Of a stretch of 32,548 bases of DNA, positions 1 through 32,548 are shown one piece after another. The notes beneath the pieces were generated by a model, which ran no database searches, was not told the origin of the DNA, and saw only the letters and a list, made by a program, of their open reading frames with translations. Position 1 is the first letter of the stretch. The number at the start of each line of letters is the position of its first letter. Source of the DNA: Flavobacteriales bacterium (GTDB lineage: Bacteria; Bacteroidota; Bacteroidia; Flavobacteriales_F; PHOS-HE28); the NCBI GenBank assembly GCA_020847755.1, contig JADLBK010000180.1, forward strand, positions 1 to 32,548, written 5' to 3'. The position numbers and the translations under genes were made by a program.

Positions 1-1170
1 ACCGCCGTGGTGGAGTGGGACCTGGCCAACAAGAAGGAGACGCGCCTGATCCACGAGGAGAAGGACTACGACGTGTCCAGCCTGAACTACAGCGACAAGC
101 GGAAGGTGCTGACCATGGTGACCTGGACCGGGTGGAAGGAGGAGCGCCGCATCCTCGATCCGCAGACCCAGGCGCTGTATGACAAGCTGGCCCCCAAGTT
201 CGAGGGCTATGACCACTGGCTCTATGGCGAGAACGATGACGAGACCAAGTTCATGGTGTGGGCCGGCAGCGATCGCCAGCCGGGCCGCTACTACTTCTAT
301 GACGCCGCGGCGGACAAGCTGGAGCTGATGGCCGAGCAGCGCCCCTGGATCGATGAGGACCAGATGGCCGAGATGAAGCCCATCAGTTACACCACCCGCG
401 ACGGCCTCACCGTGCACGGCTACCTCACCCTGCCGGTGGGGCGCGAGGCGAAGGGCCTGCCCGTGGTGATCAACCCGCACGGCGGCCCCTGGGCCCGCGA
501 TGAGTGGGGCTTCAACCCCGAGGTGCAGATGCTGGCCAACCGCGGCTACGCCGTGCTGCAGATGAACTTCCGGGGAAGCACCGGCTATGGCCGCGCCTTC
601 TGGGAGAAGAGCTTCAAGCAGTGGGGCAAGACCATGCAGAACGACATCACCGACGGGGTGGAGTGGCTGAAGGACCAGGGCATCGCCGACAGCACCCGCA
701 TCGCCATTTACGGCGGCAGCTACGGCGGTTACGCCACCCTGGCAGGTATCACCTACACCCCCGAGCTCTACGCCTGTGCGGTGGACTATGTGGGGGTGAG
801 CAACATGTTCACCTTCATGAACACCGTGCCGCCGTACTGGGAGCCCTTCAAGAAGATGATGTACGAGATGGTGGGCGATCCCAAGGCGGACAGCCTGCTG
901 TTGCGGGAGGCGAGCCCGGTCTTCTTCGTGGACCGCATCAAATGCCCCCTCTTCATCGCCCAAGGCGCCACGGACCCGCGCGTGAACAAGGCCGAGAGCG
1001 ACCAGGTGGTGGAGGCCTTGAAGGCCCGCGGTGTGGAGGTGCAGTACATGGTGAAGGACAACGAGGGCCATGGCTTCCGCAACGAGGAGAACCGCTTCGA
1101 GTTCTACGACGCCATGGAGAAGTTCCTCGAGCAGCACATCGGCACCAGGCCCACGCCCGTGAAGGGGTAA
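1..1170 (+). CDS. S9 family (prolyl oligopeptidase-type) serine peptidase, 5' end outside window
   Basis: This is the C-terminal part of a serine peptidase of the prolyl oligopeptidase / acylaminoacyl-peptidase family; the frame is open from the first base, so the gene starts to the left. The visible 390 codons cover the end of the beta-propeller (about the first 120 residues) and the whole alpha/beta-hydrolase catalytic domain. The nucleophile elbow GGSYGG has its Ser codon at 718-720. The acid is probably the Asp at 973-975 (in GATDPRV) and the base the His at 1069-1071 (in NEGHGF). The oxyanion region NPHGGPW at about 472-492 is typical of S9C enzymes. Such enzymes cleave short peptides in the periplasm or cytosol; the signal peptide, if any, is not visible. 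The gene is followed 19 bases later by a strong terminator, so it ends its transcription unit. Confidence 0.93.
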
Positions 1171-1188
1171 GGCGACAGCGCGGAACGC

Positions 1189-1234
1189 ACCGCCCCGGCC
1201 GCACCAGTTCGCTGGAGGCCGGGGCGGTTTTTTT
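1189..1234 (+). terminator. Rho-independent terminator of the S9 peptidase gene
   Basis: A perfect 12-bp stem (ACCGCCCCGGCC at 1189-1200 pairing with 1217-1228) with a 16-base loop is followed by a run of seven T (1228-1234). It sits 19 bases after the stop codon. It is the most canonical terminator in the window. Confidence 0.93.
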
Positions 1235-1268
1235 CGCCCCCGGGCGTCGCGTTACCCCCAGGTCGCGT

Positions 1269-1287
1269 CATGCCTCACGGAGGCATG
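1269..1287. repeat. Short perfect inverted repeat (8-bp arms, 3-base loop)
   Basis: CATGCCTC (1269-1276) and GAGGCATG (1280-1287) are separated by ACG. It lies between the S9 terminator and the promoter of the CotH gene and has no T-run. It could be a regulatory site or chance; no function can be assigned. Confidence 0.4.
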
Positions 1288-1353
1288 CGGCAGCCGTCCC
1301 TGAATGCCCCGAACCTTGTGCCGCTCAGGATGTTCCACCCGGTAACGTTCGCT

Positions 1354-1361
1354 TAACTTGG
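1354..1361 (+). promoter_or_regulatory. Putative -7 box of the CotH gene
   Basis: TAACTTGG matches TAnnTTTG at all but one fixed position and lies 19 bases before the ATG at 1381. No convincing -33 box is seen. Confidence 0.4.
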
Positions 1362-1380
1362 TCGTCCCTGACCGAACCCC

Positions 1381-4143
1381 ATGGCCCTGAAGCCGTCCCA
1401 TCGCATCCTCCTGCTCCTGCTCCTGTGCGCGATCCCCTTCGGAGGCCACGCTCAGGTGGTGCTCAACGAGGTGAGCGCCAGCAATCTGTCCACCTTCGCT
1501 GACAACAACGGCGAGTTCGAGGACTGGGTGGAGCTGTACAACACCACCGCCGCACCGGTGGACATCAGCGGCTGGCACCTCAGCGACAACCCGAACAACC
1601 CCACCAAGTGGGCCTTCCCGGTGGGGGCGCAGGTGCCGGCGAACGGCCGGCTGATGGTGTTCTGTTCGAGCCGCGACATGTTCACGCTGCCGCTGATCTT
1701 CCACACCAACTTCAAGCTCAGCCAGGGCCAGAACGAGTGGATCCTGCTGGCCGATGCGGGCGGCAACGTGCTGGACGACTTCCAGCTCTCGGACCGTACC
1801 AAGGAGAACCACAGCCGCGGCCGTACGACCGATGGCGCCGCCACCTGGTCGCTCTTCCAGACCCCCACGCCCAACGCGGCCAACGTCGGCGCCTCTGCGG
1901 ACTACGAGCCGAAGCCCCAGTTCAGCCTGCCCGCCGGTGTGTATGCCGGTGCACAGAGCGTGGCCTTGAGCTCTCCCTCCGGGGCCACCATCCGCTACAC
2001 CTTGGACGGCACCACGCCCACGGCCACCAGCACGCCCTATGCGGCCCCGCTGAACATCGCCGCCACCACCGTGGTGCGCGCCGCGTGCTTCAGCGCCACG
2101 CCCGGGGTCCCGCCCAGTTTCATCGAGACCAACACCTACTTCATCGGCGTCACCCACACGGTGGCCATCCTGAGCGTTGCGGGGGATGAGGTGGACGACC
2201 TGCTGCTGGGCAACGGCGGCCTGGAACCCGTCTCCTCCCTGGAGTACTTCGGCCCCAACGGGGTGCTGCGCGATGAAGCCGTGGGCACCTGCGACGAGCA
2301 CGGACAGGACAGTTGGGCCTACGACCAACGCGGCTTCGACTGGGTGACGCGCGACCAGTACGGCTACAACGACGCCATCCACTACCCGATCTTCCGCACC
2401 AAGGACCGCGATGAATACCAGCGCCTCATCATCAAGGCGGCCGCCGGGGACAACTACGAGTTCGGTCCCGGTCAGCCTGCGCACATCCGCGATGCGTATG
2501 TGCAGGCCCTCAGCCAGGTGGGCAACCTGCGCGTGGACGAACGCCGCTACGACCCCTGCGTGGTCTACATCCACGGCCAGTACGGGGGTGTGTATGACCT
2601 TCGTGAGAAGGTCGACGACTCGGATTTCACCCGGTACTACTACGACCAGGGCGAGTACGACATCCAGTTCATCAAGACCTGGGGCGGCACCTGGAGCGAA
2701 TACGGCGGAGCCCAGGCCCAGGCCGACTGGGATGCCCTGCGCACCTTCATCGCCACCAACAACATGGGCGACCCCACGGCCTTCGCCTACGTGGACAGTG
2801 TGTTCAACTGGAAGAGCCTGGTGGACTACTTCTGTCTGAACAGCTATACGGTGTGTGCGGACTGGCTCAATTGGAACACGGGCTGGTGGCGGGGGATGAA
2901 CCCCAACGGTGACCACAAGAAGTGGGGCTACATCCTGTGGGACATGGACGCCACCTTCGGGCACTACACCAACTTCACCGGCATCCCGGACCAGAGCCCG
3001 AACGCCGACCCCTGCACGGTGGAGGACCTGCCCGATCCAGGCGGACAGGGCCACACGGAGATCATCGAGAAGCTGATCCAGGAGAACCCCATGGTGCACG
3101 ACTACTACGTGAACCGCTACATCGACCTGGGGAACACCCTGTTCAGCTGCAACTTCATGATCCCCTTCCTGGACAGCCTGGTGGGCAATATCGCGCCCGA
3201 GATGCCCGCGCAGATCGCGCGTTGGGGTGGAAGCATGGCCGACTGGCAGAACAATGTGCAGGTGCTGCGCGACTACATCGAAACGCGATGCGTCACCATC
3301 CAGGATGGCTTGATCGATTGCTACGACCTGAGCGGTCCCTATGACGTGCAGTTCGATGTGGACCCGCCCCTGAGCGGCAGCATCCAGGTGAACTCGCAGG
3401 TGCTGCCCACTTATCCCTTCATCGGCACCTACTACGGTGGCATCACCACCACGTTGGCGCCGATCCCCGAACCGGGCTGGGCCTTCAGCCACTGGACCAT
3501 CCAGAACGACACCATCTGGCCCAGCCTCACCGACAGCCTGGTGACCCTCACCACCGACACCACGGACCGCATCGTGGCCCACTTCATCCCGCCCATCGCC
3601 TACAGCGTGATGCTGGACGTGGAGCCGCGCAACAGCGCCCGCATCGAGTTCGACGGGGTGCTGTATGATGCCTTCCCCACCGTGGTGCAGGTGCCCGAGG
3701 GCGTCGCCAAGCCCATCAAAGTGCTGCCCGCGCTCTACTACGACTTCCTCAACTGGAGCATCAAGAACAACTACCCGAGCCCGGCGGACACCACCCTCCC
3801 CGAGCTGAGCATCACCTTCTTCAGCCCGGACACGGTGGTGGCGCACCTGCAGCCGCAGGACTACGCGTACTGGATCCCCAACTCGTTCACCCCGAACAAT
3901 GACGGCATCAACGACGTGTGGCAGCCCTGGGGCAACGTGATCGACCTGGAGTCCTTCGACCTGAAGATCTTCGACCGCTGGGGCCAGCTCATGTTCCAGA
4001 GCAATGATCCCAACCTGCCCTGGGACGGCACCGGAGGCGGTGGCCAGATCGGCGTGGGGGTGTATGCCTACCGCGCGTTCGTGATCGAAGGCATCACCAA
4101 GGAACGCCACGAGCTGTTCGGCCACGTGACCGTGGTGCGCTGA
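1381..4143 (+). CDS. Secreted CotH-family protein with lamin-tail domain and T9SS type B sorting domain
   Basis: A 920-residue exported protein. Residues 1-25 are a signal peptide ending in GGHAQ. About 26-160 form a lamin-tail domain (VLNEVSASN...DWVELYN). About 178-255 resemble the chitobiase C-terminal/FN3-like domain (IRYTLDGTTPT). About 260-650 are a CotH kinase-like domain with YGGVYDLREKVD at 401-412 and the acidic motif YILWDMDATFGHY at 517-529, expected to hold the metal/ATP-binding aspartates. Two repeated modules of about 80 residues follow (653-735 and 740-822, each with W-x-I and VAH). Residues 829-920 are a gliding-motility-associated type B C-terminal domain (NSFTPNNDGINDVW, FDRWG, WDGT). 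CotH proteins are atypical kinases known from spore coats; the bacterial lamin-tail versions are mostly uncharacterised. The T9SS domain indicates export across the outer membrane. The gene stands alone between two terminators. Confidence 0.92.
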   Translation: MALKPSHRILLLLLLCAIPFGGHAQVVLNEVSASNLSTFADNNGEFEDWVELYNTTAAPVDISGWHLSDNPNNPTKWAFPVGAQVPANGRLMVFCSSRDMFTLPLIFHTNFKLSQGQNEWILLADAGGNVLDDFQLSDRTKENHSRGRTTDGAATWSLFQTPTPNAANVGASADYEPKPQFSLPAGVYAGAQSVALSSPSGATIRYTLDGTTPTATSTPYAAPLNIAATTVVRAACFSATPGVPPSFIETNTYFIGVTHTVAILSVAGDEVDDLLLGNGGLEPVSSLEYFGPNGVLRDEAVGTCDEHGQDSWAYDQRGFDWVTRDQYGYNDAIHYPIFRTKDRDEYQRLIIKAAAGDNYEFGPGQPAHIRDAYVQALSQVGNLRVDERRYDPCVVYIHGQYGGVYDLREKVDDSDFTRYYYDQGEYDIQFIKTWGGTWSEYGGAQAQADWDALRTFIATNNMGDPTAFAYVDSVFNWKSLVDYFCLNSYTVCADWLNWNTGWWRGMNPNGDHKKWGYILWDMDATFGHYTNFTGIPDQSPNADPCTVEDLPDPGGQGHTEIIEKLIQENPMVHDYYVNRYIDLGNTLFSCNFMIPFLDSLVGNIAPEMPAQIARWGGSMADWQNNVQVLRDYIETRCVTIQDGLIDCYDLSGPYDVQFDVDPPLSGSIQVNSQVLPTYPFIGTYYGGITTTLAPIPEPGWAFSHWTIQNDTIWPSLTDSLVTLTTDTTDRIVAHFIPPIAYSVMLDVEPRNSARIEFDGVLYDAFPTVVQVPEGVAKPIKVLPALYYDFLNWSIKNNYPSPADTTLPELSITFFSPDTVVAHLQPQDYAYWIPNSFTPNNDGINDVWQPWGNVIDLESFDLKIFDRWGQLMFQSNDPNLPWDGTGGGGQIGVGVYAYRAFVIEGITKERHELFGHVTVVR

Positions 4144-4161
4144 CCGTTCACGCTGTTCGCA

Positions 4162-4196
4162 GCGAGGCCCTCCCACCGGAGGGCTTCGCCGTTTTT
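4162..4196 (+). terminator. Rho-independent terminator of the CotH gene
   Basis: A 12-bp stem containing one G-T pair (4162-4173 with 4178-4189), loop CACC, is followed by five T (4192-4196). It begins 18 bases after the stop codon. Confidence 0.88.
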
Positions 4197-4242
4197 GTCA
4201 TGGTATGTTCAGCTTCTCAATCCCAAGTCTGAACAAAATGAC

Positions 4243-4250
4243 CACCTTCG
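4243..4250 (+). promoter_or_regulatory. Putative -7 box of the DUF4397-repeat gene
   Basis: CACCTTCG has the CTTYG core common to the other boxes in this window but lacks the leading TA; it lies 33 bases before the ATG at 4284. Confidence 0.28.
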
Positions 4251-4283
4251 TGTTCCTCTTCCCGTACGACCAAACCCATCGTC

Positions 4284-7200
4284 ATGCTCACAAGAACAAC
4301 CCTGATCGGTGCCGCACTCGCGGCCGGGATCCCCGCAACGGCGCAGACCGCCCGCTTGCAGGTGATCCACAACAGCGCGGACGCAGCAGCGTCCGTGGTG
4401 GACGTGTATGTGAACGGCAGCCTCCTCATCGATGACTTCGCCTTCCGCACCGCGTGGGGCTATAATGATGTGCCTGCCGGCGTGGACCTGCAGGTGGGGA
4501 TCGCCCCGGGCGGAAGCACCAGCGCTGCGGACACCATCCCCGGCCTGGGCGCCACCTACAACCTGCCCGATGGCGGCACCTTCGTGCTGGTGGCCAACGG
4601 CATCGTGAGCGGCTCGGGCTACAACCCGGCGCCGGCCTTCGACCTCTACGCCAATGGCGGTGAGGAGACCACCACCGCCGGCAATACGGGCGTGCTGGTG
4701 TTCCATGGGGCCACCGACGCCCCCGCCGTGGACGTGTTCGAGAGCGCTGTGCTCGGTGCCAACGCCGTGACCAACCTCGCCTACGGGGAGTTCGCGGGCT
4801 ACCTGAACCTGCCCACCGACGATTATGTGCTGGAGGTGCGTGCCGCCGGCGATCCCAACACGCTGGTGGCCTACAGCGCTCCGCTGCAGACCCTGGGCCT
4901 CGACGGGCTCAGCCTGGCCGTGGTGGCCAGTGGTTTCCTCGACCCCGCGCAGAACAGCAACGGTCCGGCCTTCGGTCTGTTCGCTGCGCCGCCCTTCACC
5001 GGACCCCTCGTGGAACTGCCCGTGTACACCGCGCCCGCAGCTCGTTTGCAGGTGATCCACAACAGCGCTGACGCCGCAGCCGCCGTGGTGGACGTGTACG
5101 TGAACGGCGCCCTGCTGATCGATGACTTCACCTTCCGCACCGCCTGGGGGTACAACGATGTGCCCGCCGGCGTGGACCTGCAGGTCGGCATCGCCCCCGG
5201 CACCAGCACCAGCGCGGCGGACACCATCCCCGGCCTGGGCGCCACCTACAACCTGCCCGACGGCGGCACCTTCATCCTGGTGGCCAACGGCATCGTGAGC
5301 GGAACCGGGTACAACCCCGCGCCGGCCTTCGAGCTGTATGCCAATGGCGGCACCGAGACCAGCGCTCCGGGTACGGCGAACGTGCTCGTGTTCCATGGGG
5401 CCACCGACGCCCCCGCTGTGGACGTGTTCGAGAGCGCCGTGCTCGGCGCCAATGCCGTGAGCAACCTGGCCTACGGTGAGTTCGCCGGCTATCTGAACCT
5501 GCCCACGGACGACTATGTGCTCGAGGTGCGCGCCGCCGGCGACCCCAACACGCTGGTGGCCTACAGCGCTCCGCTGCAGACCCTGGGTCTCGATGGCCTC
5601 GGCCTTGCGGTGGTGGCCAGCGGTTTCCTGGATCCTTCGCAGAACAGCAACGGCCCCGGCTTCGGCCTTTGGGCGGCGCTGCCTTCCGGTGGTGCCCTGG
5701 TGGAACTGCCCGTCTTCACCGCTCCGACCGCTCGCCTGCAGGTGATCCACAACAGCGCTGACGCCGCCGCCGCCGTGGTGGACGTGTACGTGAACGGCGC
5801 CCTGCTGATCGACGACTTCGGCTTCCGCACCGCGTGGGGCTTCGAGGACGTGCCCGCCGGTGTGGCCCTGCAGGTGGGTGTCGCCCCCGGCACCAGCACC
5901 AGCGCGGCGGACACCATCCCCGGGCTCGGAGCCACCTTCGTGCTGGCCGACGGCGAGCGCTATGTGCTGATCGCCAACGGCATCGTGAGCGGAACGGGTT
6001 ACAACCCCTCGCCGGCCTTCTCGCTGAACGCCTTCGCTCCCGCCCAGGAGACCGCCGCCACCACCGGCAACACGGACATCCTGGTGTTCCATGGCAGCAC
6101 GGACGCCCCGGTGGTCGACGTGTACGAGAGCGCTGTGCTGGAGGCCACGGCCGTGAATGACCTGGCCTATGGTTCCTTCGCCGGCTATCTGGCGCTGCCC
6201 ACCGCCGACTACACCATCCAGGTGCGCACCGCGGACAACAGCGCCATCGCCGCCGCGTTCAGTGCTCCGCTGCAGACCCTTTCCCTGCAGAACCTGGCCC
6301 TCACCGTGGTGGCCAGCGGCTTCCTCGACCCCGCGCAGAACAGCAACGGTCCGGCCTTCGGCCTCTGGGTGGCCCTGCCCACCGGTGGTGCCTTGGTGCA
6401 ACTGCCCGCCGCGCCGATCCCGACCGCCCGTGTGCAGGTGATCCACAACAGCGCTGATGCCGCCGCCTCCACCGTGGATGTGTGGCTGAACGACAGCCCG
6501 CTGATCGACGACTTCGGCTTCCGCACCGCCAGCCCCTTCGTGGATGTGCAGGCCGGCGTGGACCTGAACGTGGGTGTGGCCCCGGCCAACAGCACCGATC
6601 CGGCCGATGCCATCGCCACCTTCAGCTACAACCTGGAGGAGGGCGGCACCTACATCCTGGTGGCCAACGGCATCGTGAGCGGCACGGGCTACGATCCCGC
6701 CACGCCCTTCAACATCTACGTGTACACCCCAGCCCGCGAGACGGCCACCTCGGGTGCAGGCAACACCGACATCCTGGTGTTCCACGGCAGCACGGACGCC
6801 CCCACGGTGAACGTGAACGAGACCGCCGTGCTCGGCGGTGCCACCCTCATCAACGGCCTGTCCTACGGTGAGTTCAGCAACTACCTGGAGCCGCCGACCA
6901 ACGATTACGTGCTGGAGATCACCGCAGGGGGGACCCCGGTGGTGAGCTATCAGGCCCCGCTGGCCAGCCTTGGCCTGCAGGGTGATGCGATCACCGTGCT
7001 GGCCAGCGGCTTCCTGAACCCCGCGCAGAACAGCAACGGTCCGGCGTTCGGTCTCTGGGTGGCGCAGGCCACCGGTGGGGCGCTCGTCGAGCTGCCCATC
7101 TTCACGGGGGTGAACGAGAACGCAGGTGTCCTTGCCGGGACGATGCTGTGGCCGAACCCCGCCAACGACCTGCTGAACATCCAGGTGCCCGCCTTGGGCG

Positions 7201-7388
7201 ACCGCAGCCTGGAGGCTGAACTGCTGGATGCCAGCGGCCGCATCGTCCGTGCCCTGGGCAACAGCGCCCTGGTGCGCGGCAACGACCGTGTGACGCTTGC
7301 AACCGGCGACCTGGCCGCGGGCACCTATGTGCTTCGTCTGCGCAGTCAGGACAACAGCGTGGCCCTGCCGGTGAGCATCGCCCGCTAA
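4284..7388 (+). CDS. Secreted protein of four tandem DUF4397 units with T9SS type A sorting domain
   Basis: A 1034-residue exported protein. Residues 1-21 form a signal peptide (ending IPATAQ). Four units of about 230 residues follow: 23-252, 253-482, 483-714 and 715 to about 944. Each unit has two DUF4397-like halves, the first beginning A-R-(L/V)-QVIHNSADAAA..VDV and the second (L)VFHG(A/S)TDAP.V(D/N)V. The first half ends in VANGIVSG (IANGIVSG in unit 3) and the second in (V/L)ASGFL(D/N)P.QNSNGP. Residues about 953-1034 are a T9SS type A sorting domain (LWPNPANDLLNI...LAAGTYVLRL). DUF4397 is an immunoglobulin-like extracellular domain of unknown role. Predicted location is the cell surface or medium, perhaps as an adhesin or structural stalk (inference). 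The gene stands alone between hairpins. Confidence 0.93.
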   Translation: MLTRTTLIGAALAAGIPATAQTARLQVIHNSADAAASVVDVYVNGSLLIDDFAFRTAWGYNDVPAGVDLQVGIAPGGSTSAADTIPGLGATYNLPDGGTFVLVANGIVSGSGYNPAPAFDLYANGGEETTTAGNTGVLVFHGATDAPAVDVFESAVLGANAVTNLAYGEFAGYLNLPTDDYVLEVRAAGDPNTLVAYSAPLQTLGLDGLSLAVVASGFLDPAQNSNGPAFGLFAAPPFTGPLVELPVYTAPAARLQVIHNSADAAAAVVDVYVNGALLIDDFTFRTAWGYNDVPAGVDLQVGIAPGTSTSAADTIPGLGATYNLPDGGTFILVANGIVSGTGYNPAPAFELYANGGTETSAPGTANVLVFHGATDAPAVDVFESAVLGANAVSNLAYGEFAGYLNLPTDDYVLEVRAAGDPNTLVAYSAPLQTLGLDGLGLAVVASGFLDPSQNSNGPGFGLWAALPSGGALVELPVFTAPTARLQVIHNSADAAAAVVDVYVNGALLIDDFGFRTAWGFEDVPAGVALQVGVAPGTSTSAADTIPGLGATFVLADGERYVLIANGIVSGTGYNPSPAFSLNAFAPAQETAATTGNTDILVFHGSTDAPVVDVYESAVLEATAVNDLAYGSFAGYLALPTADYTIQVRTADNSAIAAAFSAPLQTLSLQNLALTVVASGFLDPAQNSNGPAFGLWVALPTGGALVQLPAAPIPTARVQVIHNSADAAASTVDVWLNDSPLIDDFGFRTASPFVDVQAGVDLNVGVAPANSTDPADAIATFSYNLEEGGTYILVANGIVSGTGYDPATPFNIYVYTPARETATSGAGNTDILVFHGSTDAPTVNVNETAVLGGATLINGLSYGEFSNYLEPPTNDYVLEITAGGTPVVSYQAPLASLGLQGDAITVLASGFLNPAQNSNGPAFGLWVAQATGGALVELPIFTGVNENAGVLAGTMLWPNPANDLLNIQVPALGDRSLEAELLDASGRIVRALGNSALVRGNDRVTLATGDLAAGTYVLRLRSQDNSVALPVSIAR
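4350..5039 (+). repeat. DUF4397 repeat unit 1 (690 bp)
   Basis: First of four in-frame tandem units. Compared with unit 2 it differs at about 25 of 230 residues by hand count, while many codons differ synonymously, so the copies are not fresh duplicates. Confidence 0.88.
5040..5729 (+). repeat. DUF4397 repeat unit 2 (690 bp)
   Basis: Second unit, same length as unit 1 and the closest to it in protein sequence. Long identical stretches cover the second half (from HGATDAP to LQTLGLDGL, with one substitution). Confidence 0.88.
5730..6425 (+). repeat. DUF4397 repeat unit 3 (696 bp)
   Basis: Third unit. It is two residues longer and more divergent than units 1 and 2, mainly in the linker around FAPAQETAATTGN and in the second half. 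Confidence 0.87.
6426..7115 (+). repeat. DUF4397 repeat unit 4 (about 690 bp)
   Basis: Fourth and most divergent unit. It keeps VIHNSADAAA, VANGIVSGTGY, VFHGSTDAP and QNSNGPAFGLW and leads directly into the sorting domain. Confidence 0.85.
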
Positions 7389-7406
7389 GCTCCACCACCT
7401 TGGAAC

Positions 7407-7438
7407 GGGAAGCCCCTGCCGTCCGGCAGGGGCTTCCT
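7407..7438 (+). terminator. Hairpin terminator after the DUF4397-repeat gene
   Basis: GAAGCCCCTGCC (7409-7420) pairs perfectly with 7425-7436 around a GTCC loop, extended by two further pairs. Only a pyrimidine tract (TCCTCCTTCC), not a T-run, follows. It starts 18 bases after the stop codon. Confidence 0.72.
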
Positions 7439-7474
7439 CCTTCCCGGACCGAACCTCTTCGCCCCGGTGGTGTT

Positions 7475-7502
7475 GTTCAACATCCCGTCATGCTTGCTGA
7501 AC
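7475..7502. promoter_or_regulatory. Inverted repeat upstream of the CarH-like regulator, possible operator
   Basis: GTTCAACA (7475-7482) and TGCTGAAC (7495-7502) are inverted copies matching at 7 of 8 positions, with centres 20 bases apart (two helical turns). The downstream arm ends three bases before the putative -7 box of the regulator gene. Autoregulation is an inference from position only. Confidence 0.35.
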
Positions 7503-7505
7503 AGT

Positions 7506-7513
7506 TAGTTTCG
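7506..7513 (+). promoter_or_regulatory. Putative -7 box of the CarH-like regulator
   Basis: TAGTTTCG, 9 bases before the ATG at 7523. Its place after the terminator hairpin supports this start over upstream in-frame ATGs. Confidence 0.42.
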
Positions 7514-7522
7514 CCCGCGCCC

Positions 7523-8440
7523 ATGTCCACCAGCCCGTATCAGTGGCGTTTCCAGATCCGCGACCTCGAGGAGTTCTCCGGTGTGAAGGCGCACACCATC
7601 CGCATCTGGGAGAAGCGCTACGGATTGCTCAGTCCCGACCGCACGGATACCAACATCCGCACCTACGGCCTGGAGGAGCTGAAGGCCCTGCTCAATGTCG
7701 CCTACCTGAACCAGCATGGCAGGAAGATCTCCAGCATCGCCAAGCTGAGCCTGGCAGAGCGCGAGCAATTGGTCCGTGAGATCAGTGCCGGCCAGAAGGA
7801 TCTCGATGGCGCCTTGAACACGCTGAAGATGGCCATGCTCTCCTTCGACGAGGCTCTCTTCGAAGGGACCTGCGCGCGCTTCAGGGCCAAGGAAGGGTTC
7901 CGCGCGCTGGTGGAGAAACTCTTCCTTCCCCTGCTGGAGCACATCGGCATGCTGTGGCAGACCAACTCGATCTGCCCGAGCCACGAGCATTTCGTGAGCA
8001 ATCTGGTGCGGCAGAAGCTCTGCGCCGAGGTGGACGCGATCCCGCCACCCGCCATCGGCCAGGGCCCCCTCACCGTGCTCTACCTGCCGGAAAGCGAGAT
8101 CCACGAGCTGGGCCTGCTCTATGTGCTCTACCTGATGCGCGCATCCGGAAAGCCCACCGTCTACCTGGGGCAGAGCGTCCCGATGGACGACCTGGCCCAG
8201 CTGGCCGCACTGACCAGCGGTCCGCTGCGCTACATCAGTTTCATCACGGCCTTCCCCACGGCCGATCAGCTCCCGGTGTATGCCAAGGGGCTGACCACCC
8301 TGCTGCCCATGGACCGCGCCACCATCTGGTTCTGTGGTTCGCAGGTGGGGCGCGCCGGCGATGTCCAGTGGCCTTCCGGTGTTCATGCCTTCCGGCATGT
8401 CCGCGACCTCCTCGCCGAGCTGGACCGCATCACTGTCTGA
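7523..8440 (+). CDS. MerR-family regulator with cobalamin-binding light-sensor domain (CarH/LitR-like)
   Basis: A 305-residue protein. Residues about 9-80 are a MerR helix-turn-helix (FSGVKAHTIRIWEKRYGLL). About 90-170 are the four-helix cap domain with the CarH signature W-x9-EH (W145, E155, H156). About 183-300 are a B12-binding fold with E192-x-H194-x-x-G197, then S239 exactly 41 residues after G197, as in CarH; His194 would be the lower cobalt ligand. In the family, adenosylcobalamin holds a DNA-binding tetramer in the dark and light breaks it, derepressing genes, usually carotenoid synthesis. Oddities: the residue after the signature Trp is Gln146, where Thermus CarH has the His that caps cobalt after light exposure, and the last motif is GS (272-273), not GG. 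No crt or B12 gene is nearby. Start chosen at 7523 because upstream ATGs fall in the terminator hairpin or before the -7 box. Confidence 0.88.
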   Translation: MSTSPYQWRFQIRDLEEFSGVKAHTIRIWEKRYGLLSPDRTDTNIRTYGLEELKALLNVAYLNQHGRKISSIAKLSLAEREQLVREISAGQKDLDGALNTLKMAMLSFDEALFEGTCARFRAKEGFRALVEKLFLPLLEHIGMLWQTNSICPSHEHFVSNLVRQKLCAEVDAIPPPAIGQGPLTVLYLPESEIHELGLLYVLYLMRASGKPTVYLGQSVPMDDLAQLAALTSGPLRYISFITAFPTADQLPVYAKGLTTLLPMDRATIWFCGSQVGRAGDVQWPSGVHAFRHVRDLLAELDRITV

Positions 8441-8448
8441 TCACGCGC

Positions 8449-8456
8449 GACCTTTG
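8449..8456 (+). promoter_or_regulatory. Putative -7 box of the YwqK-like lipoprotein gene
   Basis: GACCTTTG, four bases before the ATG at 8461; with this spacing the transcript would be leaderless or nearly so. Confidence 0.4.
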
Positions 8457-8460
8457 CGCG

Positions 8461-9153
8461 ATGAGCGCCGCGCACGCCTGGGCCGTCACGTGCTTCCTCG
8501 GCTTGCTGTGCTGCGCGTGCGGTCCGGGATCACCGGAGGCTGACCGTGAGCCCCGGTCCACCGAACAGAGCGCCGGTCCGCTCGCGGAAGTGCCCTTCAT
8601 GGACGGCACCAAGCATGGTGTGGCCCGCATCCGCGATGCCGAAGGCCGCGTGCGCAAGCGCGGCCGCTATGAGCACGATCGGAAGACCGGGCCGTGGACC
8701 GCGTTCGACCGTGCAGGGGATACCCTGGCGGTGGTGAACTACCGCGAAGGCCTGCTCGACGGAGAGAGCCGGGCCTATGGACCGGGCGGTGTCCTGCTCC
8801 GGCGGGTCACGTACCGGCGTGGTCGCATGCATGGCCCGTATGCCGATCACTTCCCGGACGGCGCGTTGCACGAACAGGTCAGCTACCGCAACGGGTTGCG
8901 CGAGGGTCCCTACCTGCGCTTCACCCGTACGGACACGTTGGACAATGGCCCGCGGCTGGAGGGCCAGTACCACCGGGGGAGACGCACCGGCATTTGGCGG
9001 CGCTATTACGGCAACGGCGTGCAGAGCGAAGAGGGTCCCCTGGTCGAGGATGTCCTCGACGGGCGCTGGACGTACTGGGACCGCCAGGGGCGGCCGAGGC
9101 TGGAGCGGGTGTACGTGCGTGGCGCCCTCGTCTCCGAGGGGCCTCCGCGCTAG
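8461..9153 (+). CDS. YwqK/MORN-like repeat lipoprotein
   Basis: A 230-residue protein with a hydrophobic N-terminus ending in CCAC at residues 17-20. Cys20 is the likely lipidation site, although the preceding residues are not a standard lipobox. From about residue 45 there are repeated MORN-like units of the pattern G-x-(W/Y)-x-x-(Y/F)-x-x-x-G-x-L (KTGPWTAFDRAG, LDGESRAYGPGG, MHGPYADHFPDG, REGPYLRF, RTGIWRRYYGNG, LDGRWTYWDRQG). This matches the family annotated as 'toxin-antitoxin system YwqK family antitoxin', but no toxin gene is next to it, and in Bacteroidota such proteins are common as envelope lipoproteins of unknown function. The start follows the regulator stop by 20 bases. It converges on the FAD oxidase gene: both stops are made by the single palindrome CTAG at 9150-9153. 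Confidence 0.82.
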   Translation: MSAAHAWAVTCFLGLLCCACGPGSPEADREPRSTEQSAGPLAEVPFMDGTKHGVARIRDAEGRVRKRGRYEHDRKTGPWTAFDRAGDTLAVVNYREGLLDGESRAYGPGGVLLRRVTYRRGRMHGPYADHFPDGALHEQVSYRNGLREGPYLRFTRTDTLDNGPRLEGQYHRGRRTGIWRRYYGNGVQSEEGPLVEDVLDGRWTYWDRQGRPRLERVYVRGALVSEGPPR

Positions 9154-10538
9154 GGTAGCACCTTCCCGGGGTTCAGGATCCCCTTGGGGTCGAACAGTCG
9201 TTTCAGCCCGCGCATCAGCTCCAGTTGCGCCGTGTTGAACGCGATGTCCATGTACGGTCGCTGCACGAGACCGATGCCATGTTCGCCGCTGAGCGTGCCA
9301 CCCAACGAGACGGTGAGCTCGAAGATCTCCCGGATGGCCCCGGGCAGTTCGTGTTCCCAGAAGTCATCGCTGAGGTCCCCCTTGATGATGTTGACGTGCA
9401 GGTTGCCGTCGCCGGCATGCCCGTAGCACACGCTGCTGAACCCGTGGCGCGCACCGATCGCCTTGACGCCCGCCAGGAGCCGCGGCAGGGCGAAGCGCGG
9501 CACCACCGTGTCCTCCTCCTTGTACACGCTGTGCGCCTTCACGCTGACGGGGACGCTGCGGCGCATGTGCCACAGGGCGGCTTTTTCCGAGGGGCTCTCG
9601 GCGAACAACACCTCGCCGCATCCGTGCGCCTCCATCACGCCCAGGATGGTCTCGCAATCGCGCATCAAGGCCTCGCCGTGGTCACCGTCCACCTCGATGA
9701 GGAGGTAGGCGCCCGGTGTGGTCGATAGCTGTGCGGGAAGACCATCGGTGTGCCTCATCGTCCAGACGATGGCGTCGCGTTCGATGAACTCCATGGCGCT
9801 GGGCGTGACGCCGGCGCGGAAGGTGGCGCTGACCGCGGTGCATGCGTCCTCGGCGTTGTTGAACGGCACCAGCATCAGGCGGGTCTCGCGGGGCATCGGC
9901 ACCAGCTTCAGCACCGCCTTGGTGATCACCGCCAGGGTGCCCTCGCTGCCCACGATGAGCCGGGTGAGGTCGTAGCCGGTGGCGTTCTTCAGCGTGTTGG
10001 CCCCGGTCCACATCACCGTGCCGTCGGCCAGCACCACCTCCAGGTTCAGCACGAAGTCGCGCGTGACGCCGTATTTCAAGGCCCTCGGTCCGCCGGCGTT
10101 CTCGGCGAGGTTGCCACCGATGGTGCAGCTGCCGCGGCTGCTGGGGTCGGGCGGGTAGTAGAGCCCCTTGGCGGCCACGGCCTCCTGCAGCACCTGCGTG
10201 ATCACACCCGGCTCCACGACCACCTGCAGGTTGCCCTCGTCGATCGTCACGATGCGGTCCATCCGGTCCAGGGCCAGGCCCACGCCCCCCTGCACGCAGA
10301 GGGCGCCACCGCTCAACCCCGTTCGTCCCCCGATCGGGGTCACCGGCACGTCCAGGGCATGGCAGATGCGCAGCACCGCCGCCACCTCCTCGGTGGTCCG
10401 CGGTCGAACGACCACGTCCGGTGGATGCTTCAGGTCCTCGGTCTCATCGTGACCGTAGGCCTCGCGATGCTCCTCGTCCGTGAACACGGCATCGCTGGGA
10501 AGCACGTGACGGAGGGCATTGAGCAGGTCCTGGGCCAT
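9150..10538 (-). CDS. FAD-linked oxidase, GlcD / D-lactate dehydrogenase-like
   Basis: A 462-residue flavoprotein of the vanillyl-alcohol-oxidase/GlcD superfamily. The N-terminal PCMH-type FAD-binding domain has PDVVVRPRTTEEVAAVL, PIGGRTGLSGGAL, then DPSSRGSCTIGGNLAENAGG (the FAD pyrophosphate-binding loop), and IVGSEGTLAVIT. The C-terminal FAD-oxidase domain carries CYGHAGDGNLHVN and GGTLSGEHGIG, which include the conserved substrate/metal-binding His residues. Family members oxidise glycolate, D-lactate or other D-2-hydroxyacids; the exact substrate cannot be read from sequence. Length is normal for a stand-alone subunit, and no glcE or glcF partner is adjacent. The start is placed at 10538 (MAQDLLNALR) because residues upstream of it do not look like family sequence and the -7-like box lies at 10562-10555. 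Confidence 0.9.
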   Translation of the reverse strand: MAQDLLNALRHVLPSDAVFTDEEHREAYGHDETEDLKHPPDVVVRPRTTEEVAAVLRICHALDVPVTPIGGRTGLSGGALCVQGGVGLALDRMDRIVTIDEGNLQVVVEPGVITQVLQEAVAAKGLYYPPDPSSRGSCTIGGNLAENAGGPRALKYGVTRDFVLNLEVVLADGTVMWTGANTLKNATGYDLTRLIVGSEGTLAVITKAVLKLVPMPRETRLMLVPFNNAEDACTAVSATFRAGVTPSAMEFIERDAIVWTMRHTDGLPAQLSTTPGAYLLIEVDGDHGEALMRDCETILGVMEAHGCGEVLFAESPSEKAALWHMRRSVPVSVKAHSVYKEEDTVVPRFALPRLLAGVKAIGARHGFSSVCYGHAGDGNLHVNIIKGDLSDDFWEHELPGAIREIFELTVSLGGTLSGEHGIGLVQRPYMDIAFNTAQLELMRGLKRLFDPKGILNPGKVLP

Positions 10539-10554
10539 GGTCGGGAACGGTCTC

Positions 10555-10562
10555 GAAAGATC
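10555..10562 (-). promoter_or_regulatory. Putative -7 box of the FAD oxidase gene
   Basis: On the minus strand GATCTTTC, 16 bases before the start at 10538. It faces the plus-strand box at 10566-10573, giving a compact divergent promoter. Confidence 0.35.
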
Positions 10563-10565
10563 GGC

Positions 10566-10573
10566 TAACTTTC
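10566..10573 (+). promoter_or_regulatory. Putative -7 box of the secreted mosaic protein gene
   Basis: TAACTTTC, close to TAnnTTTG, 50 bases before the ATG at 10624. A second candidate, GACCTTCG at 10614-10621, ends only two bases before the ATG. Confidence 0.38.
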
Positions 10574-10623
10574 GTAGGCCACCGCGTGGTGCGATGGCTC
10601 GTCTAACGGAAAAGACCTTCGCC

Positions 10624-12273
10624 ATGCGACAGTTCGCGTTCCTCGTGCCGGGCCTCATCGCCCTTCAGGTCTCCGCGCAGAACGTTGCCATAAACGCCAG
10701 CGGAGTGGCGCCGGATGCCAGCGCGTTGCTGGACCTCGATGCCGCGGCGCACCCCGCGAACGACAAGAAAGGGCTGCTCGTTCCCCGCATCGCGCTATCC
10801 GCGGCGAACGTGGCGGCTCCGGTGGTGGCGCCGGCGACCTCGCTCCTGGTGTACAATACGGCCACGGCCGGCGTCGTGCCCAACAACGTCACCCCGGGGT
10901 TCTACTACTGGGGCGGCGTCTCATGGATCCGCTTCGGCACCGGGACGACGGATTGGACGCTGACCGGGAACGCCGGCACCACCCCGGTCACCAATTTCCT
11001 CGGCACCACGGACAACCAGGACCTGGTGGTGCGCACCAACAACGTGGAACGCTTCCGCACCTTGGGAGCCACCGGCCGGATCGGATGGGGGACCACCACC
11101 CCGGTGGCGCCGATCGAGGTCAACAGTGGTGCGCTGGCCGATGCCATCTATGGTCACAGCAACAACGTGGGTGGATGGCTGGGCCGCGAAACGAACATCA
11201 CGTTCGGGGTACCCCTGCAGACCGTGCAGGGAGCAGGCGTTTACGCCAACAACCCCAGCGCGGGCTACACGTCCATTTACTCCCAGTCCACGGGTGCGGC
11301 CACGGTGGCGGCCTCCATCAACTACAGCGATGTCTGGATCTCGTCCTACAACTATGTGCAGAACGCCAGCGGAGCGGTGAACCCCCCCGGGTCCTATTCG
11401 CAACTGAACGTGACCAACGCGGCGCTGGGCGGTGATCAGGTGGGGTTCCGCGCATTCAGCGGGCGGGGCGCCACGGCAGGCAATCCCGGGTTCACCATCG
11501 GATCCAGTTCCACGGCCGATGCACAGAACCAGGATGCCATCGGTGTGGAGGGCCAGTCGTTCACGAACAGCACCACCCGGGCGGGCGGCTACTTCGAGTC
11601 GTTCAACTACGCTGGTGTTTCGCAGGCCTTCGCCTGGGTGGGCACCACGGTGGGCGGGATCGCGCGCAAGATCACCGGCACGGCGGCCGTCAGCGAGATC
11701 ATCCCCACATCGGCCCACGGCCGCATCATGCTCACCTGCCCGGAGTCGCCCGAGTACTGGTACCAGGACTACGGCACGGTGCAGCTCGTGAACGGCCACG
11801 CGCACGTGGACCTGGACCCGATCCTGGCCGACATCATCATGGTGACCCCGGAGTATCCGGTCCGTGTGTTCTGCACGCCCGTGGACATGCCGGATTTCAA
11901 TGGCGTGGCCCAGATGAACCGCACGGCCACGGGCTTCGACCTCGTGGAGCTGAACGGCGGTACGCACAGCGGCACGCTGGACTACCAGATCGTGGTGAAG
12001 CCGAAGACCGGGTTCGGAGAAGGCCGCTTCCCCCAGGCGCCCGGCCCGGCCTGGCTGAAGAAGGAGCACGAGCCGGAACAGGCCCGCGCCGCCAACCGAC
12101 CCGACCCTTCGGGCATCTTCTACTGGCCGAGCGACCATGAGGTCTACGGCTACGATGTGGCCAAGGTGACCCCGGTGGGTTCGCGCGTACCGGCAGGCCG
12201 GTACGCGGGCAAGTTCAAGGTGGCGGAAGGGGTGTTCATGGACCACATCCCTGCGCAGCGCCCCGGCCAATGA
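10624..12273 (+). CDS. Secreted mosaic protein of unknown function
   Basis: A 549-residue protein with a signal peptide (residues 1-19, ending QVSAQ). Residues about 20-105 form a module common at the start of Bacteroidota surface proteins (NVAINASGVAPDASALLDL ... LLVYNTAT ... GFYYWGGVSWIRF). About 110-150 is the short motif WTLTGNAGTTPVTNFLGTTD followed by LVVRTNNVERFR, which I recognise as recurrent in large secreted proteins of this phylum, where a S74 peptidase domain often follows; none is seen here. The middle is rich in Gly, Ser, Thr and Asn. About 365-465 has a compact domain (LTCPESPEYWYQDYGTVQL, VFCTPVDMP, ATGFDVVEL-like) also seen in exported proteins. No T9SS sorting domain is evident, so the exit route is unclear. 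Start at 10624 is set by the signal peptide; upstream ATGs add non-signal sequence. Confidence 0.75.
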   Translation: MRQFAFLVPGLIALQVSAQNVAINASGVAPDASALLDLDAAAHPANDKKGLLVPRIALSAANVAAPVVAPATSLLVYNTATAGVVPNNVTPGFYYWGGVSWIRFGTGTTDWTLTGNAGTTPVTNFLGTTDNQDLVVRTNNVERFRTLGATGRIGWGTTTPVAPIEVNSGALADAIYGHSNNVGGWLGRETNITFGVPLQTVQGAGVYANNPSAGYTSIYSQSTGAATVAASINYSDVWISSYNYVQNASGAVNPPGSYSQLNVTNAALGGDQVGFRAFSGRGATAGNPGFTIGSSSTADAQNQDAIGVEGQSFTNSTTRAGGYFESFNYAGVSQAFAWVGTTVGGIARKITGTAAVSEIIPTSAHGRIMLTCPESPEYWYQDYGTVQLVNGHAHVDLDPILADIIMVTPEYPVRVFCTPVDMPDFNGVAQMNRTATGFDLVELNGGTHSGTLDYQIVVKPKTGFGEGRFPQAPGPAWLKKEHEPEQARAANRPDPSGIFYWPSDHEVYGYDVAKVTPVGSRVPAGRYAGKFKVAEGVFMDHIPAQRPGQ

Positions 12274-12294
12274 CCACCGCTGGGCGCGATCCCG

Positions 12295-12302
12295 TTCCTT
12301 CG
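12295..12302 (+). promoter_or_regulatory. Possible -7 box of the channel operon
   Basis: TTCCTTCG, five bases before the ATG at 12308. It shares the CCTTCG core of other boxes but lacks the leading TA, so support is weak; read-through from the gene 34 bases upstream is an alternative. Confidence 0.22.
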
Positions 12303-12307
12303 CATCG

Positions 12308-13186
12308 ATGATCGCGCACGACCCGCGTGACTGGTTCAGGCCGGTCTTCCACTTCCACCGCAGCGACACCTTCCGCAAGCTGCTGCCCCTGATCCTGCTC
12401 ATCGGCGGCATCACGGCAGGCGTGGCGTGGCTGGAGAACTCGTGGCTGCACCTGGCGCAGGACCATCGTGTGAAGAACATCACCCTGATGCACAGCCTGC
12501 TGGGCTTCGCCATCAGCATGCTGCTGGTGTTCCGCACCAACACCGCGTACGACCGGTGGTGGGAAGGGCGCAAGCTGTGGGGTTCGCTGGTGAACGTGAG
12601 CCGCAACCTGGCCGTGAAGGTGGGTGCGTGGCTGCGACCGGAGGACCACGAGGATCGTGCGCACTACGCCCGCCTCATCGGTCGCTTCGCGGCGGAACTG
12701 GGCCGCCACCTGCTGCGGGAGGAAACACGTCTGGACCTCGACGAGGAACCCCATCCCGAGCTCCGGATCGACCGTCGTCGGCATGTGCCCGCCCAGATGG
12801 TGGCCCTGATGCATGCGCGCGCGGCCCGCCTTCTGCGCGAGGGCCGGCTCTCCCAGGAACAGCTCATCGTGCTGTCCACGGACATCAACGCCTTCCTCGA
12901 CATCTGCGGGGCCTGCGAGCGCATCAAGAACACGCCGATCCCCTTCTCCTACAGCACCTTCATCAAGAAGTTCATCGTCGTGTACACCGTCACCCTGCCG
13001 TTCGGCTTCGCCCTGGTGATGGGCTGGATGGCGGTGCCCGTGGTGATGTTCATCTTCTACGTGCTGGCCAGCTTGGAGCTGATCGCCGAGGAGATCGAGG
13101 ATCCCTTCGGAAGGGATTCCAACGACCTGCCCATGGATCGCCTGGCCGATACCATCACCGGGAACGTGAACGAGATCCTGTCCTGA
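12308..13186 (+). CDS. Bestrophin-family ion channel protein
   Basis: A 292-residue membrane protein of the bestrophin family (formerly UPF0187). The N-terminus DWFRPVFHFHRSDTFRKL leads into the first membrane helix (about 25-43). The family signature FRTNTAYDRWWEGRKLWG is at residues 75-92, on the second helix. Two more hydrophobic segments lie at about 220-262, and the C-terminus has the conserved acidic stretch EEIEDPFG followed by NDLPMDRL. Bacterial bestrophins form pentameric channels in the inner membrane; some conduct anions and KpBest conducts sodium, so ion selectivity is uncertain. The stop is only two bases before the start of the potassium channel gene, indicating co-transcription and perhaps coupled membrane-potential control. 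Confidence 0.92.
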   Translation: MIAHDPRDWFRPVFHFHRSDTFRKLLPLILLIGGITAGVAWLENSWLHLAQDHRVKNITLMHSLLGFAISMLLVFRTNTAYDRWWEGRKLWGSLVNVSRNLAVKVGAWLRPEDHEDRAHYARLIGRFAAELGRHLLREETRLDLDEEPHPELRIDRRRHVPAQMVALMHARAARLLREGRLSQEQLIVLSTDINAFLDICGACERIKNTPIPFSYSTFIKKFIVVYTVTLPFGFALVMGWMAVPVVMFIFYVLASLELIAEEIEDPFGRDSNDLPMDRLADTITGNVNEILS

Positions 13187-13188
13187 GG

Positions 13189-14004
13189 ATGGAGGAGCGA
13201 AGCCCTTTGCAGAACCGCCTGGAGCGCATCGTGTTCGGTACGGACAGCCGTGCCGGGCGGTTGTTCGATGTGTTGCTGTTGTGGACCATCCTGTTGAGCG
13301 CTGCCTTGGTGCTGCTGGAGAGTGTGCACGAGGTGCATGTGCGGTACGGTCGCTGGCTCCTGGCGGCCGAATGGACCGTCACCATCCTGTTCACCATCGA
13401 GTACGCCGTACGGGTCTGGGTAAGCCGCGACCGCCGGCGCTACGTGCTGGGCTTTTACGGTCTTGTGGACCTGCTGGCCGCGCTGCCGACGTACCTGAGC
13501 CTCTTCGTGCCGGGCACCCAGGCGCTGAGCATCATCCGGGCCATCCGCCTCACGCGCGTGTTCCGCATCCTGCGCCTCACCACCTACACACGCGAGGCCT
13601 CGCATCTGCTGCTGGCCCTGTATGCGAGCCGTCACCGGATCATCGTGTTCTCGTTCGCCGTGCTGGCGCTGGTCACCGTGTTCGGCACCGTGATGTATCT
13701 CGTGGAGGGGCCCGCGCATGGGTTCACCAGCATCCCGCGGAGCATCTACTGGGCCATCGTCACGCTCACCACGGTGGGTTATGGCGACATCGCCCCGCGC
13801 ACGGCGTTCGGCCAGGCCCTGGCCTCTGCGATCATGATCCTTGGCTATGCGATCATCGCCATCCCCACCGGCATCGTCAGCGCGGAGATCGCCCGGCAGG
13901 AACGCCATCGCCGTGTGCTGAGCTGCCCGACATGCGGTGCGGTTGAGGTGCCGGAAACCTCGCGCTTCTGTCCGCAGTGCGGCGCACCGCTGGAGGCCGC
14001 CTGA
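13189..14004 (+). CDS. Voltage-gated potassium channel with C-terminal zinc ribbon
   Basis: A 271-residue six-helix channel of the VIC family. S1 is about 26-44, S2 about 58-77, S3 about 86-106. S4 carries five arginines at exact three-residue spacing (R117, R120, R123, R126, R129). S5 is about 150-172, then the pore with selectivity filter TVGYGD (195-200), and S6 about 207-234. After S6 comes a short cytosolic tail with CPTCG...CPQCG (C246, C249, C261, C264), a rubredoxin-like zinc ribbon. Expected role: inner-membrane potassium channel opened by membrane voltage. The ATG lies two bases after the bestrophin stop. I see no separate promoter box, so the two genes form an operon. It converges with the next gene, stops one base apart. 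Confidence 0.93.
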   Translation: MEERSPLQNRLERIVFGTDSRAGRLFDVLLLWTILLSAALVLLESVHEVHVRYGRWLLAAEWTVTILFTIEYAVRVWVSRDRRRYVLGFYGLVDLLAALPTYLSLFVPGTQALSIIRAIRLTRVFRILRLTTYTREASHLLLALYASRHRIIVFSFAVLALVTVFGTVMYLVEGPAHGFTSIPRSIYWAIVTLTTVGYGDIAPRTAFGQALASAIMILGYAIIAIPTGIVSAEIARQERHRRVLSCPTCGAVEVPETSRFCPQCGAPLEAA

Positions 14005-14005
14005 C

Positions 14006-14890
14006 TCACTCCCGCACCATCATCGGGTAGCGGACGATCACGGGCGTGCGTCCCTTGCCCTCGCTGCTGAGCACAAGTTCGCCATCGGGCAGAAAGGTGA
14101 TGCCCTCCGGCTTGGGCAGAACGTCCGCGTCCAATATGGCAAGGTCCATAAGGCGGCCTTTCCGGTCCACCACGGTCAGCGTGCGATCGACGGCACTGAG
14201 CAGGTAGAAGTGTCCGTTCCGGGGATGGGCCGCCACCGAGGAGAAACGCAGCTTGAGCGCAGGCACTGTACGCCCCTGGTCCGTGACCCGCTCGGGGATG
14301 GTGATGCCAAGGTCCCTGGCCTGGCGGTGCAACGCTTCCACGGAAAGCTCCACCATCGGCACGCAGCGGTGCAAGGGGTCGTCGGGGTCGAAGGCATGCA
14401 CCACGCGGACATCCCGGACCTCGGGCCCGCCCTTGGTGATGTCCTTCGGGGCCACGAGCACCATGCCGGTGCTGTCATCGAAACCGAGGCCTTCGATGTT
14501 GCGGTGCGGGAGGTCCAGCCGGAAGGTATCGACGCTGGTCCAACGTCCGCCCAGCAGGCGCAACCGGTGGATGAGCCCATCGCTGCGCAAGGCGAGGAAA
14601 CTGTCGTGCACACGCGTGAGGCCTTCCATGTCGCCGGGGCCCCCGAACGCCTCGGTCCGCAGCACGCGACCCTCCTTCAGGCCGATGAAATACAAGGTCG
14701 CCGCCTCATCCTGCACACAGGCCACGGTGCCCTGATCCACATCCGTCAGTGCGCTCACCTCCATCAGCTGCTCGGGCAGGGTGATCACCTGGGCCGGGTG
14801 GCGCAGGTCATAGGGCAGCGATGTCACGGCCCGCTGCGCCTGCAAGGCGGAGGCAAGGAGCGTGGCCGGAAGGAGCAGGGCGAAGCGCAT
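14006..14890 (-). CDS. Exported SdiA-regulated-type beta-propeller protein
   Basis: A 294-residue protein with a signal peptide (MRFALLLPATLLASALQAQ). The rest has repeated beta-strand blade motifs: LMEVSALTDVDQGTVACVQDEAATLYFI, GDMEGLTRVHDSFLALRSDG, NIEGLGFDDSTGMVLVAPK and, near the C-terminus, PKPEGITFLPDGELVLSSEG. That order (E-x-S-x-L, D-x-E-G, I-E-G-L, P-E-G-I) is what I know from the SdiA-regulated domain (PF06977) and related phytase-like propellers. Function is unknown; the conserved acidic residues may bind calcium (inference). The start at 14890 is set by the signal peptide. The gene is divergent from the MFS transporter. Confidence 0.75.
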   Translation of the reverse strand: MRFALLLPATLLASALQAQRAVTSLPYDLRHPAQVITLPEQLMEVSALTDVDQGTVACVQDEAATLYFIGLKEGRVLRTEAFGGPGDMEGLTRVHDSFLALRSDGLIHRLRLLGGRWTSVDTFRLDLPHRNIEGLGFDDSTGMVLVAPKDITKGGPEVRDVRVVHAFDPDDPLHRCVPMVELSVEALHRQARDLGITIPERVTDQGRTVPALKLRFSSVAAHPRNGHFYLLSAVDRTLTVVDRKGRLMDLAILDADVLPKPEGITFLPDGELVLSSEGKGRTPVIVRYPMMVRE

Positions 14891-14893
14891 GCG

Positions 14894-14901
14894 CGAAGAT
14901 C
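14894..14901 (-). promoter_or_regulatory. Putative -7 box of the propeller gene
   Basis: On the minus strand GATCTTCG, three bases before the start at 14890, implying a leaderless or near-leaderless mRNA. Confidence 0.33.
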
Positions 14902-14940
14902 GCTCGCTCCGTGCGGTTTGCACCATGCGGTCCGTTCCAC

Positions 14941-14948
14941 TTCCTTCG
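14941..14948 (+). promoter_or_regulatory. Possible -7 box of the MFS transporter gene
   Basis: TTCCTTCG, nine bases before the ATG at 14958; same variant as before the bestrophin gene. Confidence 0.22.
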
Positions 14949-14957
14949 CCACGCCGC

Positions 14958-16259
14958 ATGAAGCACATCTTCCCGGGTCGTTCCCTCTTGTTGGTGGTGG
15001 TGGCCGCCCTGGGCTATTTCGTGGACATCTACGATCTGGTGCTCTTCAACGTGGTGAAGCGCGAGAGCCTGGAGTTCATCCTCGGTGCCGGGCATCCGCG
15101 CATCAAGGACGTGGGCATCGACCTGTTCAACTGGCAGATGCTGGGCATGCTGATGGGCGGCATCCTGTGGGGCGTGTGGGGCGACCGCAAGGGACGGATC
15201 ACGGTTCTCTTCGGCAGCATCCTGTTGTACAGCGCGGCGAACATCGCCAATGCCTTCACCTACGACCTCACCGTGTACGCCATCGTGCGCTTCATCGCCG
15301 GTGTCGGGCTGGCCGGGGAATTGGGCGCCGGCATCACCCTGATCACCGAGACGCTGCCGCGTGACAAACGCGGCTATGGCACGCTCATCGTGGTGACCTT
15401 CGGAGCACTGGGGGCCGTGTTCGCTGCGGAGGTGGCCGACCAAGGCGCCTGGTTCGGCCGCATCTGGTGGTCCCTGACCGGCCGTGAGCTGATGAGCTGG
15501 CAGATCACCTACCTCGTGGGCGGCCTGATGGGCTTGGTGCTGCTGGTGATGCGCGTGGGCACCTTCGAGAGCGGCCTTTTTCAGGAGGTGCGCGGAAGGG
15601 CGGTGCGGAAGGGCGACCTGCGCTTGTTGTTCAACGACCGCAGCCGCTTTCTGCGCTACATCAGTTGCATCCTCATCGGCGTGCCCGTGTGGTACGTGAT
15701 CGGGGTGCTCGTGAGCCTGAGCCAGGACGTGTTCGTTCCTGAGCTCGGCATCGACACCAGTGCCCTGGACGCCGAGGGGTTGAAGCGCATCAACGGAGAG
15801 GCCATCAAGTACGCGTACATCGGCCTCAGCGTCGGCGACCTGTTGAGCGGTCTCCTGAGCCAGCTGTTGCGGAGCCGGCGCAAAGTGATCCTCCTCTACC
15901 TGACCGCCAACCTGGTGCTGACCCTGGTCTTCCTCTTCGGCATGCGCGGTTCGACCATTGCCGCCTACAACTGGATGTGCCTGGCCCTGGGCACCGCCAC
16001 CGGCTATTGGGTCATCTTCGTCACCGTGGCCGGTGAGCAGTTCGGCACCAACATCCGCAGCACGGTGGCCACCACCACGCCGAACTTCGTGCGTGGCGCC
16101 GTGCTGCCGGTCACCAACGCCTTCAAGTACCTGGCGCTGCCGCTGGGCAACGTCACCGGCGCGCTGGTGGTGGGCCTGGTGTGCATCGGTGCGGCCTTCT
16201 GGGCCACGTTCCGTGTGCGAGAGACCTTCCACACGGACATGGATTTCGTGGAGGAATAG
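14958..16259 (+). CDS. MFS transporter, sugar/organic-acid symporter type
   Basis: A 433-residue inner-membrane transporter with about twelve hydrophobic helices. Helix 1 has VVAALGYFVDIYDLVLFNVV, with the acidic residues typical of metabolite:proton symporters. The MFS signature loop between helices 2 and 3 is GVWGDRKGRITVLFGS, and GLAGELGAGITLITETLPRDKRG is the family motif around helix 5. A second, weaker copy (LSQLLRSRRKVILLY) lies in the C-terminal half. The substrate cannot be assigned from sequence. It converges with murQ: the two stop codons are two bases apart. A link to amino-sugar uptake is possible but only positional. Confidence 0.85.
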   Translation: MKHIFPGRSLLLVVVAALGYFVDIYDLVLFNVVKRESLEFILGAGHPRIKDVGIDLFNWQMLGMLMGGILWGVWGDRKGRITVLFGSILLYSAANIANAFTYDLTVYAIVRFIAGVGLAGELGAGITLITETLPRDKRGYGTLIVVTFGALGAVFAAEVADQGAWFGRIWWSLTGRELMSWQITYLVGGLMGLVLLVMRVGTFESGLFQEVRGRAVRKGDLRLLFNDRSRFLRYISCILIGVPVWYVIGVLVSLSQDVFVPELGIDTSALDAEGLKRINGEAIKYAYIGLSVGDLLSGLLSQLLRSRRKVILLYLTANLVLTLVFLFGMRGSTIAAYNWMCLALGTATGYWVIFVTVAGEQFGTNIRSTVATTTPNFVRGAVLPVTNAFKYLALPLGNVTGALVVGLVCIGAAFWATFRVRETFHTDMDFVEE

Positions 16260-16261
16260 CG

Positions 16262-17068
16262 CTAACCGCGACCGGAGTCGATCGCGCGGCGCACGCTGCC
16301 GTGCTGCTTGAGCAGGGCGTTGGCCTCATCATAGCCGATGTCCAGGCCTTCCATCACCATGCGCGTGCCACGGTCGATGAGCTTCACGTTGCTGAGCTGC
16401 ATGTCCACCATGCGGTTGCCCTTCACCCGTCCAAGGCGGATCATGACGGCGGTGCTGATCATGTTCAGGACGAGCTTCTGCGCGGTGCCGCTCTTCATCC
16501 GGGTGCTGCCCGTGACGAACTCGGGCCCCACCACCACCACGATCGGGTGGTCGCTGACCGTGGTGACCGGGGCGCCCGGGTTGCAGGTGATGCATGCGGT
16601 GAGGATGCCGTGCCGCCGACAGGTCTCCAAGGCGCCCACCACATAGGGCGTGCCTCCGCTGGCCGCGATGCCCACCACCGTGTCATCCGCACCGATGGCG
16701 TGCTCCCCGAGGTCCTTCCAGCCCTGTTCACGATCGTCCTCGGCGAACTCCACCGCCTTGCGGATCGCGCGGTCACCCCCTGCGATAAGGCCCACGACCA
16801 GGCCATGCGGGACCCCGAAGGTGGGTGGGCATTCGCTGGCGTCCACGATGCCGAGCCGTCCGCTGGTGCCCGCGCCAAGGTAGAAGAGGCGCCCCCCACG
16901 CCGCATGCGTTCGGCAATGGCCTCCACCAGCTTCGCGATCTCCGGCAGCACACGTCCCACGGCCTCGGGCACGCCGCGGTCCTCCGTGTTGATGTGGCCG
17001 AGCAGCTCGGTGGTGCTCATGCGCTCGAGGTCGTTGTACGGCGAGGGGCTTTCGGTGATCTTCTCCAT
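16262..17068 (-). CDS. murQ: N-acetylmuramic acid 6-phosphate etherase
   Basis: A 268-residue cytosolic lyase that removes the lactyl ether from MurNAc 6-phosphate, giving GlcNAc 6-phosphate in peptidoglycan recycling. It is a SIS-fold enzyme: start TESPSPYNDLERMST; sugar-phosphate site FYLGAGTSGRLGIVDASECPPTFG-like at about 62-85; GIAASGGTPYV at about 133-143; and GSTRMKSGTAQKLVLNM at about 186-202. The two catalytic glutamates correspond to E79 (in DASEC) and E110 (in FAEDD); their separation of 31 residues equals that of E83/E114 in E. coli. The protein is somewhat shorter than E. coli MurQ because the C-terminal helical part is reduced, which is usual in Bacteroidota. No anmK or murNAc kinase gene is adjacent. 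The upstream box is CACCTTTG. Confidence 0.95.
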   Translation of the reverse strand: MEKITESPSPYNDLERMSTTELLGHINTEDRGVPEAVGRVLPEIAKLVEAIAERMRRGGRLFYLGAGTSGRLGIVDASECPPTFGVPHGLVVGLIAGGDRAIRKAVEFAEDDREQGWKDLGEHAIGADDTVVGIAASGGTPYVVGALETCRRHGILTACITCNPGAPVTTVSDHPIVVVVGPEFVTGSTRMKSGTAQKLVLNMISTAVMIRLGRVKGNRMVDMQLSNVKLIDRGTRMVMEGLDIGYDEANALLKQHGSVRRAIDSGRG

Positions 17069-17076
17069 GGCGTCGG

Positions 17077-17084
17077 CAAAGGTG
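17077..17084 (-). promoter_or_regulatory. Putative -7 box of murQ
   Basis: On the minus strand CACCTTTG, eight bases before the murQ start at 17068. Confidence 0.35.
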
Positions 17085-17126
17085 GGGGATGAGGTCGGAC
17101 CTGGTCGGGCGCACGTGCAGGAACGA

Positions 17127-17156
17127 AGAAGGGCCGCCCCGGAGGACGGCCCTTTT
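17127..17156 (-). terminator. Hairpin terminator after the esterase-like gene
   Basis: AAGGGCCG/CGGCCCTT arms (17129-17136 and 17147-17154, extended by two weak pairs) enclose a ten-base loop. On the minus strand the stem is followed by CTTCGTTCC, a weak T-rich tail. It lies about 20 bases beyond the stop at 17177 and before the murQ promoter. Confidence 0.65.
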
Positions 17157-17176
17157 CGAAAGGGAGGGATGTTGGA

Positions 17177-18949
17177 TCAGTTGAACGCGACGCGGCGCAC
17201 GGCACGACCTTCCGCGAACTCGAGGGTGAGGAAGTACGCCCCTCCGTCCAGTTCGCCGCGCTGAAGGATGATGACATCGGCGTTCACCGTGCTGTTGCGG
17301 ACCAGGCGACCATCCGGTGTGTGCAGGGTATAGCTCAACACCTTGCCCGCAGGGCTGCTGATGCGCACCGCATCGATGGCCGGGTTGGGGGCGATCACGA
17401 GAGCAGCTGCCGCAGCAGGTTCGGCGATGCCGACCGGCTGTCCCACGCAGTCGCAATTGGCGGTCCAAGCGTCGTTGATGGTGTTCGCGTCGCCGTCGTC
17501 GCAGGGCTGACCCGGCTGGTCGGGGCCGTCGATCACGCCCAGGCAATCAGGCGTGCCCAGCGCGCAGGGGCCGAGCTGCAGGGCGCAGACGATGCGCGGG
17601 TTCATGTAGCCCATCACCGTGTCCAGGTAAGCGCGACCCTTGGCCCCGCTCATGTCGGGGTTGCTGGCGAGGCTGGCCTGGTGGGTGGTGATGCCCAGTC
17701 CCGGGATCACCGTGGTGGCTGCCGGGCTGTTGGGGTCCCACCACTGCCAGGGGCTCGCTTCGTCGCTGGCCGGTGGGGTCCAACGCGGGCGCACCACAGG
17801 GAAGAGCCCTTCCGCGCCGGAGGCGATGGTGACCCCGTCGATCGTCTGGCCATAGAGCGATCGCGCACGGGCCGTGAACGGATCGTTGGTCAGGTTGGCG
17901 AAGCTGGTCTGGTTGCCCAAGCCGTTCACCCAGGGGATGAAGTAGTTGCTGCCGGGCACGTCCACGACCGGTCCGCCGGTGGTCGGCACGATCACGATGC
18001 CGTACGTGAAGGGTGCGAACGGGTCGAACACGGTGTGGAAGGCCACCATCGGCGCATCACCGGCCTCAGCCCAGGTGGTGTCGGCGAGCGCTCCGCCCAT
18101 GTTCACGCAGAAGTGCGTCTCATGATCGAAGCCGTTCGACCGATAGAGCGTGAGCTGACCGTTCAGGCCGGCCAGGTTGCCGACCGCATTGGTGTCGACA
18201 TAGCTGACGTTCGGGTTGAAGGGGTCGGGCCGGAACTTCTCCACGAAGAGCTCGCTGCCCTTGTCCAGCGTGGTGTGCGCCAGGGCGATGTAGCCACCGG
18301 TGCCTTCACCGAGCACGATGATCTTGTCCGGGTCGATGCCGTAGGTGTTGGCCGCGGCCGCTTCTTCCTTGTGCGTGCGCACGCACTGGCGCACGTCGTG
18401 GATCGCCCGGTAGATGGCGTTGAGCAACTGCCCGCGACGCTCCTCCTCGGTGGCGGCCAGGGGGTTCCAGCCCAGCCGATAGCTCATGCTCACCGCCACA
18501 TAGCCGCGGCGCGCCATGCGCTTGCACACCTCCACAGCGCAGCTGTCCGTGCGCGTACCCACCGGGCTGCCGTTCTGCGGGGGAGGCAGCGCGTTGCCGG
18601 TGTGGATGTACAGCACCATCGGCCGCTCGGTGACGGCATCCACGTTCTGATCGGGTTCGTAGATGTCCATCCGCAGCTCGCGCACCTTCACGGCCGTGCT
18701 ACCGTCCGTGGGGTCGAAGAAGGGAGCCGGGATGGGCTGCTGGGTGCTCACCAGTGTCTGCAGTTGGGTGACCTCTGCGGGCACGTTGGGGCTGGCCAGG
18801 TTGCTGGTGAGGAAGTCGATGTTGGTACCGAAGGGCACGTTCGGTGTGATGACCACCTGTCCGTCGGTGAACACCTCGTCGATGTAGCGCTGCTGGGCCA
18901 CTGCCAACGCGGGCAGTGCGAGCAGAAGCAAGGGTAGGGCTCGTTTCAT
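17177..18949 (-). CDS. Secreted esterase-like alpha/beta-hydrolase, nucleophile Ser replaced by Gly, T9SS type A domain
   Basis: A 590-residue exported protein. Residues 1-19 are a signal peptide (LALPALAVAQ). About 85-430 resemble a carboxylesterase/alpha-beta-hydrolase domain: LRMDIYEP, MVLYIHTGN (oxyanion region, normally HGGG), RMARRGYVAVSMSYRLGW, AIYRAIHDVRQCVRTH, and the elbow LGEGTGGYIAL at 213-223. The elbow is normally G-x-S-x-G; here the nucleophile position 216 is Gly (codon 18304-18302, GGC), so classical esterase chemistry is not expected. About 480-500 contain the DGDANTINDAWTANCDC motif common before sorting domains in this phylum. The last ~85 residues are a T9SS type A domain (VIAPNPAIDAVRIS ... 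GGAYFLTL). It is monocistronic: a promoter box lies upstream and a hairpin follows. An esterase-derived surface binding protein is one reading; an enzyme with a shifted nucleophile (Thr217) is another. Confidence 0.85.
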   Translation of the reverse strand: MKRALPLLLLALPALAVAQQRYIDEVFTDGQVVITPNVPFGTNIDFLTSNLASPNVPAEVTQLQTLVSTQQPIPAPFFDPTDGSTAVKVRELRMDIYEPDQNVDAVTERPMVLYIHTGNALPPPQNGSPVGTRTDSCAVEVCKRMARRGYVAVSMSYRLGWNPLAATEEERRGQLLNAIYRAIHDVRQCVRTHKEEAAAANTYGIDPDKIIVLGEGTGGYIALAHTTLDKGSELFVEKFRPDPFNPNVSYVDTNAVGNLAGLNGQLTLYRSNGFDHETHFCVNMGGALADTTWAEAGDAPMVAFHTVFDPFAPFTYGIVIVPTTGGPVVDVPGSNYFIPWVNGLGNQTSFANLTNDPFTARARSLYGQTIDGVTIASGAEGLFPVVRPRWTPPASDEASPWQWWDPNSPAATTVIPGLGITTHQASLASNPDMSGAKGRAYLDTVMGYMNPRIVCALQLGPCALGTPDCLGVIDGPDQPGQPCDDGDANTINDAWTANCDCVGQPVGIAEPAAAAALVIAPNPAIDAVRISSPAGKVLSYTLHTPDGRLVRNSTVNADVIILQRGELDGGAYFLTLEFAEGRAVRRVAFN

Positions 18950-18972
18950 GGATCCTGGGTTTGATCAGGTTC

Positions 18973-18980
18973 CGAAGATA
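18973..18980 (-). promoter_or_regulatory. Putative -7 box of the esterase-like gene
   Basis: On the minus strand TATCTTCG, 23 bases before the start at 18949; differs from TAnnTTTG at one position. Confidence 0.45.
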
Positions 18981-19018
18981 GGGATGGACCTGTGTAGCTC
19001 CGGAGGATGGGAGCGGAT

Positions 19019-19038
19019 GTATGTATGGCCATACATAC
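19019..19038. repeat. Palindrome copy 1 (perfect, 20 bp)
   Basis: GTATGTATGGCCATACATAC, fully self-complementary. It ends 39 bases upstream (minus strand) of the -7 box of the esterase-like gene, so it could act as an operator for that gene. Confidence 0.9.
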
Positions 19039-19212
19039 GTCGAGTGGGCAACCGCAACAACCCGCGCCCTCGTTCGGAGCTTGCAGCTGTTCGAATGAGA
19101 TCTCACCACCTCCCCGCCGGCGCATTGCTATTCTGCGTGTGGACGCGCCTGGGCCGGCGTCGGGCCCATGGTGGCTCGTAGCGCTTCAGCCGGTGAAGGA
19201 CCGTTCATGACA

Positions 19213-19230
19213 TATGTATGGCCATACATA
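19213..19230. repeat. Palindrome copy 2 (perfect, 18 bp)
   Basis: TATGTATGGCCATACATA, fully self-complementary; the flanks CA and CG break the symmetry. Confidence 0.9.
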
Positions 19231-19325
19231 CGTTGACGGATGACCTGGAACCGGCTGACCCAGGTCGGAACCCCGCTATTCGTGGGGATTGGTGCGTGTC
19301 AGGCCTGCGCGACGACGGTTGTCGA

Positions 19326-19349
19326 ACATATGTATGGCCATACATATGT
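19326..19349. repeat. Palindrome copy 3 (perfect, 24 bp)
   Basis: The longest copy: the 18-bp core at 19329-19346 is extended by three further symmetrical base pairs on each side (ACA...TGT), creating CATATG at both ends. Confidence 0.9.
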
Positions 19350-19443
19350 CCAGGGCTCCAGAGCAGCCTATCCGACAATATGCGCTCCATTGCACGCGGC
19401 TTTCAGTGGTTCGAGCAGCCTTGATGCACTGGGCCGCGAAGTA

Positions 19444-19457
19444 TGTATGGCCATACA
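19444..19457. repeat. Palindrome copy 4 (perfect core, 14 bp)
   Basis: TGTATGGCCATACA is intact. The left flank GTA still matches copy 1 but the right flank has drifted (ACT). It lies 36 bases downstream of the receptor stop on the minus strand. Confidence 0.85.
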
Positions 19458-19492
19458 ACTGTTCGGGAGCGGCCCGAAGCCCCCCGACCCCT

Positions 19493-22441
19493 TCACCGCC
19501 GGTCCAGCTCGTAGATCAGCTGCACGTACCCCAACCGGCCCACCGCCGGTCCACCGTAGACCAGGTACACATCGTTGGTCCACATCCGTTCCAGTCGCTC
19601 GTCATCCGGAACGCGCTCGTCGAACAAGGGCACGACCCCGAAGAGGTTGCTGCAGCCCACCTTCACGGTCAGTCCCGGCTTCGGAAACTTCACGTTCACC
19701 TGCGCGTCCACCATGTCGTAGCTCGGTATGGCGCCGGTGAACTGGGGTGAGCCTTCGAAGGTGAAGCCTTCCACGAATTTGTAGTTGATGCCGAAGCCCA
19801 GGTCACGCCGGTCCGTCCACGGGATCCGCAGGTCATGACCCGTGAAGCCCACGTTGAACTTGTTCAGCGGGGTGTTGAAGGCCGGGATGATCGGATCGTC
19901 CTCCCCGGCGATCAAGCGGTTGTAGCTGTAGTTCACACTGTAGGTCATCCGCTTGCGGTAGTAGTTCACCCCGAGGTTGCCGCCCAGTGTGCGCACCGTG
20001 CTGTTGCTGTTCGCCGCCACGCGGTACACCTGGAGCTCCAGCGGAAAGCCGGTCACCTGATCGAAGCTCCCATCGATGCCGATGAGGTAGCCGATGAAGT
20101 CCGTGTACCAGCTCGTGTAGCCGCTCGCGTCCACGTAGAACTTCTCGTTCAGGGTGCCCCGGTAGCCGGCCTCCACGGTGAGCACCTTTTCCGGCCTGAT
20201 GCGGTCCACGTTGAAGTACTCCAGCTTGGACAGGCCCTCCAGCAGGGTCGGTGAGCTGCGGTAGTCGTTGAAGCTCTCGATCGTGATCAGGCTGTCGCGC
20301 CCTTCCTCGAACTGGCCGTCGATGTTGCCCAGCAGGATGGCTCTTCCCACATTGTAATAGAGGTACTGGTCGGCCAGCGTCGGATTGCGCACGCCGCGGC
20401 TCACGCTCACCCGGAGCACATGGTCGGCGTTCGGCGTGTACACCGCGCTCAGCGCAGGCGAGACCTGGGGCTCGAAGTTCTGGTTCTTGTCCACCCGCAC
20501 CGTCAGGGCCAGCCGCAGCTTGTCCTGCATGAGCTTCTTCTCCAGGCCCGCGTAGCCGCCCGCTTCCCAGTTGGTGATCACGATGTCCGCCGTGTCCTTG
20601 AAGATGGTGCCCGCACTGTTGGGCCGGTACAACCGTCCGTTGCCCCCCACGGTGATCTCCGCGAACCGCGGCTTGAAGCGGTATTCCCCCATGGCGTGGT
20701 ACAGCGCCGACCGGTCGAAGAAGAGCGAGCCCCCTTCGGTGAAGCGCCGCGAGCGGATCTCGTCCAGCTTGTCGTTGAAGCGGTCGGTGCCCACCAGGTA
20801 TGCCGGGTCCAGCTCGGTGTTGTCCGTGCGGTCGATGCTGTCGGCGACCAGCTGATGGTAGCCGCTGAACAGCGCGGTATTGTCGGCAACGAACTGCGTG
20901 AGGTAGTCGTCATAGGCCTCCTGTGTGGTGATGCCTTGCGCGATGGCCTCGCTCGGCGTGAGGTAGCCGGGTTGCGTGGCGTTCAGCAGCGGCTTGATCC
21001 AGGTCTCCCATAGCGTGAAGTAGCGGATGTTCCACTCGGTGGTGACCCCGCTCGCCTCCTGCAGGCGAAGACCGGTGGTGTAGATGTCGTAGGTGTCCCC
21101 GGCATCCTCATGCGTCACATAGCTCCGGAAGAACCAGCGTCCTTCCTGGCGGAGCTCGAGGCGGTGCTGGAAGAACTGCACACCTTCCAGACGGTACCGG
21201 TTGTCGCCCTGATACACCGTGCTCCCGCGGCTGTAGTTGGTCGCGACCTGCACTTCCACGCTGTCGGTGATCCGGTAATGCAGGCTCAGACCCGCCTTCA
21301 GGTTGTTGGTGCCATAGTCCACCAGGTCCGTTTCGCGATAGCCGGGACGCAGGAAGAGCCCGAGGCCCGGGTACTGCCGTCGACTGAAGAGGGATACGCT
21401 GAAGTCGTTGTTCGCCGTCACCCACTCATCGCCGTAGCTGTTCACCGCGTCGTAGCGACCCGGGTTGTCCGCTCCCGTCGGGCTGTTGCTGGTGGGGTCG
21501 TGGTTCTCGGCGTACCAGTCCTCCGCGCGCATGGCGAACAGGTTCAGCTTGTACGCGAAGCGTTCGCGGCCTTCCTTGTTCTTGAACACCTGGGCCCAGC
21601 GCACGGCCCCTTCCAGCAGGTCGCGTTCCCCGGCCTTTGCGCTCACGCTCAGTCCCGGAAAGGCCCACGGGCTCTTCGTGGTCATGTTGATCACCCCGTT
21701 GAAGGCGCCCGGACCGTAGAACGCGCTGCTCGCCCCCGCGATCGCGTCCACCTTCATCACGTCCAGGTCACTTGCCCCCAGGAAGTTGCCCAGGCTGAAG
21801 TTGAGGCCCGGGCTCTGGTTGTCCACGCCGTCGATCAGCTGCAGGCTGCGCACCGGGCTGGTGCTGTTGAAGCCGCGCGTGTTGATCACCTTGAAGCCGA
21901 AGCTCGCGGCCGTCATGTCCACGCCTTTCAACGTGCCCAGGCTCTCGTAGAAGTCGCCGCTCGGTGCCTCCCGGATGGCGATGATGTCCATGCTCTCCAC
22001 CGTGAGCGGGGCCTGCTTCTGCTTCTCGCTGATCCTGCTGCCCACCACCTCGGCCTCCTGCAACAGCACCTGGTCCGCGCTCAACTTGAACTTCAGCTCC
22101 TGGTCGGGGCTCTTCACCTCCACCTCCAGGTCGGTGAAGCCCACGTAGCTGATCACCAGCACGTATGGCGGCAGCTCGTTCACCGGCAGCTCGAACCGGC
22201 CGTCGAGGTCCGTCTGCGTCACCGCCTTCGTGCCCTTCAGCGCCACGGTGGCACCGATGAGCGTTTCACCGCTGCCGGCGTCGCTCACCACACCGCGCAG
22301 CTTGTACTGCTGGGCCAGCGTGGTCAACGGAAGCAGCAACGCCAGTAACAGGATCGGGCGGACCAGCGGCGCGTTCGCGCGCGGCGGGGGCAACGGTCTG
22401 TGTTCCGTTGACCGGTCGAAGCGGTGTCGGGGGAGGCGCAT
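19493..22441 (-). CDS. TonB-dependent receptor with carboxypeptidase-regulatory N-terminal domain
   Basis: A 982-residue outer-membrane receptor. The signal peptide runs to about residue 44 (LLLALLLPLTTLAQ) after an unusually long N-terminal region. About 46-125 are a CarboxypepD_reg-like domain (KLRGVVSDAGSGETLIGATV ... DGRFELPV). About 142-260 are the plug (VINTRGFNS, LQLIDGVDNQSPG, VDAIAGASSAFYGPGAFNGVINM). The remainder is a large beta-barrel with many aromatic-rich strands (RVSVSRGVRNPTLADQYLYY, VEAGYRGTLNEKFYVDASGY) ending GRLGYVQLIYELDRR. It takes up a ligand using TonB energy; the ligand is unknown. It is not followed by a SusD-like lipoprotein, so it is not a typical SusCD pair. The ATG at 22441 fits the -7-like box at 22463-22456; a TTG six codons upstream is less likely. 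Confidence 0.93.
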   Translation of the reverse strand: MRLPRHRFDRSTEHRPLPPPRANAPLVRPILLLALLLPLTTLAQQYKLRGVVSDAGSGETLIGATVALKGTKAVTQTDLDGRFELPVNELPPYVLVISYVGFTDLEVEVKSPDQELKFKLSADQVLLQEAEVVGSRISEKQKQAPLTVESMDIIAIREAPSGDFYESLGTLKGVDMTAASFGFKVINTRGFNSTSPVRSLQLIDGVDNQSPGLNFSLGNFLGASDLDVMKVDAIAGASSAFYGPGAFNGVINMTTKSPWAFPGLSVSAKAGERDLLEGAVRWAQVFKNKEGRERFAYKLNLFAMRAEDWYAENHDPTSNSPTGADNPGRYDAVNSYGDEWVTANNDFSVSLFSRRQYPGLGLFLRPGYRETDLVDYGTNNLKAGLSLHYRITDSVEVQVATNYSRGSTVYQGDNRYRLEGVQFFQHRLELRQEGRWFFRSYVTHEDAGDTYDIYTTGLRLQEASGVTTEWNIRYFTLWETWIKPLLNATQPGYLTPSEAIAQGITTQEAYDDYLTQFVADNTALFSGYHQLVADSIDRTDNTELDPAYLVGTDRFNDKLDEIRSRRFTEGGSLFFDRSALYHAMGEYRFKPRFAEITVGGNGRLYRPNSAGTIFKDTADIVITNWEAGGYAGLEKKLMQDKLRLALTVRVDKNQNFEPQVSPALSAVYTPNADHVLRVSVSRGVRNPTLADQYLYYNVGRAILLGNIDGQFEEGRDSLITIESFNDYRSSPTLLEGLSKLEYFNVDRIRPEKVLTVEAGYRGTLNEKFYVDASGYTSWYTDFIGYLIGIDGSFDQVTGFPLELQVYRVAANSNSTVRTLGGNLGVNYYRKRMTYSVNYSYNRLIAGEDDPIIPAFNTPLNKFNVGFTGHDLRIPWTDRRDLGFGINYKFVEGFTFEGSPQFTGAIPSYDMVDAQVNVKFPKPGLTVKVGCSNLFGVVPLFDERVPDDERLERMWTNDVYLVYGGPAVGRLGYVQLIYELDRR

Positions 22442-22455
22442 CGGTCGGGATGCGC

Positions 22456-22463
22456 ACAAGATA
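22456..22463 (-). promoter_or_regulatory. Putative -7 box of the TonB-dependent receptor
   Basis: On the minus strand TATCTTGT, 14 bases before the ATG at 22441. The leader implied is too short for a riboswitch. Confidence 0.38.
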
Positions 22464-22532
22464 GCAGGCGCTTCCGGTCACTGTCACGCGGCCCGGACCA
22501 TGAACCGGTGAGGCCGCCTGAGCGTTCCTTCA

Positions 22533-22540
22533 CACCTTCG
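22533..22540 (+). promoter_or_regulatory. Putative -7 box of the lipase gene
   Basis: CACCTTCG, eight bases before the ATG at 22549. Confidence 0.3.
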
Positions 22541-22548
22541 CGACGACC

Positions 22549-23649
22549 ATGCGCCGACTTACACTCCTGCTGGCCGCGTCCGCGGTCCATACGCTTTGCT
22601 CCGGTCAGCTCCGGCCGGGATTCGACAAGGCCGAATACACCGAGCTGCTCCGCGTCTTCGCCGCGCAGGCCGATACCACGATGGAGGGCTTCAACCTACC
22701 GAGGCCCGAGCGCTTCGCCCTGGCCTGGAAGAGCCCGGTGGTGGGGCTGCAGAACCGCTGGGACCTGTACACCGACGGCGCCGGCACCGCAGCGATCGTG
22801 GTGCGCGGCACCACCGCCCAGCTGGCCAGTTGGTTGGAGAACTTCCACGCGGTCCTCGTGCCCGCCGAGGGCGAACTGGACCTGGATGGCGGTGAGCCCT
22901 TCCGATACACCCTGAGCGACGACCCCGCTGCACGCGTACACCTGGGCTGGCTCATCGGCCTGGGCCATCTGCAGCGCAGCATCCTGCCGGCCATCGACTC
23001 GCTGGTCTCCGCAGGCACGCGCCAGCTCATCCTGTGCGGCCACAGCCAGGGCGGGGCCATCACCTACCTGCTCACCGCGCATCTGTGGCACCTGCGCGCC
23101 ATCGGCCGCCTGCCCGCCGATCTGGTGATGAAGACCTACTGCAGCGCGGCCCCCAAACCCGGCAACCTGCCCTTCGCCTACGGATACGAGGCCGCCCAAC
23201 GCGAAGGCTGGGCCATGAACGTGGTGAACAGCGCCGATTGGGTGCCCGAGGTGCCTGTCACCGTACAGACGGTGGACGACTTCAATCCGGTGAACCCCTT
23301 CCGCAACGCGCGCAAGGCCATCCGTTCGCTGCCCTTCCCGCAGGACCTCGGCCTGCGCATCCTCTTCAACCGGCTCGACCGGCCCACGCGGAAAGCGCGC
23401 CGCAGCTACCACCGCGTGCTGGGCCGCACCATCGGCCGCCTGGCCGCGAAGAACCTGCCCGGCTACACGGCCCCCGAACTGCCGGAAGGCACGCACTTCG
23501 TGCGCACGGGCCCCTTTGTGGTGCTGCGGCCCGATGCCGCCTACCGGGCGCGCTTCGTGGACGATCCGAAGAAGGTGTTCATGCACCACCTCATGGAGCC
23601 CTACTACGACCTGATGTTGCGCTTCCCCGATCGGGTGCGCATGCCCTGA
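22549..23649 (+). CDS. Exported class 3-type lipase family protein
   Basis: A 366-residue protein with a signal peptide (MRRLTLLLAASAVHTLCSGQ). The fold is that of fungal-type class 3 lipases: IVVRGTTAQLASWLENF at about 83-99 is the strand and oxyanion region, and GHSQGGAITYLLTAHL (164-179) is the nucleophile elbow with Ser166. The candidate acid and base are in VVNSADWVPEVP (Asp) and near EGTHFVRTGP (His). The middle segment YCSAAPKPGNLPFAYGYE matches the 'G-x-P-R/K-x-G' turn of the family. It probably hydrolyses lipid esters in the periplasm or outside the cell; I see no T9SS domain or lipobox. The gene is divergent from the TonB-dependent receptor and is followed 44 bases later by the metallo-beta-lactamase gene, which has its own promoter box. 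Confidence 0.87.
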   Translation: MRRLTLLLAASAVHTLCSGQLRPGFDKAEYTELLRVFAAQADTTMEGFNLPRPERFALAWKSPVVGLQNRWDLYTDGAGTAAIVVRGTTAQLASWLENFHAVLVPAEGELDLDGGEPFRYTLSDDPAARVHLGWLIGLGHLQRSILPAIDSLVSAGTRQLILCGHSQGGAITYLLTAHLWHLRAIGRLPADLVMKTYCSAAPKPGNLPFAYGYEAAQREGWAMNVVNSADWVPEVPVTVQTVDDFNPVNPFRNARKAIRSLPFPQDLGLRILFNRLDRPTRKARRSYHRVLGRTIGRLAAKNLPGYTAPELPEGTHFVRTGPFVVLRPDAAYRARFVDDPKKVFMHHLMEPYYDLMLRFPDRVRMP

Positions 23650-23681
23650 GGCTGATGGCCCGGGCGAGGCCACGACCTGCG

Positions 23682-23689
23682 TAGCTTGC
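23682..23689 (+). promoter_or_regulatory. Putative -7 box of the beta-CASP gene
   Basis: TAGCTTGC, four bases before the ATG at 23694. Confidence 0.35.
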
Positions 23690-23693
23690 GCCC

Positions 23694-25124
23694 ATGGCCA
23701 TCGCGCTCACCTTCCACGGCGCCGCCGGAACCGTCACCGGCAGCAAGCACCTGCTCGAGGTGCAGCATCGCGATGGCGCCGTCCACCGCGTGCTTCTCGA
23801 CTGCGGCATGTTCCAGGGCGAGGCGGTCGGCCGGTCGAAAGGGGATCCCAACCGCCACTTCGGTTTCGATCCCGGCAGCGTGGACGCCGTGGTGCTGAGC
23901 CACGCCCACATCGACCACAGCGGCCTGCTTCCGCGCCTGGTGGCCGAAGGTTTCGACGGTCCCATCCACAGCACCCCGGCCACGCGCGACCTCTGCGCCA
24001 TCATGCTGGAGGACAGTGCGCGCATCCAGGAGGCCGACCATGCCTACGACCTCAAGCGCGCCAAACGCCAGGGACGTGCGCTCGACGAGCCGGGCCCGTT
24101 GTACACCGTGGACGAAGTGCCCCTGGCGATGCAACGCTTCGAGGCACACGACCTGAACAGTGCGTTCACCGTGGCACCGGGCATCACCTGCACCTTCACC
24201 GAGGCGGGCCATATCCTCGGCAGCGCCGCGGTGCACCTCACCATCGACGATGGCGAACGGGTCCTGCGCCTCACGTTCACCGGTGATGTGGGCCGCTACG
24301 TCGATCGGCTGCTGCCTGAGCCCGCCCCGTTCCCGCAGGCCGATGTCATCGTGTGCGAGAGCACCTACGGCGACCGCGACCACCCCGGCATCGCGGAGGC
24401 CGAAGAGGAGCTGCTGCGGCATGTCACCGAGGCCTGCGTGGAGCGCCGCGGCAAGCTGCTCATTCCCGCCTTCAGCATCGGCAAGACGCAGGAGATCCTG
24501 TACACGCTCAACAGCCTCAGCAACCAGGGCCGCCTGCCCCGCATCCCCGTCTTCGTGGACAGCCCGCTGGCGATCAGCGCCACCGGGATCGTGCGTCAGC
24601 ACAGCGCTTGCTTCCGACCGGAGGTGCGGGCCGAACTGGAGCACGATGCCGACCTGTTCAGCTTCCCCGGGGTGGAGTTCGTGCGCAACCCCGAGCGCAG
24701 CAAGCAGCTCAACGCCCGGCAGGAGCCCTGCATCGTCATCGCGGCCAGCGGCATGATGGAGGCCGGACGCATCCGCCACCACCTGCGCCACAGTCTGCCC
24801 AACCCGCGCAACACCGTGCTTGCCGTCGGCTTCTGCGCCCCCGGCACGCTGGGCCACGACATCCTCAGCGGCCACCAGGTGGTGCACATCTTCGGTGAAC
24901 CCGTTCCCGTGAAGGCCGCCGTGCTGCGCATGGAGTTCTACAGTGCGCATGCGGACCGTGGCGAGCTGGTGCGCTACCTCGGCTGCCAGGACCCTGCCCG
25001 CGTGCGCCAGCTCTTCCTGGTGCACGGCATCACCGCCAGCTTGAACGGCCTGCAGGAACGGCTCGCCGCCGCAGGCCACCACAACATCGCCATCCCTCAC
25101 AAGGGCCAGCGCTTCGTGCTCTGA
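23694..25124 (+). CDS. Metallo-beta-lactamase / beta-CASP RNase-like hydrolase
   Basis: A 476-residue cytosolic metalloenzyme of the beta-CASP group (CPSF73/Ysh1-like). It starts with the diagnostic LTFHGAAGTVTGSKHLLEV. The zinc motif HAHIDH is at 70-75 in VVLSHAHIDHSGLLP. Later ligands are the His in EAGHILGSAAVHL and the Asp in FTGDVGR. The beta-CASP insert (about 215-390) includes ESTYGDRDH, PAFSIGKTQEILYTL, VDSPLAISAT and ASGMMEAGRIRHHL. The C-terminal RMMBL part has RMEFYSAHADRGELVRYL, supplying the last His, and ends LVHGITASLNGLQERL. Family members are RNA endo/exonucleases; the exact substrate is not predictable. Full length. It converges on the outer-membrane barrel gene with stop codons two bases apart. 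Confidence 0.94.
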   Translation: MAIALTFHGAAGTVTGSKHLLEVQHRDGAVHRVLLDCGMFQGEAVGRSKGDPNRHFGFDPGSVDAVVLSHAHIDHSGLLPRLVAEGFDGPIHSTPATRDLCAIMLEDSARIQEADHAYDLKRAKRQGRALDEPGPLYTVDEVPLAMQRFEAHDLNSAFTVAPGITCTFTEAGHILGSAAVHLTIDDGERVLRLTFTGDVGRYVDRLLPEPAPFPQADVIVCESTYGDRDHPGIAEAEEELLRHVTEACVERRGKLLIPAFSIGKTQEILYTLNSLSNQGRLPRIPVFVDSPLAISATGIVRQHSACFRPEVRAELEHDADLFSFPGVEFVRNPERSKQLNARQEPCIVIAASGMMEAGRIRHHLRHSLPNPRNTVLAVGFCAPGTLGHDILSGHQVVHIFGEPVPVKAAVLRMEFYSAHADRGELVRYLGCQDPARVRQLFLVHGITASLNGLQERLAAAGHHNIAIPHKGQRFVL

Positions 25125-25126
25125 GC

Positions 25127-25759
25127 TCAGCGGCCGCTGCGGCCCAGCACGATGCCCGCCGTGGCATACCACGTCAGGTTCCGCGGGTCGTCGTACACGG
25201 TGTTCAGCGCCTCCTCATCAAGCACCTGGCTCAGGCCCGCGCTCACTCCGGCTTCCACCGTGATGAACCAGATGTCGAGGCCGACACCGGCATCGAGGTT
25301 GAAGGAACCGGCCGTCAGGTCATCCCGGTTCCACGCGATATCCTCGTTGCTGTTGTCCACGCTCAGCAAGAGGTCGTAGCTGGGCCCCAGGTTCAGCCGC
25401 AGTTTGAAGCCGTCCTTGTGCACCAGGTTGAAGCCCACGAGCGCCTTGGCCTTCAATACGGTGCGCACCAGGTCGTTCTCCACCAGGAAGGTGTCCAGCA
25501 GCAGAGGTACCTGCATCTGCACCACCGTCGCCTGTCGGCCGAGATGAAGCCCCGGCTGGAGGTACACGCGTCTTCCGAGCCGGACGTCCACCCCCGCCTG
25601 CCAGCCCATGTTGCCCCGGAAATCGCCGTTGTCGGGATCGCCCTGGAGGGTCTGCATCAGCAGGCCCACCTGCGGGTTCACCTGCACTTGGCCATGGGCG
25701 GTCCCCACCCCGACGAACAGGACGAGGGCCAGGGGAAGAAGGTGGCGGGTCAGGCGCAT
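25127..25759 (-). CDS. Small outer-membrane beta-barrel protein (PorT-like/porin-type)
   Basis: A 210-residue exported protein with signal peptide MRLTRHLLPLALVLFVGVGTAHG. The rest shows alternating hydrophobic strands typical of the Bacteroidota OMP_b-brl_2 / PorT-like group: WQAGVDVRLGRRVYLQPGLHLGRQ, LVGFNLVHKDGFKLRLNLGPSYDLLLSV, FNLDAGVGLDIWFITVEAGVSAGLSQV, NLTWYATAGIVLGR. The 'G-x-D-x-x-x-(R/K)-x-x-x-x-x-P-G-L' start is family-like. An 8- to 10-strand barrel is expected; function unknown. Start at 25759 is fixed by the signal peptide. The gene is divergent from the small membrane protein gene. Confidence 0.82.
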   Translation of the reverse strand: MRLTRHLLPLALVLFVGVGTAHGQVQVNPQVGLLMQTLQGDPDNGDFRGNMGWQAGVDVRLGRRVYLQPGLHLGRQATVVQMQVPLLLDTFLVENDLVRTVLKAKALVGFNLVHKDGFKLRLNLGPSYDLLLSVDNSNEDIAWNRDDLTAGSFNLDAGVGLDIWFITVEAGVSAGLSQVLDEEALNTVYDDPRNLTWYATAGIVLGRSGR

Positions 25760-25777
25760 GGCATCTGTACTGTGCCG

Positions 25778-25785
25778 TGAAGCTA
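25778..25785 (-). promoter_or_regulatory. Putative -7 box of the small barrel gene
   Basis: On the minus strand TAGCTTCA, 18 bases before the start at 25759. It lies 20 bases from the divergent box at 25806-25813. Confidence 0.33.
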
Positions 25786-25805
25786 CGACCAGGGCGACCG
25801 CGTGC

Positions 25806-25813
25806 GACCTTTG
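25806..25813 (+). promoter_or_regulatory. Putative -7 box of the small membrane protein gene
   Basis: GACCTTTG, four bases before the ATG at 25818; same box and spacing as at 8449-8456. Confidence 0.38.
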
Positions 25814-25817
25814 CCCC

Positions 25818-26321
25818 ATGCCCGCCGTCACCGTCCGCGACCTGCGCCGCCGCCGCACCACCGTGGCCACGGTCGTGTTCCTGTCGGTGGCCCTCGGCAT
25901 CCTGTGGTGGGGCCAGGTGATGGGCGACCTCGATGGCACCATCGCGCTGGGCATGATCGGTGCCTGCGCCACGGTCTACATCGGCCTCCTGAACTACTGG
26001 CTTCAACGGGACAAGGTCATGCAGGACCTGTTCACGGCCTTCAACGCGCGCTACGATCGGTTGAACGGTGACCTGCTCGCCATCCAGAAGGGCGTGTACA
26101 TGGACGGCGACCCCGATCGCGTGATCCTGGACTACCTGAACCTGTGTGCAGAGGAGTACTTCTGGTACACCAGGGGCCGCATCGACACCGCCATCTGGCT
26201 GGCCTGGCGCAACGGCATGGAGAACTGGCTGCAGGTGCCCGCCGTGCGGGATGTGGCGCGGCGTGAAGCCGCCCAGCGCGACAGCTACTACGGTCTGTTC
26301 GACACCGTGCCGGTGGACTGA
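25818..26321 (+). CDS. Unknown membrane-anchored protein with two transmembrane helices
   Basis: A 167-residue protein that I do not recognise. A basic N-terminus (RDLRRRRT) precedes two hydrophobic helices at about 14-33 and 41-61, separated by GDLDG. A soluble, probably cytosolic, helical C-terminal part follows (about 65-167) with LFTAFNARYDRLNGDL, DYLNLCAEEYFWYTRGRID and WLAWRNGMENWLQVP. The last two stretches look like a conserved domain I have seen attached to one or two helices in other hypothetical proteins, but I cannot name it with confidence. The ATG at 25818 is preferred because the -7-like box is immediately upstream and because upstream codons overlap the divergent promoter. It converges with tryptophan 2,3-dioxygenase, stops directly abutting (TGATCA). 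Confidence 0.72.
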   Translation: MPAVTVRDLRRRRTTVATVVFLSVALGILWWGQVMGDLDGTIALGMIGACATVYIGLLNYWLQRDKVMQDLFTAFNARYDRLNGDLLAIQKGVYMDGDPDRVILDYLNLCAEEYFWYTRGRIDTAIWLAWRNGMENWLQVPAVRDVARREAAQRDSYYGLFDTVPVD

Positions 26322-27326
26322 TCAGGCCTTGAAGCGCAGCACCTCCCGCACCTGCGCCGGCAGGGGGGGCAGCTTGCGCCGCTCGAAGAGGAAGCTGCTC
26401 AGGTCCGCCACTTCGCTGAAGATGTAGTGGCTGTCCATGGCGCCGCGCAGGTACGCCTTGCCCGTGCTGCCGCCCGTGCCCACCCGCAGGCCGATCATCC
26501 GGTGCACCATGTTCAGGTGACGCCCTCTCCACGCCGCCATCGCCTCGTCGATGTCCAACAGCGCCTCCAGGAAGCGGAACGGCTGCTGGAAGATGGGCTC
26601 GTCGCGGTACAGCATGATGAAGAGCGCGCTGCGGCAGGCCTTGGGGCTCAGCTTCCGCTCGGCCGATCCCTCCACGAAGATCTTCCGCCACAAGGCCGCG
26701 TTGCCCTCCTCGCCCTGCACCAGGCTCGCGTCGTAGATCCGCTCCAGCTGGTCGAAGAACCCGGCCCCGCCCTGGGGCCAGTACCGCTCTTCCAGGAAAG
26801 GCATGCGCTCCAGCCACGCGTTCACCAGCTCCAGCAGCGTGGGCAGCTGCTCCAGCGCCTCGATCTCCGCCTTGTGCTCGGCCTTCAGCTGGCTGGTGTA
26901 GTACTGCTTTCCGAACCGCGCCTCCATGCGCAGTCCGAGCCGCGCCTCCAGCACCTTGAACTGCATGCTCTGGAACCCGCTCGCCGGACGCAGCATGTCG
27001 CGGAAGTCCAGAAAGTCCAGTGGCGTCATCGTCTCCATGATGTCCATCTGGTGCACCAGCACGTCCAGGATCGTCTTCACCCGCTGAAGGCGATGCACCG
27101 CGATGTTCAGCTCGCCACCGTTGTCGTCCACGTGGCGGTCCGCGAACAGGCCGATCACACTGCCCACCTCGTGCAGCACCTGCTTGAACCACAGCTCGTA
27201 GGCCTGATGGATCACGATGAAGAGCATCTCATCGTGGGCATGCTGGCCGCGCTTGTCGCTCTCCAGGGCCTGCGCGCCGAGGATCTTCTCGAGTTGGAGG
27301 TAGTCGGGGTAGTAGACGTTGGACAT
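26322..27326 (-). CDS. kynA: Tryptophan 2,3-dioxygenase
   Basis: A 334-residue heme enzyme that converts L-tryptophan to N-formylkynurenine, the first step of the kynurenine pathway. It has the N-terminal active-site motif HDEMLFIVIHQAYELWFKQ at 31-49, the substrate carboxylate-binding LRPASGFQS at 112-120 (R113), the heme-ligand His270 in WRGRHLNMVHRMIG, and the GTGGSTG loop at 283-289. These correspond to H55, R117 and H240 of the Xanthomonas enzyme by family knowledge. No other kynurenine genes are in the window. ATG 27326 (MSNVYYPDYLQLEKIL) gives the normal family length; ATG 27350 is an alternative. The C-terminus abuts the convergent small membrane protein gene without a gap. Confidence 0.96.
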   Translation of the reverse strand: MSNVYYPDYLQLEKILGAQALESDKRGQHAHDEMLFIVIHQAYELWFKQVLHEVGSVIGLFADRHVDDNGGELNIAVHRLQRVKTILDVLVHQMDIMETMTPLDFLDFRDMLRPASGFQSMQFKVLEARLGLRMEARFGKQYYTSQLKAEHKAEIEALEQLPTLLELVNAWLERMPFLEERYWPQGGAGFFDQLERIYDASLVQGEEGNAALWRKIFVEGSAERKLSPKACRSALFIMLYRDEPIFQQPFRFLEALLDIDEAMAAWRGRHLNMVHRMIGLRVGTGGSTGKAYLRGAMDSHYIFSEVADLSSFLFERRKLPPLPAQVREVLRFKA

Positions 27327-27379
27327 GGACCGTTGTGCCCATGGAGGCATGTGCTCCTGTGCACATGGACCGGGGATGG

Positions 27380-27387
27380 CGAATGTA
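27380..27387 (-). promoter_or_regulatory. Putative -7 box of the tryptophan dioxygenase gene
   Basis: On the minus strand TACATTCG, 53 bases before the chosen ATG at 27326. It lies 22 bases from the divergent box at 27410-27417. Confidence 0.36.
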
Positions 27388-27409
27388 GGCGGCTCCGTTC
27401 GTGACGGGC

Positions 27410-27417
27410 TAACTTTG
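27410..27417 (+). promoter_or_regulatory. Putative -7 box (exact consensus) of the TonB-domain gene
   Basis: TAACTTTG is a full match to TAnnTTTG, the best in the window, seven bases before the ATG at 27425. Confidence 0.58.
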
Positions 27418-27424
27418 ATCAGCC

Positions 27425-27919
27425 ATGCGTGTACCGTGCCTCTTGCTCGTTCTGTGTGGCCCCCCTGTCCTGGTGGCGCAGGAGGGTGCCACACCCGTGC
27501 GTTCCGATGCGGATGCCGGACAGGCGCTGTTCGAGCGGGGGTTCCGGAAGGACGGTCCGGGCACGACCCCGGTCGAGGTGATGCCGGCCTTTCCGGGTGG
27601 CGAGGCGGAGCTGTACCGAAGGGTCCGGGAGGAGACCCGCTATCCGAAGGAGGCGCTCCGGGAGGGCGTCACCGGCCGTGTGATGGTGCACTTCGTGGTG
27701 GAGAAGGACGGCCGGGTGGACAGCGTGTGGGTTCCTGTCCACGTCGATCACCAGCTCGATGCGGAGGCCATCCGCGTGGTGCGCAGCCTTCCACCGTGGA
27801 CTCCGGCCACCATGGACGGCCGACCGGTACGGGTGCTCTTCCAGCTGCCCATCACCTTCAAGATGGACCCGTCCGTGGCGGAGAAACGCAGGAAGAAGAC
27901 CGCCCGCCGACGCGGGTGA
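27425..27919 (+). CDS. Periplasmic TonB C-terminal-domain protein without membrane anchor
   Basis: A 164-residue protein with a short signal peptide (MRVPCLLLVLCGPPVLVAQ). About 50-155 form a TonB C-terminal domain: VEVMPAFPGGEAELYRRVREETRYP, the core YPKEALREGVTGRVMVHFVVEKDGRVDSV, and the last strands AIRVVRSLPPWTPATMDGRPV and FQLPITFKM. In classical TonB this domain contacts the TonB box of outer-membrane receptors, but there the N-terminus is a membrane helix with a proline-rich linker; here it is exported and short, so it cannot transduce energy from ExbBD by the standard route. Such stand-alone versions are common in Bacteroidota and of unknown role. The basic tail (EKRRKKTARRRG) is notable. 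It converges with the Rieske gene nine bases away. Confidence 0.86.
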   Translation: MRVPCLLLVLCGPPVLVAQEGATPVRSDADAGQALFERGFRKDGPGTTPVEVMPAFPGGEAELYRRVREETRYPKEALREGVTGRVMVHFVVEKDGRVDSVWVPVHVDHQLDAEAIRVVRSLPPWTPATMDGRPVRVLFQLPITFKMDPSVAEKRRKKTARRRG

Positions 27920-27928
27920 ACCCGAAGG

Positions 27929-28372
27929 TCAGGCCACGCGCACCTTCAGCACGTCGCCGGCCACCTCCACCGGGTAGGTCTTCAGCCCTTGCTGCGCAGG
28001 ACCCTTGGTCACCTGGCCGTTCATGTCGAAGGCGCTGCCGTGCCATCCGCACACCAGCTTGTCGCCATCGGGCTTCACCGGGCCACCCTTGTGCGGGCAG
28101 TTCAGCACCAGCGCCTTGTAGGTGCCGTCCGCGCCCTTGCTGATGTACAGCTTGTCCCCCAGCCCCTTCGCGCTCACCAGGCCCATCCCGTCGGACAGGC
28201 TGGACATCGGGATGGAGAGCACGCCGTTCTCCACGGCCAGCGCGGCCGAGGCGGAGGAGCCCGCTGCGGCGGTCTTGCCGGAGGAACAGCTTTCGAGCGA
28301 GGCCAGGGCGGGCACGGCGGCCAGGGCGGCGCAGGCCTTGCAGCCCGCGAGCAGGAAGTTGCGACGGTCCAT
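27929..28372 (-). CDS. Exported Rieske [2Fe-2S] protein
   Basis: A 147-residue protein. The N-terminus MDRRNFLLAGCKAC resembles a Tat-type signal (RRNFLL) with a hydrophobic stretch to about residue 25, then LESC, a possible lipid-attachment Cys29. Residues about 48-147 form a small Rieske domain with cluster ligands C92-x-H94 and C108-x-x-H111 (CPHKGG ... CGWHGSAFD). The 13 residues between the halves are at the short end for the family, and the extra cysteines that form a disulfide in bc1-type Rieske proteins are absent, so it is closer to Rieske ferredoxin/ubiquinol-oxidase-like single proteins. Role: periplasmic electron transfer, partner unknown; no oxygenase or cytochrome b gene adjoins. 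Start at 28372 is fixed by the Tat-like signal. Confidence 0.9.
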   Translation of the reverse strand: MDRRNFLLAGCKACAALAAVPALASLESCSSGKTAAAGSSASAALAVENGVLSIPMSSLSDGMGLVSAKGLGDKLYISKGADGTYKALVLNCPHKGGPVKPDGDKLVCGWHGSAFDMNGQVTKGPAQQGLKTYPVEVAGDVLKVRVA

Positions 28373-28393
28373 GGAGGGGATGTTGGTCGAGCG

Positions 28394-28401
28394 GAAAGAT
28401 A
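28394..28401 (-). promoter_or_regulatory. Putative -7 box of the Rieske gene
   Basis: On the minus strand TATCTTTC, one position from TAnnTTTG, 21 bases before the start at 28372. Confidence 0.45.
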
Positions 28402-28484
28402 GACGCTCCCTGCGGAACACGGGCGCAGGCCACATGGTTCACAACCCTTAACAGACGACCGGGCATTCCGGCATGGGAATGGCT

Positions 28485-28492
28485 TACCTTGC
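28485..28492 (+). promoter_or_regulatory. Putative -7 box of the Cys/His-rich protein gene
   Basis: TACCTTGC, 21 bases before the ATG at 28514. Confidence 0.38.
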
Positions 28493-28513
28493 GTTCAAAT
28501 CAGACCCCATCCC

Positions 28514-28939
28514 ATGCGCATCCTCCTGAGCATCGCCGCCACCCTGGCCTTCCTGGCCACGGCTACCGCACAAAGCACCGCCACCGACAAGGTGGCCACC
28601 GAGAAAGCCACCGCTGTGGCGCCGGCCAGCCCGCAGAAGGCCACTGCTGTGGCGCCTGCGACCACCATCGCGACCTCCAGTGAGACCAAGGCCCCGTCCT
28701 GCGCCGGTGGCGCCAAGACGGCCGGTGCGGCCTGTTGCGCCGGCAAGGCCGGAGCCAGCGCCGATGCCAAGGCCGCTTGCGCCGGTCACGATCACAAGGC
28801 CCATGGTGAGGCGCATGGAGAGCACGGTGCCCATGGCGATGCCAAGGCCGCCGGTTGCTCCGGTGCTGCCAAGGCCGGTTGCTGCGCAGGCAAGGCCGGT
28901 GCGAAGGCCGAGGCCACACCCGCCCCTGAGTCCAAGTAA
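28514..28939 (+). CDS. Secreted Ala-rich low-complexity protein with Cys and His clusters
   Basis: A 141-residue protein with a signal peptide (MRILLSIAATLAFLATATAQ, 1-20). The mature part is almost only Ala, Gly, Lys, Thr, Cys and His. KATAVAPA occurs twice (31-38, 42-49) and CCAGKAGA twice (74-81, 123-130). Seven Cys (63, 74, 75, 89, 115, 123, 124) flank a central His-rich stretch, GHDHKAHGEAHGEHGAHGD (91-109), with six His. The composition suggests a periplasmic or secreted metal-binding or metal-buffering protein, but that is inference; no family is recognised. The coding reality is supported by the signal peptide, the promoter box, the terminator hairpin 21 bases after the stop, and the ordered Cys/His pattern. 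Its low complexity means alternative frames also stay open. Confidence 0.72.
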   Translation: MRILLSIAATLAFLATATAQSTATDKVATEKATAVAPASPQKATAVAPATTIATSSETKAPSCAGGAKTAGAACCAGKAGASADAKAACAGHDHKAHGEAHGEHGAHGDAKAAGCSGAAKAGCCAGKAGAKAEATPAPESK

Positions 28940-28960
28940 GCTCCGCCGCACGGCGTTCAT

Positions 28961-28990
28961 GAAGCCCTCCGACCACGGTCGGGGGGCTTC
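28961..28990. terminator. Bidirectional terminator hairpin between convergent genes
   Basis: A 13-bp stem with one G-T pair (28961-28973 with 28978-28990) and loop CACG. It lies between the stops of the Cys/His-rich gene (28939) and the small unknown gene on the other strand (28997) and can serve both; neither side has a T-run. Confidence 0.65.
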
Positions 28991-28996
28991 GTGCGT

Positions 28997-29389
28997 TCAG
29001 CCCAGGAACACCACCTCCATCCGCTCGTCCGGGCCCAGCCGCAGGTCGCGCAGCCGCAGTTCCATCAACCAGCCCATCACCGGCGGGGCGTCCGTGCGCA
29101 GCTCCACCGGCACGTAGGTCCAGTTGCGGATGTTGCGGAACACCGGATCGGGCCAGGTGGGATTGAACAGCACGCTGAAGCGGAACACCTGGTGGTCCGC
29201 GACCAGCTCCCGGCCGCGGTCATCGTAGGCCCGGGTGGTGACGATCAGGGCGGCGCGGTTCAACCGCCGCTGCCAGTCAGGATCCGTCGTGGCGAAGAAG
29301 GCCTGCCGCAACGCGATGCGCGGCCGTTCCGTGGCGCTGAAGCGCGCTTCGGGATGCCCGGTGTCCAGCGTGATGTGCCGCGCGCCCAT
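28997..29389 (-). CDS. Small unknown protein, last gene of a three-gene operon
   Basis: A 130-residue protein that I do not recognise. It begins MGARHITLDTGHPEARFS and lacks a signal peptide or membrane helix. It is rich in Arg and has beta-strand-like segments ALIVTTRAYDDRGRELVADHQVFRFSVLFNP and YVPVELRT, then MGWLMELRLRDLRLGPDERMEVVFLG. The overall look is a compact cytosolic alpha/beta protein. The ATG is five bases after the stop of the upstream helix-hairpin-helix gene, and I see no separate promoter box, so it is co-transcribed with it. The downstream hairpin ends the operon. Confidence 0.72.
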   Translation of the reverse strand: MGARHITLDTGHPEARFSATERPRIALRQAFFATTDPDWQRRLNRAALIVTTRAYDDRGRELVADHQVFRFSVLFNPTWPDPVFRNIRNWTYVPVELRTDAPPVMGWLMELRLRDLRLGPDERMEVVFLG

Positions 29390-29394
29390 CGGTT

Positions 29395-31578
29395 TCAGAA
29401 CCGCACCCGCACCTGCACCTTCACGTCGCTGCGCGTGCTGCCCGCGATCTCCTGCAGGCCCGAGCTGATGCGGTCGGTGTCCTGGAAGATGAAGGCCCCA
29501 TAGCGCAACCACACGTCCACCCGGCGCAACGGCGTGAGGCGCAGCATGGCGTACCACCGCATGCCGCGGCCGTAGTACGGTGGGATGCTGAACACGCCGA
29601 TGAGGTCGTTCTCGTAGGCATAGAGGCGGGCGTCGTAGCCGTCGGTATCGAACAACGCGACGCGCAACGACAGTTCCCACCAGCTGCGCAGGGGGCGGTG
29701 CACCAGGTCCTGGTACACGATGAAGCCATGCTCCACCGGGCTGTCGCCGCGCTGCACGTCCACCACCTCCACCCGCGTCCGCAGGCTCACCGAGGGGCTC
29801 ACTTTGTAGGTGGCGTTCACGCGCCACTGCGTCTGCCTGCGGCGCACCAGCGGATCGATGCCATCCACCGGAGCCTCGCTGTTGTAGCCCTTCTGCTCAT
29901 GGCGGCCGCGCAGGTACACCTCCACCTGCTTGCTGGGGCGCCAGGTCACCTGGGCCAGCACGTCGTGCCCGTCGCTGGGGCCGTTCACCTGGTAGCGCAA
30001 CCACGGGAACCGGTACTGGTCGAAGTAGGCGTTGATGGTCCACCGCCGGTCGGGACGCACCTCGATGCCCGTGTACAGGCCGCGCTCGTTCCAAGGGCGG
30101 CCGCCCTCGGCGAAGCCCACGCTGTACAGCCCGTGGAAGTCGCGCTGGTAGTCGCGGTACAGCAGGGCCAGCGTCACACGCCGGTCCAGGGCCACCAGGG
30201 TGCCGAGGTTCAGCGCCCATCCGGTGTTGCCGTCGGCCTGCGGCAGGCTCGCCGCCACCTCGCCGAAGAAGCTCGCGTTGCGGAACAGCCAGCTGAAGTC
30301 GCTGCCCACCGTGGTGTTCTCCTGCCCGTTGAACTCGAACCGGTTGTAGGGTCGCAGCGTGCGCGACAGCGGCACGTCGAAGCCCACGTGCGCACCGGTG
30401 AGCCCCCAGCTGAAGGTGCGGCGGCGGTAGCGCAGGTGGCCGCCGTAGGCTTGCTCCAGGATCGCGTCCTTCTTCTCCAGCTCGTTGAAGGTGCGGTGGT
30501 AGCCGTCCTCCTGGAAGCTGCTGAAGCTCACCTGGGCATCGTCCACATCGCTGGTGTCCACCTCCTGCTGCACGTTGGCATCGAGGCCCTTGCGGCTGTA
30601 GAACACCGTGAGGTCGAGGTTGCGGTGCAGTTCGATGGTGGCCGCCACGCCGCGGTTGAAGAGGTTCTCGTTCACGCTGGTGTAGGGGGCCAGCCCGGCC
30701 GCATTGCGCTTCACGTTGAGGCTGAAGGACGACTTGCTGGCGAAGGCGAGGCCCGTCCAGTAGGTGAGGCCCAGCCCGAACTGCGCCTGGTAGTCGCCCA
30801 CGGCCAGCGCCTTCAGCCGCCCGAAGTGGCGCAGGAAGAGGTGCGCGCTGTAGAAGTCGAAGCCCTGCCGCTGGGTGCCGCGGAAGAACTCCTCGCCTTC
30901 GTCCTTCTCGGCGGTGACGCCCAGGCTGATGTTGTTGCGGTAACGGAAGCGGTAGCGGGCGTAGAGCTTGTACGGGTCGCCCAGGTAGAGGCGGCTCTCG
31001 CGGCGCAGGCTGTCGCGCACCGCCTCGTCACCCGTGTCCGGCAGCGCGTCGCCATCGGGATCGGTGTAGCGGCCACCGAACAGGCCGCTGCGGTCCAGCC
31101 CTCCGCGCCGCGCCTCCACGTTCACGATCGTGCGCAGCATCACCTCGTGCTCGCCGTTGCGCAGGATCTCCTTCAGCCCGGCCCGCGAACGCAACGGATC
31201 CTCGCGCACCGTGATGAAGGGCCGCACGAGGGCCAGCGTGCGGGCGTCCCACGCATCGATCGTCTGCACCTCGTACAGGCTCAGCAGCTTGCCGTTCTTC
31301 CGGATGTGCGCGAACAGGGCGCCGATCTGCACGTCGGTGAGCAACGCCAGGCTGTTGAGCTCATCCGCGTCCGTATGGTTCAGGTCGATGGGGTCGCGGT
31401 AGCGGTCCGTGAGCACATCGAACAGGTTGGTCAGGTCCAGGTCACTGTCGTCGCCCAGCTGCTCGGTGGCGGCCTCGATGCGCTGCTCGATGAGGTCGCG
31501 CGGCACCCCCTGGTCCTCCTGCGCCGCGCACGTCGCCGCCAGCGTGATCAGCACCACCGGAAAGGCCGCGCGCCTCAT
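29395..31578 (-). CDS. Exported protein with helix-hairpin-helix N-terminus and predicted outer-membrane barrel
   Basis: A 727-residue protein. The signal peptide is MRRAAFPVVLITLAATCAAQ. Residues about 25-60 are an acidic helical segment. About 62-130 contain ComEA-like helix-hairpin-helix sequence (PIDLNHTDADELNSLALLTDVQIGALFAHI ... LLSLYEVQTIDAWDARTLALVRPFI). About 140-727 have many alternating aromatic/polar strands (KLYARYRFRYRNNISLGVTAEK, LKALAVGDYQAQFGLGLTYWTGLAF, WTINAYFDQYRFPWLRYQVNG, YLRGRHEQKGYNS), ending DVKVQVRVRF, a C-terminal strand ending in an aromatic residue as in outer-membrane barrels. HhH pairs usually bind DNA; here they are on the periplasmic side of a barrel, which suggests a structural or DNA-related envelope role. 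The ATG overlaps the stop of the upstream gene (ATGA, 31578-31575), so the genes are translationally coupled. Confidence 0.84.
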   Translation of the reverse strand: MRRAAFPVVLITLAATCAAQEDQGVPRDLIEQRIEAATEQLGDDSDLDLTNLFDVLTDRYRDPIDLNHTDADELNSLALLTDVQIGALFAHIRKNGKLLSLYEVQTIDAWDARTLALVRPFITVREDPLRSRAGLKEILRNGEHEVMLRTIVNVEARRGGLDRSGLFGGRYTDPDGDALPDTGDEAVRDSLRRESRLYLGDPYKLYARYRFRYRNNISLGVTAEKDEGEEFFRGTQRQGFDFYSAHLFLRHFGRLKALAVGDYQAQFGLGLTYWTGLAFASKSSFSLNVKRNAAGLAPYTSVNENLFNRGVAATIELHRNLDLTVFYSRKGLDANVQQEVDTSDVDDAQVSFSSFQEDGYHRTFNELEKKDAILEQAYGGHLRYRRRTFSWGLTGAHVGFDVPLSRTLRPYNRFEFNGQENTTVGSDFSWLFRNASFFGEVAASLPQADGNTGWALNLGTLVALDRRVTLALLYRDYQRDFHGLYSVGFAEGGRPWNERGLYTGIEVRPDRRWTINAYFDQYRFPWLRYQVNGPSDGHDVLAQVTWRPSKQVEVYLRGRHEQKGYNSEAPVDGIDPLVRRRQTQWRVNATYKVSPSVSLRTRVEVVDVQRGDSPVEHGFIVYQDLVHRPLRSWWELSLRVALFDTDGYDARLYAYENDLIGVFSIPPYYGRGMRWYAMLRLTPLRRVDVWLRYGAFIFQDTDRISSGLQEIAGSTRSDVKVQVRVRF

Positions 31579-32387
31579 GGGAAGCGGTAGCTGAGGCCCA
31601 GTTGCGGGGTGGGACCGAGCAGGCTGCGGAAGGCGACCGCCAGGTCCAGGTCGAAGCCCTTCAGCCGCACGCCCACGCCGAAGTGCCCCTGTGTGGGGCC
31701 GGTGCTGACGCCCGTGCGCAGGAACAGCGCGTTCACCGGCCGGTACTCGATGCCCGCATGGAAGCGTTCGGCCTCGTCGATGTCCTTCACCACCTCGCCG
31801 GTCACGATCAGCTTCTCGCTGAAGGTGTAACCGAGACCCGCCTTCAGCACCGTGGGCACGCGCTCGTCGGTGGGGCCGCCGAGCTCGGCGCGCGAGGGGT
31901 TGTAGAGGTGCGCGCCGGCCCACAGCCGCTCGGTGAGGCGCGCCTGCACGCCCACTTCGCCGGTGACCATGGCGCGGCTGCCGTAGCCTTCGCCGAGGCG
32001 CACGCTGAGGTAGTCCAGCTGCACGCCGATCCGCAGCCCTTCACCGAACCGCATGGCATAGGCGAGCCCCACCTTCATCTCCCGGTACAGGTCGTAGCCC
32101 AGGGTGTTGGCGTTCACCGCGATGGTGCCCCTGCCCAGCGGCAGGGCCACGGCCAGGGCCTGATGGTCCAGCGCTTCGCTCAGCCAGTGCCGCTGCATGA
32201 ACACGCCCACGGCAGGCCGCGTCAATCCCGCCAGGCCGGCCTGGTTGTGCTGCACGCTCCACAGGTCGATCAGCGTGAGGCCCGCCTGGCCCATGCCCGT
32301 GATGCGCGCGCCCACCGGCAGGTTGTCGCCGCCCGCCTGTGCGGTGGCCACCGCGGCCAGGGCGAGAACGGACAGCAGGCGGCGCAT
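31575..32387 (-). CDS. PorV/PorQ-like outer-membrane protein, first gene of the operon
   Basis: A 270-residue exported protein with signal peptide MRRLLSVLALAAVATAQAGG. It starts VGARITGMGQAGLTLIDLWSVQHNQAGLAGL, the pattern 'G-AR..GMG.A......D..S..NPAG.A' seen in PorV/PorQ and FadL-type barrels (here N-Q-A-G). Repeated strands follow: GRGTIAVNANTLGYDLYREMKVGLAYAMRF, LDYLSVRLGEGYG, GEVGVQARLTERLWAGAHLYNP, ending PTQLGLSYRFP-like with a terminal aromatic-Pro. PorV and PorQ are T9SS components in Porphyromonas, but this degree of resemblance does not identify an orthologue. Its gene begins the three-gene operon and is divergent from the hpt-like gene. Confidence 0.76.
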   Translation of the reverse strand: MRRLLSVLALAAVATAQAGGDNLPVGARITGMGQAGLTLIDLWSVQHNQAGLAGLTRPAVGVFMQRHWLSEALDHQALAVALPLGRGTIAVNANTLGYDLYREMKVGLAYAMRFGEGLRIGVQLDYLSVRLGEGYGSRAMVTGEVGVQARLTERLWAGAHLYNPSRAELGGPTDERVPTVLKAGLGYTFSEKLIVTGEVVKDIDEAERFHAGIEYRPVNALFLRTGVSTGPTQGHFGVGVRLKGFDLDLAVAFRSLLGPTPQLGLSYRFP

Positions 32388-32392
32388 GGTGC

Positions 32393-32400
32393 CGAATGTA
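32393..32400 (-). promoter_or_regulatory. Putative -7 box of the three-gene operon
   Basis: On the minus strand TACATTCG, five bases before the start at 32387; the same octamer as before the tryptophan dioxygenase gene. Confidence 0.36.
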
Positions 32401-32447
32401 TGCGGAAAGGCGATGAGGGCATCCATGTCAGGCCCCGCCCGGTTGCC

Positions 32448-32455
32448 TACCTTCG
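32448..32455 (+). promoter_or_regulatory. Putative -7 box of the gene at the right edge
   Basis: TACCTTCG, 24 bases before the ATG at 32480. Confidence 0.38.
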
Positions 32456-32479
32456 CATCCCTTCCGCCGCGCCCACCGC

Positions 32480-32548
32480 ATGCCCGAGCCTGCCACCGCC
32501 GCACGCGTCCGCCTGCACGACAAGGAGTTCGTGCCCTACATCCCGGCG
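32480..32548 (+). CDS. Start of a gene resembling hypoxanthine phosphoribosyltransferase, cut by window end
   Basis: Only 23 codons are visible: MPEPATAARVRLHDKEFVPYIPA. The stretch V-R-L-H-D-K-x-F-x-P-(Y/F)-I resembles what I remember of the N-terminus of Bacteroidota hypoxanthine phosphoribosyltransferase (purine salvage). None of the diagnostic phosphoribosyl-binding motifs falls within the window, so this is a tentative match. The promoter box upstream and the divergent arrangement support a real gene start. Confidence 0.5.
   Translation, partial: MPEPATAARVRLHDKEFVPYIPA

Follow-up and report, generated by a model that had tools for sequence, protein, structure and literature searches.

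The nearest known logic to the palindrome arrays described here is that of the REPIN-RAYT systems, in which REP sequences are accompanied by a REP-associated tyrosine transposase (PMC3116915, PMC2817692). As in those systems, a single-copy gene is flanked by its own palindromes, further copies are dispersed between genes, and the site and the protein diversify together. Two defining features of REPIN-RAYT were looked for and are absent. The bracketed gene encodes a MarR winged-helix regulator rather than a Y1 transposase, with no Y1 tyrosine transposase or RAYT among the array-flanking genes; and whereas REP sequences are imperfect palindromes that act as single-stranded hairpins, each site here is a perfect dyad of double-stranded DNA whose two half-sites are independent. 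They also lie ~70-200 bp apart and number tens rather than hundreds. The linked protein resembles MarR, SlyA and MosR in its fold and size, and its putative operator would resemble theirs in being palindromic and in lying, as for autoregulation, upstream of its own start codon. Unlike the known MarR regulators, it is associated with putative operators that are multiplied in satellite-like arrays, at about twelve loci away from promoters, and the site, of ~26 bp, is highly constrained.

Eukaryotic alpha-satellite DNA consists of diverged tandem monomers that share a conserved CENP-B box. The analogy is a partial one: diverged monomers with one conserved, putatively protein-binding box are found here too, and two arrays (L288 and L141) have higher-order units, but the arrays are bacterial and tiny and the protein is unrelated. 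ParB-parS, Noc-NBS and SlmA (PMC4331003) likewise involve short palindromes that are strongly conserved and scattered over the chromosome. The palindromes here are clustered and unlike parS in sequence, their gene lies itself in or beside an array, and no Noc or ParB paralogue was found in the genomes. The arrays do not match MITEs, which have a conserved interior between terminal inverted repeats, and target duplications that are short: here the spacers are mostly unrelated between arrays in G000 and G009, though some G034 loci share them, and the duplications, where seen, are 60-99 bp. The sites are not at promoters of functionally related genes as in a promoter-operator regulon. A search of open PMC papers found no description of the exact 14-mer site or of such a system.

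The array and its conservation

The window, the whole 32,548-nucleotide stretch that was analysed, contains the exact 14-bp core TGTATGGCCATACA at 19022, 19215, 19331 and 19444, inside a gene-free gap of 543 bp (18950-19492) bounded by two minus-strand genes (Table 1). The initial annotation had described four perfect palindromes of 20, 18, 24 and 14 bp with an identical core in this gap, and its positions and spacings (193, 116 and 113 bp) are exact. Its statements that the window has no further copy and that the intervening sequences are unlike each other were also borne out: no other match occurs at up to two mismatches, the single three-mismatch match (at 17843) compares with 0.5 matches at up to three mismatches in a shuffled window, and comparison of the spacers confirmed their mutual unlikeness. 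The exact 14-mer is expected 0.00003 times per window. Elsewhere in the window, positions 4284-7388 encode an unrelated repeat protein; it is large, contains four similar domains of ~240 aa and ends in a sorting-like C-terminus.

Table 1. Features of the palindrome array and its surroundings, in window positions.
Feature	Position	Strand	Remarks
Palindromic site 1	19016..19041	.	26-bp dyad; perfect over 20 bp, 19019-19038
Palindromic site 2	19209..19234	.	Perfect over 18 bp, 19213-19230
Palindromic site 3	19325..19350	.	Perfect over 24 bp, 19326-19349
Palindromic site 4	19438..19463	.	Perfect 14-bp core, 19444-19457; right half degenerate beyond core
Spacer 1	19042..19208	.	~72% identity to G009 orthologue; not alignable with G041; no RNA structure
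Spacer 2	19235..19324	.	88% identity to G009; no significant RNA structure
Spacer 3	19351..19437	.	86% identity to G009; no significant RNA structure
Alpha/beta-hydrolase/esterase-like protein	17177..18949	-	Flanking gene; Pfam BD-FAE; context only, outside the system
TonB-dependent receptor	19493..22441	-	Flanking gene; context only

A search of the window's own genome (G000, 3.67 Mb) with up to one mismatch returned 31 exact copies of the core and six with one change, which is always the same T-to-C in one half-site; a reversed control pattern returned none. The annotation had allowed that the core might occur at random frequency genome-wide, and this is contradicted: chance does not explain the palindromes, since only 0.003 exact copies are expected. 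The 37 copies are grouped in 13 loci, each with 2-6 sites and all intergenic, contigs C74 and C181 being counted as the two ends of one locus. Spacers are mostly unrelated between arrays in G000 and G009.

Nor did the arrays prove to be missing from the homologous gap of close relatives, the other outcome that the annotation had envisaged as unfavourable. In G009 and G041, whose esterases are 97% and 93% identical to that of G000, arrays occupy the same gaps; one G009 locus is cut by a contig end, and across the 12-13 loci of the three species no array has been gained or lost save one extra in G041. The 16-bp cores of orthologous arrays differ at 14 of 960 positions (1.5%) in the three species, compared with 32% at the outer half-site positions and 23-38% at 4-fold sites (G000/G009 4-fold identity ~62-77%); the cores are thus ~20-fold better conserved than either 4-fold sites or flanks. 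Spacers are 67-88% identical to those of G009, and the window spacers cannot be aligned with G041. Special conservation of spacing was considered and is not claimed: the palindrome-to-palindrome length shifts by a median of 1 bp between species, but seven control gaps are equally stable, and a comparison of these lengths with outer segments (p 0.04) uses hand-picked data and is suggestive only.

Copy number per locus differs between species (3 versus 6, 6 versus 2, 4 versus 5), and repeated units that are near-identical or of higher order are present in some arrays; together these indicate that arrays grow by tandem duplication. Two arrays show higher-order repeats that are reminiscent of satellite DNA: in L288 (G033:C1:1914700-1915410) and L141 (G000:C175:41888-42760) every third spacer is a repeat, at 92-99% and 93% identity, respectively. 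In L210, L223 and L258 the perfect symmetry of some palindromes reaches 38-46 bp, beyond the 26-bp consensus.

A MarR-family protein linked to the palindromes

The full site is a 26-bp dyad composed of the 13-bp half-site RACRTATGYATGG followed by CCATRCATAYGTY. At the variable positions d10, d11 and d13 there is no left-right covariation in G000 and at most a weak excess over all genomes. The letters of the two half-sites therefore vary largely independently, as is expected of half-sites for two protein subunits and not of a hairpin, and a hairpin or cruciform model was rejected for want of clear covariation.

The decisive lead to a protein came from an array other than that of the window, with a MarR-family gene in or beside it. 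In G021 the 494 bp that separate two palindromes hold a gene for a protein of the MarR family. Its homologue in G000 abuts the C125 array (145 aa, C125:4050-4487, minus strand, locus L140). The marR gene adjoins an array in G000, G009 and G041 and lies between palindromes in G021, G010, G044, G042, G030, G034, G025, G033 and G024. The linked protein is a standard MarR winged-helix protein with helical dimerisation ends (Pfam MarR, 7.6e-12; AlphaFold pLDDT 89.4), and its closest structural neighbours are MarR, SlyA and MosR proteins, among them the DNA complexes SlyA-DNA (3q5f, TM 0.81), MosR-DNA (4fx4) and MarR-DNA (5h3r). In 12 of 14 genomes a dyad precedes the marR ATG by 19-27 bp, and a further palindrome is often found 3' of the stop; in G000 this distance is 24 bp, with a Bacteroidota-like -7 box just downstream of the dyad. 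At the marR loci of G032 and G023 the palindromes are downstream, with none at -24. A dyad before the start and a palindrome after the stop is the arrangement expected of autoregulation, and marR is putatively repressed by its own product through the upstream dyad.

Homologues and palindromes were surveyed in 45 related genomes. Close MarR homologues are confined to array-bearing genomes and G034, and more distant ones are found in G025, G032, G033, G023, G024 and G016. When all palindrome classes are counted, the 13 genomes with arrays all encode the MarR and 30 of the 32 others do not (13/0/2/30; Fisher 1.4e-9, a value uncorrected for phylogeny that is only indicative because it overstates the independence of these related genomes). 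G006 has one two-site array (C19:36156-36343, L239) and no detected MarR homologue at 99% completeness; the array is possibly a relic that outlasted loss of the MarR.

The palindromes have changed with the protein. Several of these marR genes are accompanied by perfect palindromes of other sequence: ATGCATGGCCATGCAT in G030, ATTCATGGCCATGAAT in G034, TTGCATGGCCATGCAA in G025, G032, G033 and G023, and TCATTTGCTTGTACAAGCAAATGA in G024. Two of them, TTGCATGGCCATGCAA and ATTCATGGCCATGAAT, stand beside divergent MarRs and predicted that arrays of the same palindromes would be present elsewhere in those genomes; both predictions held. TTGCATGGCCATGCAA occurs 18 times in G033, 14 in G025, 10 in G023 and 4 in G032, mostly in arrays and also at loci away from marR, compared with 0-2 times in other genomes; of ATTCATGGCCATGAAT there are 24 copies in G034, with 0-1 in each of the others. 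Palindrome class follows the MarR tree with six changes, against a minimum of five and a shuffled mean of 10. The same orthologous gap in G030 and G033 holds arrays of different palindromes, each matching the resident MarR, and three of the eight sites in the G033 array are hybrid. Related MarRs with no perfect or near-perfect palindrome nearby are found in G034 (G034b, L275), G021 (G021b, L276) and G016 (G016a/b; L270 and L277), and are possibly ancestral or de-coupled forms. The suggestion in the annotation of a dimeric-protein site under selection is supported by the independent half-sites, the conservation of the cores and the MarR that tracks the site across genomes.

Origin and role of the dispersed arrays

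The site, its distribution and conservation, its linkage and co-occurrence with marR and the co-variation of protein and site have been established by computation. From these observations the sites are, with high likelihood, operators of the cognate MarR that have been multiplied into dispersed arrays and are putatively bound by it. In our model, a homodimer of one MarR-family protein would bind the two 13-bp half-sites of each palindrome, and the dyad at the promoter of marR, itself embedded in or beside one array, would confer autoregulation. The 12 other arrays of G000, including that of the window, would represent the same operator clustered at non-promoter positions. Tandem duplication of units of palindrome plus spacer would have produced the arrays, which would then have spread to new intergenic sites and remained in place there, with selection maintaining the site and leaving the spacers free to drift. 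The two marR loci that lack a dyad at -24 (G032 and G023), the related MarRs that have no palindromes and the G006 array that has no MarR count against this model. We consider it probable that MarR homodimer sites, an autoregulated marR and selected dispersed arrays together provide the best explanation overall.

Arrays do spread, as is indicated by flanking duplications, an empty site, shared units and the class difference between G030 and G033. A direct repeat of 91-99 bp, made up of overlapping 3' ends of genes, flanks the G000 array L138 (copies at 5752-5845 and 6524-6618) and its orthologue in G041, L208, and at the matching empty site in G005 the two genes overlap with no array between them. 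The marR-containing locus of G021, L226, is flanked by a repeat of 61 bp (about 2547-2608 and 3547-3608). Several G034 loci share spacer sequence and a unit of roughly 285 bp. The 60-99 bp duplications at two array insertions keep the convergent gene ends intact and are far longer than usual transposon target duplications.

The main remaining rival is a selfish origin, in which the palindromes are REP/REPIN- or MITE-like repeats of no benefit to the cell, mobilised by some transposase or recombinase, and MarR is their cargo or a domesticated controller. The flanking duplications with the clean empty site in G005, the shared spacers in G034, the proliferation of the arrays of one palindrome only with their MarR, and the resemblance of one palindrome-bracketed gene with dispersed copies to RAYT-REPIN (PMC3116915) are all consistent with such an origin. 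The stability of the loci in three species, the strong constraint on the sites and the missing hairpin covariation argue against it, as do the flanking gene families, which include no transposase except one incidental HTH_Tnp_1. The annotation had offered a local REP/MITE-like expansion as one reading: dispersal between loci and a bracketed gene agree with it, and the tens rather than hundreds of copies and the lack of a tracking transposase in the checked flanks do not. We view selfish repeats as possible but rather unlikely; a REP-like origin would be compatible with later use by the cell.

A conventional regulon, in which the window array controls the esterase, the TonB receptor or both and other arrays control their own neighbours, would be in keeping with MarR proteins in general, which usually act as promoter-bound regulators. 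The window array is upstream of the esterase start, and some others are between divergent genes. Against this, the G000 arrays adjoin functionally unrelated housekeeping genes (IF-2, FKBP, RlmI-like, thiolase, DHO dehydrogenase, YjeF and others) in divergent, co-directional or convergent orientation, two of them between convergent 3' ends. Dispersed palindromes are ~50-120 bp from gene starts and not at -24 as at marR, and G005 and G006 retain both window flanking genes with a short gap and no array. Since identical sites adjoin unrelated genes whatever their orientation, an operator for the receptor or the esterase, as had been suggested, finds no support, and we regard a regulon as improbable.

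Segregation or nucleoid-occlusion sites of the ParB-parS or Noc type would also be clustered short perfect palindromes with irregular spacing, and orthologues of the array-flanking genes lie in the dnaA half of the closed genome G002. However, the tracking protein is a MarR, and nearly all genomes, with or without arrays, encode one HTH_ParB protein over the cut-off, so that a parS-like reading finds no support in the protein and ParB paralogues are largely refuted as the site-binding protein. Nothing beyond a weak parS match was found near the ParB loci. Origin-centred placement, striking in G002, is not claimed, because synteny with the array genomes is broken (the distance of cox_L143 from dnaA is 81 kb in G041 and 1 Mb in G002, so the G002 order is not transferable) and G037 is not dnaA-centred. 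Sites of this type are very improbable. A structured RNA or CRISPR-like array with functional spacers, suggested by repeats that are parted by unique spacers, is scarcely credible and refuted as far as tested: spacer folding has a mean z of ~0 on both strands, the spacers are ~70-200 bp long, orthologous and drifting between species at about the rate of 4-fold sites, in contrast to the uniform short spacers and cas genes of CRISPR, no Cas genes are among the array-flanking genes, and viral contigs carry palindromes only as three isolated single matches, which also led us to reject a viral origin of the sites.

Returning to selected MarR operator arrays, ordinary gene control is unlikely because the arrays lack a promoter position and their neighbours have no function in common, whereas sites that are strongly conserved between freely drifting spacers would fit protein-bound nucleoprotein clusters or decoys. 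We therefore favour a role of this kind, in titration or in the architecture of the chromosome, and not the control of nearby promoters, although this is the least certain part of the model and is reached by exclusion. There is perhaps an even chance that MarR and its satellite-like operator arrays, spread to many non-promoter loci and kept there by selection as nucleoprotein clusters, constitute a self-contained two-part Bacteroidota system whose site sequence switches genome-wide with the protein; the different palindromes at orthologous G030 and G033 loci suggest such a joint switch.

Our analysis puts forward MarR as the candidate binder of these enigmatic sites, and a search for small HTH genes that lie between palindromes offers a route to such arrays elsewhere. 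If the model is right, the operator of a very common kind of regulator has become a DNA family that is satellite-like, dispersed and under selection, without any transposase seen so far. The specificity classes of protein and site, at least four within one genus, would then form a natural series for the joint change of a protein and dozens of its sites, and the arrays would be a tractable model of protein-bound repeats in bacterial chromosomes, whether they serve titration, architecture or selfishness.
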